Shown: positions 1 through 64,000 of the stretch, piece after piece
How positions within the stretch are numbered: position 1 is the first letter of the stretch
Layout of the letters: each line of letters opens with the position of its first letter
NCBI RefSeq assembly: GCF_001654455.1
Contig: NZ_CP015772.1
Location: 3,224,001 to 3,288,000, forward strand
DNA: 64,000 nt
DNA from: Niabella ginsenosidivorans
GTDB taxonomy: Bacteria > Bacteroidota > Bacteroidia > Chitinophagales > Chitinophagaceae
Direction of reading: 5' to 3'
Made by a program: the position numbers and the translations under genes
The notes under the pieces: model-generated
Database searches by the model: none
What the model was told of the DNA's origin: nothing
The model's input: only the letters and a program-made list of their open reading frames with translations

Positions 1-443
1 TTCATTTCGGAGGACAGCTGTTTTAAAGTAACATCAATAATCTTACGATCATCAACAGGCGCTTCCTGTATTTCATACCCCGTAAAACTAAATACCAGGG
101 TATCCCTGTTTGGGGGAACAGTTATCTGATATTCACCTGCAGAATCGGTGTGTGCGCCTACAAATGAACCTTTAACGATAACGTTAACCCCGGGCAACGC
201 CTCGCCTTTTTCATTTATAACTTTTCCGGATACCACCCGGTCCGCCTGAATGGTAGCGGCCGGTACCGCATCTTCTTTTGTTGCTGAATAGGAGGGTTGG
301 GTAAATGACAGATAAATAACAGATAACATGAAAAGCCTCAAACAGTAACGCTTACTGCTTTCAGCATTTTTTTTCATGAACGTTAATTTTCTTTTGACAG
401 CCACACTTTTTTTTGCAGGTGCCGGCGTTAAGAAGATTTTCAT
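1..443 (-). CDS. SusC-type TonB-dependent receptor, N-terminal part (cut by window edge)
   Basis: This is the 5' part of an outer-membrane glycan importer whose plug and barrel lie outside the window. Reading from the ATG at 443, a basic stretch is followed by a hydrophobic signal segment (LRLFMLSVIYLSF) and then a carboxypeptidase-regulatory-like beta-sandwich (SGKVINEKGEALPGVNVIV, ending FSFTGYEIQE), the domain that precedes the plug in SusC/RagA proteins. A second ATG at 377 gives a more compact signal peptide and is an equally possible start. The gene lies downstream of, and in the same direction as, the PUL that ends at 1734, but a gap of over 1 kb separates them, so it probably starts a separate transcription unit. 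Family assignment is firm; the substrate is unknown. Confidence 0.85.
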   Translation of the reverse strand, partial: MKIFLTPAPAKKSVAVKRKLTFMKKNAESSKRYCLRLFMLSVIYLSFTQPSYSATKEDAVPAATIQADRVVSGKVINEKGEALPGVNVIVKGSFVGAHTDSAGEYQITVPPNRDTLVFSFTGYEIQEAPVDDRKIIDVTLKQLSSEM

Positions 444-1311
444 AAAACAATCATTTGATTTTAGATTTGAAAAATCGTTTTTGCAATAATTAAAAAACAA
501 ACCTGTCTTACAACAACCATCCATAATAATTGTGAAGTGGCAGCCTTTTTAAATTCCCATGGTTAGCATAAAATCAACACAAGCATTCCTCAGTTTTTGT
601 TTAGACTTTTGTGCAAGCATCCGTTTATACTTTAATTAATTTGCAGAACAAAAATATTTTCATTGATCCCGAAACCATCCCGTACTGTCATGCTTATATT
701 TTTTATCACCCGTATGCAGCCGATAAGGACCTTACCGGATAGTCATTCATAACCTCATGCACATCAACCGCTTATTAGCTATCTCCTGAAAGAAGATACT
801 GTTCAGAAGTTTCGATTTCCGGTATCAGGATTGGCCGTTTAGAACTATTAAGTGACCCGATACGGATATTTTTTGAGAGACAGATTTTGCAGGCAGGGCG
901 ATAATCAGTTTACGATAATACAACTTCTGTATAACGCCGTACATACACGGCAAAACCCGGATCAGCGTTTTAACCGGTAAAGAGAGTGTGGGAAAACTCT
1001 TGTTTTTTATGTTGAGCGGAGAAAGAACTATAAGTCTTAACGAAGCGCTTTTTTATCTCCTTTATGAAGTCCGATCTGAAATATGAGATCGGCACCAAAG
1101 GTCCCGGAAAAAGGGAATGCCGGAGGCCTGGCTTATTTACTTGAAACCTAAATAGAGAACGGCAGAATAATAGCTCTTCCGTTTAAGCCCGGCAAAACCT
1201 TACCCGCAGCTTTTTTAATTGTAAATTGTATACAGGAGAATCACCGCCAGTTTTATAGTATAAAAAACAGATCCATGAACCGATCAGTCACTAAAAACAG
1301 CGCAATAATTG

Positions 1312-1331
1312 TGTCCCTAAAATTTGGGACA
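1312..1331. repeat. Near-perfect inverted repeat TGTCCC...GGGACA
   Basis: The arms TGTCCC (1312-1317) and GGGACA (1326-1331) flank an eight-base AT spacer that itself nearly continues the symmetry. It could be an operator, a hairpin or the end of a decayed mobile element. The sequence alone does not decide between these. Confidence 0.4.
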
Positions 1332-1391
1332 GCCATTGTTTTTTAATTGTTACATTTTTGTAAAAATTATTCACAACCCTAATTAAACCTT

Positions 1392-1417
1392 AAGCCTCCC
1401 TGACCGGAGGCTTTTTT
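1392..1417 (+). terminator. Rho-independent terminator, plus strand, no obvious cognate gene
   Basis: An 8-bp stem AAGCCTCC / GGAGGCTT (1392-1399 and 1406-1413) encloses a six-base loop and runs into six T residues (1412-1417) on the plus strand. No plus-strand gene was found upstream, so it may end a lost gene or a small RNA. Confidence 0.65.
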
Positions 1418-1579
1418 GCTGATGCATTAAATTAAGACGATGTGCTCTTTTCATTTCAATTTATTATCAGCTACTCTTAAATACCCAATAGAACTGTAAC
1501 GCCCATTACCAGGTTGTTGTTTCTTTTCATTCCTAAGTACTCCTTCTGTTGTATTTGCAGGATCGTCCTATTGCAGCTC

Positions 1580-1729
1580 TTATAAACATGCCTTCCTGAT
1601 CTCCGCGATTATTTCCGGTTGTGCAGAGTCGCTCTCTTTATCAAAATCAGAAACGGAAAATGACAGAACTCCTTTAGTAATCTGACAATCTGCAGGTACG
1701 CTTCCGCCATTTTCTTTCCCGGCGCTCAT
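1580..1729 (-). CDS. Small open frame or gene remnant, 49 aa
   Basis: A 49-codon frame starts 4 bp after the stop of the GH43-like gene and ends with TAA at 1580. The product is hydrophilic, with no signal peptide or membrane segment, and ends PEIIAEIRKACL, which looks like an alpha-helical protein terminus. I do not recognise the family. The placement directly behind a PUL gene fits either a translated small gene or the tail of a larger deleted gene. Confidence 0.3.
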   Translation of the reverse strand: MSAGKENGGSVPADCQITKGVLSFSVSDFDKESDSAQPEIIAEIRKACL

Positions 1730-1733
1730 TACA

Positions 1734-2690
1734 TTATTCAGGAGCCCATTTCAACGGCGCCAGATATAATCCTTTTTTATCCCAGCCGGTATTGGAAATA
1801 AACCAGCCTTCCTTTTTATCGTAAATAATTTCAGCAGCATGTACCGGCAGGCTGCCCACCAGATTCTCAACCGGAAAATTTTCGGGATCGGCAGACCAAT
1901 AAATATCCGTCTGGTTATATGCCGTCATAGCCCGGCAGATAAACAGGTAAAATAATTTACCACGGCGTACAACAAAGGGGCTCTCGGCATCACCACCCCA
2001 ATCTACCTTATAAGGTTGTATGTGCACCACTTTAGGGCCGCTCCAGTGTAATAGATCAGGTCCCATTCTTACAGCTACTACGGAGCGATGATCTATTTCA
2101 TTAAAGGTGCGCGTATAGTAGTAATAATAGCTGCCTTTGTATTGCATTACATAAGAATCCCGTGCATGCCCCGCATCGCTGAAAAAAGGATTCAATGCAT
2201 ACCGCTTCCAATGGTACAGGTCTTTGCTGGTGGCCATACACAGCTGGCCCCAGGATGCATAATCCGGCGCATGCTGCTGCAAATTCCCTATATTATAGAA
2301 CATATGATAAAGACCTTTTTCGTAAAACACATAGGGTGCCCACAATACCCGCTCTGCTCCTTCTTTTGCCGTAAGGGCATAATCATGGTCTTCCCATGTG
2401 GGCTGGGTGAGCGACCGTGCGGTAATATGAAAAAATTTTGTTTCCCCGCCCCAGGGCCGTACCGGGTGATGTCCAATAATGCCATATGCATGCCAGATGC
2501 CCTTACGATCCCTGATAAACGTATGATCATTTGTGTACCAGGTTGTATCTTCTTTTGACCGGGTATCATTGGGATCAAAAATATGGACCCAGGCTCCGGC
2601 AATCAGGGGTTTTTCAGGCCCTTCATTTTGTGCCCCTGCTTTATTCAAGCAAAGCAAAACAAAACCTGCTGCTAAAAATATCTTGCTCAT
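1734..2690 (-). CDS. Secreted GH43-like five-bladed beta-propeller glycoside hydrolase
   Basis: A 318-residue protein with a signal peptide (about residues 1-20, cleaving near KAGA-Q). It shows the layout of clan GH-F/J propeller enzymes: a candidate catalytic base D55 in TNDHTF, a central RD (D178 in HARDSYVMQYKG) and a general-acid candidate E236 in GDAESPFVV, with repeated blade motifs such as WAPYVFYEKGLYHMFY. The frame stays open upstream to about 2927, but ATG 2690 is preferred because only it gives a signal peptide. It is the last clear gene of the PUL. The upstream neighbour shares the same motif spacing, so the two look like divergent paralogues, probably exo-acting furanosidases. 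Exact family and substrate cannot be fixed by eye. Confidence 0.75.
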   Translation of the reverse strand: MSKIFLAAGFVLLCLNKAGAQNEGPEKPLIAGAWVHIFDPNDTRSKEDTTWYTNDHTFIRDRKGIWHAYGIIGHHPVRPWGGETKFFHITARSLTQPTWEDHDYALTAKEGAERVLWAPYVFYEKGLYHMFYNIGNLQQHAPDYASWGQLCMATSKDLYHWKRYALNPFFSDAGHARDSYVMQYKGSYYYYYTRTFNEIDHRSVVAVRMGPDLLHWSGPKVVHIQPYKVDWGGDAESPFVVRRGKLFYLFICRAMTAYNQTDIYWSADPENFPVENLVGSLPVHAAEIIYDKKEGWFISNTGWDKKGLYLAPLKWAPE

Positions 2691-2967
2691 ATTATTAATT
2701 AACTCAGTTGTGCAGCTGTTCCTGTAATGAGGATCCGGTTTACCGGAATCAACTCCGTGCACTACTTCCGGGTACGGTTTACTGCTTTCAGTTTCACATT
2801 TACCAAATCCGTGGCTGTTGACAAGTGGCCAATAAATAGCATAGCGCACACCGGCCAGGCTTTTACTCATGCCGCTGCCCATTGGGCATTGGGTGATGAA
2901 ATAGTGCGCACCTGTGCTGCCGGCCAAAAAAAGCGCTGCATAAAAAATATAATGATCGCTGTTGTTT

Positions 2968-3972
2968 TCATTTTGCCGCTTCTTTTACAAATCGTAATTT
3001 GGCTGCCTGCATGCCGTTCAAATCCGGTTTAAGTGCAATGATATAATATTGATTATTTACTTTAATGATCTCGGGAGCTGCTACCGCTAACTGCCCCACC
3101 TGATACCGGTCATTATCAATACCAAAATCCAGCGGGTTGGGCGATGAATATTGTGTATTTAAAGCATTTTTGCCATAATTCTGATTACGGAAAAGCACGT
3201 ATTGATGATCTATTTTAACTACAAAAGGGCACTCAGATGCACCACCGTACCAGCTGGTTTGTTTGGCCGGTGAACCACCGTCTGAAACAATTACAGGTTC
3301 ACTCCAGGTTTGCATATCCGCCGACTGCCGGCAATATACCGCCGACTTTATAGCAATAGCCGGATCGTCTTTTAATAAATGTGCACTATAATAACAATAA
3401 TAGGTATGATCAATTTTTATCACCATTGGATCGCGGGTATTTGCCATGTTGCCGGAAAACAGCGCAGGGGTACCTTTTGTATTCAAAGCACGCTTAAAAT
3501 TTTTTCCATCAGTGCTTGTGGCCAGACAGATATGATTCCAGTCGCCATAAAACATATAATATCTATTTCGCTCACTAAATACATAGGGAGCCTGCAGGCC
3601 GCCCTTAGTTTCACCCACGGTCGTATCCGCCATCATAGTTATTCCTTTGGGTGACCAATTGGTATCGGTGATATTTTTCCCTTCCCAGCCAAAAAATAAA
3701 CGTGTATTTCCTCCCACTCTGGTACCGCGTATGCACGACCATAATTGCCAGGTACCATCTGCTGCCTGCCAAACTCCAAAATCTACAGGTTCCTGTTTGG
3801 GAGAGGTGTATTTACCAAGATCGGGATTAGTGGTAATTGTCCACCAATTGCCATCGATTACCGGAACATAGCGGTAAGTTGTCTTTTGCCCAACAGTGGT
3901 TAAACTTACCATATTTATTGCCATGATGATTGCCCATGTTCGAAAGTATCTGTTTTTTATATCGGTCATCAT
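2968..3972 (-). CDS. Secreted GH43-like beta-propeller glycoside hydrolase
   Basis: A 334-residue protein with an N-terminal hydrophobic segment (WAIIMAINMVSLTTVG) acting as signal peptide. Propeller signatures are present: D64 in VDFGVW, D181 in TRDPMVIKIDHTYY and E247 in GASECPFVVKIDHQY. These match the base, transition-state and acid positions of GH43-type enzymes and the spacing of the downstream neighbour. Two adjacent ATG codons begin the frame and either may be used. The gene follows the DUF4091 gene by 178 bp in the same direction and probably belongs to the same transcript. It is likely a periplasmic or surface exo-enzyme acting on furanosides; the sugar is unknown. Confidence 0.72.
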   Translation of the reverse strand: MMTDIKNRYFRTWAIIMAINMVSLTTVGQKTTYRYVPVIDGNWWTITTNPDLGKYTSPKQEPVDFGVWQAADGTWQLWSCIRGTRVGGNTRLFFGWEGKNITDTNWSPKGITMMADTTVGETKGGLQAPYVFSERNRYYMFYGDWNHICLATSTDGKNFKRALNTKGTPALFSGNMANTRDPMVIKIDHTYYCYYSAHLLKDDPAIAIKSAVYCRQSADMQTWSEPVIVSDGGSPAKQTSWYGGASECPFVVKIDHQYVLFRNQNYGKNALNTQYSSPNPLDFGIDNDRYQVGQLAVAAPEIIKVNNQYYIIALKPDLNGMQAAKLRFVKEAAK

Positions 3973-4150
3973 TCTTTCTTAATTGAATTTTTATATCTTT
4001 TATGCGGAAGGTTACATGACTGAGATATATGTATGTTTTCAGTATTTCCCAAAAACACGTGGGGTGAATGAGCTGTTAACGATGATTTTACAAAACGGAA
4101 ATAGATACCCTTAACATTGCTTAAGATAAAAGCCGGTATTGGGAAACGGG

Positions 4151-5845
4151 CTATTGATCCTTATTGAACACTTTTTTTAACGCTTCATTGATCCATTGCT
4201 CGCTTTTTGGAAAATCTTCATAAGAATGAAGGGCGGAAAGCAATACATCATCCGGTTGAACGCCTGCTGTTTGCAGGATCGCATAGTCCTGTAAGGATTC
4301 TGAAAATACTTCCCATCGTATGGAATCATAAGGTCCGTCAGGACCGGGATAAACGGCAAAGGGATCACCGGCTGCAATGCCGGGATAGGCATAGGCGGCT
4401 CCTTCTGTAAAAGGATCGCCGGCTTCTTCGCGATCCAGCTTATACCAGAAATTATATCCCCAGTGTAAAAATCCCTGCGCCTTTAAACGATAAAACAGCC
4501 AGCCGCTCATGCGTATTTTAGCCAGAGGTGTATCATATAACCGGTTCAGCCACTTATTGCGGGGGCCGGTACAGAAATAGACCCAATGCGGAATATTTTC
4601 TTTCCGGTAAGCTTCATCGGAACTGATGATCGGCACAGGGATGTCGGTCAGGTGCTCCCTTCCATAACGTACGTCGCTTAAAGCATCCATCACCTTCATC
4701 CAGGGTGCCAGCCGGCGCAGGATATCCCTTGCTTTTTTATAATTATCTATGTGTTCCGACCAGGGCTCATCTGATAGGTGGAAATACGAATCATTCAACA
4801 TATTTTCCTTTAGCAAAAAATCATGCAGGCTGGGCAGGTACTGCTTTAAAAAATTAATATAAATGCCGGATGTTGCCGGAAGGTTTTCATCCCACAAAAG
4901 GCGATATGCATCCCCTTCTTTTTTGTAAATATGCATGGCGTTCTGTACCCCCCAGTATAACCAGAGATGCGCCCACTCAAACTTTTTATATCCCAGTTCC
5001 CTGCACATGGCTACAAACCGTTTTACCAGGGACCAGTCAAATTCATACCTGCCGGGGCTGGGTTCCTTTACGATCAGCATCTGGCAGGGCTGTTGAAAGA
5101 CGGCCCTTAATTCAAAAAAATTCTGGATAAACGCCACATCGTTACCATGTTCAATCAGGTTTTTCATGCAGGCACGCGTTAATTGCCACCACTTTTCGTC
5201 AAATAGCTTTGTCTTATATTGTAAGGAGATCGCTTCCCCGCGCCACCAGTGCGTTACATGAAAGTCCTTCCTCGGCTGAATGACTAAAGAGCCCACTCTT
5301 ACATTTACATACAATGTGCTGCTCTTTTCTTCCCTGCCTTCCTGCCAGGTCAGCCGTACCGGGTAGCGGTGTATGCCCGGGGCCAGCGTTGCAGGAATAT
5401 GAAGGGTAATCCAGAACGAGCGGCTTTCAAATGGATTGGCTTCTGTTTTGTTTACAGGGTACAGAGGATCGGGCAGCCAGCCTGGTAAATAACCTGTTCC
5501 ATCCAGTTCTTCTTTGCTAACATCTGTGTTAAAATGCGGCATGGGAACCAGCCCTACCAATCGCACCTGCGGATTCACTTCTGCGGCATTTTCTACATTA
5601 CAGGAAATGTGAGTCTGATCTTTCATATTACTATGAAAAGCGACCTGGAAAGAAACGCGTCCGCTCCGCGCTGCCAGGATCTCCAGCTCCGGAGTTGTTT
5701 TTACAGGAGATTGAGGGAATACACGTTGCAGGGAGCTGACCAGCCATGTATCCATATTGCGTTGAATAGTATCCGAATTTGCATTTGCAAAAAACAGGCA
5801 ATGTACATTCAGAAAAACAAGTAAGGGCTTTATTAAAAATTTCAT
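4151..5845 (-). CDS. DUF4091 / GH123-like secreted glycoside hydrolase
   Basis: A 564-residue protein with a short signal peptide (MKFLIKPLLVFLNVHCLFF). The N-terminal third is a beta-sandwich (about 30-190). A TIM-barrel-like part follows, with the HLSDEPW motif near residue 357; the adjacent Asp-Glu pair matches the catalytic pair of GH123 N-acetylgalactosaminidases and of DUF4091 proteins. A C-terminal WGYNFWY segment is also typical of DUF4091. It sits between the DUF1735 lipoprotein and the GH43-like genes with minus-strand continuity, so it is a PUL enzyme. Family membership is well supported, but hexosaminidase activity should not be assumed because many DUF4091 members are uncharacterised. 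Confidence 0.78.
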   Translation of the reverse strand: MKFLIKPLLVFLNVHCLFFANANSDTIQRNMDTWLVSSLQRVFPQSPVKTTPELEILAARSGRVSFQVAFHSNMKDQTHISCNVENAAEVNPQVRLVGLVPMPHFNTDVSKEELDGTGYLPGWLPDPLYPVNKTEANPFESRSFWITLHIPATLAPGIHRYPVRLTWQEGREEKSSTLYVNVRVGSLVIQPRKDFHVTHWWRGEAISLQYKTKLFDEKWWQLTRACMKNLIEHGNDVAFIQNFFELRAVFQQPCQMLIVKEPSPGRYEFDWSLVKRFVAMCRELGYKKFEWAHLWLYWGVQNAMHIYKKEGDAYRLLWDENLPATSGIYINFLKQYLPSLHDFLLKENMLNDSYFHLSDEPWSEHIDNYKKARDILRRLAPWMKVMDALSDVRYGREHLTDIPVPIISSDEAYRKENIPHWVYFCTGPRNKWLNRLYDTPLAKIRMSGWLFYRLKAQGFLHWGYNFWYKLDREEAGDPFTEGAAYAYPGIAAGDPFAVYPGPDGPYDSIRWEVFSESLQDYAILQTAGVQPDDVLLSALHSYEDFPKSEQWINEALKKVFNKDQ

Positions 5846-5968
5846 AACGATAGGTTCTTGTTTTTATTCAGTTAATTATTTTTTTATTTATCGTATAAGA
5901 AATACTTTTTCATAATATCCGGCTGCTTTATATTTTATAAACCGCGTTTGGCAAATATCATTGTATCA

Positions 5969-7201
5969 TTAATGGAGATACGGCGTTGGGTCAAATTTAT
6001 AACGATATACATCTCCTTGTGTATCCAGCGCCAATATATCCTTGCCTATCACTGCTATTTTTTCATACTGGTTCCAGCCGGTACCAACCAGTATTTTATC
6101 TCCCGGAACTGCATCGGCGGCCATTTTGTATAACCATAAATTTCCTTCCTGTTCCAGTGCCAGTAAATAATCACCCCATGCCAGCACCTGCCTGTAATTA
6201 GCAAACCCCGTTCCCACGGTGGTTTTGGCTGCTTCAACTCTTGAAAGCAGTGGTTGCCGTAATAAATCACCAGTACTCTTGTCTACCAGTAAGAAATAGT
6301 TTTTAAACGGTATAATCGTTGTATACTTATCCCAGAAATCGCCCAGCCACCACTGAGTCCATTCCGGACTGGCATTTTGCATAGTAAGGTCGGGCTTCCA
6401 TTGCATATAAAACAGTCCGGCCCAATAGGGCGTATTCCGGATTACCGCATCGGTTTCATTTATATAATACAGGTTTTCCGCATCAGGCCATTTTATTTGA
6501 GGCCAGGTTTCAGTAAGCAATCTGGATTCAGGGGCAAAAGTGCCATCTGCATTGGGTGTGTATACATGAACCGTGTTGTCTTTATAGCGCACCACCAGGG
6601 TGTTCTGCGTACCACGTGCCATTATGATCCTGTTTTTATCATTCCAGTCCAAAGCATCACCCAGAGACAGTGCTTGTTGGCGCTCTTCAATAGCTGCCAT
6701 ATAAGAACGGGTAAAAATATAGTAAGTAGTGCCATTGGTTTTGTTGATTTTTTGTCCATCTGCATCTGTAACACCAAGGGGCAGCATATACGCCTGAAAG
6801 GGGTTGACATCCCCTGTTTTAATATGCAGGGTAAGCGCAGGAGTTGATCGCTGACCGGAAGAGATGACTGCGGTTTTCTCAAACTGGTAGCTTCCGGCCG
6901 GCAACAGTTCATACGTGGTATTGTGCCGGAGATTAAAACTATCCACCAGCGCTTTGTTAACATCAAAGCGGATTGTTAAATCCTTGCCTTCCGTTAGTGG
7001 CCCACCCAGATATGCGCTATAAGGAAACGTGTATGTAGTATCTGCCAGCGGAAGCCCCGTTATATAAGGATTATTCACCACGGCCCGCGGCATGTATACA
7101 TTACTATAAGCAGCAGGATCACTGATACCACTATGATATTTATCACAGGATGCAAGCAATGCGGCTATACACATAATGACAAAACCTGTTTTATTTTTCA
7201 T
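5969..7201 (-). CDS. DUF1735-type surface lipoprotein with C-terminal propeller-like domain
   Basis: A 410-residue lipoprotein with lipobox LLASC (Cys19). The first part (to about residue 150) resembles the DUF1735 beta-sandwich common in proteins encoded after SusD. The remainder contains repeated blade-like units (NYRQVLAWGDYLLAL, KIAVIGKDILAL) resembling a tachylectin-type propeller. No catalytic motif is evident, so a surface glycan-binding role is the best inference. The gene starts 52 bp after the SusD stop and precedes the DUF4091 gene, a typical position for an SGBP. Confidence 0.72.
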   Translation of the reverse strand: MKNKTGFVIMCIAALLASCDKYHSGISDPAAYSNVYMPRAVVNNPYITGLPLADTTYTFPYSAYLGGPLTEGKDLTIRFDVNKALVDSFNLRHNTTYELLPAGSYQFEKTAVISSGQRSTPALTLHIKTGDVNPFQAYMLPLGVTDADGQKINKTNGTTYYIFTRSYMAAIEERQQALSLGDALDWNDKNRIIMARGTQNTLVVRYKDNTVHVYTPNADGTFAPESRLLTETWPQIKWPDAENLYYINETDAVIRNTPYWAGLFYMQWKPDLTMQNASPEWTQWWLGDFWDKYTTIIPFKNYFLLVDKSTGDLLRQPLLSRVEAAKTTVGTGFANYRQVLAWGDYLLALEQEGNLWLYKMAADAVPGDKILVGTGWNQYEKIAVIGKDILALDTQGDVYRYKFDPTPYLH

Positions 7202-7253
7202 TTTATAATCATTTATTTTATCATCCAGATAATTGACGAACTATGTTTAGCTG

Positions 7254-9038
7254 TTACCAATACATGCTTTGTAAAAGGTTGGGGTCTTTATCCAGTTCTG
7301 ATTGCGGCACGGGCCAGAAGTAATCTCTGGGTGCAACAAAAATCCGTTTGTCTGCAACAGCGCGTTTGTAAAAAGAAGGGTCCTGTTGCGAGGTACCGTT
7401 GTTAATGCTCAGCCCATACAGGTTGCCATTGTTGGTTTTGGCTGCAATCTTCCATCGCCGGCAATCGAAATACCGGTGCCCCTCGAACGCCAGTTCTATT
7501 CTGCGTTCCAGCCATATTTGCTCACGCATCTGATCTTTAGTAAGGCCGGTTGAAAGGTTCGGCAGCCCGGAACGGTTTCTTATGGCATTTACATATTTGT
7601 AAACGTCTGTAACTGGTCCCTGACTTTCATTCAGTGCCTCCGCATAATTTAAATATTGTTCTCCTAAACGGAAGATTATAAAAGTTTTCAGATCCCATCC
7701 CGTGTTGGTTTGAATATTGATCAGTGGGTTGGCAAATTTTCTCAGTACATACCCGGTTTTGGAGAAATCCGTAGTATTTTTAGAAGCCCCATCTTTACCT
7801 GAAAAATACATTTGTATGGCCGACCCTTTCCATTTAGCGCCGGAATAATGAATGCTGGCATAAAAACGGGGTTCCCTGTTTATATACATATTACTTACAC
7901 CTGCTTCCCAGTATTTACCAGCTCCGGCAGCAAAACCATTCTCTGTATAACCTGTGGCCGTATTAATGACAGGAGAACCATCCGCATTGTACCCTGTAAT
8001 CATGCTGCGGCCCAGTGTGTCCCGGTAAGCATCTATTAATTGCTGTGATACCGATAAAATGGAATAGCCTCCATAACTTATAGGACTGGAACAACGCTCC
8101 AGGTGCTGAAAGGCCTGGAAATTCATTGCCCAAAGCACTTCTTTATTATTATTTTGCAAAAACAGGTTGGTGTAGTTTTCCACAGGATCATTACCTGGTG
8201 CCGTGTACAAACCATATCCTGCGCTTTCACAGGCATCAATACAGGCTTTGGCAGCATCTGCTGCCAGTTTCCATTTACCGGCATCAAAGGCCTGCGGGAA
8301 AAGTGCTCTTCCATCAGGGCTTTTAAAGTCTTTAAAATCTGCATTCCCGTTAAATAACGGGCTTGCAGCATATAATAATACCCTGGCCTTTAGTGCCAGT
8401 GCAGCCGCCCTGGTGGCTCTGCCTAATTTATCGCTGGTTACCGTAATTGGCAATAATCCTGCAGCCACATCACAATCTTTTACAATATAGTCTACACAGG
8501 AATCAATGGTGGAGCGGCCGATATTCTTGAAATCATCGTTGGGGTTCATTGCCATATCCATTATCGGCATCGGGCCATACAGCCGGAACACACAAAAATT
8601 ATCATACGCTCTTAAAAATCGGGCTTCTCCGATCCAGTGATCTTTGTCTTCCTGTGTATATCCTTCCTGCAGGGGTAGTTGATCAATATTTTCCAGGAAC
8701 AGATCCGCTTTCCGTATTGTTTGGTAGGCAAACTGCCAGCAATCCAAAATATTCTGCGCGTTCCAGCCGCCTCTGTTCATGTAATGCACATAACTACCGG
8801 GATATGTGATCTCCATCTCATCAGAAGATCCCGTCCAGGGTGCATGGTTGGGTGGATCAACGGGGTTGATATCCCAGGGTTGCCCTGCATACATGGAAGT
8901 AAGAAAGGCCTGTGTATAAAGACGATTGGTAAACACATCTTTTAATGTAAGATCTTCATCAGGGGTTTTGTCCAGATACCGCTTGCAGGAAACCAGCATG
9001 CATGCAGTAATGATGATGAGTAAGCATTTTTTTCTCAT
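7254..9038 (-). CDS. SusD/RagB-family outer-membrane lipoprotein
   Basis: A 594-residue lipoprotein (lipobox MLVSC, Cys18; then YLDKTPDEDLTLKDVF). SusD family hallmarks are the N-terminal DKTP, the central FLRAYDNFCVFRLYGPMPI helix and the C-terminal RRIELAFEGHRYFDCRRW segment. SusD proteins cap the SusC barrel and bind the glycan. The gene begins 18 bp after the SusC stop, so the two form a pair. It resembles the SusD at 35670-37535 throughout (DKTPDGDLSLKDVF and RRIELAFETHRYFD), suggesting duplication of the SusCD unit. Confidence 0.96.
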   Translation of the reverse strand: MRKKCLLIIITACMLVSCKRYLDKTPDEDLTLKDVFTNRLYTQAFLTSMYAGQPWDINPVDPPNHAPWTGSSDEMEITYPGSYVHYMNRGGWNAQNILDCWQFAYQTIRKADLFLENIDQLPLQEGYTQEDKDHWIGEARFLRAYDNFCVFRLYGPMPIMDMAMNPNDDFKNIGRSTIDSCVDYIVKDCDVAAGLLPITVTSDKLGRATRAAALALKARVLLYAASPLFNGNADFKDFKSPDGRALFPQAFDAGKWKLAADAAKACIDACESAGYGLYTAPGNDPVENYTNLFLQNNNKEVLWAMNFQAFQHLERCSSPISYGGYSILSVSQQLIDAYRDTLGRSMITGYNADGSPVINTATGYTENGFAAGAGKYWEAGVSNMYINREPRFYASIHYSGAKWKGSAIQMYFSGKDGASKNTTDFSKTGYVLRKFANPLINIQTNTGWDLKTFIIFRLGEQYLNYAEALNESQGPVTDVYKYVNAIRNRSGLPNLSTGLTKDQMREQIWLERRIELAFEGHRYFDCRRWKIAAKTNNGNLYGLSINNGTSQQDPSFYKRAVADKRIFVAPRDYFWPVPQSELDKDPNLLQSMYW

Positions 9039-9056
9039 TCTTATATTTTTAATGCA

Positions 9057-12000
9057 CTAATTAAAATTGATTTGTAATCCAAAATTCAGGGAACGTTGCA
9101 GCGGGTACATACCCAGGTTACTGCCATCTCCATTATTGGTACCATTATTGGATTCCGGATCCAGGAACTTCAGGTGATCAAACGTAAGCAGGTTGGTTCC
9201 ATTGATAAAAATCCTCAAAGCACTCAAGCGGTATCGCTTTATCAATCCCGGAGGAAAGCTATACCCAACTTCTGCATTTTTTAACCGCAGATAGGCCGCA
9301 TTTCTCAGATACTGCGAAGAATTCTGAAAATTATTGGAATTATTAGTAGGCGTGGCTGCCGGATAACGCGCATCCGGATTATCGGGCGTCCACCGGTTGT
9401 TATAATATTCCTCCAGTATATTATAACTACCCGGCCCTCTTAAAAAAGGATATATAGACGGACCTACTATAAAGATACTGGTTCTTGCGGCGCCTGAAAA
9501 AAACGCACTCAAATCCACCCCTTTCCAGGCTACAGTGCCTCCAAAACCATACACAATTTCGGGCGTACGGGGATACCCGTTCAGATACATATAATCATCA
9601 GCATTTACCACCCCATCTCCATTTACATCCATAAACCGGATGTCTCCCGGGTAAACAGTACTGGCAAACTGCTGCAGCGGGCTCTGGTCAATCTCTTCCT
9701 GATTCTGAAAAAGACCGATTGCCTGTAATCCGTAAGGAGCCCCGATAGGATGGCCTTTGCCTGATTGGTACGGTACATGCTTTACCGGCTCGTCATTTTC
9801 AATCACCTCATTATGTGCATAGGTAAAATTACCTATGATGGAATAATAAACGCCATCACCTGCCGGTTTGTTCTGGATTTTCAGACTTGCATCTATTCCC
9901 TTGTTTTTTACTTCACCCAGGTTGCCATAGGGAATGATCCAGGGGAAAAAACCTGACACAAAGGGAATCGTTTGCCGTTGCATTAATATACCTGTTCTTC
10001 TTTCATGAAAGGCATCTACCTGTAATTGAATTATGCTGCTAAACAGGCTGATGTCTGCTCCTATATTCTTTTTCAGAGAAGATTCCCAGGTAATATCCGG
10101 TACGCCGATCTGGCCTTCATCATATCCCGGAAATGCCTGCTGACTGGAACCGAACCAATAAGTATTGGCATTTTTAGTGACCCGGGTCAGGTACAGGAAA
10201 CGGGTACCGCCTATCTGATCATTTCCGACTTTACCATAAGAACCACGGATCTTTAATTGATTGATCACATCTGTATTCCAGAATTTTTCATTAGAAACGA
10301 TCCAGCCGGCAGAAACGGAAGGGAAAAAACCAAAACGTTTTCCGGGAGGAAAATTTTCTGAACCATTAACCCCAAAATCAAACTCGACAAGATAGCGGTT
10401 ATTATAAGCATATGTTGCTCTTCCCGCGTAGCCTCTTCTTCTGTAAGGCAGTCCATTAATAGAACCATCTGCAACCAAATTAGTATACTCATTCTGGTTG
10501 AACAACAACAGGCCATTTACGTCATGTTTGCCGGCAAATGTTCTTTGATAATTCACAGTAGTTTCAATATAGGAATTCCGGTTATTACCAGATGTGAACG
10601 GGGCATAGCCCAGTGTGCCTCCTTCCCGGACAACATTATACCGGTCTTCTCCGGTGGCCTCATCCTTTCCCAGGTATTGTTTTATTTCATAATCCTTGAT
10701 CCGGTTAATGCCACTAAAATTGTAGTAGTCATAAGCAAATTTTCCGTTAATGCTTAATCCTTTTGTAACCAACCGGGACAAATCCCATTTTACACCAAAA
10801 GTACTTTGCAGTGTATGCCTGGCCTGATCGGAATAACCATGCTGAGTAACAAGCGCCCAGGGATTTCTGCCCAGATAGGAGGCACCACCGGCAACAGATC
10901 CGTCCGGATTGGTAACAGGATATTGAATGGGGGAAATCACGCCAAGAGAACTGAAAATATCCGGGGCACTTGACCCGGGATAATGGCCATTCTGAATGAT
11001 CGCACCCAGACCTACAGTCATACTCAGACTTTTTGAAAGATTCACATCAATATTCGAACGGAAATTATACCGCTTTACATTTGCATTGGTGTTGTACTGA
11101 TTCAGGCCATCCGTTTTATAAATTCCGGATTGCAGCAGAAAACCTACATTCGTATAATACTTTACAATTTCGGTACCTCCGGAAACGCTCAGGTTGTTCA
11201 TAGTCTGATAAGTATGCTTTTTCAGGATCGTATTGGTCCAGTCTATATTCGGATGAAAATAAGGGTCGCTGCCATCTGCATACTTCTGCAAATCTTCCGG
11301 CGTATATTGCGGGGCCAGCCCTACATGTTCCAATGCTTCATTCAGCAGGCCCGCATATTGTGTTCCATCAATATACTCCGGCAGGCGAAGAGAGGTCAGC
11401 TGTGCGGCCTCGGTTCTTAAGGTAATTGCGGGTTTACCGATCTTTCCTTTTTTGGTATTAATCAGAATCACCCCGTTAGCGCCTCTTACCCCGTATACGG
11501 CAGTTGCTGATGCATCTTTTAATATGGTAAAACTTTCAATTTCCTCAGTAGTAATATTATTCATATCCCTTTCCACGCCATCTACCAACACCAGCGGGGC
11601 CTGGCTTCCTGTAAATGTGGCCACACCCCGTATAAAAACCTGCGCCTGATCGTACCCCGGTTCCCCGCTGCTTTGCCGGGTAATGATCCCCGGTAATTTT
11701 CCACCAATAGCGTTAGATAATGAAGGTGCTGCTACCTGCTGTAACTGTGCCACCTGTACCTCTGACACGGCGCCGGTTACCGTAAGTTTCTTTTGGGTTC
11801 CATACCCCACCACCACCACTTCGTTCATTTTCTGGGAGGCCTCATCGGGGTGCATTGTAATGGCAATATTGTTCAGATTGCCGGGAGCTATCTTTTGGGT
11901 AAGGTACCCTACAAAGGAAATTTCCAACGTGTCGGATTCATTATGCATTTCAACCATAAAATTTCCGTTCAGATCAGAAAGCGTACTGCGGGCGCCTGCC

Positions 12001-12245
12001 CGGGTGAAATTAACAGAAGCTCCGGGTATTGGTTTTTTGGTTTCGTCCGTTATAGTCCCTTTTAATACCCAGCTTTTTTCAGGGATCGTATCCTGAAAAA
12101 AAAAGGTGTTATTGCCTGGGAAAGACGCCGCCTTTTTAGTTGCCGCCCATACCGGCTGGTGAATGATCAGCAAAGCAATCATACAGAAAACAAGCCAATA
12201 ACAAAGTTGCAAACAACCAGGGGAAATGTGGTTTTTTTGGTTCAT
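9057..12245 (-). CDS. SusC/RagA-family TonB-linked outer-membrane transporter
   Basis: A 1062-residue energy-coupled importer of oligosaccharides. An N-terminal signal (about residues 15-35) is followed by a carboxypeptidase-regulatory-like domain (GTITDETKKPIPGASVNF). The SusC signature VVVVGYGTQKK and the plug follow, with PLVLVDGVERDMNNI and SATAVYGVRGANGVI, then the 22-strand barrel ending NFGLQINFN. It is the first gene of a transcription unit. The 240 bp upstream hold a clear promoter and two LacI-type operator candidates. It pairs with the SusD directly downstream and is a paralogue of the SusC at 37554-40766 (shared ITRQ-SGEPGYD and TPE(I/L)VYGFG-like segments). Confidence 0.97.
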   Translation of the reverse strand: MNQKNHISPGCLQLCYWLVFCMIALLIIHQPVWAATKKAASFPGNNTFFFQDTIPEKSWVLKGTITDETKKPIPGASVNFTRAGARSTLSDLNGNFMVEMHNESDTLEISFVGYLTQKIAPGNLNNIAITMHPDEASQKMNEVVVVGYGTQKKLTVTGAVSEVQVAQLQQVAAPSLSNAIGGKLPGIITRQSSGEPGYDQAQVFIRGVATFTGSQAPLVLVDGVERDMNNITTEEIESFTILKDASATAVYGVRGANGVILINTKKGKIGKPAITLRTEAAQLTSLRLPEYIDGTQYAGLLNEALEHVGLAPQYTPEDLQKYADGSDPYFHPNIDWTNTILKKHTYQTMNNLSVSGGTEIVKYYTNVGFLLQSGIYKTDGLNQYNTNANVKRYNFRSNIDVNLSKSLSMTVGLGAIIQNGHYPGSSAPDIFSSLGVISPIQYPVTNPDGSVAGGASYLGRNPWALVTQHGYSDQARHTLQSTFGVKWDLSRLVTKGLSINGKFAYDYYNFSGINRIKDYEIKQYLGKDEATGEDRYNVVREGGTLGYAPFTSGNNRNSYIETTVNYQRTFAGKHDVNGLLLFNQNEYTNLVADGSINGLPYRRRGYAGRATYAYNNRYLVEFDFGVNGSENFPPGKRFGFFPSVSAGWIVSNEKFWNTDVINQLKIRGSYGKVGNDQIGGTRFLYLTRVTKNANTYWFGSSQQAFPGYDEGQIGVPDITWESSLKKNIGADISLFSSIIQLQVDAFHERRTGILMQRQTIPFVSGFFPWIIPYGNLGEVKNKGIDASLKIQNKPAGDGVYYSIIGNFTYAHNEVIENDEPVKHVPYQSGKGHPIGAPYGLQAIGLFQNQEEIDQSPLQQFASTVYPGDIRFMDVNGDGVVNADDYMYLNGYPRTPEIVYGFGGTVAWKGVDLSAFFSGAARTSIFIVGPSIYPFLRGPGSYNILEEYYNNRWTPDNPDARYPAATPTNNSNNFQNSSQYLRNAAYLRLKNAEVGYSFPPGLIKRYRLSALRIFINGTNLLTFDHLKFLDPESNNGTNNGDGSNLGMYPLQRSLNFGLQINFN

Positions 12246-12300
12246 AAAATATAATTGAATAAATGGAAAACAATCTTCACCCTGCTTCCTTTCCGGAAGC

Positions 12301-12312
12301 TTAATCGTTTAA
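12301..12312. promoter_or_regulatory. Operator candidate TTAATCGTTTAA (distal copy)
   Basis: The 12-base sequence is identical to the one at 12406-12417. It has TTAA half-sites around a central CG, the architecture of LacI/GalR-family operators. The two copies start 105 bp apart, ten helical turns, which places them on the same DNA face and would permit looping between tetrameric repressors. The sequence differs from the GAATACGTATTC sites near the LacI gene, so another regulator is implied. Confidence 0.55.
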
Positions 12313-12405
12313 ACAACTATAACCCAGAACTCATAAACAGGCCAAGTCAATCATTATATTCGCTTTCTTCTTTGTAACAGCTATCAGAATATCAGGGTTT
12401 CAGTT

Positions 12406-12417
12406 TTAATCGTTTAA
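12406..12417. promoter_or_regulatory. Operator candidate TTAATCGTTTAA (promoter-proximal copy)
   Basis: It lies directly downstream of the -7 box of the SusC promoter, so a bound repressor would cover the transcription start. The sequence is the same pseudo-palindrome as at 12301-12312. Confidence 0.6.
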
Positions 12418-12418
12418 G

Positions 12419-12449
12419 CAAACATAAATATTTTTTCTTTTTTTTCAAA
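12419..12449 (-). promoter_or_regulatory. Bacteroidota-type promoter of the SusC/SusD/DUF4091/GH43 operon
   Basis: On the minus strand, a -33 TTTG (12446-12449) is separated by 19 bp from a -7 box TATGTTTG (12419-12426). This matches the Bacteroidota consensus TTTG-N19-TAnnTTTG. The next bases downstream form the operator at 12406-12417. Confidence 0.75.
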
Positions 12450-12486
12450 AAAAATCTATCAGATCCATGCAATAACATTAAAACTC

Positions 12487-13893
12487 CTATTGGCTTATTA
12501 TTGGAACAGGCCAGCGATCTGTTCTGAAAGGAACCAGAGGAAGGCCGTCTTTATTGAAAATATTGCCGATCCCTGTATCCGAAAATCCATAACGCACCGC
12601 AACAGGGCGTGCCACCTTTTTACTCTGTACCTCAATGATGTTGTCTTTTACTACTGCTGTTGCCGGATAAAAAATACGGTCGGCCCCCGCTATCAGTAAA
12701 GCGGAAGGTTGCTTGCCTTTTATGACCAGCCCGCCAGCGGCATCTGCAACTTCGATTACGGCTTTATCCTTCTGAATGTGCCAGGTTTTTATTACAGGGC
12801 TTTTATAAATGATACCGGGCAACCGGTAATGATCGCCCAAAGCCCAGTTGGCCAGCCGCTGCCCTACGTCGTGTTTGTTGGCCGGATGTACGTTGTGCAC
12901 GTCCGATGTAAGATCGGTTGTAACCACCATTCCTGTATGCGGATAAGCAGCACTCTCTGTCTGCGCCTCCCGTAATAAAGCACCGGTATTTTCACGTGCA
13001 TATTTATAGGGCGCGATCTGTACAAAATAAAAAGGCATCTGGTACTGCCAGGTCTTCCGCCATGCATCGATCATTGCAGTAAACAACCGCCTGTATGCAT
13101 AGGCATTAACCGTATTGTTTTCACCCTGGTACCAGATCGTACCAGCCACACTAAAATTACTGATGGGCGCAATCATCCCATTATAGGCATATCCCGGAAG
13201 ATTCGGACACTGACCATTTGCTTCAATTTTTGTTGCCGCTGCTTTTAAAAAAGGATCGTTGGTGATAACTGCTTCAGGCGTCCAGACCTCTGCAGCAGTC
13301 CCCCCCCAGGCCGCTTCAATCAACCCGACAGGTACGTGCAAATCCTTATTGAGTTGCTTTCCAAAAAAATAAGCTACCGCACTAAATGCCTTCAGGCTGT
13401 TGCTGTCGCAGGATTCCCAGTGCCCGTTACAGTTTTTCTGTGGCGAAGCGGCTGTTGCCTTTGCGATCCTGAAAAAACGGATACCTGCATTGTCTGCATG
13501 CGGCAACTCCTGCTGTATATCTTTCAACCCCCAGTTGCCACACATTTCCATATTGCTCTGCCCGGAACAAACCCAGACTTCACCGATCATTATATCCGTG
13601 AGCGTGATGGTATTGGCGCCCTTCAGTATCAACTGATAAGGTCCCCCGGCGGCCGGTGTATGAATCACCAGTTGCCAGTCGGCATTACCATCCGTGGTCA
13701 CTACAGGATAGGTCTTCTGATCCCAGGAAGTGGTAACACTGATCTGCTCACCGGGTGCTCCCCATCCCCATAATTTTACATCGGCCTGTTGCTGTAAAAC
13801 CATATTATTGCCAATCACATCAGGTAATCTTATCGCGCTTTTTGCGTAAAACGATAGCAGCAAAAACAGAAGGATGCACCCTATGTACTTCAT
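12487..13893 (-). CDS. Sialate O-acetylesterase-type SGNH esterase
   Basis: A 468-residue secreted protein (signal MKYIGCILLFLLLSFYAKSA). It carries the nucleophile motif CSGQSNMEM (Ser113), the GGTAAE block, the YQGENN block and the C-terminal DVGQRLANWAL region preceded by VHPANK, which holds the catalytic His. This is the full architecture of the sialate O-acetylesterase / DUF303 family, which removes acetyl groups from carbohydrates. Its start codon overlaps the GH172 stop by one base (TAATG), indicating translational coupling. In a PUL it probably deacetylates the substrate; sialic acid is not implied. Confidence 0.85.
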   Translation of the reverse strand: MKYIGCILLFLLLSFYAKSAIRLPDVIGNNMVLQQQADVKLWGWGAPGEQISVTTSWDQKTYPVVTTDGNADWQLVIHTPAAGGPYQLILKGANTITLTDIMIGEVWVCSGQSNMEMCGNWGLKDIQQELPHADNAGIRFFRIAKATAASPQKNCNGHWESCDSNSLKAFSAVAYFFGKQLNKDLHVPVGLIEAAWGGTAAEVWTPEAVITNDPFLKAAATKIEANGQCPNLPGYAYNGMIAPISNFSVAGTIWYQGENNTVNAYAYRRLFTAMIDAWRKTWQYQMPFYFVQIAPYKYARENTGALLREAQTESAAYPHTGMVVTTDLTSDVHNVHPANKHDVGQRLANWALGDHYRLPGIIYKSPVIKTWHIQKDKAVIEVADAAGGLVIKGKQPSALLIAGADRIFYPATAVVKDNIIEVQSKKVARPVAVRYGFSDTGIGNIFNKDGLPLVPFRTDRWPVPIISQ

Positions 13894-16157
13894 TATTTTT
13901 TGTTTAAGGCAAAATGGGGTAATATATAGCTATAAACCTGATAGTCCATTTCACTCCAGGCACTCTTATTGGGAAAGGGTGTACCCGGGTACAATTCCTT
14001 ATGATCAGGAATGAACCGGATCCGTATGCGTATGGCAGAACAATCTTTCGTTAATGCTGCCGGTATCAGGAATTCATCATCCCGGAAACGCCGATCGGAG
14101 GTTTTCACCACATATTTACGGGCGCCCAGCTCTTCTTTGGGTCTTGAATCAACCCAGGTGTTGGCACCTGCAAGATACCAGGTACCGGCTCTTTTCCAAT
14201 CTGGCTCTTTTAAGTTCTTATCATCCGGAACGGGAGCAACAAATACTTCGGCTGTCTGGTTGGGATAACTGTAATCCAGTGTCCGGCGCAGCAGAACGCC
14301 TCTATTATCTTTCCGGATATGCACGGTAAACTCAGAAATACCATTTGTAATGCGGCCGTCTTTGGTTTGCGCGGGGTAAATTTCTTTCCCGATCAGCTCT
14401 CTGTAGTCCGCTCGTTTTGAAAGATCATAGCCCCATGCATGCGCGGGATAGGTATCCGGTCCCCATTCGTACCTGGATGTAACTGATTGCACCGCTGAAG
14501 CCCGGGGTGACCGGTATTGATGCACCTGTTCATCGGTAGTGTTTCCAATATCCAGTGAATCTGTTTTTATTAAAGAAGGAGCCGGTAATCCGTACCAGTA
14601 ACAGACGCTTTCATAATGTTCTTCTGAAACATTTTCACTATGTTCAAAACGGATGACTGCCCGTTTCCCAAAGGGCATAAGGTCCGCCCATAAAAAACGA
14701 TAGGCCGATTGGATCAGGTCTTTTTTATTGACGGCCGTCTTTCTTTCTGTTGCCCCGCAGGGATGCCCGGCAAAGGGCAGCGTCATATTTTCACCACCCC
14801 AGTAATCACCACCACCGGCCCACTCCTCCGTACCGGTGCCATATGCCTGTGGTGTCTGGCTGTCATCAAAAAAGAAACGGGGATCTCCTTCTAACGTATG
14901 CAATTCTGCATTGTGCGAAAAGATAAAGGAGGTGCCCATAAAACTTCCGGACCAATCCTGCTGCCCTTCGATCCCCTTTGTATCCAGCCATACAAGATCC
15001 TGACCATATGCAGGTTTTGGAAAATCCTGATACGTTGCGTGAAAATAACTGCTGGAACCTGGTAAAAGACCGGGTTTGTTTTCATAGCGGATCTCATAGC
15101 TGATCTTTGCAGCATTGGCAGGAATATCTGTTAATTCAAATTGAGCCGATTGAAAGAAAGGCATCGGGTAATAACAGGCCAGTGTTATTTTGTTCTGTGC
15201 ATAATCATAACGGACATTTACCGGCAATCCTTTTACGAGATATTCTTTCTTATCCCTGTTAAAAAAAGTGCCTGCACCAAAAAACAAGCAAAGGGGTGCA
15301 TCAACAGATGCATAGGGCCGGTCATCCCAGGTTATCCGCAGCCGCGCCCGTTCCAGAACTTCTGCCTGATCTAAGGGAAGGGTCAATTTAACTGCTCTTA
15401 CAACCGATAAGGCAGACCGGATCTGTGCGATTTTTACTGTTTGCTTATCGAGCTGCACCGTGCCGCTGCGTTTCTTAATATGCTTCGGGGCAATATCTGT
15501 TCCGGCACGGTTTATAAGATCCGTCACATCCCGGTCCGGTAGCTGATTGCTATTCCATGATTCCGGTGAACAGGACAGTGCCTCAGGATTTGCATACAGA
15601 TGATAAATATAGTAGCCGGTTCCATAAAATGTGCGCGAATAGGCAATCTGAACCGAATCTTTAAAACGCATGGGCACCCATATCAGGTCTGCCCCTTTGG
15701 TGCTGCCCCAGGTCCAGGCCAGCGGTGGGGGTAATGCTTTTCCGGGAATAAAAGCTGTAGAAGTATATTTCTTTACTGCATCCACCGGATCGGCCGTCGC
15801 CGTTTCTGACACGCTATTATCTTTTCCGTCAACTATAAAATGCCAGGGACTGCCATGCCAGTGATTCGCCCGGAAAAAATATAAAACACCATTGCCTTTT
15901 ACATCCAGGGTCACATTTTCATCTTCCTTTTTCATAAACAGAAAATTTGATGCATCTGCTGATCCACCGCCCCGGTCGTAGGTACTACGCATATAGGCCC
16001 TTACGCCAATACGCTGCTGCGGCAATAGCTGCCACATCCTGAAAGCATCATACCCTGCAGGCACTTCCGGCAAAAGCTCTTTTTTTACATTTTGTGCTGC
16101 TACAGAACCTAACAGGCAAAAGCAGCAAATCACTAAATAGTTTACCCATTGTATCAT
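13893..16157 (-). CDS. GH172 (DUF2961) glycoside hydrolase, long form
   Basis: A 754-residue secreted protein (signal peptide ending SVAAQ) and the longest of four DUF2961 proteins here. The diagnostic segment GTGTEEWAGGGDYWGG lies near residue 440 and carries a conserved glutamate thought to be catalytic in this family. Characterised GH172 members act on alpha-D-fructofuranosyl or alpha-D-arabinofuranosyl linkages. Compared with the roughly 400-residue forms, it has a longer N-terminal region and a C-terminal extension of about 200 residues. It lies 23 bp after the HisD-like gene and is fused by overlap to the esterase, giving a four-gene module (GH43, HisD-like, GH172, esterase). Substrate is inferred only. 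Confidence 0.83.
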   Translation of the reverse strand: MIQWVNYLVICCFCLLGSVAAQNVKKELLPEVPAGYDAFRMWQLLPQQRIGVRAYMRSTYDRGGGSADASNFLFMKKEDENVTLDVKGNGVLYFFRANHWHGSPWHFIVDGKDNSVSETATADPVDAVKKYTSTAFIPGKALPPPLAWTWGSTKGADLIWVPMRFKDSVQIAYSRTFYGTGYYIYHLYANPEALSCSPESWNSNQLPDRDVTDLINRAGTDIAPKHIKKRSGTVQLDKQTVKIAQIRSALSVVRAVKLTLPLDQAEVLERARLRITWDDRPYASVDAPLCLFFGAGTFFNRDKKEYLVKGLPVNVRYDYAQNKITLACYYPMPFFQSAQFELTDIPANAAKISYEIRYENKPGLLPGSSSYFHATYQDFPKPAYGQDLVWLDTKGIEGQQDWSGSFMGTSFIFSHNAELHTLEGDPRFFFDDSQTPQAYGTGTEEWAGGGDYWGGENMTLPFAGHPCGATERKTAVNKKDLIQSAYRFLWADLMPFGKRAVIRFEHSENVSEEHYESVCYWYGLPAPSLIKTDSLDIGNTTDEQVHQYRSPRASAVQSVTSRYEWGPDTYPAHAWGYDLSKRADYRELIGKEIYPAQTKDGRITNGISEFTVHIRKDNRGVLLRRTLDYSYPNQTAEVFVAPVPDDKNLKEPDWKRAGTWYLAGANTWVDSRPKEELGARKYVVKTSDRRFRDDEFLIPAALTKDCSAIRIRIRFIPDHKELYPGTPFPNKSAWSEMDYQVYSYILPHFALNKK

Positions 16158-16180
16158 GTTGTACTGGCTGTTTGATGAAT

Positions 16181-17458
16181 TTATTTTTTCTGATACCGTC
16201 TTACTCTTAAAGCGGCCTGCTCTTTATGACCTGCAAAACCTTCTAATTCACACAAACGCATTGCATAGGTTCCTATAAGGGCACTCGCTTCCGGCGTGCA
16301 GCGCTGATACGTACAGGTTTTTAAAAATTTACCCACCCATAAACCTCCTGTAAATCTTGCATTTCTTCGTGTAGGTAGGGTATGATTGGTGCCGATCACT
16401 TTATCACCGTATGCTACATTTGTTTCCGGGCCCAGGAACAAAGCTCCGTAGTTTGTCATCTTTTCCAAAAAATAATCAGGATCTTTTGTCAGCACCTCAA
16501 CATGTTCACAGGCCAGTTCATCGGCTGCCTGTAACGCCTCTTCGTAGTTATCTACAAGGATGACCGCGCCGTACTCCTGCCAGGCGGCACCGGCGATAGC
16601 CGCCGTAGGCAGTGTTTTAAGTTGACGCTCTATTTCACTGATCGTTTCTTTCGCAATTCTTTCAGAGGTCGTAATTAATGCAGCCGGCGAAGTGGGACCA
16701 TGTTCCGACTGCCCCAGCAGATCACAGGCGACCAGTTCTGCATCCGTGCTTTCATCAGCGATCACCAATACTTCAGTGGGCCCTGCCAGTAAATCAATTC
16801 CTACTCTTCCAAACAGTTGCCGCTTGGCTTCGGCTACGTACGCATTACCTGGGCCAACAATCATATCTACAGGTTTTATGGAGGCGGTACCAATGGCCAT
16901 AGCAGCTAATGCCTGAACGCCCCCCAGTATGTAAATTTCATCGGCTCCGGCAAAATGCATAGCGCAGACCGTTGCTTCTGGAATCGCTCCCCGGGCGGCT
17001 GGTGTACAGGCAATCACCCTGTTTACCCCGGCCACTTTGGCTGTTAACACACTCATGTGTGCAGAAGCGATCATCGGGTAACGGCCTCCGGGAATATAAC
17101 AGCCAACACTATTTACCGGAATGTTCCTGTGCCCTAAAAACACACCGGGCAACGTTTCCACTTCGATGTCTTTTATGGCAGATCGTTGCTGTTCTGCAAA
17201 ATGCCGGATCTGTTCCTGAGCAAATAAAATATCATCGATCTGCTGCTGAGGAACACGATTAATGATTTGCCGGATCTCGTCTTTTGTAAGCCGGAAAGCT
17301 GAGGGTGCCCACTGATCAAATGATTCAGAATAACTGCGCACTGCAGCATCACCCTGTTCTTCAATATCTTTAATAATCTGCTCAACAGTTTCTTTAATTT
17401 TCGTCTCCGCGGCTTTCAGCTCCGCATCTGATTTCCCTTTTTTGATATACCGGATCAT
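16181..17458 (-). CDS. HisD-family zinc/NAD polyol dehydrogenase (HpsN-like), not histidine biosynthesis
   Basis: A 425-residue cytoplasmic enzyme of the histidinol dehydrogenase superfamily. All recognised zinc and catalytic positions are retained: LLGQSEHG (Gln and His ligands, about 248 and 251), CEHVEV (Glu-His pair, about 317), AYGDK (Asp, about 351) and AGHKEQ (His, about 411). Segments such as [21 protein letters not shown] resemble sulfopropanediol dehydrogenase HpsN and related paralogues more than biosynthetic HisD. Family members oxidise a primary alcohol to a carboxylate in two NAD-dependent steps. With no his genes nearby and GH43 and GH172 as neighbours, it probably oxidises a sugar alcohol or aldose-derived product of glycan breakdown. 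The exact substrate is unknown. Confidence 0.8.
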
Positions 17459-17483
17459 TTTTTATACTACTTTTTTTGTTGAA

Positions 17484-18551
17484 TTATTCTCCTGATGGTT
17501 TTGTTTGTTTTTGTGCCACAGCTGCGGGTTCACCAAAACGGGGTGATCCATCCGCATTCCAGGTAAACTTTTGTATCCGCGGGTTTCTTGTACCGCCGCA
17601 ACCCTGGCCGGAAGCATTATTGGCATGATAGATGATCCAGTCTTCCTGCTCATCCTTTGATTTAAAAAAACCATTGTGTCCCGGGCCAAATACATTATTC
17701 CGGATACTCTTTGAAAAAACAGGAACTGGTTTTTTTATCCAGTCTGCCGGGTTTAGCGGATCGCCTCCGGTCTTTAACCGCAGCTGGCCCAATCCATAAT
17801 CATCCGTTGCGCACTGGCTCACGGAGAAAATGATAAAGAGATCGCCGGATGGACCGATCAGCGCTTCCGGCCCTTCATTTACCTGGCCACCTGTTTTTTC
17901 CCAACTGTATTCCGGCATTGAAATCTGGATACGATGAGTTTTAAGCGTCCATGGATTTTTCATTTCTGCAATATAGATCCGCTGAATATTATCTTTACCG
18001 GAAGCCGTCCCGCTCCATATAAAATAGAGCTTTCCGTTGTACTCAAAAACAGAGCCGTCGATTGAAAAATAATCGGCATCCGGATCGCCTATTTTTCCTT
18101 TGGCGGTCCATTGCCCTGTCAGCGGATCATCAGCAGTATTTTCAAGAACGAAACAACGTTGGGTGGACAGGTCTGCCGAGGCGCCCGCGGAATAATACAG
18201 GTACCATTTTTGATTCAGATAGTGCAATTCCGGCGCCCAGATATTTTTTGAATCAGGGCCACTGGCTGGTGGTGACCATACTGTTTTTGCCGGTGCCTGT
18301 GCCAATGCCGAAATGGCTGCTGTTTTCAAAATCGTAATATTCACCCCGTTCGTGGCCATATAATAAAAGACGGTTCCTTTTTTATATACCCATGGGTCTG
18401 CTCCTGAAGGCAGCAAAGGGTTATAAAACAGGCTATCCCTTAAAGAAGAGACCGGTGCTGTGTATTGTTTCGGGGCACTGCTTTTTGCACAGGCCAGCCA
18501 GCTTATAAAAAGGGCCAAAGGCAATACAATAATGATGATAACTTTTTTCAT
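17484..18551 (-). CDS. GH43 family lipoprotein, arabinofuranosidase-like
   Basis: A 355-residue lipoprotein (lipobox SWLAC, Cys21). The three GH43 acidic residues are visible: D52 in SGADPWVYKKG, D165 in SIDGSVFEYNGKLYF and E226 in VNEGPEAL. IWAPELH and FGPGHNGFF are further GH43 signatures, of the type found in alpha-L-arabinofuranosidases and related enzymes. It precedes the HisD-like gene by 25 bp. An IS110 element lies immediately upstream, so its expression may no longer depend on the upstream operon. Confidence 0.85.
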   Translation of the reverse strand: MKKVIIIIVLPLALFISWLACAKSSAPKQYTAPVSSLRDSLFYNPLLPSGADPWVYKKGTVFYYMATNGVNITILKTAAISALAQAPAKTVWSPPASGPDSKNIWAPELHYLNQKWYLYYSAGASADLSTQRCFVLENTADDPLTGQWTAKGKIGDPDADYFSIDGSVFEYNGKLYFIWSGTASGKDNIQRIYIAEMKNPWTLKTHRIQISMPEYSWEKTGGQVNEGPEALIGPSGDLFIIFSVSQCATDDYGLGQLRLKTGGDPLNPADWIKKPVPVFSKSIRNNVFGPGHNGFFKSKDEQEDWIIYHANNASGQGCGGTRNPRIQKFTWNADGSPRFGEPAAVAQKQTKPSGE

Positions 18552-18680
18552 TTTTTAATTTTTACTGATGAGCATTGTTAATATGCCCGGAGCTTTTTTA
18601 TTAAAATTATTCCAAATTACCGCAGCAACCCTTAACTATGCTCATGATATGACGGGTAAGCTGCTGTTATCAAAAACGAA

Positions 18681-18836
18681 TGTCATGGTGAGGCAACCAT
18701 AAAAACATTGCATTTAAGTTCATTCGGATGACAAATTTTTTTTAATCGTCATCCCGAGCGCAGCCGAGGGATCTCTGTATTCTCAGAGAGATTCCTCCGC
18801 TCATTCCGCTCTGCTCCATTCGGTGCCAATGACAAG
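18681..18836 (+). repeat. Palindromic intergenic repeat, left copy
   Basis: The block runs from TGTCATGGTGAGG through AATCGTCATCCCGAGCGC and GATCTCTG to CCAATGACAAG. It resembles the block at 20456-20640 (same TGTCAT...CATAAAA...ATGACAA...AATCGTCATCCCGA order). Internal self-complementary parts (for example TCTCTGTATTCTCAGAGAGA) would fold into hairpins. This is a REP-like Bacteroidota intergenic element; the full family size cannot be judged from one window. Confidence 0.7.
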
Positions 18837-18848
18837 ATATGTAATGCA

Positions 18849-20159
18849 CTATATTTCAACTAATTTCAAGTTGTGTTTTGTAGCCAGTTTCAATAAATAC
18901 TGTTGCTCGCGTTGCTTTAATTGCTGTTCATATTTAGCAGCTCCTTGTTCTAAATAAGCTGTCCCTTTAGTCAGTAAGTTATAAAATGCAATAGCAATTT
19001 TTCTGGCTCCTGCTTTTATTGCAATTGCGGGACCTTTCCTGGCGCGTATTCTGCGTATAAATGTTCCAATGGCTATATGTTTGCTATTGAGCAGCGATTG
19101 TGCGATCTCCCTGAATATCTGGCCCACTCTGGAACTGTTTTTCATTTTTGCTTTCCTGCTGCGGCTGCCGCTTTGGTTATGATCAGGGGAAAGCCCGCAC
19201 CAGCTTACATAATGCTTTTCCGTAGGAAATCTACTCAGATCGGTACCTGTTTCTCCCAGCAGCTTCAACATAGAATAGTTGGTTACTCCCGGCAGACAGC
19301 CCGCATCTACACCGTATATATTGAGCAATTTTTGATTTAAATCCTTAATCATTGGCTTATGATGGCGTACGGGCTTCTCCTTATGTACCGGCGCTACAAA
19401 TGAACTACCTTGCTCCAGAAAAGAAAGCAACACTTCCATACGCTGATCTACTATGAGTATTTGCTGCTCATGAATTTTCCAAAGCCTGAGGTTCTGTTCC
19501 AACAAGAACAGCCAGCTTTCATTGTAGTTGCCTTCTAAGGCCATCAATACCTCGTCTGCCTTTTTATCTTTTATACTTTTGTGACACAGGCTTAATAATA
19601 CCTTTCCGTCCCTTTCCCCTCTAAGGATCGCCTCTATCATACGGATACCACTGACACCAGTAATCTGAGAAATAACCTCCGTCAATTTGATGTTCATCAA
19701 CTCTAATGCCTTCTGCATTTTATTTACATAACTGCTGCCCATACTGATAATATCTTCCCGCTCCCGCATTAGCATCCGGAGTTCTTTCAATCTACCGGCC
19801 GGTATATAGCTTTGCCGTACCAATCCTGCACTAAACATTTTCTGCATCCAACAGGCATCCGCAACATCTGTCTTCCGACCTTTTACCTGCTTTACCTCTT
19901 TGGGATTTACCAGGCATACACAGAAACCGGCTTGCTCCAGCAGCTCAGGCAGCGCAATCCAGTAGACGCCTGTAGCCTCCATACATACATTTTTCACCTG
20001 CTGGCTCCTAAGATCTTCAATACACTTACGATAGCTAAACGTAAAAGTATCGTAACTTTTAACCGTAATCCCATCACAGGAAACGAAGATTTTCTTTGAG
20101 CCGATATCTATAGCGGCTGCACACGCATTGTGTTGTTCAAAACTGACTAAATTTGACAT
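18849..20159 (-). CDS. IS110-family DEDD transposase (recombinase)
   Basis: A 436-residue protein with an N-terminal RuvC-like DEDD domain: D18 in AAIDIGSKK, E61 in MEATGVYW, and D98 and D101 in RKTDVADA. The C-terminal Transposase_20 domain holds the putative catalytic serine near residue 331 in NQSGSRSRK. Length and motifs are complete, so it is probably active. In this family the recombinase is guided by a bridge RNA from the element's non-coding end. Confidence 0.95.
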   Translation of the reverse strand: MSNLVSFEQHNACAAAIDIGSKKIFVSCDGITVKSYDTFTFSYRKCIEDLRSQQVKNVCMEATGVYWIALPELLEQAGFCVCLVNPKEVKQVKGRKTDVADACWMQKMFSAGLVRQSYIPAGRLKELRMLMREREDIISMGSSYVNKMQKALELMNIKLTEVISQITGVSGIRMIEAILRGERDGKVLLSLCHKSIKDKKADEVLMALEGNYNESWLFLLEQNLRLWKIHEQQILIVDQRMEVLLSFLEQGSSFVAPVHKEKPVRHHKPMIKDLNQKLLNIYGVDAGCLPGVTNYSMLKLLGETGTDLSRFPTEKHYVSWCGLSPDHNQSGSRSRKAKMKNSSRVGQIFREIAQSLLNSKHIAIGTFIRRIRARKGPAIAIKAGARKIAIAFYNLLTKGTAYLEQGAAKYEQQLKQREQQYLLKLATKHNLKLVEI

Positions 20160-20367
20160 AACTACTTTTTTAAGTATTAATTAAAAAAAGCAGGTTACAG
20201 CTCAAAGAGGTTCAATAAAAAAGCAATGTGCCAAACGGGAATGCTGCTGCAAACAGTATCACCAAACATTAATGCACCATTCTTTGAAGCAAGTGTCGAC
20301 AGGAGGTACAAAACACTAATCGATACGACGGCTACGCTGCTGTAACCTGCTTCTTTCAAAGATACCA
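20160..20367 (-). ncRNA. Candidate IS110 bridge-RNA region
   Basis: This is the non-coding end upstream of the transposase start, where IS110-group elements encode their bridge RNA. A perfect 14-bp inverted repeat (AAGCAGGTTACAGC at 20188-20201, GCTGTAACCTGCTT at 20339-20352) encloses about 137 bp, which would fold as one long closing stem with internal loops for target and donor recognition. No ORF is present. RNA existence and ends are inferred from family knowledge and this structure. Confidence 0.45.
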
Positions 20368-20376
20368 CTTGTCATT

Positions 20377-20762
20377 ACTCATTAATTTTGATCCCTAATT
20401 AACAAGTCGGAATGACGTTCCTTATGTAGATTCATTTCCAATAACTTACAACACTTGTCATTAACAGCAATCATAAAAGCGTTGCTTTTATGCTCATTGA
20501 AATGACAATTATCCAATCGTCATCCCGACCAAACCCGCTTTCAGCGGGAGCGCGGAGAGATCTCATCTATTATAGAGATTTACCTTCGGTGAAATTGTTC
20601 TCCGCTTCGCTTCGGTCGAATCCGATAGCTATCGGATGACGGCATTATATATTGTTGATCTTCAAAATAATACAGGGTGACATTACTTTTAGTCAGCCTC
20701 CAATGCATTCACTATTTCTGAACCGGTTCCTGCTTACTTCATTCTGTTATGAACAAAAGCCG
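20377..20762. other. Intergenic region between IS110 and GH172
   Basis: It contains further palindromic-repeat material: a partial copy at about 20390-20416 (AAGTCGGAATGACG) and the larger block at 20456-20640. No gene was recognised. Confidence 0.6.
20456..20640 (+). repeat. Palindromic intergenic repeat, right copy
   Basis: It is the same family and orientation as the block at 18681-18836. It contains nested inverted repeats, for example CCCGCTTTCAGCGGG and ATAAAAGCGTTGCTTTTAT, and ends CCGATAGCTATCGG, all able to form hairpins. The pair brackets the IS110 element. Confidence 0.7.
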
Positions 20763-22043
20763 CTAATGTTCATCCCCCCATAATCCGGGATCATTGCCCT
20801 TATTTTTCCGCCATTCATTCCGCCAGCGCTGTATGTCTACCGGCCCGATGAGTGGCATGGGTCTGCGCGCTGCTGCACCGGGGATCGCCGGGACCCTCAT
20901 TGCCTTATCCTGATACCAGTAAGCCACGCTGGCCAGATCCAGTGTCAGTACATTATTGCTGCCATGTTCTATTGTAAACTTCAACGCCTTATTAAAATAA
21001 ACAGGATCTGCAATATTGAATCTGTAAATATGCGTACGCCCCAGGAAACCCATATCCTCATTTACCCTGGCGTACCCGAAATAAGGGGTGGCATAAGGTT
21101 TTTGGGGAGCACCCCATGACGTATTAAAATAGTCTTCTGTACCTGTACCATTCATTGCAGGTAAGGTGTCATTGTCAATAAACAGCATATCATCCCCTTC
21201 CCCGTACCAGTAAGGTGTGGGTGATTGTACATAATAGTTCACACCGGCAAAATGCCCCCTGCCTTTAATATCAGCAATTATATAATTACCGGCGCCGGTT
21301 TTGTTGGGCCTGTTCGGACCAAACATCCAGTGTTCATTTTCTACACTATCAGCGGAGGTCATCAGTTGCCTGTTATACCAGGCATGAAAACGGCCGGCAT
21401 GTGCCGGTAGTTTTTTCATTTTTATATAATCGATATAGAAATAAAATGTATTGATAGTCTTATCCGCCTGATTTTCGATTTCTATACGCGCGCCTTTACT
21501 GAAAGGCATGGCAAAATAGCTTACCAGGCCCATTCCGTTTGCGGGAGTAGCAGCCAGAGGCGCCGATGTAAACAGATAAGATTCATTCCAGCCCTGACCA
21601 AAGAACGGGCCGATGGGTGATTCAACAGAAGGATAATCATTACCGTCCCAATACATTCTAAGGATCACATCATTCCGGCTCAGCACACCGGGCTCAGGCC
21701 CCATTGTGACCCAGATATGATCAATGATGCCCGCACCGGTTACCTGAAAGAGGGTCCGTTTTTCGCCGGGTTTGATTTGCTGTATATTATCATGATTATC
21801 CCCCGACCGGTCATAACTGCTGACACGCCTGGATTGCAGGTGCTTTTTTATCCTGATGAGGTCCATCATTTCCTGGGAGAAACCCGATTTTGCAGGCAAT
21901 AGTGCATTGAAAAGAAAAAGAGCATATACGATCCGGTAAACCGGAAGACAGCTGTTCCCCCGCTCCATGTCAACAACCTCCGGTTTAGGTGACAGGCGCC
22001 GGAAAATTGTTAGCTGCTTAAGAAAAAAAAGATACGCGTTCAT
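20763..22043 (-). CDS. GH172 (DUF2961) glycoside hydrolase
   Basis: About 426 residues from ATG 22043, chosen because it overlaps the upstream stop as ATGA, implying translational coupling. A downstream ATG at 21968 would give a cleaner signal peptide (VYALFLFNALLPAKSGFSQ) and is a real alternative. DUF2961 features are VSSYDRSGDN near the N-terminus, MYWDGNDYPSVESPIGPFFG, YWYGEGDDMLFID and GTGTEDYFNTSW, and the protein ends WRKNKGNDPGLWGDEH. It is closely related to the preceding gene (tandem duplication). Known GH172 enzymes cleave alpha-furanosidic linkages. It is the last gene before the IS110 insertion. Confidence 0.84.
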   Translation of the reverse strand: MNAYLFFLKQLTIFRRLSPKPEVVDMERGNSCLPVYRIVYALFLFNALLPAKSGFSQEMMDLIRIKKHLQSRRVSSYDRSGDNHDNIQQIKPGEKRTLFQVTGAGIIDHIWVTMGPEPGVLSRNDVILRMYWDGNDYPSVESPIGPFFGQGWNESYLFTSAPLAATPANGMGLVSYFAMPFSKGARIEIENQADKTINTFYFYIDYIKMKKLPAHAGRFHAWYNRQLMTSADSVENEHWMFGPNRPNKTGAGNYIIADIKGRGHFAGVNYYVQSPTPYWYGEGDDMLFIDNDTLPAMNGTGTEDYFNTSWGAPQKPYATPYFGYARVNEDMGFLGRTHIYRFNIADPVYFNKALKFTIEHGSNNVLTLDLASVAYWYQDKAMRVPAIPGAAARRPMPLIGPVDIQRWRNEWRKNKGNDPGLWGDEH

Positions 22044-23284
22044 TGTTCGTTCCCCCATAATCCGGGATCATTTCCCTTGTTTTTCCGCCATTCATTCCGC
22101 CAGCGGTGTATATCACCTATATTGATTAATGGTTTTGGTTTCCGTCCTTCCTTATCAGGGATCGCAGCAACAGGTGCTGCTTCGCTCTGATACCAATAGG
22201 CCACACTGGCCAGATCCAGCGTTAGTACATTATTATGTCCATGTTCGATCGTGAACCGGAAGGAGCTGTTGAAAAAGAGCGGGTCATTGATATGAAAGCG
22301 GTATAAATGGGTCCTTCCCATCCAGCCGATAGCATCATTTACCCTGGGATAACCATAATAGGCATTTGAAAACTTTGTTTTGGGGCACCAGGCCGTATTA
22401 AAATAATCTTCCGTTCCGGTACCGTGCAATGTGGGCTCTTTGGCACCATCAATATAGATCATATCATCTCCTTCCCCGTACCACATGGGTGTAGGTGATT
22501 GCACATAATAGTTGACCCCCACAAACTGCCCCTGTCCTTTTATATCAGCGATCACATAATTATCCTGTCCCGTTTTATTGTAACCAGATTTACCTAATAT
22601 CCCCCATTCATTTTCTCCTTCTTTTTTTGAAGCGCCCATCAGCTGCCTGTTGTACCAGCTGTGAAAGCGGCCGGTATGCGGCGGCAGTTTTTCCATAGCG
22701 GTATAATCTATGTAGTAATAGAAGGCATCAATATTTCTGCCGGACTGGTTTTCAATCTCGATTCGGGCGCCCTTTTCAAAAGGCATATTAAAATAGGAAA
22801 CCATTGCCCTGCCCTGTACAGCGCTTGCGGAAAGTGGCAAAGCATTATAATCATATGCTTCATTCCATCCCTGGCCAAAAAAAGGACCGATCGGCGCCGC
22901 TACGGACGGGTATTCCTTTCCGTCCCAGTACATGCGTATGAGTATATCATTGCGGCTTAATGCAGCAGGGTCCGGCGCCATAGTGATCCAGATATGATTG
23001 ATGATGCCAGCGCCTTCTACATTAAAAATGACTTTCTTTTCATTATTCCCGATCTTTATAAAATCATCCGTTCCTCCAGACCGGTCGTAGCTGCTTACTC
23101 TTTTTGAAGTAAGCCCCTGCCGTATCTGTGTAAGCGCCGAAAGATCATTGTTCAATGCCTGCGCATGTAAACAATCAGGCAGCAGTAAAATGATCCATAA
23201 GATCCATACTATCTTCAATGCAGACCATTTGTGTGTCTTCAGGTCTGCACCTGTCTTTCTTATATCAACGTCTTGTTTCAACAT
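22040..23284 (-). CDS. GH172 (DUF2961) glycoside hydrolase
   Basis: A 414-residue protein with a hydrophobic signal segment (IVWILWIILLLPDCLHAQ) after about 20 polar residues. Conserved blocks are SSYDRSGGTDD, MYWDGKEYPSVAAPIGPFFG, WYGEGDDMIYID and GTGTEDYFNTAW (near residue 286). The C-terminus WRKNKGNDPGLWGNEQ is nearly identical to the next gene, showing a recent tandem duplication. It follows the 719-aa gene by 5 bp. It probably acts in the periplasm on furanose-containing oligosaccharides. Confidence 0.85.
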   Translation of the reverse strand: MLKQDVDIRKTGADLKTHKWSALKIVWILWIILLLPDCLHAQALNNDLSALTQIRQGLTSKRVSSYDRSGGTDDFIKIGNNEKKVIFNVEGAGIINHIWITMAPDPAALSRNDILIRMYWDGKEYPSVAAPIGPFFGQGWNEAYDYNALPLSASAVQGRAMVSYFNMPFEKGARIEIENQSGRNIDAFYYYIDYTAMEKLPPHTGRFHSWYNRQLMGASKKEGENEWGILGKSGYNKTGQDNYVIADIKGQGQFVGVNYYVQSPTPMWYGEGDDMIYIDGAKEPTLHGTGTEDYFNTAWCPKTKFSNAYYGYPRVNDAIGWMGRTHLYRFHINDPLFFNSSFRFTIEHGHNNVLTLDLASVAYWYQSEAAPVAAIPDKEGRKPKPLINIGDIHRWRNEWRKNKGNDPGLWGNEQ

Positions 23285-23288
23285 GTTA

Positions 23289-25448
23289 CTAAGGTTTGGC
23301 TGTATCCAGCATCTGATGAATCAACTTTTGAGCAGGAGCCCCGATCGACGTATTTTTAGTCAGGTCCCAGTAACTCTGGTTTTGCACAATCTGTGTTTGT
23401 GTAGTTACGATCCAGCTTTGGATCCAACCCGTTAACGTGCACCATGCACCCCAGCCGGCATCTGAGTTAGAAGCCCAGTATTCCCATTTCCCATAATCAA
23501 ATGCCCGGAACCACGCCCCATCCAGGTCTTTGTGTTTACTACTTTGTACCTGTATGCGTGTTAAAAAATCAGATAACTTCCGCGTGGCCTGCAGATAGTC
23601 CCTATTCCCTGTAGCAAGCGCTGCTTCATGCAGACTGAATAAGGCAAAGTTGTTGGTGTACAGCATACAACCGATCTGCTGCCCGTTTTTGGTAATCAAC
23701 GATCCTTCATCTGAACCATAATCATTGTTTGTTTTCAGCTCCTTAAACATCCCTTTGCCTTTGCCCAGCTCTTCACGGATAATACCACAGCTGTCCTGGT
23801 ATTTCAGTAACTCCCTGATCATTTCATCCAGCCATTGCCGGTGCTCAGGGGTATCTTCCACACGTACCAGCCAGGCCAGCGGCAGGATCATGCGCGCCCG
23901 CTGCGTTTGCAGACTGCTCCCCCACTTCCATTGATCAGGATAGTCCTTCATCGTAATGGCAATCGCTTTTTTGGTACGCTCCAGCAGCGGCTGATACCCC
24001 GTCTTATGATACAACCACAGGTACAACGCCCACATCCACGATTCAAAATGCGGAGAAGGATGTTCCAGGTCGCGGTTATAATAATAGCGCCAGCCGTTTT
24101 TTATAATATCCGCTTCTTCCAGCCGTTCTCCCCGGAACCCCTGCCGGCCCGTTGTTCTGAAATTAGCCAGGATCGCCGCTGCCAGCTCCTTGTTCCACTG
24201 ACCTGTTTTAAGATACGCAGCCGCACCCAAAGCTCCCAGTATCGCCCGGGAGTTATCATCGCCATAAAAAGTACCGGCATTGGTAGTGGCCCACCCGATC
24301 AATCCGTAAGCCGGACTCTGCGGATCACTCTTTGGTCCGGCCCGCAGGTTGGACGTCTTAAACAAATAATTAATAATATTTACTGCCCTGTTCTTATAAT
24401 CCGTGTTGCGCAGCAACCGGCCGGCGGCGGCAAGTGCCATGCCGGCTTCCCCCTGTACATCCGCACGCATCCAGTAACGGTATTGCTGGCTGCCGTCATA
24501 GTAGATGGTGGACGTGTGCCCTTCCAGGATACCCAATGAACCATCACCATTGGGCTGATCCTGGCTTACCGGTGGCCCTACCGGTTTTAATCCATCGCTG
24601 CCGTATTTCTCCCATTCCTTCTTCCAGACGGGATGAATGTAGAACCTGCCATTTGCATACCACTCCACCCCTTTCTGAATACTATTGCGCAGGGCATTGG
24701 CCGGCAGCTGTCCTGTCCGCCCAAACATCGGCCGCACATCCGGCTTCCACTGTTTAACAGCTGCTGATGCTCCTGTAAGTTGTGATACGATATAAGACAA
24801 TACGCTTCTTACCGGCAGTTCCGGCCCATAGCGACCCGTTTTAAAATTACTGAACGCAGTAGTACCAATCAGCACCCCGTTCTTACGGAACAACAGCGGA
24901 TACGTAAGGGTACTGTCCAGGCCCAGTTCTGCTTTGTCCACACCCACCACTTTTGCCAAAACAATCAACGGGTCCTTAACCGTTACCGGTAATACATGGC
25001 AGTTCTGGATGCCCAGCAAGGCCATACGTGGTGCGGCTGATCCAAACAGATCGGTTGTGACCACGCCTCTTTCCAGATGTGTTTCCAGCGGCTTTGAAGG
25101 AATATCCAATCCAGGATATGCCGCCGGATATTCTACATACAGCCGTAATCCCCGGGAGGCTGCTGTGTGCAGCAGGGCTTCACTGATCCGGTTCTCAGGA
25201 TCCATTTCCGGATAATGAACGGCAGTGATCAGCACACCGGACCCTGCGGGTGCAGCCCGGATGGCCGCTCCCGGTGTCTTGTATTGTTTTAGCGGGTACC
25301 CTTCTTCTTTTAACAGCACATACAGATCATTCTGCTCACTGCCATAGTAGGCGATGCTTTTTTTACCGGTCTGTGCATTGACCATCATTCCTGCCCCCAG
25401 CCAGAACAGCAACCCAATTATATATTTTACTTGCATACATTTAATCAT
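23289..25448 (-). CDS. Secreted two-domain protein: GATase-like fold plus alpha/alpha-barrel
   Basis: A 719-residue protein with a signal peptide (YIIGLLFWLGAGMMVNAQ). Residues about 30-230 look like a Rossmann/GATase-type domain (GVLITAVHYPEMDP, GLRLYVEYPAAYPG). Residues about 250-700 are helical with Trp-rich repeats (WMWALYLWLYHKTG, WEYWASNSDAGWGAW), resembling six-hairpin glycosidases, lyases or epimerases. I do not recognise a named family and cannot assign catalytic residues. Its start overlaps the ceramidase-like stop by 4 bp and it runs into the GH172 genes. A saccharide-processing role is inferred from context. Confidence 0.6.
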   Translation of the reverse strand: MIKCMQVKYIIGLLFWLGAGMMVNAQTGKKSIAYYGSEQNDLYVLLKEEGYPLKQYKTPGAAIRAAPAGSGVLITAVHYPEMDPENRISEALLHTAASRGLRLYVEYPAAYPGLDIPSKPLETHLERGVVTTDLFGSAAPRMALLGIQNCHVLPVTVKDPLIVLAKVVGVDKAELGLDSTLTYPLLFRKNGVLIGTTAFSNFKTGRYGPELPVRSVLSYIVSQLTGASAAVKQWKPDVRPMFGRTGQLPANALRNSIQKGVEWYANGRFYIHPVWKKEWEKYGSDGLKPVGPPVSQDQPNGDGSLGILEGHTSTIYYDGSQQYRYWMRADVQGEAGMALAAAGRLLRNTDYKNRAVNIINYLFKTSNLRAGPKSDPQSPAYGLIGWATTNAGTFYGDDNSRAILGALGAAAYLKTGQWNKELAAAILANFRTTGRQGFRGERLEEADIIKNGWRYYYNRDLEHPSPHFESWMWALYLWLYHKTGYQPLLERTKKAIAITMKDYPDQWKWGSSLQTQRARMILPLAWLVRVEDTPEHRQWLDEMIRELLKYQDSCGIIREELGKGKGMFKELKTNNDYGSDEGSLITKNGQQIGCMLYTNNFALFSLHEAALATGNRDYLQATRKLSDFLTRIQVQSSKHKDLDGAWFRAFDYGKWEYWASNSDAGWGAWCTLTGWIQSWIVTTQTQIVQNQSYWDLTKNTSIGAPAQKLIHQMLDTAKP

Positions 25449-26680
25449 TTAACAAGAAGTGCATCTGTTTTATAAAACTGCTGCTGTAATAATGCTATAG
25501 CAGCTTCCTGTATCCGCTCACAGGCATCCTGTTCCAAAAAAGACCATTTTCCCGGCCCGGTTTCATAACCTCCTTCTTCAAAAGCCTTTACCGTAGGTAC
25601 ATATCCTATATTGTTTTCTGAAAATCCCGCAACAAGGGTCTGTTCAAAAGGCGACTGTCTTTCAATCTCCAGCGCTGTTTCCACAAAGATTTCTCCCGGC
25701 AAAAATAATACCGCCAGGGAGGTGCCGAAGTGGATCAGGCTGATACGGGCAACAGCATCCAGGGAATTGGTAATTCCTGATCCGTTTCTGATGGATAAGG
25801 GAATATTGATTTGTTTCAGGGAAAATGCCGGGCTTTCAAGGAACATTTCCGAACCGTTTTCTACCAAAGCAGCCATCGCCATTCCATGCGCTTTTGAATA
25901 GGCGGCACCCATAGAAACCGTAGGAGGATTAATATTACCAGCCGCACCGTTCAAAAAAAGGGCCACGCCATTTTTGCCGGTGCGTTCCAGCGCCGCACAC
26001 AATTCTCCGGGAAAATCAGCCGATACCCGCGGGATACACATTTCGTGTACAGGATGACAAACAGCCTGCACCACAGTTGCCACACAATGCTGGTTTTTAT
26101 TATTTAACTGCAGCCATTTAACCCTCCGGTCTACAGGTTGCCCGTTCATGATAGCACTATCAAGGGGTTGCAATGAATCCGAATTTACAATCCCCTCCGG
26201 TGTTTTTACCCGCCGCTGCACTGCGTGATCTTCCAGTAATGAAACCCCTGCTGACAGTTCACAGGGTAACATCTTGTCTGCAGCAATTTCTGTTGCTTCC
26301 CGTATATTGGTTTGTATTTTTTTTATCCAGCTTTTAAAAGCATCCGTCTGGTAAAGACCGGTAAGGCCCCCTGACTCCGGGGCACTATGGGTATGTGTAC
26401 AGCAGAGCACGATCTTTTCAGCGGGGATCGTTCCGGCCATTCCCTGTTTAAAAGTATCCCATCCACCAACAGAAGTATCCGTAAGCGATAGTAAATCGAG
26501 CGATACGATCGCCACTTTTTCCGTGCCGGATTGCAACACCAGCACCCGTGCTTTTAATGGCGTCCGTACCGATTCAAAAGGAGCATATGTACCCTTTACG
26601 GATGAGGTCAGCAGTCCTATTTCCAGAGGTGGGGTGATGTCTGTTACAAAGGTTCCGGCGTATAATGCTGCTTCACTCAT
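25445..26680 (-). CDS. Neutral ceramidase-fold hydrolase (Ceramidase_alk-like), function unknown
   Basis: A 411-residue protein without a signal peptide. The CCTHTHSAP segment (His96 and His98) matches the zinc-binding motif of neutral ceramidases; DITPPLEIGL near the N-terminus and FLNGAAGNINP are further family blocks. The classical C-terminal ceramidase domain is absent. Such short members are common in Bacteroidota glycan loci and are unlikely to act on ceramide; an amidase or esterase role on a sugar derivative is possible. It overlaps both neighbours by 4 bp. Confidence 0.72.
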   Translation of the reverse strand: MSEAALYAGTFVTDITPPLEIGLLTSSVKGTYAPFESVRTPLKARVLVLQSGTEKVAIVSLDLLSLTDTSVGGWDTFKQGMAGTIPAEKIVLCCTHTHSAPESGGLTGLYQTDAFKSWIKKIQTNIREATEIAADKMLPCELSAGVSLLEDHAVQRRVKTPEGIVNSDSLQPLDSAIMNGQPVDRRVKWLQLNNKNQHCVATVVQAVCHPVHEMCIPRVSADFPGELCAALERTGKNGVALFLNGAAGNINPPTVSMGAAYSKAHGMAMAALVENGSEMFLESPAFSLKQINIPLSIRNGSGITNSLDAVARISLIHFGTSLAVLFLPGEIFVETALEIERQSPFEQTLVAGFSENNIGYVPTVKAFEEGGYETGPGKWSFLEQDACERIQEAAIALLQQQFYKTDALLVK

Positions 26681-27489
26681 GGCTTTCTTTTTACCCAGTT
26701 ATAGGCCTGCAGCCAGAAATTAGTATAGCTCTCCCACAATTCAAAATTGATACCCCAGTGTGGCGCCGGATCAGACATATAGGTCAATACCCGTCCCGCT
26801 CCATAGGTTCCTGCAACCAATAACGGATGACCGGTTTCTTTCACCCGTACAATCACTTCTCCTTCTGGTTGTTCCTGAACCTCGTTATAGCCAAATATGG
26901 GCGGAAAGCTGCTCCACGAAAGTCCTTTTACAACCGGATGCTCCGGCAGCACTACTTCTGCTGTAAAGCCCGCTGAAGATTCTACCAGGTCTTCGGTTGA
27001 CAAACATCCTACCGGCAATGCTTCCTGTAACACGCTTCTTCCCCAGCCCGACCTGTTTTGAACGCCGCTGAATGACAACCAGCCACCCAGCATCATCATT
27101 CCGCCACCACCCCGGATCCACTCTTTGATCACCTGCAAACGGTCGGGAAAAGTAACTACTTTATTTTCCCTGCGCGCCCTGTCAAAAAAACTCGGATATA
27201 AATGAAAGCACTTGGCTTCCACATCACTGATGATGAGTACCGCTGATTGCTCCAGATAGGTTTCCAGCCTGCCCGGTTCCAGCCGGTACAGCTCCCAGTT
27301 AGACAGGGGTGTTACATCTGCCTCCTGTTCCAGTGCTTCGGTAAGCCGTTCACCATAAAAGTGCAGATCTGCGTCTTTTGTTTCCGTGCCAAACGGTGTT
27401 TCAATAAATGTGGGTCCTACATGGAATACCCAGTCACCCAGGTATAAAACATGTTCTTCTTTTGTTCTCACTACTTGTTTTGCTCTCAT
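26677..27489 (-). CDS. Class I glutamine amidotransferase-like protein (DUF1355 type)
   Basis: A 270-residue cytoplasmic protein. VLYLGDWVFHVGP at the start, IREWIRGGGG-like text (IKEWIRGGGGMMMLGGW, about 128-143) and the C-terminal PLLVAGTYGAGRVLTYMSD match the putative glutamine amidotransferase family found beside sugar-catabolic genes. No obvious catalytic Cys nucleophile elbow is seen, so it may be a non-catalytic or ThuA-like member. It starts 41 bp after the symporter and is coupled to the ceramidase-like gene by an ATGA overlap. Confidence 0.65.
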   Translation of the reverse strand: MRAKQVVRTKEEHVLYLGDWVFHVGPTFIETPFGTETKDADLHFYGERLTEALEQEADVTPLSNWELYRLEPGRLETYLEQSAVLIISDVEAKCFHLYPSFFDRARRENKVVTFPDRLQVIKEWIRGGGGMMMLGGWLSFSGVQNRSGWGRSVLQEALPVGCLSTEDLVESSAGFTAEVVLPEHPVVKGLSWSSFPPIFGYNEVQEQPEGEVIVRVKETGHPLLVAGTYGAGRVLTYMSDPAPHWGINFELWESYTNFWLQAYNWVKRKP

Positions 27490-27529
27490 GATTGTTTATA
27501 CATTAAATAGTTATTATGCCGGTTGTTTA

Positions 27530-29365
27530 TCATTTATTTTTCAGTTCTTTTTCCCGGGGTCGCATTGCATCGCCGGTTTGTTCGGCCAGTTGATGCAGGT
27601 ACCTGCCCGCCATTTTCCAGAATATGATAAAGAGGATCAGGGCTAAACCCAGTGTCAGTATTCCTGAAACATAACGGGCAAACCAGGTATGCGTCAACCC
27701 CAGTATCATTAGTGAAACGGATGTTGTACCAAGAACAGCAATACCCAGTCCTTTGAAAATGGGAGCAACAGCAACTCCATTGCCTGTTGTTGCTGCGGAT
27801 GCAAAGGGACGCCAGAAACCCAGGGGTCGTGCCCGTTGATAAAATGCCTGCAGCAGCGGAGCCGGGTCCGGTTTTGTGAGTAAAGCCACGATGATCCAGA
27901 GGAATGTCGTCAGCCCCATAACCAGCAGGGTTTGCCAATACCAGGGTATGATCAACCGCTGCGCCCCGGTTATGCCAAAATAGAACAGCAGTTTGGGGCC
28001 CAATACCACGATACAAAATATAACCGCCCCGCCAAAAGAAGCGGCAATCCTTGCCGGTCCGTTAAACCGCCACCACCACCATTGCGCCCAGTTAGCCGGC
28101 AATTCAGCAGCACTGAGCGACAGCATAAAAATGGCTACATCGGTAATGATCTGTACCTTATATACAACAGCAATGGCAATGCTTAATATCAGCAGCATGG
28201 AAATTTTACCAATAAGCAGGTAATGCCGTTCACTGCGGTTATGCGCCATCCACCTGCGGTATATATCGCTGACCATTACCTGGCTTCCAAAATTCAGATT
28301 ATCCCCCACAGTGGACATCGTTGCCGCCAGCATGGCAGCCACCATCAGCCCCATTGCACCGGTAGGCAGCAGCAGCTTCATTAAACGGCCATACACCAGC
28401 TCCCGGTCGGCACCCGGCAGGCGCAGCTCGGGCCATAGTACTGCGGCGCTGATACTGGGCAGCGTCACCAGCAATAACAATACAAACATGGAAATTGCCG
28501 CCACTACATACATGGTTAATGCTTCTGCCGGAGTGCGTGTAGACAATATACGCTGTCCTTCCATTGCTCCGCCCATTGGCGCTGCATCCCCTCCATAGCC
28601 AATGCTCTGGCCCAGCAGCCAGCCCAATGCAGCAGCCAGGGGAAATACCTCCTGTTTTTGCGGGGGAATGCTCCGGAGTATTTCTGCGCTTTCCGGGCCG
28701 AAGGCCTGTTCAATGGCTTTTACCATTGCGGCAGCACCGCCAAAATGATGCAGTGTAAGAAAGAGCAGCAGTAAGGTGCCGGTAAAAAAGATCAGCATCT
28801 GTATAAAATTGGAGATTACGACCCCTTTATATCCCGATGAAAATACAAACAGCAATGAAACGGGCACTACCAGGCATAAGGTCTGAAAACGGGTCAGATC
28901 AAACGCCGGGCCCATAATTTTGTAAGCTGCCAGCAAGGTAATTCCGGTCCATGCCGGCATTGCGATAAATGATGTTCGTATTGCGATCCATAACCGCATA
29001 ACTCCAGCAGCTCTTTTCGGGAACCGCAGGTCATAAAACTCCAGTGATGTAAAGAGGTTCAGCCGCCTCCAGAAAAATGCGAACAGCACACCTCCCAAAA
29101 ACAACGCCAGGCCAAAACGGCTCAGGTACCACCAGCAGATAAAACCACCGGTTGCCACGGCAAGTCCTCCATAACCGGTAGCGGCATCGGGGCTTACCAA
29201 AGCGGCAGTGTAAGAAACACCGTTTAGCCATCCCGGGATCTTGCGGCCGCCCAGAAAAAAATTATCCATGTTCTTATTGGCAAAACGCCGGTGCCAGAGG
29301 CCGATACCCAACATCAGCAGCAGGTATCCGATAACAATCCAAATATCAAGATGCTTCCAGATCAT
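27530..29365 (-). CDS. Sodium:solute symporter (SSS family), sugar uptake
   Basis: A 611-residue inner-membrane protein with about 13-14 hydrophobic helices. SSS features include the N-terminal NFFLGGRKIPGW, the AATMSTVGDNLNFGSQ helix with conserved Ser and Asn, and FTSLEFYDLRF. It is the only obvious inner-membrane sugar carrier in the PUL, so final products entering the cytoplasm are probably monosaccharides or close derivatives. The gene follows SusD by 30 bp, in one transcript. Confidence 0.9.
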   Translation of the reverse strand: MIWKHLDIWIVIGYLLLMLGIGLWHRRFANKNMDNFFLGGRKIPGWLNGVSYTAALVSPDAATGYGGLAVATGGFICWWYLSRFGLALFLGGVLFAFFWRRLNLFTSLEFYDLRFPKRAAGVMRLWIAIRTSFIAMPAWTGITLLAAYKIMGPAFDLTRFQTLCLVVPVSLLFVFSSGYKGVVISNFIQMLIFFTGTLLLLFLTLHHFGGAAAMVKAIEQAFGPESAEILRSIPPQKQEVFPLAAALGWLLGQSIGYGGDAAPMGGAMEGQRILSTRTPAEALTMYVVAAISMFVLLLLVTLPSISAAVLWPELRLPGADRELVYGRLMKLLLPTGAMGLMVAAMLAATMSTVGDNLNFGSQVMVSDIYRRWMAHNRSERHYLLIGKISMLLILSIAIAVVYKVQIITDVAIFMLSLSAAELPANWAQWWWWRFNGPARIAASFGGAVIFCIVVLGPKLLFYFGITGAQRLIIPWYWQTLLVMGLTTFLWIIVALLTKPDPAPLLQAFYQRARPLGFWRPFASAATTGNGVAVAPIFKGLGIAVLGTTSVSLMILGLTHTWFARYVSGILTLGLALILFIIFWKMAGRYLHQLAEQTGDAMRPREKELKNK

Positions 29366-29395
29366 ATTTTAAAAACAAAAAGTTTGTACTCCTGA

Positions 29396-31138
29396 TTATT
29401 TCCATCCGGGGTTCTGTTTCAGGTTCTTGTTCAACACCAGCTCATTGGAAGGCAATGGCAACAGGTAATCCCTGCCGGGGTTGAACTGCCAGCCGCCGGA
29501 TGCCGGTGTATTTTTTAATGGGAAAATATAGCCGTCTGCTGAAACGGCAATATTGTTTAAGGGCGGATCAAATGGTTTACCCACAAACTGCTGATATTTG
29601 GCTCCATATAAAGGACGCCGGATCAGCTGATCTGCGCTCCAGCGCATCAAATCATCAAAACGGTAGCCTTCCAGCGCCAGCTCCACCCTTCTTTCCCTGC
29701 GTACTTCATTCAGCAATGGTGACAGCTCCGGAAATTCCCAATGCGGGTCCGTAAATCCGACATTGGCACTTAAATGCGGCATGCTGACACGGTCTCTTAA
29801 AAGATTGATGGTCTGGTCAAGCACCTGTTGTGTTCCCTCACCCAGCTCCGCTTTAGCTTCCGCATAATTTAAAAGTACTTCAGCATACCGGAAAACGATA
29901 CTGGCTGTGGAACTTCCGGTACCATCCGCATCATCGGGTGCAATGCCCTTAAAAATTTCGAACCCTGTTGTACACCGCCCATCGCCTAATAAATTAATAT
30001 CCGGCAGGATAAAGCGGCCTGTAGTATCTCCGTTGGTAATGATCCTGGGGTATCCGGGCAGCAAAAATGTTTGCGCAAGACGCGGATCCCGGTTGGTGAT
30101 CTGGAGCTGTAACGTATTATCGCCCCGGTATAAGGAACTGATAGCGATCGGCTTGCCGTCTGTACACAAATAATCATCCACCAGCTGTTTGGACAGTCCT
30201 GTATTTCCCCCGCCATAGGCCATCATGTTTTGCCCAAAATGGGTCAACCCAAGTGCTTTGTCAAATTTTTTCCATAAGATCATTTCCGGATTGTTGGAAA
30301 GATCTTTCTGATTAAAAAGCCGCCAGTATCCAAAACGCGGATCATCGGTTATCGGGCTGATCGAATAGTAGCCTGCATTCATCAGCTTCAATGCTGCGTC
30401 TGCTGCCTTTCTCAAATATTTAGTATAATCAGCGCCTTCCACACCAAACACTGTTCCGTTATGATACTTTTCCCAGGTACCTTCATATAATGCCACGCGC
30501 GATTGAAATGCCAGGGCCGCGCCCCTGTTAATCCTTAACGGTTCCGCCTGACCGGGAGCAGCCAGCAGGGCTACCGCCTGATCAAGATCCTGCAGGATTG
30601 AATCAACAATAATATTCCGTTTTACCCTGGGCGCCTGCAACGCTTCCATGTCTTCCGTTGTAAGCGGCCGGTTATACCAGGGAAGATCACCAAACTGTTT
30701 CAGCAGACTGAAATAAAACCAGGCCCGCCAGAAATAGATTTCTCCTACATAAGTATTCGTTTGTGCCGGATCATCGGTTGACGTCTGATAATTGGCCAGA
30801 AAATAATTAACCGCACGGATATTTCCCCAATCCCAGCCGCCACCGGATGGCGGCACAGTGCCGGTACCGGATAATTGTGCGCTGTAATTATAATTCCCGT
30901 GCACCAGGTTATCCGAGGCATTGTCCAGCCAAAAGATACCCCCGGTATAGGCGCCGGGAAACCAGCCCGGGAATGCCGGGTAAAACTGGTTGGAATACAA
31001 TTTCATTTCAGTAGCCGTAAATTTTAACTGGTCATCAGGGATCTGATCCAACGGCGGTTTATCCAGTATTTTATTACAGGAGCTTACAGCCAGCACTCCG
31101 GTTAACAGACAGGTAATGAACAATATCCATTTATTCAT
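29396..31138 (-). CDS. SusD/RagB-family lipoprotein
   Basis: About 580 residues from ATG 31138, with lipobox VSSC (Cys21). An upstream in-frame extension to 31228 lacks signal features and overlaps SusC, so it is rejected. SusD hallmarks include KILDKPPLDQIPDD, the FYFSLLKQFGDLPWY helix region and RRERRVELALEGYRFDDLMRW. It pairs with the SusC at 31155-34328. It is distinct from the other two SusD proteins, indicating a different glycan epitope or receptor type. Confidence 0.95.
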   Translation of the reverse strand: MNKWILFITCLLTGVLAVSSCNKILDKPPLDQIPDDQLKFTATEMKLYSNQFYPAFPGWFPGAYTGGIFWLDNASDNLVHGNYNYSAQLSGTGTVPPSGGGWDWGNIRAVNYFLANYQTSTDDPAQTNTYVGEIYFWRAWFYFSLLKQFGDLPWYNRPLTTEDMEALQAPRVKRNIIVDSILQDLDQAVALLAAPGQAEPLRINRGAALAFQSRVALYEGTWEKYHNGTVFGVEGADYTKYLRKAADAALKLMNAGYYSISPITDDPRFGYWRLFNQKDLSNNPEMILWKKFDKALGLTHFGQNMMAYGGGNTGLSKQLVDDYLCTDGKPIAISSLYRGDNTLQLQITNRDPRLAQTFLLPGYPRIITNGDTTGRFILPDINLLGDGRCTTGFEIFKGIAPDDADGTGSSTASIVFRYAEVLLNYAEAKAELGEGTQQVLDQTINLLRDRVSMPHLSANVGFTDPHWEFPELSPLLNEVRRERRVELALEGYRFDDLMRWSADQLIRRPLYGAKYQQFVGKPFDPPLNNIAVSADGYIFPLKNTPASGGWQFNPGRDYLLPLPSNELVLNKNLKQNPGWK

Positions 31139-31154
31139 GATCATCTTTTTTTCA

Positions 31155-34100
31155 TTAAAAATTGATATTAGCCCCAAATGAATAGGTTTTGAGCAGCGGA
31201 TAGATTTTCCCGGTTCCCCATGAACCATTTACCACCTCCGGGTCATAGTTCTTATTGATCCGGGAAAACGTGAGTATATTATCTCCGCTAAAATAAAGAC
31301 GGATCCTTGCTTTGCCGGTAAGCTTCAGCAGCTGGGAAAAGTCATATCCTATCTGCAGGTTCTTGACCCGCATATAAGCACCACTTTGCAGGTAACGCGT
31401 CTGTACCTGATGATTTTTGGCGGCTTCTGAGGACGTATAAGGCCTGGGCCAGTAGGCACCGGTATTATCAGGACGCCAGTAATCCAGTGTGGTCAGATAA
31501 ACATTGTTCCCGAAATTCGGAACAAATCCCCAAAAAAGACTTCCGGAATTATTCCCCGCATCTCCACCCAGCCACAGATCTCTTTTAGCAACGCCCTGCA
31601 GGAACAAAGCAAGATCAAAATTTTTCCAGTTGGCGCCCAGATTCACGCCATAGCTGTAACGGGGCGTATTGTTCCCGATCACTTTCAGGTCGCCATGATT
31701 GTCGAATGTATTATCCCCTATATTAATTTTGCCATCGCCATTCAGATCCCTGTATCCAATATCTCCCTTATTCCATTGGCCAAACAGGTACGACTGATCC
31801 GGCATGCCCGCAAGATCTGCATCCGTCTGTAAAATGCCTGCTGTTTCATAGCCCCAGATATCGCCAATAACAGCCCCGGGGTAATAACCGGACAATAATT
31901 TATTCGGGTTATAATAACGTACAATACGGGATTGGTAATCAGACAGTACAACGGAAACATTATAATGAAAATCATCCCCGATCTTATCCTGCCAGTTCAG
32001 GCTCAATTCAAATCCCTTTGTACGCATGTCCGCATTATTCTGATAAGGCACCGCAGCGCCCAGTGCAGCCGGTAATACAGAAGCAGGCCCCAGCATGTTC
32101 AGGGTGGTACGGGTATAGATATCAAAGGTCAGGCTTAATTTGTTGTGTAAAAAAGCTGCATCCAGACCGAAATCAAGTGTACGGGAGGTTTCCCATGTAA
32201 GACCCGGACTGATCAGCCCCGGCGGGTTGATATAGCCCGGTCTTTCCCCATTCAGGATATATCCCATATTGGTGCCGATAGGGATCAGTGGCAGGTATTG
32301 ATAATTGGGTACGTTCTGGTTGCCCAGAGAGCCATAAGACACCCGCAATTTAAACTCGTTCACCGCTGCCTTCAGCTGTTGCCAGTAATCTTCGCGTGCC
32401 AGGTTATACCCCACAGAAACGGAAGGAAAGAATCCGAACCGGCTGCCCTCCGCAAACCGGGAAGAACCATCGTACCGGCCATTTAATTCAACAAGGTATT
32501 TCTCATCATAATCATAATTGAGTCTTCCGAACGTACCCATTGTAGCGTATTGCGTCAGCTGATCATATACATTCTGCGTACCGGTAGCCGTACTGATCGA
32601 GGGAATTTTATCCGTGATCAGGTTGGAGCGGTTGCCGCTTACGTTAAACCCCTTATACGTTTCAATCTGTGTACCTGCCAGTAATTTAAAATGGTGCTTG
32701 GCCAGGTTCTTCAGGTAGGAAGAATAGAGATTGAGCGTATTATAATTATCTGCCACGCCTCCTTCTCCAACAGCATTTACAGAAGGGCCAATGTTGTAGG
32801 TAGTACCATCAATATTCCAGGAATAAACATAGGCGCTGTGATCCTGGTAATTCCTGGCCTGATTATTATACGAATAATCCAGGTTGATTTTCCAGTTCTT
32901 TACAGGCTCTGCTTCCAGGGTACCGGTTATGGAAAGATCGTTCAAACTATTGATGCTTCTGCCACCGCTCGTCAGGAATTCTACATTGGATGCGTTGCTG
33001 AAATGTCCGTCAGGATTGCGCAGCGCCCAGTTGGGCCAACGGGTAGAAGCCATATGTACCCAGTTTCCTAACTGACTGGCATAAGGATAAGGCAGGTCTG
33101 AGTTCTGTCTGGAGAACCGGGTGATCAGCCCCAGCCTTAACCATTTTGTTGGTTCTGTGCGGATGTTGCCGGTTACGTTATACCGCTTGAAATTTTCGTT
33201 TGCATACCGCAGCTGACCATCTTCATCATAATAGCCAAAACCTACATAATACGTAGTATTACCGGCGCCCCCGCTAATATTCAGATCATGTTTCTGGCTG
33301 AACGACCAGGGTTTGAAATAAGCACGGTACCAGTCTACATTATCCGTATTCAGCGGTGAGGCATAGGTGTATTTATTGGGATTCGCCGGGTCCGGGGTGC
33401 TGACGGGCCAGGTACCGGGCTTGTTGATGTTATCCTGTATTTTGCTGATAATATCATCAGAAAAAATAATCCCCTGCCCACTGTTTACTGATGCATCATT
33501 TAATGCATGCGCAAATTGCAAAGAATTTGCCAGCCGGGGTAAGCGGGTATAAGCGCTTTGTGCCACCATGGAATTAATGGCAATATTTGATTGTTCTCCC
33601 TTCTTACCTCTTTTTGTTGTAATGAGTATCACACCATAAGGTGCCCGTGCCCCGTAAATAGCAGAGGAAGCTGCGTCTTTTAAAACAGATATATTATCAA
33701 TATCCTGTGCATTGATATTATTAATATTGGTAACCGGAATACCATCTACCACGTATAACGGGCCACCACCGGATAAAGAGGTATTGCCACGAATATTGAA
33801 AGAAGCATCAGTACCGGGCCCTCCGGGATCACCGGTAGTGGTCACATTCAGGTTGGCTACTTTTCCCTGCAGGGCCTGCCCCAGATTTACAACAGGCCGG
33901 TTCTGCAACTCTTTGCCACTGATCTGGGTAACGGCGCCCGTAAGATCTACTTTCTTTTGTGTGCCAAACCCCACCACTACCACATCACTGAGTTGCTGCC
34001 CTTCTGTATCTGCATAAAGGATTACTTCAACTTTCCTCTGGTTCCCTACCAGAAGTGTTTGTGTTTTATACCCGGTAAATGAAACGATCAGAGAGTCGTC

Positions 34101-34328
34101 AGTACCTGTTAGTTCTATTGAAAACGTTCCTGCCCGGTCGGCGACGGTACTGGTACCGGATTTCTGAGCCTTTATGGAAGCACCCGGCAATGGTTCGTTC
34201 CGTTCATTACGGACACTGCCGGCAACCTGAAATGCCGGTGTCTGGCCCCATATACGCGAAGCGGCAGGCAGTGCCAGCAATAAGAGCAGCACAGCCTGTC
34301 TCATCCATTTTTTCGTGTTGCTTTGCAT
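31155..34328 (-). CDS. SusC/RagA-family TonB-linked transporter
   Basis: A 1057-residue outer-membrane importer. A signal peptide (VLLLLLALPAASRIWG) precedes the regulatory-like domain (GSVRNERNEPLPGASIKA). Then come the signature VVVVGFGTQKKVDLTGA, the plug (GPLYVVDGIPVTNINNIN, SSAIYGARAPYGVI) and the barrel ending YSFGANINF. It follows a GH172 gene by 54 bp without an evident promoter, so it is probably cotranscribed. It pairs with the downstream SusD and is more divergent from the two other SusC proteins. Confidence 0.97.
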   Translation of the reverse strand: MQSNTKKWMRQAVLLLLLALPAASRIWGQTPAFQVAGSVRNERNEPLPGASIKAQKSGTSTVADRAGTFSIELTGTDDSLIVSFTGYKTQTLLVGNQRKVEVILYADTEGQQLSDVVVVGFGTQKKVDLTGAVTQISGKELQNRPVVNLGQALQGKVANLNVTTTGDPGGPGTDASFNIRGNTSLSGGGPLYVVDGIPVTNINNINAQDIDNISVLKDAASSAIYGARAPYGVILITTKRGKKGEQSNIAINSMVAQSAYTRLPRLANSLQFAHALNDASVNSGQGIIFSDDIISKIQDNINKPGTWPVSTPDPANPNKYTYASPLNTDNVDWYRAYFKPWSFSQKHDLNISGGAGNTTYYVGFGYYDEDGQLRYANENFKRYNVTGNIRTEPTKWLRLGLITRFSRQNSDLPYPYASQLGNWVHMASTRWPNWALRNPDGHFSNASNVEFLTSGGRSINSLNDLSITGTLEAEPVKNWKINLDYSYNNQARNYQDHSAYVYSWNIDGTTYNIGPSVNAVGEGGVADNYNTLNLYSSYLKNLAKHHFKLLAGTQIETYKGFNVSGNRSNLITDKIPSISTATGTQNVYDQLTQYATMGTFGRLNYDYDEKYLVELNGRYDGSSRFAEGSRFGFFPSVSVGYNLAREDYWQQLKAAVNEFKLRVSYGSLGNQNVPNYQYLPLIPIGTNMGYILNGERPGYINPPGLISPGLTWETSRTLDFGLDAAFLHNKLSLTFDIYTRTTLNMLGPASVLPAALGAAVPYQNNADMRTKGFELSLNWQDKIGDDFHYNVSVVLSDYQSRIVRYYNPNKLLSGYYPGAVIGDIWGYETAGILQTDADLAGMPDQSYLFGQWNKGDIGYRDLNGDGKINIGDNTFDNHGDLKVIGNNTPRYSYGVNLGANWKNFDLALFLQGVAKRDLWLGGDAGNNSGSLFWGFVPNFGNNVYLTTLDYWRPDNTGAYWPRPYTSSEAAKNHQVQTRYLQSGAYMRVKNLQIGYDFSQLLKLTGKARIRLYFSGDNILTFSRINKNYDPEVVNGSWGTGKIYPLLKTYSFGANINF

Positions 34329-34382
34329 AATTGATTTATTTTAATCCGATAAACATTCATTTACGCATTTTTTAATGTTCCA

Positions 34383-35582
34383 TTACAATCCCTTCAGCCG
34401 TTCTTCCGGTGGTGGTAAGGATGGCAGGTCATTTTCCGGTTTATCCAGATAGAAATAGGCGGTAGCCGTGCACTGATCGATGCGATAAAAATTCACCCAT
34501 TCATCTTTTGGGAACCGGTCATTAAAAATATCCGGATAACCGGGCGTTTCCATTAGCTGGATCAGCCCCTTTGAAGTCATCACCGATACCGGGCGGGCTT
34601 TACCACCGGCTTTTATAATTGCCCGGATAGAATCCCGGCCACCGCCACCCATCTGCTGAATAGCAACTTTACAACTGGTGCTGAAAAAAACAGGATCGGG
34701 TATATGATACCGGTAAAAGGCGAACTGCCCTTTCTCTTTATCCACAACCGGCGCTCCCTGATAAAGATGCGCAAAGGCGCCCAGGTTCCATGCAGATCCG
34801 ATATAGTCTTCTGTACCGGTGCCGGCCAGGCTGGGATGAGCCTGGTCTCCGTCCAGGTATATTTTTACTTCCCCTTCTCCAAACCAGGTGCTTCTGTAAA
34901 TTTTATCAGTAGTGATGCCGATGTTTGCTCCCAGAAAACGGCCCCTGCCGGTAACCACGGGCAATACTATAAAATCCTCGCCCAAACGCGTATGGGCATT
35001 GTTACTCCAGTATGCATGGAAATAGGCACCGTTTTTATCCGGTACTTTGAGAGCGGTAAAATTGATATCATAGAACAGCAACTGCCTGCTTTTTGATTCA
35101 TTGATAAATACGATTTTTGCATGTTTTCTGAAAGGCATCGGAATATAACAGTTGAATGATTTCCCCTCCGGATCTGAAAACAGGGCACTTTGGAAAGCTG
35201 TTTTTCGTCCCAGGCCGATACCAAAGAAATCACCCAGTGGTGCCGATACCGCAGGTTTTGCTGCATGGTCCCAGTACATTTCGATCCTGATGGAACGTAA
35301 GGATGCAGGGCTCCTTTCAATAAAGGTCATCCAGATACGGTTGATGATGCCGGCGCCTTCGTAATCCATCAGTACTTTGCTATCTCCGGGCTCGATCCAC
35401 TCTGACGCATGCCCTTTTGCGCCTTTATTTTCGATAGCGCCCCCACCCTTCGCTCCTGTAGGATTTTCAAAGCTGATCCAGCGCGTATCCGCATCCGCAG
35501 GTATTTCAAAAAGCTGCTGTGCTGCCGGATGTAAAGGAAGCAGGGACACCAGGAGCAGGATGGTATAAATCGTCTGTTTCAT
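34383..35582 (-). CDS. GH172 (DUF2961) glycoside hydrolase
   Basis: A 399-residue protein with a signal peptide (MKQTIYTILLLVSLLPLHPAA). DUF2961 signatures are RIEMYWDHAAKPAVSAPLGDFFG, TWFGEGEVKIYLDGD and GTGTEDYIGSAWN (near residue 252). It belongs to a different subgroup from the tandem pair at 20.8-23.3 kb (shorter, lacking the NKGNDPGLWG tail). It sits between two SusCD pairs and likely acts on the imported oligosaccharides, releasing fructofuranosyl or arabinofuranosyl units. Confidence 0.84.
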   Translation of the reverse strand: MKQTIYTILLLVSLLPLHPAAQQLFEIPADADTRWISFENPTGAKGGGAIENKGAKGHASEWIEPGDSKVLMDYEGAGIINRIWMTFIERSPASLRSIRIEMYWDHAAKPAVSAPLGDFFGIGLGRKTAFQSALFSDPEGKSFNCYIPMPFRKHAKIVFINESKSRQLLFYDINFTALKVPDKNGAYFHAYWSNNAHTRLGEDFIVLPVVTGRGRFLGANIGITTDKIYRSTWFGEGEVKIYLDGDQAHPSLAGTGTEDYIGSAWNLGAFAHLYQGAPVVDKEKGQFAFYRYHIPDPVFFSTSCKVAIQQMGGGGRDSIRAIIKAGGKARPVSVMTSKGLIQLMETPGYPDIFNDRFPKDEWVNFYRIDQCTATAYFYLDKPENDLPSLPPPEERLKGL

Positions 35583-35669
35583 TTATTCTTTAAATTATTT
35601 ATGCTTTTAGTATTTCATTTTTTTGTGGCAATACGACCAACACTGTTAAGCATCATCCGGTACTATTCA

Positions 35670-37535
35670 TTACCAGCCCGGATTTTGAACCAGCTTGGGA
35701 TTTTTCTCAATCTCTCCTAAAGGAACCGGCCAGAAATAATCTTTCTTTTCAAATACCCGTTTTTCAATAACTGTTCTTTTGTAAAAAGCGTCACTGGCCA
35801 TGTTAAAGGGGATGGCAGGATCATTGCCCGTAGCTTCTTTGATCACTCCGTTTACATTCAGTCCGTAAATATTTTTATTGTCAATCGTTTCCGCTGTCAT
35901 CCAGCGATGGGTATCAAAATACCGGTGCGTTTCAAAAGCCAGCTCAATGCGGCGTTCATGCCGTATGGCGGTACGCATCTCCTCCTTTGACAAACCCGCC
36001 GTTAAAGCCGGCAGTCCTGAACGATCCCGGATCAGATTAACATATTTATAAACATCAGCTACCGGTCCCTGGGCCTCATTCAGCGCCTCTGCATAATTTA
36101 AGTATTGTTCGCCCAGCCTGAAGAAGACCCACGTACGTATCGGATCCGATTTTGGCTGCATCACAAATGCCGGATTGGTCAGTTTCTTCATCATATATCC
36201 TGTTTTGCTGTAGTTATCACCACTGGCAACGGGGCGGCCATCCAGACCTAATTTCCAGAACTGCAGCGGCGTGCTTCTTTTTTGCGGATCCCTCAGCCAT
36301 TTATATTTCTGACCGGTGAACATGATGCTGGCGTAAAAACGCGGCTCGCGGCCTACATACATCGTGCGGGTTCCCGCCACATAATCGTTGGTTTCTTCAG
36401 CAGCCTGTCCTGATTCATCATAGCCGGATGCGGGATTGATGACCGGTGTCCTGTCTGCATTATATCCCAGGATGGGTTGTGTACCGTTTGCCATCTGGTA
36501 ATCATCAACAAGATCCTGCGTGGGAGTTTGTAAAGGCCAGAACGCACCGGTCATCCCCCTGGGCTCACTATACGCATCAATATTCTGGTAGCCCGGGTCA
36601 TCTCTTGTCCAGAACACCTCGTCATTAAAGTTTACATAAAAAATCTCCGCATAATTCCGCTGCGGGTCATTACCGGCAGACCGGTATAATTTATATCCGG
36701 CTGTTTCGGCCTGGTCAATACAGGCTTTGGCGGCATCAGCTGCCGTCTGCCAGCGGCTATCGTCTTTTGAAGGAAAGAGCTGCGCTCCATCCTGGTCTGC
36801 CAGCGTTACACCTCCGTTCCATAATGGACTGGCCATGTACAAAAGAACACGTGCTTTTAAAGCCAGACAGGTAATCTTACTGGGTCGTCCGTAATCCGTG
36901 GTTGCTGTGATCCTGGGCTCCAGTTTGGCGGCAGCTTTATCACATTCATCAGTAATAAAGTGAACGCAATCTGTAATCGGCTGGCGCTTAAAAGCAAGCA
37001 GATCATCGTCCAGTCCAACCGTTTTATCAATAATAGGTACCGGACCATAGGCCCGTACCAGGCAGAAATAATAGAACGCCCTCAGGAAAATGGCTTCTCC
37101 TTTCCACCGGTCAATTTTTGCTGCCGTGGCCAGTTCAGAAGGCGTCAGCTGATCAATATTTTCCAGGAATAAATTCACTTTCCGGATAGCGATGTAGCAT
37201 TGCCCCCAGATATCATTTACATTAGAAGTGGGGTTCCAGTTGCCAATATTGATGTTATTGGCAAAATTGGGATCATAGCTCATTTCCATTTCATCGGATG
37301 CGGCAGTAAAAACATTGTAGGGCGCTGAACCTGCCGGCGGATTGTCTACCAGCTGTAGTTCATAAGGAAGGTGCGTGTAAATATTGGTCAGGTATTGTTC
37401 TGTATATACCGGGTTGGTAAATACATCCTTTAATGACAGATCACCATCCGGCGTTTTGTCTAAAAAACCTTTTTTGCAAGAGGAATAAGTAAAAAGCAGT
37501 ACTATATATAAACTTGCCAGTATTTTATATTTCAT
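35670..37535 (-). CDS. SusD/RagB-family lipoprotein
   Basis: A 621-residue lipoprotein (lipobox TYSSC, Cys20, then KKGFLDKTPDGDLSLKDVF). Central FLRAFYYFCLVRAYGPVPI and C-terminal HERRIELAFETHRYFDTHRW are SusD hallmarks. It starts 18 bp after the SusC stop. Similarity to the SusD at 7254-9038 extends across the whole protein, including PDG/EDLS/TLKDVF and the RDRSGLP/RNRSGLP block, consistent with a duplicated SusCD unit. Confidence 0.96.
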   Translation of the reverse strand: MKYKILASLYIVLLFTYSSCKKGFLDKTPDGDLSLKDVFTNPVYTEQYLTNIYTHLPYELQLVDNPPAGSAPYNVFTAASDEMEMSYDPNFANNINIGNWNPTSNVNDIWGQCYIAIRKVNLFLENIDQLTPSELATAAKIDRWKGEAIFLRAFYYFCLVRAYGPVPIIDKTVGLDDDLLAFKRQPITDCVHFITDECDKAAAKLEPRITATTDYGRPSKITCLALKARVLLYMASPLWNGGVTLADQDGAQLFPSKDDSRWQTAADAAKACIDQAETAGYKLYRSAGNDPQRNYAEIFYVNFNDEVFWTRDDPGYQNIDAYSEPRGMTGAFWPLQTPTQDLVDDYQMANGTQPILGYNADRTPVINPASGYDESGQAAEETNDYVAGTRTMYVGREPRFYASIMFTGQKYKWLRDPQKRSTPLQFWKLGLDGRPVASGDNYSKTGYMMKKLTNPAFVMQPKSDPIRTWVFFRLGEQYLNYAEALNEAQGPVADVYKYVNLIRDRSGLPALTAGLSKEEMRTAIRHERRIELAFETHRYFDTHRWMTAETIDNKNIYGLNVNGVIKEATGNDPAIPFNMASDAFYKRTVIEKRVFEKKDYFWPVPLGEIEKNPKLVQNPGW

Positions 37536-37553
37536 ATATGAGCTTTATTGGTT

Positions 37554-40500
37554 TTAAAAATTAACATCAATCCCGAAATTGTAGGTACTGGTTAAGGGAT
37601 AGGCGCCCGTACTGAAGTTCGATTCCGGATCTACAATTTTTATTTTATCCCAGGTAGCCAGGTTCGTTCCCTGTGCAAATACCCTGATGTTTTTAAACGT
37701 CCATCTTTTTGTAAGCGGTGCCGGCAGCGTATATCCGATCTCTGCATTTTTGATACGCAGGTAGTCGCCACTGCGCATCCAGACGGTAGAGCCAATGTAA
37801 TTATTAGTACTCACGGGTCTTACGGCAGGGAATTTTGCGTTGCTGTTATCGGCGCCGGGTACCCAGCGGTTATCATAAATTTCCGAAAGCACATTGTAAG
37901 TGCCCGCACCGCCTGAAAAGGCCCACACCGTATAAGCCTGGTTGCCGGAAGACATAAAGTAATCGCGGTGGGCCGCTCCTGTAAGAAATACAGATGCATC
38001 AAACCCTTTATACGCAAGCGTGGTACCAAACCCAAACAGGATCTGCGGCTCGGCGCCGTATTTGCCAATGACCGTTCGGTCTGCTTCATTGATCCTGCCG
38101 TCCTTATTGATATCCTGGTATTTAATATCACCGGGCCGAATGACTGATTGTAAAGAAGACTGATCCGGGCTATTATCAATATCTGCCTGGTCTTTAAAAA
38201 AGCCGATGCCCACATAACCCAGATTGGCGCCAATTGGATAACCCCGGAGCTCCTGCCAGGGGTATAAGGCCGGGGCCAGGTCATTTTCTATGATCGTATT
38301 CTTTGCATAGGTAAATGTACCGTTAACCGCATAATAAAAACCACCCTTTGTGGTACGTTTAAACTGCAGACTGGCTTCACCACCTTTATTGGTGGTAATG
38401 CCTACATTGCCAAAGGGCAATGTGTTGGCCGGATATCCTGCATAGACCGGTACGGATCCTCTTTTTAATAACTGGTCCTCCCTGCGTTCATGAAAGACAT
38501 CAGCTGTTAAACTGATTGTTCCATCCAGCAGCTCCAGGTCAAACCCGATGTTTGCCTTATAGGCTTTCTCCCAGGTCACATTCATATTGCCGATAAAGCT
38601 TTCCGCCTTTCCTCCGGGGTTCACATTTTGATCCTGCCCGAAATAATAACCGGGCGCATTTTTATCAAAGGTGGAAAGGAATAAAAACCGGTCACCACCA
38701 ATGCGGTCATTACCGACCAGGCCATACGAACCACGGATCTTCAGCAGGTTTACAACATTTTTATTCCAGAAACTTTCATTGGATAATAACCAGCCTGCAC
38801 CAACAGACGGGAACAGGCCATATCGATTGTTCTTGGGAAACTGCTCAGAACCATTATAGGCGGCATTTATTTCCAGTAAATAACGGGTATCATAACTATA
38901 GGTGAGCCGGCTTACCAATCCCTGTCTTCTTTCCGGGAGATTCGCTTTTGAATCTGTTGTGTTTACATTTACAAATTCTCTGCGCTCTGCTGCAATCATA
39001 CCAGACACGCTGTGCTTTCCAAAAGTACGTGCGTAATTCAGGATAGTTTGTACGTAGGTGGTCTTATAGTTCTCATTCAGGAGATAGAAGCCCAAAGGGG
39101 TCTCTGTAGAAACGATCTTATACACATCATTGCCCTGATCATCTTTTGTATAATTATATAATTCAGGCGTTCGCTGTCTTACATTCTGCGTAATGTCTAC
39201 TACATCATAGGCTACCAGGCCGGTTAGCGAAAGCCCGGGAGTAATGGCTGAAAGATCCCATTTGGCAGACAAATTATTGACGAGTGTTGTATAGAACTGT
39301 TTGGTATATCCGGTTTGTGTGGTGATGGCATATGGATTCAGCTGAATATTTCCAAACCCACCGGGGCTGGATCCATCCGGGTTTACAACAGGATAGGCAT
39401 TTGGCGGGGTAAACATAATTCCCTGGAAGATCTGCCCGGCTGTGCGGCCCGGATAATTGCCGGTGGAAATAATACCCGACAAGCCCAGGGATATGGTAAA
39501 GGTTTTTGATACCTTAAAATCTGTATTTGCCCTGAAGTTATAACGTTTGATGGCCGCATTTGTATTGTACGGTACCTTGGGATCCTCATTATAGATGCCC
39601 TCCTGTATGGTATATCCGATATTGGCATAATACCGTACCGCTTCTGTACCTCCGGAAATGCCCAGGTTATTAATCGTTTGTGCCGTATGCTTCCTGAAAA
39701 CCAGATCCTCCCAGTTGACATTCGGATACAGATAGGGATCGGACCCGTCCCTGTACTTCTGCAATTCCGCGTCAGAGTACTTGGGGGACTGGTCCACATT
39801 CTGCAGCGCTTCATTGACCAGCTGCGCATATTCATACCCGTTAATATAATCCGGTAATCTCAGTGGCGTAACCACGGCAGCTTCTGTTCTTAAAGTAACC
39901 ACCGGTTTTCCTACTTTTCCTTTTTTGGTGGTAATCAGCACCACACCGTTCGCACCCCGGTTACCATATACGGCAGTAGCAGAAGCATCCTTTAATATCG
40001 AAAAGCTTTCAATGTCCTGTATGTTCATCGTGGTCCAGTAATCCTGAAGCTCGCGCTCGGCACCATCCACAATAATGAGCGGTTTGTTGACCCCGCTTTG
40101 GGAAACCAGTCCGCGGATAAAAATCCGCGCTGCATCATAGCCCGGTTCGCCCGATGTTTGCCGTGTAATTACCCCTGCCAGTTTACCACCAATGGCATTG
40201 GTTAATGAGGGCGTTGAAAATTTTTGTATTTCGGATACATTCACTGAAGACACGGCACCGACCATGGTCACTTTTTTTTGTGATCCATAACCCACCACCT
40301 GTACCTCGTTGAGTTTCTGCCCTTCAACATCCGGAACCATACTGATCGTAACAGCAGGGTCATTCCCCAGGAGGATTGACTGAGAAATATAACCCACAAA
40401 GGAAACCAGCAATGAGTCGCCGCTTTTGGCTTCAATGATAAACTTACCATCCAGATTGGTTGAGGTACTCTTTCCGCTCTCCCTGATGCGTATGGAGGCA

Positions 40501-40766
40501 TTGGGAACCGGGTTCCTGTTCTCATCCAGTACCAGGCCATTGAGTACATAGGACGGAAGCGTATCCTGTAAATCAGGATGTGTGGATGCTGTAAAATGGG
40601 ATACCGGTTCCTGTGCAGTAAGCGTTGCATTTGCAACAGAAAAGGATAAACAAAAAGTAAAAGCAATCAGTCCGTGTTTGGATAAAAACAACCAGCGGCC
40701 TTTCCGTTCCGGAATCATTTTGCCCACAGGCAATGCATTCAGTATGCGGTTCTTGTTACATTTCAT
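37554..40766 (-). CDS. SusC/RagA-family TonB-linked transporter
   Basis: A 1070-residue outer-membrane importer and the first structural gene after the LacI regulator. It contains a signal region (LIAFTFCLSFSVANATLTA), a carboxypeptidase-like domain (GLVLDENRNPVPNASIRI), the signature VVGYGSQKKVTMVGA, the plug (PLIIVDGAERELQDYW) and the barrel ending YNFGIDVNF. A 24-bp perfect palindrome 82 bp upstream of the start is the probable operator for the adjacent repressor. It is paralogous to the SusC at 9057-12245. Confidence 0.97.
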   Translation of the reverse strand: MKCNKNRILNALPVGKMIPERKGRWLFLSKHGLIAFTFCLSFSVANATLTAQEPVSHFTASTHPDLQDTLPSYVLNGLVLDENRNPVPNASIRIRESGKSTSTNLDGKFIIEAKSGDSLLVSFVGYISQSILLGNDPAVTISMVPDVEGQKLNEVQVVGYGSQKKVTMVGAVSSVNVSEIQKFSTPSLTNAIGGKLAGVITRQTSGEPGYDAARIFIRGLVSQSGVNKPLIIVDGAERELQDYWTTMNIQDIESFSILKDASATAVYGNRGANGVVLITTKKGKVGKPVVTLRTEAAVVTPLRLPDYINGYEYAQLVNEALQNVDQSPKYSDAELQKYRDGSDPYLYPNVNWEDLVFRKHTAQTINNLGISGGTEAVRYYANIGYTIQEGIYNEDPKVPYNTNAAIKRYNFRANTDFKVSKTFTISLGLSGIISTGNYPGRTAGQIFQGIMFTPPNAYPVVNPDGSSPGGFGNIQLNPYAITTQTGYTKQFYTTLVNNLSAKWDLSAITPGLSLTGLVAYDVVDITQNVRQRTPELYNYTKDDQGNDVYKIVSTETPLGFYLLNENYKTTYVQTILNYARTFGKHSVSGMIAAERREFVNVNTTDSKANLPERRQGLVSRLTYSYDTRYLLEINAAYNGSEQFPKNNRYGLFPSVGAGWLLSNESFWNKNVVNLLKIRGSYGLVGNDRIGGDRFLFLSTFDKNAPGYYFGQDQNVNPGGKAESFIGNMNVTWEKAYKANIGFDLELLDGTISLTADVFHERREDQLLKRGSVPVYAGYPANTLPFGNVGITTNKGGEASLQFKRTTKGGFYYAVNGTFTYAKNTIIENDLAPALYPWQELRGYPIGANLGYVGIGFFKDQADIDNSPDQSSLQSVIRPGDIKYQDINKDGRINEADRTVIGKYGAEPQILFGFGTTLAYKGFDASVFLTGAAHRDYFMSSGNQAYTVWAFSGGAGTYNVLSEIYDNRWVPGADNSNAKFPAVRPVSTNNYIGSTVWMRSGDYLRIKNAEIGYTLPAPLTKRWTFKNIRVFAQGTNLATWDKIKIVDPESNFSTGAYPLTSTYNFGIDVNF

Positions 40767-40847
40767 AATCTGAGCAATTTTTGTTTTAGCAGTTAAAGGA
40801 TCTTTTTTATTTATTCAGCGTTACAGACAGGCAATATCTTTCCTTCG

Positions 40848-40871
40848 TATTTTGAATACGTATTCAAAATA
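40848..40871. promoter_or_regulatory. LacI operator candidate, 24-bp perfect palindrome
   Basis: The core TTTTGAATACGTATTCAAAA is perfectly symmetric about its central CG step and extends two more bases on each side. The core GAATACGTATTC recurs at the promoter of the LacI-type gene (41928-41947). It lies between that gene and SusC, where a repressor would control the PUL. Confidence 0.8.
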
Positions 40872-40883
40872 ACTCAAAAAAAA

Positions 40884-41906
40884 TCAGCCTTTTTTTCTTA
40901 CTGTATTCCGGATCACTAAATGCCCCTTCATCGCAATGATCTGTGGCTCTGCATTTTTATCGTCTATTTCTTTCAGTAACAGTTCTACCGTACTGGTTAC
41001 CATATCTTCCAGTGGTTGTTCCCAGGTAGTCAGCGGGTAAGGCGTCCATCCCAGCATCCGGATATTATCAAACCCTACCACGGATATATCTTCCGGTATC
41101 CGGAAACCGACCAGCCTTACGGCATCCATTACGCCCAGTGCAATAATATCACTGCCGCAAAAAATGCAATCAATATGTTTATTACGGGTCACCAGTTCCT
41201 GGGCCGATTGGAACCCGCTTTCATAGGTATAGCTGCCCGGCACAATCGCCAGGTCGGTAATATTTCGTTCATCCAGCACTTCCCGGAAGCCCTTTAGCCG
41301 GTCAATTGTTGTGGAAGTATCGGGCGGGCCGGATATAAAAGCAAACCGCCGATGCCCCATTTCCACCAGGTAAGTGGCGATCTGCTTTGCCGCCAGGTAA
41401 TTATCGCAGTACACCGCACTGCAATCCAGACCATCGGTATAGCGGTTAAAGAGAATGGATACAATGCCGTTCTGTTTCAGCTTTCTTGTGGCACCTTCTG
41501 ATAAAAGCGCATCCGTAACAATGATCCCCTCAACATTATATTCCAGTAATTTCGCAATTTCTGCTTCCTGTATAACTTCGTTCTCCGAGTTATTAAAAAT
41601 AAGCTGGTAACCCAAGGGTGCAAACCGCGTATGAAAAATTTCCAGTACAGCCGCATAAAAAGGATCACGGATGTTCCGCATAATGATCCCTACCATCATC
41701 GTTCTCCGGGTAATCAGGCTCCGGGCCTGGGCATTGGGCTTGTACCCGATCTTTTCAGCAATCTCCAGTATTTTCTTACGTTTCTTCTCGGAAACATTGG
41801 CGCCGCCGGCAAACACTCTTGAAACAGTGGCCTGTGATACACCTGCCATTTTTGCTACATCTTCAGATGTATAGTTTCTGCTGTTCTTATGGATTGTTTT
41901 TGCCAA
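40884..41906 (-). CDS. LacI/GalR-family transcriptional repressor of the PUL
   Basis: A 340-residue regulator with an N-terminal HTH (YTSEDVAKMAGVSQATVSRVF, about 13-33) and hinge (ANVSEKKRKKILEIAEKIGYKPN), then a periplasmic-binding-protein-like effector domain (MVGIIMRNIRDPFYAAVL, FISGPPDTSTTIDRLKGF, CIFCGSDIIALGVMDAVR). The start is TTG at 41906. No ATG lies between it and an in-frame TAA upstream, and the next internal Met is inside the HTH. Its own promoter and the SusC leader both carry the palindrome GAATACGTATTC, so it probably represses itself and the PUL, with a sugar as inducer. Confidence 0.93.
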   Translation of the reverse strand: MAKTIHKNSRNYTSEDVAKMAGVSQATVSRVFAGGANVSEKKRKKILEIAEKIGYKPNAQARSLITRRTMMVGIIMRNIRDPFYAAVLEIFHTRFAPLGYQLIFNNSENEVIQEAEIAKLLEYNVEGIIVTDALLSEGATRKLKQNGIVSILFNRYTDGLDCSAVYCDNYLAAKQIATYLVEMGHRRFAFISGPPDTSTTIDRLKGFREVLDERNITDLAIVPGSYTYESGFQSAQELVTRNKHIDCIFCGSDIIALGVMDAVRLVGFRIPEDISVVGFDNIRMLGWTPYPLTTWEQPLEDMVTSTVELLLKEIDDKNAEPQIIAMKGHLVIRNTVRKKG

Positions 41907-41927
41907 TGTTGTATTGCAATTTTACCA

Positions 41928-41947
41928 GATTGAATACGTATTCAATC
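41928..41947. promoter_or_regulatory. LacI operator candidate, autoregulatory
   Basis: GATTGAATACGTATTCAATC is a 20-bp perfect palindrome directly abutting the -7 box of the LacI-type gene. It shares its core with the site at 40848-40871. Confidence 0.8.
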
Positions 41948-41978
41948 CAAAAATAAATAAAATACTGAAATGAACAAA
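41948..41978 (-). promoter_or_regulatory. Bacteroidota-type promoter of the LacI-type gene
   Basis: On the minus strand, -33 TTTG (41975-41978) and -7 TATTTTTG (41948-41955) are separated by 19 bp. The operator starts at the next base, so a repressor bound there would block initiation. Confidence 0.75.
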
Positions 41979-42622
41979 TATTTTTTATTGCTTTTTCTTT
42001 TCACACAGTACGCGGGTTAATACAAGGAGAACTGGATTATAAAGAACAGTTGCTGATTAACCGGAGCAAAACAGTAAATTTATTCTCCGGCAAGTGCAGG
42101 CACCAATAGCCGTCAACTTAAGGTATTAGAGGAAGAAATCGTCAGATTTGTCGGCCTCTGTATAAAGGCTATTGTAAGACAAATATTTTCTTTAAAAGCT
42201 ATTACAGGAAGCAGCATACCAGCGTGATCCGGAACAACGGAAACTTATATTACGCCGCGCTGCGGCTCTGTGATGGTTTTCGATAGGTCTATGCACATTT
42301 CTGGTGCGCTGCGCCTTTACCATGCGTTATGCTGAAGCCTGGCTGCAGAACAGCCAGATATCCGTAGCAGCCAACAACCCCGGCCTTAAAAAGGCGCGCA
42401 GCGCCGCAATATTAAAAATGTGGTTGAACGGGTGCGATCAATGACCGGAGGGAATGTTGCTGACGGAGCTGAAAAACTGATACCTGTTAATGGAAGCGCT
42501 TTTTTGTTTCGTATATAAAAGGGACCGGGGTTTTGGCATAGAGAGGACTCTAAAAAACAAAAAGCCGGAGATATGAGAAAAAAGATATCCCTGAGGCAAC
42601 CCGCAGGAGCACACCTTAATAT
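41979..42622. other. Intergenic region without recognisable gene
   Basis: There is no supported gene. Short open stretches on the plus strand (for example MRYAEAWLQNSQ near 42325) show coding-like composition but match no family that I know, and could be remnants. A pckA terminator lies at its right end. Confidence 0.45.
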
Positions 42623-42649
42623 AAAAAAAGACCGCCTTTTACAGCGGTC
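42623..42649 (-). terminator. Rho-independent terminator of pckA
   Basis: On the minus strand, the stem GACCGC / GCGGTC (42644-42649 with 42630-42635) has an eight-base loop and is followed by seven T residues (42623-42629). It lies 32 bp past the pckA stop. Confidence 0.8.
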
Positions 42650-42681
42650 CTGCATATACCTGTGTTTTAGATCTCATGCTT

Positions 42682-44286
42682 TTAAATGTTTGGACCAGCA
42701 TTCTTTACTGCTGTAGGTACTAGGTTGGCATAACATTCAAAATTGCGCATAAATGCTTCCGCAAGATTTTTTGCCTGCGCATCATAAGCAGCAACGTCAT
42801 CCCAGGTATTTCGCGGCGTCAAAATTTTTGAATCCACGCCGGGGCAGGTATCAGGTACCATCAGGCTAAAAACCGGGTCTTTATGATATTCCACCTGGTC
42901 AAGTTCCCCCTTCAATGCTGCCCGGATCATGGCTCTGGAATCAGCCAGCCGCATCCTGAAGCCGGTACCGTAAGCACCGCCTGTCCAGCCGGTATTCACC
43001 ATCCATACTTTTACGCCATCCCGGCTGATCTTGTCTCCCAGCAGCGCAGCATATTTGCCGGGATGCAGAGGTATGAACGGGGCACCAAAACAGGCGCTGA
43101 ATGTGGCTTTGGGCTCAGTAATGCCTGCCTCTGTTCCGGCAATTTTAGCCGTATAGCCGCTTATAAAATAATACAGCGCCTGCTCCTTTGTTAAACGGGC
43201 TATGGGCGGCAGCACCCCGTAAGCATCACAGGTTAAAAAGAAAATATTCCTGGGCGAATCGCCGCTTTCTCCGGGTACAGATTGCGCAACAAAATCAAGG
43301 GGATAAGCAACCCTTGTATTTTCTGTAATGGAGGCGTCGTCAAAATCAATAATATTGGTTCCGGGGTAGAAGGTCACATTTTCAACCAGGGCGCCTGGTT
43401 GAATGGCATTATAAATTTCCGGTTCCTTCTCTTTAGAAAGATGAATGCATTTTGCATAGCAGCCTCCTTCAAAATTAAATACCCTGGTGCTGTCCCAGCC
43501 ATGTTCATCATCGCCGATCAGCCGGCGGCTGGGATCTGTGCTTAAAGTGGTTTTGCCGGTGCCGCTCAGGCCAAAGAACAGGGCTGTATCTCCTTTTTGC
43601 CCAACATTGGCGGAACAATGCATGCTTAGCACATTATGGGTTTCCGGCAGCAGGTAATTCAAAACAGAAAAGACCCCTTTCTTTATTTCACCGGTATAAC
43701 TGCTGCCGGCAATAAGGATTAGTTTAAGCTTAAAACTTATAACGGTGGCGTTGGGCTGCCTTATACCACAACGCACAGGATCCAGCTCCAGCCCGGGAAC
43801 AGAAAGAATATGCCATTCCGGTGCAAAATGCTCCAGTTCCCGGGCTGTGGGCCGGAGAAATAAATTATGGGCAAACAGGTTCATCCAGGGCAGCTCATTG
43901 ACCACGCGGATGTTTAACCGGTATTCGGGCGCAGCGCAGGCGTAGCAATCGCGTATCCAAAGCTCGTGCTGCTGGTTTAAATAATGCTGCACATCTTCCA
44001 GTATCCGGTCAAAATACGGTTCATCAATAGGGTTATTGAAATTGCCCCAGTCAACAGTGGCAGCCGTTATCGTGTCCTTCACAATAAATTTATCCTTTGG
44101 AGACCTGCCCGTAAACCTGCCGGTACTGATCACCAACGCCCCGGTATGGCTCAACATGCCCTGTTTATTACTGAGGGTAGCTTCTACCAGTTCTTCCGGG
44201 TCAGACTGATAGTGTATGGTTTTGTTTGTGTTAAGGCCGATAGCAAGCAATTGTGCCGGCGGAATTTCAAATGGCTTTGTAAGCAT
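42682..44286 (-). CDS. pckA: Phosphoenolpyruvate carboxykinase (ATP)
   Basis: A 534-residue enzyme converting oxaloacetate and ATP to phosphoenolpyruvate, CO2 and ADP at the start of gluconeogenesis. The sequence has the kinase-1a P-loop GLSGTGKTTLS (about 239-249), the kinase-2-like DDEHGWD and FNFEGGCYAK, as well as TGRSPKDKFIV near the N-terminus, all diagnostic of the ATP-dependent form. The length is standard. It is monocistronic, with its own terminator, and a TATTTTTG box (44315-44322) lies about 30 bp upstream. It divides the PUL from the methionine operon. Confidence 0.98.
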   Translation of the reverse strand: MLTKPFEIPPAQLLAIGLNTNKTIHYQSDPEELVEATLSNKQGMLSHTGALVISTGRFTGRSPKDKFIVKDTITAATVDWGNFNNPIDEPYFDRILEDVQHYLNQQHELWIRDCYACAAPEYRLNIRVVNELPWMNLFAHNLFLRPTARELEHFAPEWHILSVPGLELDPVRCGIRQPNATVISFKLKLILIAGSSYTGEIKKGVFSVLNYLLPETHNVLSMHCSANVGQKGDTALFFGLSGTGKTTLSTDPSRRLIGDDEHGWDSTRVFNFEGGCYAKCIHLSKEKEPEIYNAIQPGALVENVTFYPGTNIIDFDDASITENTRVAYPLDFVAQSVPGESGDSPRNIFFLTCDAYGVLPPIARLTKEQALYYFISGYTAKIAGTEAGITEPKATFSACFGAPFIPLHPGKYAALLGDKISRDGVKVWMVNTGWTGGAYGTGFRMRLADSRAMIRAALKGELDQVEYHKDPVFSLMVPDTCPGVDSKILTPRNTWDDVAAYDAQAKNLAEAFMRNFECYANLVPTAVKNAGPNI

Positions 44287-44314
44287 GTTGGGTATTGTTT
44301 TTTTGTTTAGAGCG

Positions 44315-44322
44315 CAAAAATA
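44315..44322 (-). promoter_or_regulatory. Probable -7 box of pckA promoter
   Basis: TATTTTTG on the minus strand matches TAnnTTTG. No clear TTTG at -33 was found in the very AT-rich upstream DNA. Confidence 0.4.
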
Positions 44323-44717
44323 TAATTTGAAAAAATCTAAAAAAAATATATTTTAAACAAAAAAACAATTCTTTAAGAATCAATAAAACCATATATGTTA
44401 GATTTTATTCAAAAATTAAATAAAAAACTAACAATCGTTTATATACTTAATTCTCACACAGGCTTTTACGCATGACAGGCACAAGACATCATTTCAGCGA
44501 AAACCATGGATTATAAACCTGCTGTTTAAGCTGGTTGCCTGCTGTTTTTAATGGCCGGGGTTACCGAACGTTTATTGCAGCTAAAAAACGCACGCTCAGA
44601 AACAGGCCTTAACAGCAGGATGAATGACGGAGCCCGCAGTTTTAAACTGAAACCAAGAAGGAAAAGAAACAGGGCATTGAATATAAGGGGTTGTTTTTTT
44701 CTTTGCCTTCATTTTAC
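44323..44717. other. AT-rich intergenic region between pckA and the met leader
   Basis: There is no supported gene. The left part is very AT-rich and belongs to the divergent pckA and met operon promoter regions. Confidence 0.5.
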
Positions 44718-44725
44718 TAACTTTG
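44691..44725 (+). promoter_or_regulatory. Probable promoter of the met operon leader
   Basis: A -7 box TAACTTTG (44718-44725) matches TAnnTTTG, and a TTG-containing -33 candidate lies at 44691-44694. Spacing is slightly long (23 bp). It lies about 58 bp before the SAM riboswitch. Confidence 0.5.
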
Positions 44726-44783
44726 CGGCGGTCCGCCGGCCGGCGGTCAGGGTTCTTTAAAATTTTCCCGTTACTAACGGGAT

Positions 44784-44896
44784 CTTATCAAGAAAGGCAG
44801 AGGGTTTGGCCCAATGAAGCCTTGGCAACCTGCAAAAGATCATTGAGCAAGGTGCCAATTCCAACCAGTCCGTCAGTTGGCGGATGGAGAGATAAG
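44784..44896 (+). promoter_or_regulatory. SAM-I (S-box) riboswitch
   Basis: The P1 helix is CTTATC (44784-44789) with GATAAG (44891-44896). The conserved core is present: the kink-turn region AGAAAGGCAGAGGG, TTGGCCCAATGAAGCC, TTGGCAACC and AGGTGCCAATTCC. Binding of S-adenosylmethionine stabilises P1 and favours the downstream terminator. The 3' P1 strand GATAAG can alternatively pair with TTTATC (44942-44947) in the terminator loop, providing the antiterminator. It controls the metY-metX-hom operon. Confidence 0.95.
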
Positions 44897-44930
44897 TCAG
44901 TCAGCTATTAAATAAGGTATTTACAATAAG

Positions 44931-44961
44931 AGCTCATCTGGTTTATCGGGTGGGCTTTTTT
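44931..44961 (+). terminator. SAM-riboswitch terminator
   Basis: The stem AGCTCATC (44931-44938) pairs with GGTGGGCT (44949-44956), including G-U pairs, and is followed by six T (44956-44961). It is the expression platform of the SAM-I riboswitch. Confidence 0.8.
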
Positions 44962-44999
44962 GCGGACAACACCGGCTTCCTGTTATAATTTTTTTTGAA

Positions 45000-45113
45000 A
45001 TGAAACAAAACGCTACTAACTTCGTTGTCCTCATGAAACAAATGACAACAAGATCAATTACTGTTCATTGCATTACTTCTGTAATGTGTTGTTGCATTTG
45101 CTGTATGCCTTAG
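45000..45113 (+). CDS. Cys-rich leader peptide (probable cysteine-responsive attenuator)
   Basis: A 37-codon frame from ATG 45000, or 26 codons from the in-frame ATG 45033, ends at TAG 45111-45113. Its last codons encode VMCCCICCMP, five cysteines in six positions, with another Cys upstream (VHC). Such a cluster is expected to stall ribosomes when Cys-tRNA is scarce. The stop codon lies in the loop of a hairpin (45104-45121), and two mutually exclusive hairpins follow. It sits between the SAM riboswitch terminator and metY, whose product makes homocysteine. No known leader is recognised; the role is inferred. Confidence 0.6.
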   Translation: MKQNATNFVVLMKQMTTRSITVHCITSVMCCCICCMP

Positions 45114-45158
45114 CAGGCATATACAATTATTTATCCCCGAAACGGGTTGCAGAACCCG
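45104..45158 (+). promoter_or_regulatory. Alternative hairpins after the Cys-rich leader peptide
   Basis: Hairpin 1 pairs TATGCCT (45104-45110) with AGGCATA (45115-45121) and holds the leader stop codon in its loop. Hairpin 2a pairs CCCG (45136-45139) with CGGG (45143-45146). Hairpin 2b pairs CGGGTT (45143-45148) with AACCCG (45153-45158). 2a and 2b share CGGG and exclude one another, as in attenuators. No T-run follows 2b, so control could be translational or Rho-dependent. Confidence 0.5.
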
Positions 45159-45193
45159 GTATACTTTCCAGCTTAATTATCCACTTTATCTAA

Positions 45194-46518
<1,325 letters not shown>

Positions 46519-46571
46519 ACTTATCAGCGGCCTGTAAGGGTTTAAACTCCTGCAGGCCTTCTTAAGAAAGA

Positions 46572-47612
46572 ATGCAACAAAGAACATTTACATATCCGGC
46601 TCCTTTCCAACTGGAAAGCGGGTATATTTTTCATAACCTGCGCCTGGCCTATACAACATATGGGACCATTAACGGGGATCAATCCAATATCATATGGATC
46701 TTTCATGCGCTTACCGCCAACAGCGTTCCGCATGAGTGGTGGCCGGAAATGATCGGGAAAGGAAAGATTTTTGATCCGGCAAAGGATTTTATTATCTGCG
46801 TAAATATGCCCGGCAGTTGTTATGGCAGCAGCAGCCCGCTGGATGTAGATCCTGCTACCGGCAGGCCCTACTATCATGATTTTCCCTTTTTCACGATCCG
46901 TGATATGGCAAGAGCCTACCAGCTTTTGCAAAAAGAACTTGGCATCACCCGGATAAAAATAGGCATTGGCGGCAGCACAGGCGGTCAGCAGTTACTGGAA
47001 TGGGCAGTATTGGATCCGGAGTTATTTGAATACATTATTCCCTTAGCTACCAATGCAATGCATTCTCCGTGGGGCAGGGCGTTCAATGCGTCGCAGCGTT
47101 TTGCTATTGAGGCCGATCAGACCTGGCAGCGCCAATCGGACGATGCAGGATTAAAAGGTATGGAAGTGGCACGGGGCATTGCACTGCTCTCCTACCGGAA
47201 TGCCACGGCTTACAATAAAACACAGTCGGAGCTTACGGATGACCTCCTGGAATCTTTCCGGAGCGAAAGCTATCAGCGCTACCAGGGAACAAAGCTGGCC
47301 GCACGTTTTAATGCATTCAGTTATTATATGCTCAGCAAAAGCATGGACAGCCATAACCTGGGCCGTGGGCGTGGCGGTGTTATAAAAGCGCTGGAATCAA
47401 TAAAAGCAAAAACGCTGGTGCTGGCCCTTGAAGGCGACATCCTGTTTCCGCCGGAAGAGCAGGATTTTATAGCAGAGCACGTCCCTGATGCTATTGTGCG
47501 GCATATTCAATCCGATTACGGGCACGATGGTTTCCTGCTGGAATTTGAACAGATTACTGAAGCAATCAAAAAATTTATAACCCGTCACGCTGAAGGGGTG
47601 ACAATAAAATAA
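46572..47612 (+). CDS. metX: Homoserine O-acetyltransferase
   Basis: A 346-residue alpha/beta-hydrolase that transfers acetyl from acetyl-CoA to homoserine, giving the substrate of MetY. Motifs: ALTANSVPHEWW (oxyanion region), the nucleophile elbow GIGGSTGGQQ (Ser about 138), the catalytic Asp in LEGDILFPP and His in DYGHDGFL. The length is near the family norm. It starts 53 bp after metY, and homoserine dehydrogenase begins 5 bp after its stop, so the three form one operon under the SAM/Cys leader. Confidence 0.95.
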   Translation: MQQRTFTYPAPFQLESGYIFHNLRLAYTTYGTINGDQSNIIWIFHALTANSVPHEWWPEMIGKGKIFDPAKDFIICVNMPGSCYGSSSPLDVDPATGRPYYHDFPFFTIRDMARAYQLLQKELGITRIKIGIGGSTGGQQLLEWAVLDPELFEYIIPLATNAMHSPWGRAFNASQRFAIEADQTWQRQSDDAGLKGMEVARGIALLSYRNATAYNKTQSELTDDLLESFRSESYQRYQGTKLAARFNAFSYYMLSKSMDSHNLGRGRGGVIKALESIKAKTLVLALEGDILFPPEEQDFIAEHVPDAIVRHIQSDYGHDGFLLEFEQITEAIKKFITRHAEGVTIK

Positions 47613-47617
47613 AAATA

Positions 47618-48874
47618 ATGAGCGAACATAAAGAGCTGGTGATCGGCTTATTCGGATTTGGTGTTGTAGGCGAAGGGCTTTATAAGGTATTGCAGCAAAC
47701 ACCGTCATTAAAGGCGGTGATCAAAAAAGTGTGTATCAAACACCCGGGCAAAAAACGGAACGCGCCTGAAGACCTTTTTACAACCGACCGCAATGCTTTA
47801 TTAAATGACAGGGAGATCAACCTGATCGTAGAAGTAATTGATGATGCAAAAGCCGGTTTTGAGATTGTGAGCACGGCTTTAAAAAACGGGAAGGACGTGG
47901 TGAGCTCTTCCAAGAAGATGATCGCTGAAAACCTGAAAGAGCTGCTGAGGCTTCAGCAGGAAACAGGTGGCTCCCTGCTATATGAATCCTCGGCCTGCGC
48001 CTCCATACCGGTGATCCGTAACCTGGAGGAATATTATGATAATGACCTGCTGCACAGCATCCGCGGTATTATAAACGGCAGCACTAATTTCATCCTCACA
48101 AAAATCTTTGAAGAGCATCTTGCTTTTAAAGATGCGCTGCTGCTGGCCCAGCAGTTAGGATTCGCGGAAAGTGATCCTACGCTGGATGTTGAAGGGATAG
48201 ACGCCTTGAACAAATTAACGATCCTGCTGCTGCATGCCTACGGGATCCTGGTACGCCCGGAACAGCTCCTGTTCAACGGCATCCAGAACATTGCCAAATC
48301 CGATGCACAGGTTGCCCGGTCGCGCGGCCAGCAGATCAAGCTGGTGGCACAGGCCCAGAAACTGATCAATGGCGGTGTGGGCGCTTATGTATTGCCCCAG
48401 TTTGTGGCCCCGGAAAGCCCGCTGGCTTTTGTAAAAAATGAATACAACGGCGTGGTCATTGAAAGCGGCTTTGCAGATCAGCAGTTCTTTTACGGTAAAG
48501 GCGCAGGCAGCTTTCCTACAGCTTCTGCGGTGTTAAGTGATATTTCGGCGCTGCGCTACTCCTACCGTTATGAATATAAGAAGCTGTACCATCACAAGCC
48601 GCACCAGCTCAATGACGACATTTACCTTAAGGTGTTTGTAAGCTTTACAGACCTGGCCTATATTCCCAAAGAGGCATTTGAATGGATTGAAGAATGGCAC
48701 GCACAGGAAAGCCGCAAATATTTATCAGGTGTTATTGCACTGCAAAAACTAAAAGAGCAATCCTGGTGGAAAGAGAACGGCACTTCTTTAATTGTGGAAG
48801 CCGATGGCATTATTGAGGACATTGAAGAGCGCAAGCTGAAAAAGAAGAGTCTGGAACTGGCGGGGCTGCTGTAA
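47618..48874 (+). CDS. hom: Homoserine dehydrogenase
   Basis: A 418-residue NAD(P)-dependent enzyme reducing aspartate semialdehyde to homoserine, the precursor of methionine and threonine. The N-terminal dinucleotide motif GLFGFGVVGEGLY (about 9-21), KDVVSSSKKMIAEN, the catalytic-domain signature GIINGSTNFILT and ESDPTLDVEGIDALNKL are all present. A C-terminal ACT-like extension follows the catalytic domain. It is the last gene of the met operon; the next gene is convergent. Confidence 0.95.
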   Translation: MSEHKELVIGLFGFGVVGEGLYKVLQQTPSLKAVIKKVCIKHPGKKRNAPEDLFTTDRNALLNDREINLIVEVIDDAKAGFEIVSTALKNGKDVVSSSKKMIAENLKELLRLQQETGGSLLYESSACASIPVIRNLEEYYDNDLLHSIRGIINGSTNFILTKIFEEHLAFKDALLLAQQLGFAESDPTLDVEGIDALNKLTILLLHAYGILVRPEQLLFNGIQNIAKSDAQVARSRGQQIKLVAQAQKLINGGVGAYVLPQFVAPESPLAFVKNEYNGVVIESGFADQQFFYGKGAGSFPTASAVLSDISALRYSYRYEYKKLYHHKPHQLNDDIYLKVFVSFTDLAYIPKEAFEWIEEWHAQESRKYLSGVIALQKLKEQSWWKENGTSLIVEADGIIEDIEERKLKKKSLELAGLL

Positions 48875-48972
48875 GAGAAATATGAGGAGTGGGCGGTGAA
48901 AAATGAGAAGTAAAATGTCAGCTGTCACCTGTTCAATTATGAAACCACAGCGTCCAGCCTCTAACATAAAAT

Positions 48973-50031
48973 CTAAAAACCCCGTGCCATTGAGGGAACA
49001 TCCAGGCCGGCAAAATCATTTTCCAGGTATTTATAATAGCCGGTTATGGCAATCATGCCGGCGTTATCAGTACAATACTGGAAATCCGGAATAAAAGTGT
49101 TCCAGCCCTTTTCTTTTCCTAATTCTGTAAATGCCTTGCGCAGACCACTGTTGGCAGATACGCCTCCGGCAATACAAAGATCTTTTATGCCCAGATCTGC
49201 CGCTGCCTTACTGAGCTTTTTCAGTAAAATAGAAATGATCCTGCTCTGAACAGAGGCACAAATGTCATTCAGGTTCTCATCTATAAATCTTTTGCGCTCC
49301 AACTCTGTTGCTGTAAATTCTTCTTTGTACACCTGTGCTGTTCCCGCGTTCCTTAGAAAATAAAGGATCGCTGTTTTCAGACCACTGAAGCTGAAGTCAT
49401 AACCGGGAACCCGGGGCTCAGGAAATTGAAACCGGTGCGGATTACCTGTTTTTGCATATTGATCGATCAATGGTCCGCCGGGGTAAGGCAGTCCTAATAA
49501 TTTAGCTGCCTTGTCAAACGCTTCGCCTGCGGCATCGTCTACAGTTTCTCCGATCATCTCCAGTTGCGTTGGCCGGGTGCATTTTACAATTTGCGTATGC
49601 CCGCCGCTAACCGTCAGGCACAGGAACGGGAAAGCCGGTTTCTGATCAGGGATCAGATTCGCCAGTACGTGGGCCTGCATATGATTAACGGCAATGAGCG
49701 GTTTATTCAGCGCCAGGGACAACGATTTTGCAAATTGCCCGCCTACCAGCAGGCTCCCGATGAGGCCCGGCGCCTGTGTAAATGCAATGGCATCCAGGTC
49801 TTCCAGTTGCAGCCCGCTTTGCCGCAAGGCCACATCCACTACCGGAACAATGTGCTGCATATGCGCGCGGGACGCCAGCTCCGGCACTACCCCGCCATGT
49901 TCCGCATGTACCGCCTGTGTGGCAATCCGGTTTGAAAGGATTTTTCCATTGCTGCAGACAGCTGCAGACGTTTCATCACAACTTGATTCTATTGCCAGTA
50001 TATTTATTTTATTCATTTTTGATTGATTCAT
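48973..50031 (-). CDS. tsaD: tRNA N6-adenosine threonylcarbamoyltransferase
   Basis: A 352-residue ASKHA-fold enzyme that transfers the threonylcarbamoyl group to A37 of ANN-decoding tRNAs. Motifs: LAIESSCDETSAA at the N-terminus, the metal-binding HMQAH (His117 and His121), VSGGHTQ and LCIAGGVSANSGLR, all diagnostic of TsaD/Gcp. ATG 50031 is used here; ATG 50016 gives a more compact N-terminus and is equally likely. It converges with the homoserine dehydrogenase gene. It is an essential housekeeping gene and gives no clue to the neighbours. Confidence 0.97.
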   Translation of the reverse strand: MNQSKMNKINILAIESSCDETSAAVCSNGKILSNRIATQAVHAEHGGVVPELASRAHMQHIVPVVDVALRQSGLQLEDLDAIAFTQAPGLIGSLLVGGQFAKSLSLALNKPLIAVNHMQAHVLANLIPDQKPAFPFLCLTVSGGHTQIVKCTRPTQLEMIGETVDDAAGEAFDKAAKLLGLPYPGGPLIDQYAKTGNPHRFQFPEPRVPGYDFSFSGLKTAILYFLRNAGTAQVYKEEFTATELERKRFIDENLNDICASVQSRIISILLKKLSKAAADLGIKDLCIAGGVSANSGLRKAFTELGKEKGWNTFIPDFQYCTDNAGMIAITGYYKYLENDFAGLDVPSMARGF

Positions 50032-50098
50032 GCCAAAAGCATTTAGTCTTCAGTTCTCAGTTTTCAGAATTGAGATACTGATAACTGATTTCTGATCA
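50032..50098. repeat. Degenerate CTGA-type simple repeat spacer
   Basis: The spacer between tsaD and the ABC permease is a run of related short units (CTTCAGTTCTCAGTTTTCAG, ACTGATAACTGATTTCTGATC). Similar filler appears at 48875-48960. Such repeats occur in Chitinophagaceae intergenic regions; no function is evident. Confidence 0.45.
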
Positions 50099-51352
50099 CT
50101 AACTTCTGATCGCTACCACGGGATCCATCTTTGCGGCCTGTACCGCCGGGATAATTCCTGCAATAATACCCACCAATACACAGATCAGGAATGTCCATAT
50201 CATATTACCAACAGATATGAATACCGGAAAGTTCAGGGCGTTGCTTAAGATCTGCGCCAGCAGGTATACCAGCAGTAATCCGATGATTCCGCCAAGCATA
50301 CATAAAAAGGCGGATTCCAGCAGGAACTCTGTAAGGATGATCTTACGTTTGGCACCTAACGCCTTCTTTAACCCGATCTGCGGGGTGCGTTCCTTTACTG
50401 TTACAAACATAATATTGGCCACACCAAACAAACCAACAACCAGGCTGATGCCCCCGATTACAGCTCCGCCTATATTCAGGCCAACAAAAGCGCTTTCCAC
50501 TTCCGCACCGATGTCATTGATATCATTCAGTGCAAAGTCATCTTCCTGCCTGGGGCTTAGCTTATGCAGACTGCGCATGGCCACCATCAGCTCATCTTTT
50601 AATCCTTTGCTGGTAATTCCTTCCCTGCCCTGCACCATAATCACCGGGTCTGTTTTAAGCTCATTATAGATCGTTCTGCCAAACTGAAACGGAATGATCA
50701 TACTCTGGTCAAACCCCCAGCCACCAATCATTTGTTTACCCTGTTTTGCTATGACTCCTGCTACCAGTATTTTTTTACCGCCTACCGATACGGTTTTATT
50801 GATCGCCAGTTCCGGTTCATTAAACAGCTTTTCGGCTATTTCATTGCCAATGACCGCTACGTTTGTGCCATAACTGAATTCTGCATCGCTGATATAACGG
50901 CCATAAGCCATTGTAAGTGGCTGGATCTTTATAAAATCTTCGCTTACGCTGTAAACATTAATACCGTTGAGCACAGATCCCAGGTATTCAACGCTGCTGT
51001 TGCCCGTGCTCTGTAAAGTAAAGGCCACATATTGTGCATCAGGCGTGCGGTCCCGGATCTGCTTTACCTCCTCATACTTCGGTACCGGCCGGTTCACATA
51101 TTTCCACCAGGGATAATCAGGGCCGCCATGATAATCCCATTTATCCACATAGATTGTATTGGATCCAAGCGATTTGATCTCATTCTGAATATTCCGCTGT
51201 AAGCTGTTCACCGTAGCCAGTACGCCAATGATGCAGAAAATACCAATGGTTACGCCAAAAAGGGAAAGGAATGTGCGCAGCTTGTTCTTCCACAGCTCCT
51301 GCATGGCCATGCGAAAACTACTGCCCACAATTTCCAGCGTACGTCTGAACAT
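50099..51352 (-). CDS. MacB-type ABC transporter permease (FtsX family)
   Basis: A 417-residue inner-membrane protein: one TM segment near the N-terminus (LRTFLSLFGVTIGIFCIIGVL), a large periplasmic MacB_PCD domain (about 45-270), and an FtsX domain with three TM helices. The KALGAKRKIILTEFLLESAF stretch between them is typical. Such permeases form tripartite or lipoprotein-type efflux systems with a MacB-like ATPase, but no ATPase gene is adjacent, so its partner is elsewhere. Substrate unknown. Confidence 0.9.
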   Translation of the reverse strand: MFRRTLEIVGSSFRMAMQELWKNKLRTFLSLFGVTIGIFCIIGVLATVNSLQRNIQNEIKSLGSNTIYVDKWDYHGGPDYPWWKYVNRPVPKYEEVKQIRDRTPDAQYVAFTLQSTGNSSVEYLGSVLNGINVYSVSEDFIKIQPLTMAYGRYISDAEFSYGTNVAVIGNEIAEKLFNEPELAINKTVSVGGKKILVAGVIAKQGKQMIGGWGFDQSMIIPFQFGRTIYNELKTDPVIMVQGREGITSKGLKDELMVAMRSLHKLSPRQEDDFALNDINDIGAEVESAFVGLNIGGAVIGGISLVVGLFGVANIMFVTVKERTPQIGLKKALGAKRKIILTEFLLESAFLCMLGGIIGLLLVYLLAQILSNALNFPVFISVGNMIWTFLICVLVGIIAGIIPAVQAAKMDPVVAIRS

Positions 51353-51440
51353 AGGTTACAAATATAACCAGGTTTTTATTGCCGTGGCACAGCCCGGACA
51401 TATAAAAAAACAGCATCTCAATAAAAATGTTTTCAAATAC

Positions 51441-51452
51441 GTAGTTAACTAC
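51441..51452. promoter_or_regulatory. MarR-type operator candidate GTAGTTAACTAC
   Basis: A 12-bp perfect palindrome, extended to 18 bp with a single mismatch (TACGTAGTTAACTACATA). It overlaps the region just before a -7 box TATATTTG (51454-51461). It is the natural site for autoregulation by the MarR protein encoded second in the operon. Confidence 0.6.
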
Positions 51453-51453
51453 A

Positions 51454-51461
51454 TATATTTG
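51454..51461 (+). promoter_or_regulatory. -7 box of the GNAT-MarR operon promoter
   Basis: TATATTTG fits TAnnTTTG and lies 21 bp before the GNAT start codon at 51483. The palindrome immediately upstream would place a bound repressor between the -33 and -7 elements. Confidence 0.55.
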
Positions 51462-51482
51462 TGCTTTGTAAAAAAACAAAGT

Positions 51483-51980
51483 ATGTTCTTTATTCAGACA
51501 CTCAACAACGCGCATTGCAAGGAGATCATCGATCTGGTTATATCCATTCAGCAGGAAGAGCTGCATTTACCCGTAACTCTGGAGGGGCAACCTGATCTTT
51601 TTGATATTGAAACCTGTTACATTCAGACAGGCGGCAATTTCTGGGGTGCTTTTATAAATGGCCAGCTCATAGGCACCATAGGGCTGCTCCAGGCCTCTGA
51701 ACAAACAGGAGTGATCCGCAAAATGTTCGTCCGGAAAGCCTTCCGGGGCTCCGGGTATGGCATTGCGCAGGCGCTGTTAAATACACTGATCAGCTATTGC
51801 CGGGCAAAGGGCCTGCAAACCCTTTACTTGGGCACTATTGATGTATTGAAGGCAGCTCACCGGTTTTATGAAAAGAGCGGGTTTACCCGTGTGGATGTAA
51901 CGGAGCTTCCCTCCTGTTTTCCAAGGATGATGGCTGATAATACATTTTATTATCTTGCCCTTAAAACAGACCAGGCATGA
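51483..51980 (+). CDS. GNAT-family N-acetyltransferase
   Basis: A 165-residue acetyltransferase with the acetyl-CoA binding motif RKMFVRKAFRGSGYGIAQ (motif A, Arg/Gln-x-x-Gly-x-Gly/Ala) and the C-terminal AHRFYEKSGF (motif B). The frame remains open upstream, but ATG 51483 is chosen because upstream sequence overlaps a promoter and palindrome. It overlaps the downstream MarR gene by 4 bp (ATGA). Fused MarR-GNAT proteins are known, and here the same parts occur as two coupled genes in opposite order. Substrate unknown. Confidence 0.85.
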   Translation: MFFIQTLNNAHCKEIIDLVISIQQEELHLPVTLEGQPDLFDIETCYIQTGGNFWGAFINGQLIGTIGLLQASEQTGVIRKMFVRKAFRGSGYGIAQALLNTLISYCRAKGLQTLYLGTIDVLKAAHRFYEKSGFTRVDVTELPSCFPRMMADNTFYYLALKTDQA

Positions 51981-52477
51981 ATACCATTGATGAGGCCGGT
52001 ATACTGGCGCTGGCCACAAGGCTGCAGCGCCTCAGCGAAAAAATAAGAGCACAGGGAACAGCGATCTATAACGCCTGTGGCATCAGCTTTGACCCTAAAT
52101 GGTTCCCGGTAATTTATGCGCTGCACAAAAAAGGGGTCTTGAGCGTTGTAGAACTGGCCCAGGAAATAGGCTACACGCATCCTTCCACTATCAGCCTGTT
52201 AAAGGAACTGACCAGGAACAAGCTGGTTCGCTCTAAAAAAGATCCGGGGGATGACCGCAGGCGTTTGCTGTACCTGTCGTCCGCCGGCCTTACGCTTGTA
52301 GATCACATGAAGCCGGTATGGAATTTAATAATACAGGCTATAACAAAAGTTACCGATACCAAAAACAATCTTTTTAAAGCCATTGAAGAGGTAGAAGAAC
52401 GCGTAAACCGGTCGGAGATCCTTACGATTGCCTTAAGCCTGCCCCGTGCAAAAGAGTCTGTCGGCAAATCCGCATAA
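51977..52477 (+). CDS. MarR-family transcriptional regulator
   Basis: A 166-residue winged-helix protein. The recognition region KGVLSVVELAQEIGYTHPSTISLLKELTRNKLV and wing DPGDDRRRLLYLSSAG are typical of MarR (about 50-100). Flanking helices give the dimer interface. It is translationally coupled to the GNAT gene and probably binds the palindrome GTAGTTAACTAC at the operon promoter. The inducer is unknown. Confidence 0.88.
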   Translation: MNTIDEAGILALATRLQRLSEKIRAQGTAIYNACGISFDPKWFPVIYALHKKGVLSVVELAQEIGYTHPSTISLLKELTRNKLVRSKKDPGDDRRRLLYLSSAGLTLVDHMKPVWNLIIQAITKVTDTKNNLFKAIEEVEERVNRSEILTIALSLPRAKESVGKSA

Positions 52478-52584
52478 ACTTATTCCTGTACAATTTTCGA
52501 GCGGTGCAAAATCCTTTGCAGCACTGCTTCCTGCCAGGCCGGGCTGTGCCTCCCATTTCCTTTTCTAAAAAGGGAAATATTTTT

Positions 52585-52614
52585 TTGTTATAAACATTCC
52601 TACCCTTACTTTTG
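52585..52614 (+). promoter_or_regulatory. Promoter of tRNA-Ser
   Basis: TTG at -33 (52585-52587) and -7 box TACTTTTG (52607-52614) are separated by 19 bp, in good agreement with the Bacteroidota consensus. The tRNA begins 5 bp after the box. Confidence 0.65.
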
Positions 52615-52618
52615 CCGC

Positions 52619-52703
52619 GGAGAGATGGCAGAGCGGTCGAATGCGGCGGTCTTGAAAACCGTTGACTGTAACAGGTCCGGGGGTTCGAATCCCTCTCTCT
52701 CCG
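52619..52703 (+). tRNA. tRNA-Ser (anticodon UGA)
   Basis: An 85-nt class II tRNA. Acceptor stem GGAGAGA (52619-52625) pairs with TCTCTCC (52696-52702), discriminator G. The anticodon stem-loop CGGTCTTGAAAACCG gives anticodon TGA, and the long variable arm and the T loop GGTTCGAATCC fit tRNA-Ser. The 3' CCA is not encoded. Confidence 0.96.
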
Positions 52704-52710
52704 CTGAGAA

Positions 52711-52740
52711 GGTCTTCATCAAGAAGACCCTCTTTTTTTT
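52711..52740 (+). terminator. Rho-independent terminator of tRNA-Ser
   Basis: The stem GGTCTTC (52711-52717) pairs with GAAGACC (52723-52729), followed by CTC and an eight-T run (52733-52740). It ends transcription just after the tRNA. Confidence 0.85.
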
Positions 52741-53065
52741 CGTAAATTAATATCCCCTTTTTTTCATTCTTAAATGATTATTTACAGCTTCCCTAAAAAA
52801 ATTTCTTTACAATCAAATCAGGTAGCTGTTACAATTTAAAAAAAGGGGTACTTTTTAAACAACCTTGTGTTAATGTAACTTTTTTAATTCCGAAAGAACA
52901 GCTCCTCCGACAACTTTTGCAGATTGCGGGATTTGTCCTGTTACTACTCTCTGGTCAACAGCTACGGCTGGTTGCCAAAGTTCTGATTTTTCAAATTTTG
53001 CTCCGCGTTCCTTTTTTACAGTTCACATTTGAAGCGGTGAAGTCTTTTTCCATAGCTGACCGGTT
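52741..53065. other. Intergenic region holding a gene remnant
   Basis: An AT-rich half is followed by a degraded DJ-1/PfpI-like fragment on the minus strand (listed separately). No intact gene was seen. Confidence 0.6.
52870..53022 (-). pseudogene. C-terminal remnant of a DJ-1/PfpI-family protein
   Basis: The minus-strand frame ending at TAA 52870 encodes about 50 residues: ERGAKFEKSELWQPAVAVDQ, then VVTGQIPQSAKVVGGAVL, and ending SELKKLH. This pattern (KxEKxELWQPxVxVD...VTGQxPQSA) is the C-terminus of class I GATase-like DJ-1/PfpI chaperones/proteases. An in-frame TGA precedes it, and the remaining N-terminal two thirds are missing. The next gene upstream on the same strand is an SDR. Confidence 0.65.
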
Positions 53066-53917
53066 TTATGATGTATAGACGGGACTGGTACCTCCGGCGA
53101 CATCGTACACTGCGCCCGTAATTTTATCGGCTGCGGAAGAAGTTAAAAAAGCTACCGCCGGAGCCACATCTTCAGCCTTTAACCACGGAAGGCCCAGGGC
53201 ATCACTTTTCGCAAGATGGGCAGCAACTTCGTCTTCCGATACCTGTTTGTTTTCATATCTCCTGCCCATTGCTACCTGCCATCTCTTCTGGTTTCTTGTG
53301 AGCTTGGTATCAACCAGTCCTGGTACTACCACGTTTACGTTAATGTTATATTCACCCATTTCCAAAGCCAGCGATTTGGCCAATCCCACAAGTCCCCATT
53401 TGGTTGCCGAGTAGGCGCTTCCGTGCCACATGCCCCGCATACCTTGCGTGGAAGAGATGATAACAACCTTTCCTTTTTTGTTGGGAATCATCAGTGGCAG
53501 AAATGTTTTCAGCGTATTGACCGTACCTTTTATGTTGGTGTCCACAATATCATCCCAATGCTGCTGCGAGGACTCTATAAACGGACTGAATGCCTGAAGC
53601 GCTGCATTGGCTATAAGGATGTCTATTGTTCCGAATTTTTCTTTGATTTCAGCAGCGATTTTTTCCAGTTCTTCCACATTTCGGATATCGCCCTGGGAAT
53701 AATAGAAATTGGTTCCTTCCTCCTCAACTAATTTTTTTGTTTCGAGAAAATCATCCTCAGTTGATTTTTCATATTCTGCAACAGGGCTTAACTTTTCTAA
53801 AATATCAATGCCATAAACATCAATACCTTCTTTAGCCAACGCTACCGAAAAAGCTCTGCCCATGCCGCGGGCTGCGCCGGTAATAACTGCTGCTTGCCTT
53901 TTTTTGTCCATGATCAA
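53066..53917 (-). CDS. SDR-family short-chain dehydrogenase/reductase
   Basis: A 283-residue NAD(P)-dependent oxidoreductase. Cofactor motif GAARGMGRAF (GxxxGxG), NAG-equivalent IANAALQAF, active-site Ser in VIISSTQG and the YxxxK pair in SAYSATKWG are intact. The C-terminus (KITGAVYDVAGGTSPV) is typical. Resemblance to mycofactocin-type or carveol-like SDRs is possible, because there is an insertion after the first strand (EYEKSTEDDFLETKKLVEEEG), but the substrate is unknown. Either ATG (53917 or 53911) may be the start. Confidence 0.9.
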   Translation of the reverse strand: MIMDKKRQAAVITGAARGMGRAFSVALAKEGIDVYGIDILEKLSPVAEYEKSTEDDFLETKKLVEEEGTNFYYSQGDIRNVEELEKIAAEIKEKFGTIDILIANAALQAFSPFIESSQQHWDDIVDTNIKGTVNTLKTFLPLMIPNKKGKVVIISSTQGMRGMWHGSAYSATKWGLVGLAKSLALEMGEYNINVNVVVPGLVDTKLTRNQKRWQVAMGRRYENKQVSEDEVAAHLAKSDALGLPWLKAEDVAPAVAFLTSSAADKITGAVYDVAGGTSPVYTS

Positions 53918-54317
53918 AATGTTTTATCTGATTTGTTGATTAAAATTCCTTTTCATGGTGTCAGCGGCTGGCCGACTTTTTATTGTTACAATTATCTTCC
54001 ACCGTTTCATAACACAACGGATTTGCTTCTTCCGTTTTATTACGTCAAAAATTTGCTGATAAGCGTTTTTTATAATCTCTGCCGCTGATTTATTATATCA
54101 TTTAGATTAAAAGAACACTGTCACCCGGAGTTTCCCATTTGTAAAAACAAAATTAATGAGGCTATGACAATTATTCTTACAGGTCACCCTGAAGATATCA
54201 TTCAGAACTTCAATATTTCCCTGTTCCAAAAATTCCTTGTTAAATCAGATTACTACTGCTTTATTTTCCGGTTTTGTCATAATGCCTGTTTATATGCTTT
54301 GTTTGTTTTATACAATG
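53918..54317. other. AT-rich intergenic region
   Basis: The region between the SDR gene and the SRPBCC gene has no supported gene. It contains AT-rich sequence and short frames without recognisable homology. Confidence 0.5.
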
Positions 54318-54689
54318 TTAGCGGTTCGCTGTTATTTTTTCGGCTATTATTTTTATTACTTTATCCCAATAAGTTTTTGTTTCTTCCCGTTGGCTTCCGT
54401 TTAATAGTTTTTCAACATGAAATGCAATAGTTGTTTTGTCCTTGTTTGAAATCACTCTCATTTGCAGGGTTGCTTCATTTGCCCAACCTTTCAGCTTCCA
54501 TTTTGTTCTTATGTGTGAAAGGTCTTTAAACGTTGAAAATTCTTTGCCCGTACCTTTGAGCCAAAGTCTGGCCCCACTTTCTGAAAACAAAAAGGCCCAA
54601 ACTTCGTTTGCATTTAATGGCACACTTTTTCTAATGCCAAACTGCCAACCTGTATCTTTTGTCTGTCCGGCAATTTTTACTTTTTCCAT
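54318..54689 (-). CDS. SRPBCC-domain protein (AHSA1-like)
   Basis: A 123-residue helix-grip-fold protein. The N-terminal GWQFGIRKSVPLNANEVWAFLFS and RTKWKLKGWANEATLQMRV strands and the C-terminal helix (TYWDKVIKIIAEKI) are typical of the START/Bet v1-like superfamily. Such proteins bind small hydrophobic ligands or act as Hsp90 activator homologues; no specific ligand can be predicted. Length matches the family. Confidence 0.75.
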   Translation of the reverse strand: MEKVKIAGQTKDTGWQFGIRKSVPLNANEVWAFLFSESGARLWLKGTGKEFSTFKDLSHIRTKWKLKGWANEATLQMRVISNKDKTTIAFHVEKLLNGSQREETKTYWDKVIKIIAEKITANR

Positions 54690-54746
54690 ATCAAAACATT
54701 CTTTTTAATCAGCTTTACATAAGACAAGAAAATTGAAAACACCGGA

Positions 54747-55787
54747 TTAATACAAGTACAGTTCCCTGAATTTCGGGATATCCACATTTAGTTTTTCAGT
54801 CAGGAAATTTTCTACAGTTCCGTTGTCTTTTTTAATCCTGTCGATACCAGCCTGTAAAAACTCTTTTTTTACGGAAAACAGGCTAAGCAACGCCGGTTTG
54901 GCTTTAATGTACGTGGCAAATTTGGCTTCAATGTATTTATTAGACATCAGGTAGTCGTTCATAATATCGTTTTCATCCAGTCCCAGGGCATATAATATCA
55001 ATGCGGTTGCCATTCCCGTCCTGTCTTTTCCTGCGGTGCAATGATAAAGCAACGGTATATTGCCTGACGGGTTCTGCAGCAGGACGAACATTTTCCGGTA
55101 TTGTTCAACAGCGGCAGAGTCGCTTACCAGCAGCTCGTTCATCTGCATCATCGCCTTGTCTATCTGTGTGCTGTCAAGGCTCATCAGTCCAGTGAGGTTG
55201 CCAGGCGTAATGGAATATTGAAAATCGTTATGGAGCGATGCCGGATGTTTGTCCGGAGCTTCTTTAATTTCCTCGGGGCTACGAAAATCCACGACATTTA
55301 TTAACGGAACGGAAGAAAGATAATTAAGGTCGGTATCGGTCAGCGTACCCAAATCGTCCGAACGGAATATTTTTCCCCATTTGACATATCGGTTATCCTT
55401 AGTTTTATAGCCGCCCAGGTCGCGAAAGTTAAACCCTCCGCTCATCGGCAAATGTCGCTCTGCAAGGATGGCACTACCCTGTGGCGTTACCAGCTCAAAG
55501 TAATACCTTTTGTCATCTGGTATGTCAAGTGTAAAATCACCTGAACCATTTCCTGTCAGGAGCGGTTTGAAAAGATCGATGGAATCCACGGATGGACCTG
55601 CGTAAAGTTCCCATTTATCAGACAGCGAAGCAACGAAAGTAGCTTGTTTCGTTTCTTTATCCCTCGTTATGCCTGCATTGACGCTGACGTCGGCTCCTTT
55701 GTAGCCTATCTCTGGTTTGGGGCTGCTTTTACAGGATGTCAAAAGCGCGATAACAATGAACTGTATTATTATTAAAAAGTATTTCAT
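54747..55787 (-). CDS. Tyrosine-phosphatase-like lipoprotein (DSP-type)
   Basis: A 346-residue lipoprotein from ATG 55787 (lipobox LLTSC; the upstream in-frame ATG at 55811 adds 8 unneeded residues). After an N-terminal beta-sandwich (about 25-110), the Y_phosphatase3-type domain carries the P-loop HCTAGKDRTGMA (CX5R) and the GGFNFRDLGGYK motif, as in bacterial phosphatases of the LipA/IphP group. It acts at the cell surface or periplasmic face. It lies between the pyruvate oxidase and SRPBCC genes, with no obvious link. Confidence 0.85.
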   Translation of the reverse strand: MKYFLIIIQFIVIALLTSCKSSPKPEIGYKGADVSVNAGITRDKETKQATFVASLSDKWELYAGPSVDSIDLFKPLLTGNGSGDFTLDIPDDKRYYFELVTPQGSAILAERHLPMSGGFNFRDLGGYKTKDNRYVKWGKIFRSDDLGTLTDTDLNYLSSVPLINVVDFRSPEEIKEAPDKHPASLHNDFQYSITPGNLTGLMSLDSTQIDKAMMQMNELLVSDSAAVEQYRKMFVLLQNPSGNIPLLYHCTAGKDRTGMATALILYALGLDENDIMNDYLMSNKYIEAKFATYIKAKPALLSLFSVKKEFLQAGIDRIKKDNGTVENFLTEKLNVDIPKFRELYLY

Positions 55788-55892
55788 GTTTTTGGAATGA
55801 TTAAAAGGCAAAGATTCTTTTTTATCTCCTTCCTGAAGTACTTTGAGTCTGGTTTTTGTTTCGCTACTGTCAAGAGTCGTAATGTCTATTCG

Positions 55893-57632
55893 TTAAAAAA
55901 GCTCCCGCAAATATTTCAGACCCGATTCCGCCACATCCACTGCTTCGCCCTTGCGTCCGTCCCATATCATTTTGGACATAGAAGTGGCAAACCCCTTGAC
56001 CTGATCGGCTGAAATATGCGGTGGCATTTCCAATGCGTTAGGATCAGTGAATACGCTGACCATTGCAGGACCATCATATACAAATGCCTCTTTTAAGGTG
56101 CCCTCCAATTGGTCAGTATCTTTTACCGTCCAGCCCCTGATGTTCATGGCTTCCGCTACTTTTTCAAAATCAGGGTTTACCATATCGGTCTGCCAGTCGA
56201 GATACCCGGCAACCTGCATTTCCAGTTTTACCATACCCAGTGTCCTGTTGTTAAAAACGATAATCTTTACAGGGATCCTATATTGGCTGATAGTCATCAG
56301 ATCGCCTAATAGCATGCTGATGCCTCCATCACCGCAAAGCGCAACCACCTGCCTTTCGGGATGGGATAATGCTGCACCGATGGACATAGGCATTGCGTTA
56401 GCCATTGACCCGTGATTGAACGAACCGGTAAGATAGCGGTTCTTTTTGCCCTTGATATATTTCGCTGCCCAGGTAGCACACATACCGGTATCTACCGAAA
56501 ATATGGCATCATCAGCCGCCAGCTCATTGACCAGGCAGGCTACATATTCCGGATGGATCTTTTCTTTCCCGGATTTACCTTTTATATAGGATTCATAATT
56601 TTTTTCCACCTCTTTGTGCAGGCTGGTCATCTTATTTAAAAAGCGGTCATCATTCTTTGTTTCTATCAGCGGAAGCAATGCTTTCAGCGTAGCCTGTATA
56701 TTACCACAATATCCATAATCGGCTTTGCATCTGCGTCCCAGGCGCTCCGGTTTTTCATCTATCTGCACCATAATGTTTTTTTCCGACAGAAACTCACTGT
56801 ATGGAAAGTCAGTACCAAGCATCAGTACCAGCTCGGCATCGTGCATCGCTTTGAAGTTGGATTTCGCACCCAGCAGCCCGGTCAGCCCCACTGCATAAGG
56901 ATTGTCTTCTTTGTCGTAAAATATTTTCCCCCTTAACGTAAATCCTAAAGGCGATTTAATTTTTCCAGCCAGTTCCAGTACTTCCTGCTGTGCATTTCGG
57001 CTGCCATAGCCACAGTACAACATGACTTTTGAATATTTATTGATCAGATCAGCCAGCTCCTTCAGGTTGCTTTCAACAGGCAAAACCTGCGGATTGGTAT
57101 AGAAATTATGGCTGGAAGAATGGCTGTGTGATGCCTGCATGGCAGCTACATCACCCGGCAATCCGACTACAGCCACACCTTTTCGGCTGATGGCTTCCTG
57201 GATACCGTTATGAAATGCCTGTATGGCCTGCTGCGGCGTATTGGCCATAAAACAGAACTTGCTACAATCATCAAACAGTTTGGTTACATTGGTTTCCTGG
57301 AAATAGGAGGTACCCAGCTTATCGGAAGGAGCCGTCGTGGCTATCGCGATTACAGGATTGCCGGAACGGTTGGCATCATACAGCCCATTGATCAGATGCA
57401 CATGGCCCGGACCGCTGCTGCCCATACAGCAACCAATACCGTTCAGCTCGGCATCCATAGAAGCGGCGTAAGCTCCGGTTTCTTCATGGCGTACGTGTAT
57501 CCATTGCAGCCGTCCGTCCCGGCGTACGGCATCATTTACCGGATTAAGACTGTCGCCTGTTACAGCATATATTCGCTTAACCCCGGCTCTTACGAGGGTT
57601 TCGACTAAAACATCAGAAACATTTTTTGGCAT
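55893..57632 (-). CDS. poxB: Pyruvate oxidase / pyruvate:quinone oxidoreductase (PoxB-like)
   Basis: A 579-residue ThDP- and FAD-dependent enzyme that decarboxylates pyruvate to acetate and CO2 and passes electrons to quinones. It aligns visibly with E. coli PoxB: TGDSLN (25-30), catalytic RHEET (Glu50), GSSGPGHVHLINGLYDA, YFQET, and the ThDP motif GDGGISMLLGDLMTISQ...NN. The C-terminal stretch (ESGLKYLRELF) is an amphipathic helix fitting the membrane-binding tail of PoxB. It is a peripheral membrane enzyme used at low growth rates or under stress. Confidence 0.92.
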   Translation of the reverse strand: MPKNVSDVLVETLVRAGVKRIYAVTGDSLNPVNDAVRRDGRLQWIHVRHEETGAYAASMDAELNGIGCCMGSSGPGHVHLINGLYDANRSGNPVIAIATTAPSDKLGTSYFQETNVTKLFDDCSKFCFMANTPQQAIQAFHNGIQEAISRKGVAVVGLPGDVAAMQASHSHSSSHNFYTNPQVLPVESNLKELADLINKYSKVMLYCGYGSRNAQQEVLELAGKIKSPLGFTLRGKIFYDKEDNPYAVGLTGLLGAKSNFKAMHDAELVLMLGTDFPYSEFLSEKNIMVQIDEKPERLGRRCKADYGYCGNIQATLKALLPLIETKNDDRFLNKMTSLHKEVEKNYESYIKGKSGKEKIHPEYVACLVNELAADDAIFSVDTGMCATWAAKYIKGKKNRYLTGSFNHGSMANAMPMSIGAALSHPERQVVALCGDGGISMLLGDLMTISQYRIPVKIIVFNNRTLGMVKLEMQVAGYLDWQTDMVNPDFEKVAEAMNIRGWTVKDTDQLEGTLKEAFVYDGPAMVSVFTDPNALEMPPHISADQVKGFATSMSKMIWDGRKGEAVDVAESGLKYLRELF

Positions 57633-57963
57633 AAGAAAGAATTTAAATTATTTAACCAAATTTCTTTTATGAACGAACCGATATTTTCTGCATGCTCATA
57701 CTTTGAAATAATAAGACGTTTTTCAACCATGCCTCGATCTTTTCAGAGATACAATTTACAAATAGTTCAATAGAATTTTTATTGAAATCCAAAAAACTTA
57801 ATCCTGATGACAACAAAAAGGGAATAATGTTGCCAACAAGATAAAGGAACATCAGCTTAATAGAGACAATGATTTTATTACAAATGCAGGAATGGAATAA
57901 CGGTTGGATAAATATTGTCTATCCTTTTCGTGCCCCGGTTGTGCTGACAACAGCAGGTTGGGA
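57633..57963. other. Intergenic region between poxB and the AraC gene
   Basis: It holds the poxB promoter side and AraC promoter side. A short minus-strand frame (57667-57852, LSFLDFNKNSIELFVNC) has a protein-like composition but no recognised family, and is not called as a gene. An inverted repeat GTTGT...ACAAC (57938-57951) lies upstream of the AraC -7 box. Confidence 0.45.
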
Positions 57964-57971
57964 TATTTTTG
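57964..57971 (+). promoter_or_regulatory. Probable -7 box of the AraC-type gene
   Basis: TATTTTTG matches TAnnTTTG and lies 45 bp before the start codon. A TTG-containing -33 candidate (57939-57941) has about 22 bp spacing and overlaps the inverted repeat at 57938-57951. Confidence 0.5.
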
Positions 57972-58015
57972 TAATTTTATAACATTTAAGAGCCAATTAA
58001 CAGGAAAAGTGAACC

Positions 58016-58774
58016 ATGCTGACAAATCAAATTGAATGGGAAAAAAATCAGCCACCTGATGCATTAAAAGACTTCGTTGAAAGTTTTTGGATGCTTGCCA
58101 ATCATTCTGATACAGAACATCAGATAATAGTATTGCCGGACGGCAGACTTGATATTATCTTCTCTATGACAACCGACAAAAATATATTTGCCACTTTAAA
58201 AGGCTTGGAAACAGAACCTCAACAAACATCTATTTTACCCAAAACGCGTTTATTGGCTGTAAGTTTTAAATTACTCGCTGTTGAATATTTGTTAGACAAA
58301 AAAGTTGATTCATTGCTCAATTTAGGCATTCGGTTTCCAGCAGGATTTTGGGATATAACAGCTAATGATTGTGGCAACTTCGATTTATTCAGCAACAAAA
58401 TTGCGGCAAAAATAACTTCACTTATTAAACCCAATATTGATAACAGAAAACGACAATTATTTGAATTAATTGATGCTTCAAATGGCACTTTGACGGTAAA
58501 GGAATTATCGGAAAGAGTATTTTGGAGCAGCCGGCAAATCAATCGCTATTTCAATCACACCTTTGGGATTTCACTAAAATCGTATTGTAAAATATTTCGC
58601 TTTAAATCATCCCTGTCCCATATTAAAAAAGGCAAACTGTTTCCTGAACTTAATTACTCAGACCAAAACCATTTTATAAAAGAAGTCAAAAAAATGTCGG
58701 GAGTAACCCCTAAAGAACTTTCTAAAAACGAAAACGACCGATTTTTACTATTATCTACCCTTCAAACAGTATAA
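58016..58774 (+). CDS. AraC-family transcriptional regulator
   Basis: A 252-residue regulator. The N-terminal part (QPPDALKDFVESFWML, IVLPDGRLDIIFSM, about 10-110) matches the DUF6597-type sensor of AraC proteins. The C-terminal HTH_18 has two helices (LTVKELSERVFWSSRQINRYF and DQNHFIKEVKKMSGVTPKEL, about 165-245). The FAD monooxygenase gene follows in the same direction, so it may regulate that gene. A 22-bp direct repeat links its 3' end to the promoter of that gene. Confidence 0.9.
   Translation: MLTNQIEWEKNQPPDALKDFVESFWMLANHSDTEHQIIVLPDGRLDIIFSMTTDKNIFATLKGLETEPQQTSILPKTRLLAVSFKLLAVEYLLDKKVDSLLNLGIRFPAGFWDITANDCGNFDLFSNKIAAKITSLIKPNIDNRKRQLFELIDASNGTLTVKELSERVFWSSRQINRYFNHTFGISLKSYCKIFRFKSSLSHIKKGKLFPELNYSDQNHFIKEVKKMSGVTPKELSKNENDRFLLLSTLQTV
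58731..58752 (+). repeat. 22-bp direct repeat, copy 1 (3' end of the AraC gene)
   Basis: AAAACGACCGATTTTTACTA and the next two bases TT are identical to 58837-58858. This copy encodes the near-C-terminal NDRFLL residues of the regulator. Confidence 0.7.
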
Positions 58775-58836
58775 TTTTAAAGGCATCAACACCTTATAGT
58801 CCTATTCCCTTTTACTTTCAAAGTACTTAGCCATTA

Positions 58837-58858
58837 AAAACGACCGATTTTTACTATT
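58837..58858 (+). repeat. 22-bp direct repeat, copy 2 (upstream of FAD monooxygenase)
   Basis: It is identical to 58731-58752 and starts 106 bp later. It ends 19 bp before the -7 box of the FAD gene, so it could cover the -33 region as a regulatory site or mark an old duplication. Confidence 0.65.
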
Positions 58859-58877
58859 CTGTGCTATAACCCGAAAG

Positions 58878-58885
58878 TAATTTTG
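58878..58885 (+). promoter_or_regulatory. -7 box of the FAD-monooxygenase gene
   Basis: TAATTTTG matches TAnnTTTG and lies 25 bp before the start codon. No clear TTTG is seen at -33; the repeat copy occupies that region. Confidence 0.5.
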
Positions 58886-58910
58886 TATCGTAATTTAAAA
58901 GTCTAATGCA

Positions 58911-60062
58911 ATGATACAGGAGAACGGGAAAGACCAAATAATCATTATTGGTGCAGGCATTGCCGGTTTGAGCCTGGCTATACAACTCACAGAAAAAAAG
59001 ATACCCTGTGTTGTGCTCGAAGCAAGAGCAAGTTTTGGAGGAGCAACCAGTGGCGTAAGGATTTCGGCCAAAGGAGTGAAAGTGCTCGAGAATATGGGCA
59101 TTCGCAACATAGGCGAAAGCACAGAAAAACTAGTAATGTATTTTGGCAACACCCAGGTAAAGTTTGATGTAAAAAACACCCCGGGCGCAAGCCCTGCCAT
59201 TATAGTAACCCGATTGGCTGTTTTTGAAAAACTTCGTGAACGGATCAATGAGCTGGGCATAAAGGTCATCTATAATTTTAAGTTGGACAATGCGATTGAA
59301 CATGCAGATAGCGTAGAAGCTGTTTCCTCAAATGGCCAAAGCATCAGCGGTAAATATTTGGTGGGTGCAGACGGTGTAGGTTCCAAAGTAAGAAGGTTGC
59401 TGAACCCGGGCAGCAATTCAGATAAAAGATATGCAGGATATTTGGGTATCGGGTTTATCTATCCGAGTGATAAAAAAGTAGAAATGTCACTGTTTAATAA
59501 CATCAATGGCAATATCGGGCTTGGTTCTATCGGCAAAATAAAACCAGGCGATGCCTATAACAATAATTTCCTGTGGATGCATATACACATGACCGAAACA
59601 GCAGCAAAAGCCATTACCGACAAAGAGGTATACGAACAGATAACGGAGCGGGCAAAAAACTGGACGCCCTACCTGCAACAAATTTTTCAGGAATGTAAAA
59701 CCAACCCCAAAACGGTGTTGTATCACCAACCTGTTTACAATGGCAGTGTACCCGATAAATGGTATAGCGACAGAATGTTTTTGATAGGCGATGCGGCTCA
59801 CCCTTATGGTCCGGGCGGGCAAGGCATCAGCCTGGCAATGATGGACGCAGAAGCATTGTGCGATTTGTTAGCCAATGGCATGACTGAAGAAAAGAAAGCC
59901 AATTTCCAAACTGCAAGAGCCTCTATTGCAAAAGAAAAAGGTGAAAGCGCTGAAGAAAGAAACAAACCTGAAAATCAGACTTCTACCAAATGGGGACTGA
60001 TGTTTAAAAGCATTTTAATGAAAGCATTGCATTTGTTTAGTGGTGGTAAAATGGAATTATAA
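58911..60062 (+). CDS. FAD-dependent monooxygenase (TetX/PHBH-like)
   Basis: A 383-residue flavoprotein. It has the FAD motif IIIGAGIAGLSLAI (GxGxxG), the middle DG motif YLVGADGVGSKVRR, and the GD motif MFLIGDAAHPYGPGGQG, all of group A monooxygenases. TetX-type tetracycline-inactivating enzymes share this layout, but key drug-binding residues cannot be judged by eye, so no resistance claim is made. The C-terminal helix (about 330-383) is basic. It lies downstream of the AraC gene with its own promoter. Confidence 0.88.
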   Translation: MIQENGKDQIIIIGAGIAGLSLAIQLTEKKIPCVVLEARASFGGATSGVRISAKGVKVLENMGIRNIGESTEKLVMYFGNTQVKFDVKNTPGASPAIIVTRLAVFEKLRERINELGIKVIYNFKLDNAIEHADSVEAVSSNGQSISGKYLVGADGVGSKVRRLLNPGSNSDKRYAGYLGIGFIYPSDKKVEMSLFNNINGNIGLGSIGKIKPGDAYNNNFLWMHIHMTETAAKAITDKEVYEQITERAKNWTPYLQQIFQECKTNPKTVLYHQPVYNGSVPDKWYSDRMFLIGDAAHPYGPGGQGISLAMMDAEALCDLLANGMTEEKKANFQTARASIAKEKGESAEERNKPENQTSTKWGLMFKSILMKALHLFSGGKMEL

Positions 60063-60709
60063 TTTTTTATAATGAAAGAACCTCATCCATAATATCAAGA
60101 GCAAATCTCCACCTGCCCTGTAAAGAAATCTTATCAGATTTTTGCCCATACCCATTTAAAAAACCAAAGAAGAAAAAAGAAAAATGAAGAGAGACCGGGC
60201 TTGCTCTTTTTTCATATCGTATCATTTATTTCTGTTTTGCAACCATTTGTATAAAAACAAAAGGCAGCCCGTCTTTTTAATAAGCCCTGGAAAGATATTG
60301 AAAAAGTATAGCAGAATTTGTGCAATCGTTAGCGCATATCAGAGGCAACAATTGAAATACAGATAAAAAAAATTTGAAAACAACCGGAACACCTTTAAAA
60401 ACAGAATATCTTGTTGTACTGCTAACAATGGGATTACCTGCCTGATACCTGAGTTTTCTGTATCCTCAATCCTGGCTGATCAACATATCTGCAGTTCCAT
60501 TAAGAAAGCGTTAAAAACAGCTTTTAGAAACATGTGATCTTCAAAGCTAAGCTCTTGCAGAGTTTATAGTATTAAGAAAATAGCTCTGGTCTCATAAAGC
60601 ACTATTTATCAGTTTTTGCCAAAAAAGGCTAAAAACGGGGAATAAGGAAATATAAAATTTTTCTTTAATAAACTGGTATGACTGTTGTGCCTATAAATGT
60701 AAACAGGTT
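60063..60709. other. Intergenic region without a recognisable gene
   Basis: The 647 bp is AT-rich. Only short, unremarkable frames were found, and no repeat or RNA structure stood out. Confidence 0.5.
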
Positions 60710-61033
60710 ATGACTAACAGATTACATCCAGCAGATGTAATTGCCGAATTCTTTAAGGGTACCGATTACCTGGTTGCAGGCAAAACGTATTATGCCGCAT
60801 TGCCGGACGACCTGCAGGAGTGGTACTGTTATACAAAAGATGGAGGGCATTGCATTCTCGTTCTTACAGAAGACCAGTTTGACGAAAGCAGGCCGGATCT
60901 CCAGAACGATCTGTGCTTGCGTCCTGCACCCGTAAAAACTGTTTTAAGAAAGTACCATATATTTAAAGGATATCCGGTTGTTGACCTGCAATGTGATTCC
61001 TCAATTGAACCAGCTTCCGAGCACGAGTATTAA
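60710..61033 (+). CDS. Hypothetical protein, 107 aa
   Basis: An acidic, soluble protein without signal peptide or membrane segment. It contains the patterns LHPADVIAEFF, VAGKTYYAALPDDLQEWY and CILVLTEDQF. It includes three cysteines (WYCYTKDGGHCI and LQCDSS). I do not recognise the family. Good codon structure and a clear start support a real gene. It may act with the following unknown gene on the same strand. Confidence 0.6.
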   Translation: MTNRLHPADVIAEFFKGTDYLVAGKTYYAALPDDLQEWYCYTKDGGHCILVLTEDQFDESRPDLQNDLCLRPAPVKTVLRKYHIFKGYPVVDLQCDSSIEPASEHEY

Positions 61034-61327
61034 TGATAAATAGCAGATATCTGAAAATTCAAACCATGCCTCTTTCCGTCAAAATCTGTAGCGGATACAC
61101 CGTTATAGCAGGCCAGCTGAAAGACGCTGCAAAGAATCATATCCTTAAAAAAGAAAGAATAAAAGTTCTTTAAATTAAATCTATCAAAGATGTACAGGCC
61201 TTTGCTGATAAAACATTTACCGGTTTTGGATTCAGCCAAAAGTATTTCGGCAAAGTATTGGTAATAATATTTATACATATACAATTGCAGATCGAAATCA
61301 ATAAAACAATCTTTAAATGTCAGGAAT
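61034..61327. other. Intergenic region between two unknown genes
   Basis: Nothing recognisable is seen in these 294 bp; the sequence is AT-rich. Confidence 0.45.
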
Positions 61328-61948
61328 ATGATAGTCAAGCAAATCCCCGGTGTCCCCGAGCAGGTCAGGGGAGGATATCACGATACGGAAAGCAGCAGAT
61401 GCTTTGAAAATGAAGAGAACGCTTACCAGGAGTTTTCCTTTTTAAAACAGCGGTTTCTCAACATCAATCGCTGGAAGGAATATGCAGGGGAAGGAAGCGC
61501 AGATTTTTGCCTTTACAACTCTGAAGGGAACCCTGTTGAACGGCCTCCCGTAGCAGGTGATTATATCCGCATCGATATTCCCGGACCAGGAAATATTGAA
61601 GCTAAAGGGTTTGACTGGGTACAGGTAAAAAAGATCAGCACCGGGTTTTTAAAAGAAAACGAAAAAGAGAACATGCTCATAGAATGTTCTCCATCTATTG
61701 ATCCTACGCAGCCTGATCCTGGTCATATTGCCCATTTTTACAGCGAAGATGCAACTTCCACTTTTATGATTTCAAAAGATGAAAAATGTATTTACGCCTG
61801 CATTTACGGCAGAAATGAACAACCCAATTTTAAAAATGCCGGTATACCGGATAAAATCAGAAACAGCCTTATTGCAATTGGCGGTATTGCAGGGATTTCA
61901 AAAATGGAATGGAAGGCTTTAACAGAAGGACTGCTGAAAGAGAGGTAG
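61328..61948 (+). CDS. Hypothetical protein, 206 aa
   Basis: A soluble acidic protein with no signal peptide. Segments such as GDYIRIDIPGPGNIEAKGFDWVQVKKI and ATSTFMISKDEKCIYACIYGRNEQPN look like a compact beta-rich domain, with a C-terminal helix (ISKMEWKALTEGLLKER). Such proteins occur in Bacteroidota in tandem or near effector-like genes, but I do not recognise a named family and assign no function. Confidence 0.65.
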   Translation: MIVKQIPGVPEQVRGGYHDTESSRCFENEENAYQEFSFLKQRFLNINRWKEYAGEGSADFCLYNSEGNPVERPPVAGDYIRIDIPGPGNIEAKGFDWVQVKKISTGFLKENEKENMLIECSPSIDPTQPDPGHIAHFYSEDATSTFMISKDEKCIYACIYGRNEQPNFKNAGIPDKIRNSLIAIGGIAGISKMEWKALTEGLLKER

Positions 61949-62086
61949 GGCTAACTAAGAAGTTTGTTTATAGTAGATGGTCGTTCTGTACTTGTTTCAG
62001 AATCTGTTGATAATCACACGCCATTTTAGATGCTGAAATAAATTCAGCATGACAAAAGGGGCTTTTTGGTCGGCCCCAAGAAGTCA

Positions 62087-62287
62087 TTATTCAAATCTGA
62101 TCTTTTCGATGAATTCATTAATATTCTCTTTGGTTTCGCCTGTTTTCTTTTGCACTCTTCCGAGCAATTCATCTTCTTTACCTTCTTCATAAAGCAAGTC
62201 ATCATCGGTCAGATTTGCCCATTTTTGTTTCAGGTTTCCTTTGATAATGTTCCAGTTCCCTTTAATCTTATCATTTACTGTATTCAT
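62087..62287 (-). CDS. CsbD-family stress-response protein
   Basis: A 66-residue small protein. It carries the CsbD signature DKIKGNWNIIKGNLKQKWANLTDDDL and a helical C-terminus (GRVQKKTGETKENINEFIEKI). The family is small, induced by general stress in many bacteria, and of unknown biochemical role. A GGAGGAG Shine-Dalgarno-like sequence (62290-62296) stands directly before its ATG; such strong sites are uncommon in this genome. Divergence from the neighbouring genes suggests a separate unit. Confidence 0.9.
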   Translation of the reverse strand: MNTVNDKIKGNWNIIKGNLKQKWANLTDDDLLYEEGKEDELLGRVQKKTGETKENINEFIEKIRFE

Positions 62288-62512
62288 AACTCCTCCATTT
62301 TAAATTAAAAAATCGATTTGATATTTGCCGGGTTCATTCATCCCTTAAGCGACAGGTTTCAAATTTGATGCCAGTACCCTGATATGCCCGGAAACTGTTA
62401 CTATCCTGCGCCTGTTATACTTCTTCAATAAATCCATACTATTAATTTTTAATCGTTAATGATTTTAATCACCGGGGCCGCAAAGGCTGCGCCTGTTATA
62501 TTGCCGGTAAAT

Positions 62513-63280
62513 TCAAACCGATGCCTTCAGTTGCTGTAATAGCTTTTCCTGGAACTCCATTTTAGCGGCGGTAAAATCAGGAGCGCTGATCCATAAATTC
62601 AGCATTACCTTATAGCCGTCCGGCTCCAGCGATGAAACACCAATTCGCTTTGGCGGCACAGACAAAACATTTCCTGCATCTGTTATTGCTGCTTCCATTA
62701 CTTTTTTCACCTCTCCGTAGTCGGTGTTGCTGCTGAATTTTATTTCAATATCCAGCCTGCGGTTTCCAGATGCGCTTTCATTAATGATCACCTCGTTGGA
62801 TAATTTACTGTTGGGGATCACGATGATCCGGTTATCAAAGGTCGTCACGATCGTATAAAAAATCATGATCTCTGTAACCGTGCCTTCGTGCCCCTGGGCT
62901 ATAATAGTATCGCCTGCCTGAAATGGCTTTAAAAACAGGATCAGCACACCACTGGTAAAATTTTGGAGGGTGCCTGATAAGGCAAGGCCTGCCGCCACAC
63001 CAAAAGAAGTTACCAGGGCCGCAAATATCGTCATCCTGATACCGGCGATCTGCATTACAGCAAGGAGTAGCAGCATGCGCAACAAAGTGACCAGCATACT
63101 ACGGAGAAAGGGTCTCAGCGAGCCGTTTATCTGCCTGCGCTCCATCCATTTCCGGAGATAGCCCGAAAGTGCCCGGATAACCCACAACCCAATAAATAAC
63201 ACAATTGCAGCAGCCAGTACAGCCGGCCCTTTATCAAGCAGCCAGGCATACATCTTCTGCAACAATGCCTCCGCATTCAT
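62513..63280 (-). CDS. Small-conductance mechanosensitive channel, MscS family
   Basis: A 255-residue inner-membrane channel. TM helices occupy the N-terminal 100 residues, including the pore helix with FGVAAGLALSGTLQNFTSGVLI (Gly/Ala-rich TM3). The beta domain follows (GDTIIAQGHEGTVTEIMIFYT and FDNRIIVIPNSKLSNEVIINESASG) and then a C-terminal alpha-beta part. It opens under membrane tension to protect against osmotic downshock. It follows a small membrane-protein gene by 31 bp and may be cotranscribed. Confidence 0.93.
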   Translation of the reverse strand: MNAEALLQKMYAWLLDKGPAVLAAAIVLFIGLWVIRALSGYLRKWMERRQINGSLRPFLRSMLVTLLRMLLLLAVMQIAGIRMTIFAALVTSFGVAAGLALSGTLQNFTSGVLILFLKPFQAGDTIIAQGHEGTVTEIMIFYTIVTTFDNRIIVIPNSKLSNEVIINESASGNRRLDIEIKFSSNTDYGEVKKVMEAAITDAGNVLSVPPKRIGVSSLEPDGYKVMLNLWISAPDFTAAKMEFQEKLLQQLKASV

Positions 63281-63311
63281 TTTTGTTTCCTTTTTAATGA
63301 AAATGCTGCCA

Positions 63312-63536
63312 TTATTCGGAACCTTCTGTCTTTACGATCTTGTTATAGATGCCGAATAATAAAAAGGGAGCGGCCCACTGGCCAATAAACAATGCACGAT
63401 GATCCTGCTTGCAGATCTTTAAAGTAAGGGAAGTGACCATAGCAGCCACAGACGCCCACAGGTAAATATCTGAGGGAACTTTGGCGGTTTGCTGTTCAAT
63501 GGTTTCAGCCACTTTTCCTTCTGAATGACTAAACAT
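63312..63536 (-). CDS. Small membrane protein, 74 aa
   Basis: Two hydrophobic stretches (YLWASVAAMVTSLTLKI and ALFIGQWAAPFLLFGIYNKI) predict two TM helices after a polar N-terminus. The pattern resembles small proteins of unknown function in Bacteroidota. It is located just upstream of mscS on the same strand. No function is assigned. Confidence 0.65.
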   Translation of the reverse strand: MFSHSEGKVAETIEQQTAKVPSDIYLWASVAAMVTSLTLKICKQDHRALFIGQWAAPFLLFGIYNKIVKTEGSE

Positions 63537-63959
63537 AATATATTTTTTTATAGTTAAAAATCAGTTGCAGTGGGGGCTTTTAAAAAGCACTCCGGGAGCC
63601 AGCACACAAGCAATAAGTTGTTGCCGGAATTATTATAAACTTTTTATTCAGCTCAAATTGCCTGCCACGACCGGGTATTGAGGCCAGGTTAATTATAAAA
63701 CAAACGAAAAAAAGACCTTCCTGCTGTAAAAACATTCTAAACCTGGCTATTCTTAAATCCAACCGGCTGCTATCCTTTTCCTCATGGGGATGAGGCTCTA
63801 CATAAAGTGTCGCAGATTTTTCCTTTATCCTGCTCATCGAAACAGATCCGCCTCTCCGTTTCATATCCTCCCTCATCTCCACGCGGTTGCATACCGGTAC
63901 GGTATAATGTTTGAAATCAGAATAGCAGTTGCTGTTCATTGCCCCGGCTATAGCTGGCT
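63537..63959. other. Intergenic region with doubtful frame
   Basis: A 119-codon minus-strand frame (63580-63939) has no recognisable domain and an odd composition, so it is not called. The rest shows nothing. A possible plus-strand gene starts at 63960. Confidence 0.4.
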
Positions 63960-64000
63960 ATGAACAAAGACTTTTTACAAACCAACACTTTTAAAAGATG
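63960..64000 (+). CDS. Possible start of a gene truncated by the window edge
   Basis: ATG at 63960 opens a frame of 13 codons (MNKDFLQTNTFKR) to the window end. The composition is protein-like, but too little is present for any assignment. Confidence 0.25.
   Translation, partial: MNKDFLQTNTFKR

Follow-up and report, generated by a model that had tools for sequence, protein, structure and literature searches.

The metY-metX-hom operon of Niabella ginsenosidivorans is likely to be controlled by two RNA sensors: a SAM-I OFF switch on a transcript from an upstream promoter (promoter P1) and, on a transcript from a second promoter (P2), a leader peptide that would sense Cys-tRNA, with shortage of cysteine raising metY expression. 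The combination of SAM-I and a Cys-codon attenuator is a real and conserved two-sensor leader; in the window – the whole stretch of 64,000 nucleotides analysed here, from a genome comprising a single contig of 5.63 Mb – the sensors are split rather than stacked. Their order is SAM-I riboswitch and terminator (44782-44960), a short ORF ending MCCCICCMP, a hairpin around its stop codon, and the operon. The arrangement, with similar pairs in many relatives, suggests that the cell gauges its supply of methionine as well as that of cysteine before drawing on the operon. A gene is ordinarily assumed to have either a riboswitch or a leader peptide: this operon is preceded by both a SAM-I aptamer and a Cys leader, and the pair exists in a fused and a split version, which opens to test the way in which the signals for methionine and cysteine are integrated at the step of homocysteine. 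The features are as follows.

44718-44725, + strand: candidate -7 box (TAACTTTG) of promoter P1 for the SAM-I transcript, by eye
44782-44898, + strand: SAM-I (S box) riboswitch aptamer (RF00162, 79.3 bits against a gathering score of 44.4, E 2.8e-18)
44891-44947, + strand: candidate antiterminator helix of 10 bp, 44891-44900 with 44938-44947 (duplex including 4 further pairs, -12.5 kcal/mol)
44928-44960, + strand: intrinsic terminator of the SAM-I switch, stem 44928-44959 plus U run (-16.5 kcal/mol, z -4.94, equalled by 0 of 200 shuffles)
44994-45024, + strand: P2 promoter pattern, -33 TTTG at 44994-44997, 19 nt, -7 box TAACTTCG at 45017-45024 (predicted start about 45029)
45033-45113, + strand: Cys-codon leader ORF of 26 aa, MKQMTTRSITVHCITSVMCCCICCMP (ORF list; frame and codon statistics in relatives)
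45087-45104, + strand: Cys run TGT TGT TGC ATT TGC TGT (CCCICC), frame-specific and TGY-only in relatives
45102-45123, + strand: hairpin 1, 9 pairs, loop TAGC, beginning at the last Cys codon (computed fold)
45136-45146, + strand: hairpin 2a (CCCG AAA CGGG), 45136-45139 with 45143-45146, by eye
45143-45158, + strand: hairpin 2b (CGGGTT GCAG AACCCG), 6 pairs, weak U tail (computed fold)
45209-46518, + strand: metY, O-acetylhomoserine sulfhydrylase (TIGR01326, 571 bits against a cut-off of 495.1)
46572-47612, + strand: metX-like homoserine O-acetyltransferase (TIGR01392, E 4e-98, below its cut-off)
47618-48874, + strand: homoserine dehydrogenase (NF004976, 302 bits against 205)

The SAM-I element scores above the curated covariance cut-off and its expression platform is coupled to the aptamer's P1 helix, which upholds the riboswitch with terminator given in the preliminary description. 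The candidate antiterminator is mutually exclusive with both the P1 helix and the terminator. Since it pairs the 3' strand of the P1 helix with the inner part of the terminator, and since the terminator is strong, the element is predicted to be a transcriptional OFF switch. At candidate promoter P1 a good -33 TTTG at the usual spacing is absent. Between its -7 box and the aptamer lies a GC-rich palindrome (gtccgccggccggcggtc, 44731-44748), and a weakly related stretch occurs in the P4 arm of the aptamer (inverted repeat 44732-44751/44865-44884, 70%). The genome has a second SAM-I (L001:1501-1611; G000:C1:3090221-3090331), followed by a hairpin and U run (by eye) and preceding a cystathionine gamma-synthase/lyase-like gene; no Cys leader was seen there.

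Profile matches to metY, the MetX-like gene and homoserine dehydrogenase place these elements upstream of a sulfhydrylase operon, as had been proposed; MetY matches as a member of the OAH/OAS sulfhydrylase family. In the assembly the metY ORF is split (45209-45355, then 45385-46518): a single frameshift in a short T run near 45337-45355 breaks the gene, and internal stops are absent from the other MetY sequences among the matches listed. In two respects the layout matches an amino-acid leader-peptide attenuator: a short ORF with conserved Cys codons and, downstream, metY, a gene of the sulfhydrylase family.

According to our hypothesis, sensor one would be the transcriptional SAM-I OFF switch behind promoter P1, and sensor two a leader peptide, on an almost leaderless P2 transcript, that senses Cys-tRNA. 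When Cys-tRNA is ample the ribosome would pass the Cys codons and leave at the stop codon, which lies within hairpin 1 or directly behind it, and metY would be low; when Cys-tRNA is scarce it would stall on the Cys run and metY expression would go up. The low state would come from premature termination – at hairpin 2b, or by Rho in the spacer – and not from reduced translation of metY. Computation shows the SAM-I switch together with its terminator and antiterminator, a Cys leader conserved in frame, the P2 pattern and hairpin 1; we infer the remainder: translation of the leader and stalling, the rise in expression on stalling, and termination as the source of the low state.

The sign of the response could also be the reverse, with stalling at the Cys codons lowering metY so that, when cysteine is short, scarce sulfide goes to cysteine and not to homocysteine. 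The folds leave the sign unfixed – judging from the geometry, a ribosome halted at the first Cys codons could have hairpin 1 form ahead of it, whereas one at the stop would melt it – and the SAM-I above the operon marks it as belonging to the methionine path. MetY, however, can feed reverse transsulfuration, and its family includes cysteine synthases. Moreover, the authors of uORFC-8-2, a Cys-codon attenuator of cysS in Rhodobacterales, presume read-through on stalling in the accessible text of their report (PMC8632094). Opposite polarity is thus rather unlikely, and we retain the reading in which shortage of cysteine raises metY.

How the two sensors relate depends on the sequence between them. 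Promoters of Bacteroidota are characterised by TAnnTTTG at -7 and TTTG at -33 (PMC7366714, in its available sections), the -7 box covering -12 to -5 (PMC9723704, likewise), and from that position the start near 45029 is derived. The short ORF of the leader follows the SAM-I switch by about 70 nt. It can be read as 45000-45113 (+), but since the in-frame ATG at 45000 sits within P2, the likelier start is the ATG at 45033, 8 nt beyond the P2 box, which gives a predicted 5' UTR of about 4 nt (elsewhere box and ATG are 5-25 nt apart). The full -33/-7 pattern, ending no more than 25 nt before the leader ATG, is present in 39 of 52 leader loci from 16 genera, against 0-2 of 52 at twelve other offsets. 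A looser -7 box (TAnnTT[TCA][GA]) within 35 nt upstream of the ATG occurs in 50 of the 52 (shuffle mean 7.1), and at other offsets in 0-5 of 52, except for 12 of 52 at the farthest, 280 nt upstream; the strict TAnnTTTG occurs near the ATG in 23 of 52 (shuffle mean 0.8). The order SAM-I core, U-tract, leader ATG holds in 33 of the 34 family loci with both sensors, where core and U-tract (70-314 nt upstream of the leader ATG) were recognised by text patterns without a hairpin test.

With P2 situated downstream of the SAM-I terminator and upstream of the leader ATG, the leader is probably near-leaderless and in part independent of SAM: it would be expressed from P2 independently of SAM, with read-through from promoter P1 probably added when SAM is low. 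The preliminary description had stacked the leader behind SAM-I and derived an AND-like logic of SAM and cysteine. Given a promoter pattern that separates the sensors, the leader is not stacked in that sense, a strict SAM AND Cys gate is unsupported in the window, and neither the window nor its relatives appear to carry a two-input tandem on one RNA free of an intervening promoter. By eye, many family loci have at P2 a near-palindrome like CTACTAAATTTGTAG surrounding the -7 box, which is seen also in L006, L008 and L012, upstream of metY genes at which neither leader nor SAM-I was found; it may be an operator or mere promoter sequence.

Hairpin 1 holds the leader's stop codon (TAG, 45111-45113) in its loop, and hairpins 2a and 2b overlap at 45143-45146 and are mutually exclusive; on both points the preliminary description was right. 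Support for the hairpins is their conservation and not their fold energy. Folded alone, the segment 45084-45128 with hairpin 1 is no more stable than its shuffles (z -0.94, 34 of 200 as good), and hairpin 2b alone showed a slight excess of stability (z -1.46, 15 of 200). Among 80 family loci selected by Cys alone (at least 3 in 6), a hairpin of at least 5 pairs starts between -3 and +6 nt from the last Cys codon in 67 (shuffles, mean 17.6), and one of -5 kcal/mol or better stands at the same place in 65 (shuffles, mean 2.4, maximum 6), with a GUAA or GCAA loop in 44 of the 65. When the hairpin 1 pairs are projected onto an alignment of 44 rows, most of them chosen beforehand by the hairpin motif, 90.9% of cells are paired; sliding the pairs along lowers this to 18.5-42.5%. 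The covariance analysis that had been called for gave a divided answer: hairpin 1 is conserved, but covariation is slight, with double changes in 2 of 7 pairs, a figure reached by 144 of 500 shuffles; it is thin because the sequence is nearly fixed.

A further set of 57 loci was chosen by a regular expression for the hairpin, and hairpin counts on it are biased for that reason. A perfect second hairpin is present in 35 of these 57 and almost never in shuffles (mean hairpin-2 figures score loci without a perfect stem as 0), and at least 5 U in the 9 nt after it in 12 of the 57, the window included: 2b is not a conserved U-tailed terminator. Since hairpin 1 (45102-45123) shares no base with 2a/2b (45136-45158), direct switching between 2a and 2b by hairpin 1 is impossible, and with a U-rich tail in just 12 of 57 relatives the proposal that hairpin 1 selects 2a or 2b is unsupported. 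No classical 1:2/2:3/3:4 attenuator switch is visible among the window's hairpins. Between the leader and metY the RNA has few G (9.9% G and 23.1% C; 12.6% and 23.2% in the window; 14.1% and 18.9% in 15 loci with SAM-I only): a G-poor, pyrimidine-rich spacer would suit Rho, which is no proof.

These results bear on the version of events first put forward, a single serial transcript forming a SAM AND Cys gate in which hairpin 1 chooses between 2a and 2b. An RNA reading through from promoter P1 would indeed traverse the leader, and a fused series order occurs in other Bacteroidota; yet the P2 pattern separates the sensors in window and relatives alike, hairpin 1 and 2a/2b have no common base, and an alternative pairing (45103-45109 with 45158-45164) was not seen by eye among the genus relatives listed. 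We consider this version improbable, and proceed with two sensors on partly separate transcripts.

Other pairings were tried and rejected. Pairing of the Cys codons with the downstream spacer appeared in single folds, but the window class is at chance (mean z 0.03, 2 of 57 with a shuffle fraction ≤0.05; control segment, mean z -0.08, 4 loci), and in the fused class (26 loci) the signal is unspecific (mean z -0.72, 7 at ≤0.05; control -0.58, 6), although by eye a UGUUGCUG/CAGCAACA stem is common to several loci of Cytophagales. The 5' end of the RNA (GUAGAGUA) can pair with UACUCUAC downstream of hairpin 1, strikingly so in a few loci, but the overall mean z is -0.26 (4 of 50 at ≤0.05, permutation p 0.06). 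Shuffles were single-base for counts of the Cys run, the second hairpin, 5'-end pairing and hairpin 1/ATG, and dinucleotide for anti-Cys and early-codon pairing.

The leader was compared in 121 Chitinophagaceae metY upstream regions: the window plus 120 others. Of 394 genomes 175 have a MetY match, and the 120 regions come from these, being for the most part the first entries listed and thus a non-random choice. That the short ORF ends in CCCICC, as first described, is confirmed (45087-45104), and the Cys-codon leader is not chance. A stretch of 6 codons with at least 4 Cys, ahead of a stop and within the 185 nt next to metY that were analysed, is found in 69 of the 121 regions, compared to 8 in antisense, 0 in a same-size stretch further upstream and a mean of 0.1 in shuffles (n=20); antisense matches may reflect CAACA-rich early leader codons. 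In a second set, 78 of 80 public metY loci (at two the metY ATG was not called, and these were left out), Cys runs number 36 in sense, 0 in antisense and 0 in shuffled sequence. Across the 57 hairpin-motif loci there are 4.67 Cys per 10 codons in frame vs 0.40 and 0.67 in the other frames, and the last six codons of the run (342 codons) comprise 185 TGT, 57 TGC, no TGA and one TGG. Reading in frame, an ATG without an intervening stop is present 51-75 nt upstream of hairpin 1 in 52 of the 57 (shuffles, mean 1.9, maximum 8), and in 46 of the 52 it stands 21-24 codons from the last Cys; the overall range, 19-26 codons, is partly set by the search, since starts were sought only in that interval of 51-75 nt.

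Early leader residues are variable (position table), the number of Cys also varies between loci, and codon changes within genera are 122 non-synonymous vs 65 synonymous. Constraint is apparent only in the Cys run, in where it sits and in the length of the leader. Variable early residues and a non-synonymous excess imply that selection keeps the Cys run at a fixed place, which fits a codon sensor and not a working peptide. A product in its own right, for example a small peptide binding metal or thiol with no attenuation in cis, would account for the Cys run being the best conserved part of the peptide; against it are the unconserved early residues, the varying number of Cys, a run that adjoins hairpin 1 just upstream of metY and a fused class in which the start codon is tied to the SAM-I aptamer, so that a working peptide is very improbable. 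Pairing of the CAACA-rich early codons with the Cys codons (mean z -0.83, 11 of 52 at ≤0.05, permutation p 0.003, uncorrected for kinship) is a lead only. Searching the window's own genome for DNA encoding CCCxCC returned 11 places including the window leader. A DNA pattern for Cys-Cys-Met-Pro plus hairpin matched in 95 of 394 genomes, with one control match; 10 of 30 matches retrieved are at listed metY places and 20 are not tied to leaders, because of which the 95 is not usable as a count of leaders.

Nine of ten genomes of the window's genus, the window included, have SAM-I (text pattern) together with the Cys leader, and the Cys cluster with its stop-in-loop hairpin beside SAM-I ahead of metY is conserved in relatives. 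Loss in a close relative had been named as grounds for rejection: the leader is kept in those nine, but in G309 (locus L003) SAM-I adjoins metY and the entire leader block is missing. A chance meeting of a Cys-rich frame and unrelated hairpins with an ordinary SAM-I is scarcely credible, for although L003, the closest public relative by MetY identity, is without leader, the Cys-run counts in both sets (69 of 121 vs 0.1 in shuffles; 36 of 78), the TGY-only codons and the fixed place by hairpin 1 refute it as far as the sequence claim goes. Over the 121 regions, module counts – approximate, because SAM-I was recognised here by text pattern, rather than by covariance model or, as in the 80 public loci, by Rfam – are as follows: 37 regions have a leader and a far SAM-I, 15 a near SAM-I but no leader, 14 a far SAM-I but no leader, 32 a leader with SAM-I not found and 23 neither, and none has a leader together with a near SAM-I. 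A near SAM-I leaves little space for a leader. SAM-I and Cys leader come and go separately, and the evolutionary dismantling of the composite (fused, split, leader only, SAM-I only) becomes open to test.

Each part has known counterparts. The aptamer, terminator and antiterminator ahead of methionine genes are those of SAM-I (S box, RF00162) elsewhere; the differences are that a second, separate sensor follows here, and that in Cytophagales and Mucilaginibacter the aptamer abuts the start of the leader ORF and not the enzyme gene. In Salmonella mgtA/mgtCBR, sensing of an ion or nucleotide is combined with a leader peptide, so that a metabolite or ion signal and leader translation likewise meet on one RNA; there the codons are for proline and the signals Mg2+/ATP, not Cys codons and SAM. 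Cys-run leaders have been predicted in mycobacteria, Propionibacterium and Bifidobacterium (PMC1262725, accessible text), and the leaderless polycysteine sORFs of mycobacteria (Canestrari 2020) are given as translation attenuation in M. smegmatis in the available part of PMC13236596. These sORFs share with the present leader a Cys run by the stop, a leaderless or near-leaderless start (here predicted) and a downstream sulfur operon, and the mycobacterial cases are likewise described, in the portion of PMC1262725 at hand, as lacking a conserved classical terminator. The leader analysed here differs in phylum, in the conserved hairpin 1 after the Cys run, in the SAM-I alongside and in its gene, metY and not a cys operon or cbs. 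The uORFC-8-2 attenuator resembles it in having Cys codons in a uORF and adjoining hairpins, but has two tandem Cys codons inside the first stem, a 3' U run and an aminoacyl-tRNA synthetase gene, and a riboswitch is unmentioned in the accessible text (PMC8632094). In Sinorhizobium metA a SAM riboswitch immediately precedes an early AUG, and another terminator lies ahead of the start that is used; the riboswitch is, however, a SAM-II, the early AUG is in the gene's frame, and no run of amino-acid codons is reported in the sections available (PMC9373788). Closer in phylogeny, leader-peptide attenuation has been suggested for amino-acid operons of Flavobacterium psychrophilum (PMC9723704), in the main text of which metY, SAM riboswitch, sulfhydrylase and methionine have 0 mentions and cysteine one, on a protease; leader peptides have been suggested also in B. 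thetaiotaomicron (PMC7366714, available sections). In the open literature covered by our search, outside which lay most subscription papers, preprints and supplements, no description of a Cys leader combined with a SAM riboswitch was identified.

Nor is the combination confined to this group: Cys-run leaders are found in many Bacteroidota, the carriers including Chryseolinea, Cyclobacteriaceae MAGs, Pontibacter, Rufibacter, Thermonema and Mucilaginibacter. Those of Cytophagales and Mucilaginibacter mostly begin 5-10 nt downstream of the SAM-I aptamer. Of 80 named metY loci 67 have an Rfam SAM-I somewhere, and 51 have one within 340 nt of metY; in 43 of the 51 the first ATG follows the aptamer by 5-10 nt (by exactly 9 in 24). 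A window of 6 codons holds 3 or more Cys in 27 of those 43 ORFs and 2 or more in 35, and 4 of the ORFs are without any Cys. At one locus of the 43 or more (L019) SAM-I has its own terminator, and the ATG is probably placed there by chance. Bacteroidota are generally without Shine-Dalgarno signals, and the fused form makes testable how SAM-I could act on a start codon lacking such a sequence.

A gap of 5-10 nt leaves no room for an intervening promoter, and since the P1 stem ends mostly that far before the leader ATG, SAM probably gates translation of the leader in these fused sensors. Each locus has its own extension of the outer P1 pairs in the direction of the ATG (29 loci, permutation p 0.0004, uncorrected for kinship). 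In Flavobacterium, structure upstream of the start and an A at -3 influence initiation (PMC6847099, in the text available); together with a SAM-I stem that would cover the region before the start, this leads to the reading of the fused form as a gate. The wider proposal, to which we attach an even chance, is that many Bacteroidota metY genes have a composite sensor in which SAM-I would control the start codon of a Cys leader about 9 nt downstream and not the enzyme gene – SAM deciding whether the leader is translated, Cys-tRNA where the ribosome stops – and that Chitinophagaceae, the window included, have been re-wired, SAM-I acquiring its own terminator and the leader its own promoter, such that a gate in series became two partly independent inputs.

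Variants of this layout were seen among the named loci. In Algoriphagus/Cyclobacterium (L029, L030, L032, L035, L036, L042, L046, L047) the ATG lies 7-9 nt after SAM-I and the leaders are mostly without a Cys run, with a few Cys in L029 and L046. Five Cytophagales loci (L025, L026, L037, L044, L066), in which no Rfam family but SAM-I reached its gathering threshold, have a common structured element of the type CUAGC..UCUGCC-loop-GUGACAGG..GGCUA between the leader stop and metY. In Spirosoma (L049, L058) very short leaders ending CMPAGAY or CMPQAGWPVGAY directly follow SAM-I; they have one or two Cys codons and a TGT-ATG-CC hairpin that by eye resembles hairpin 1.
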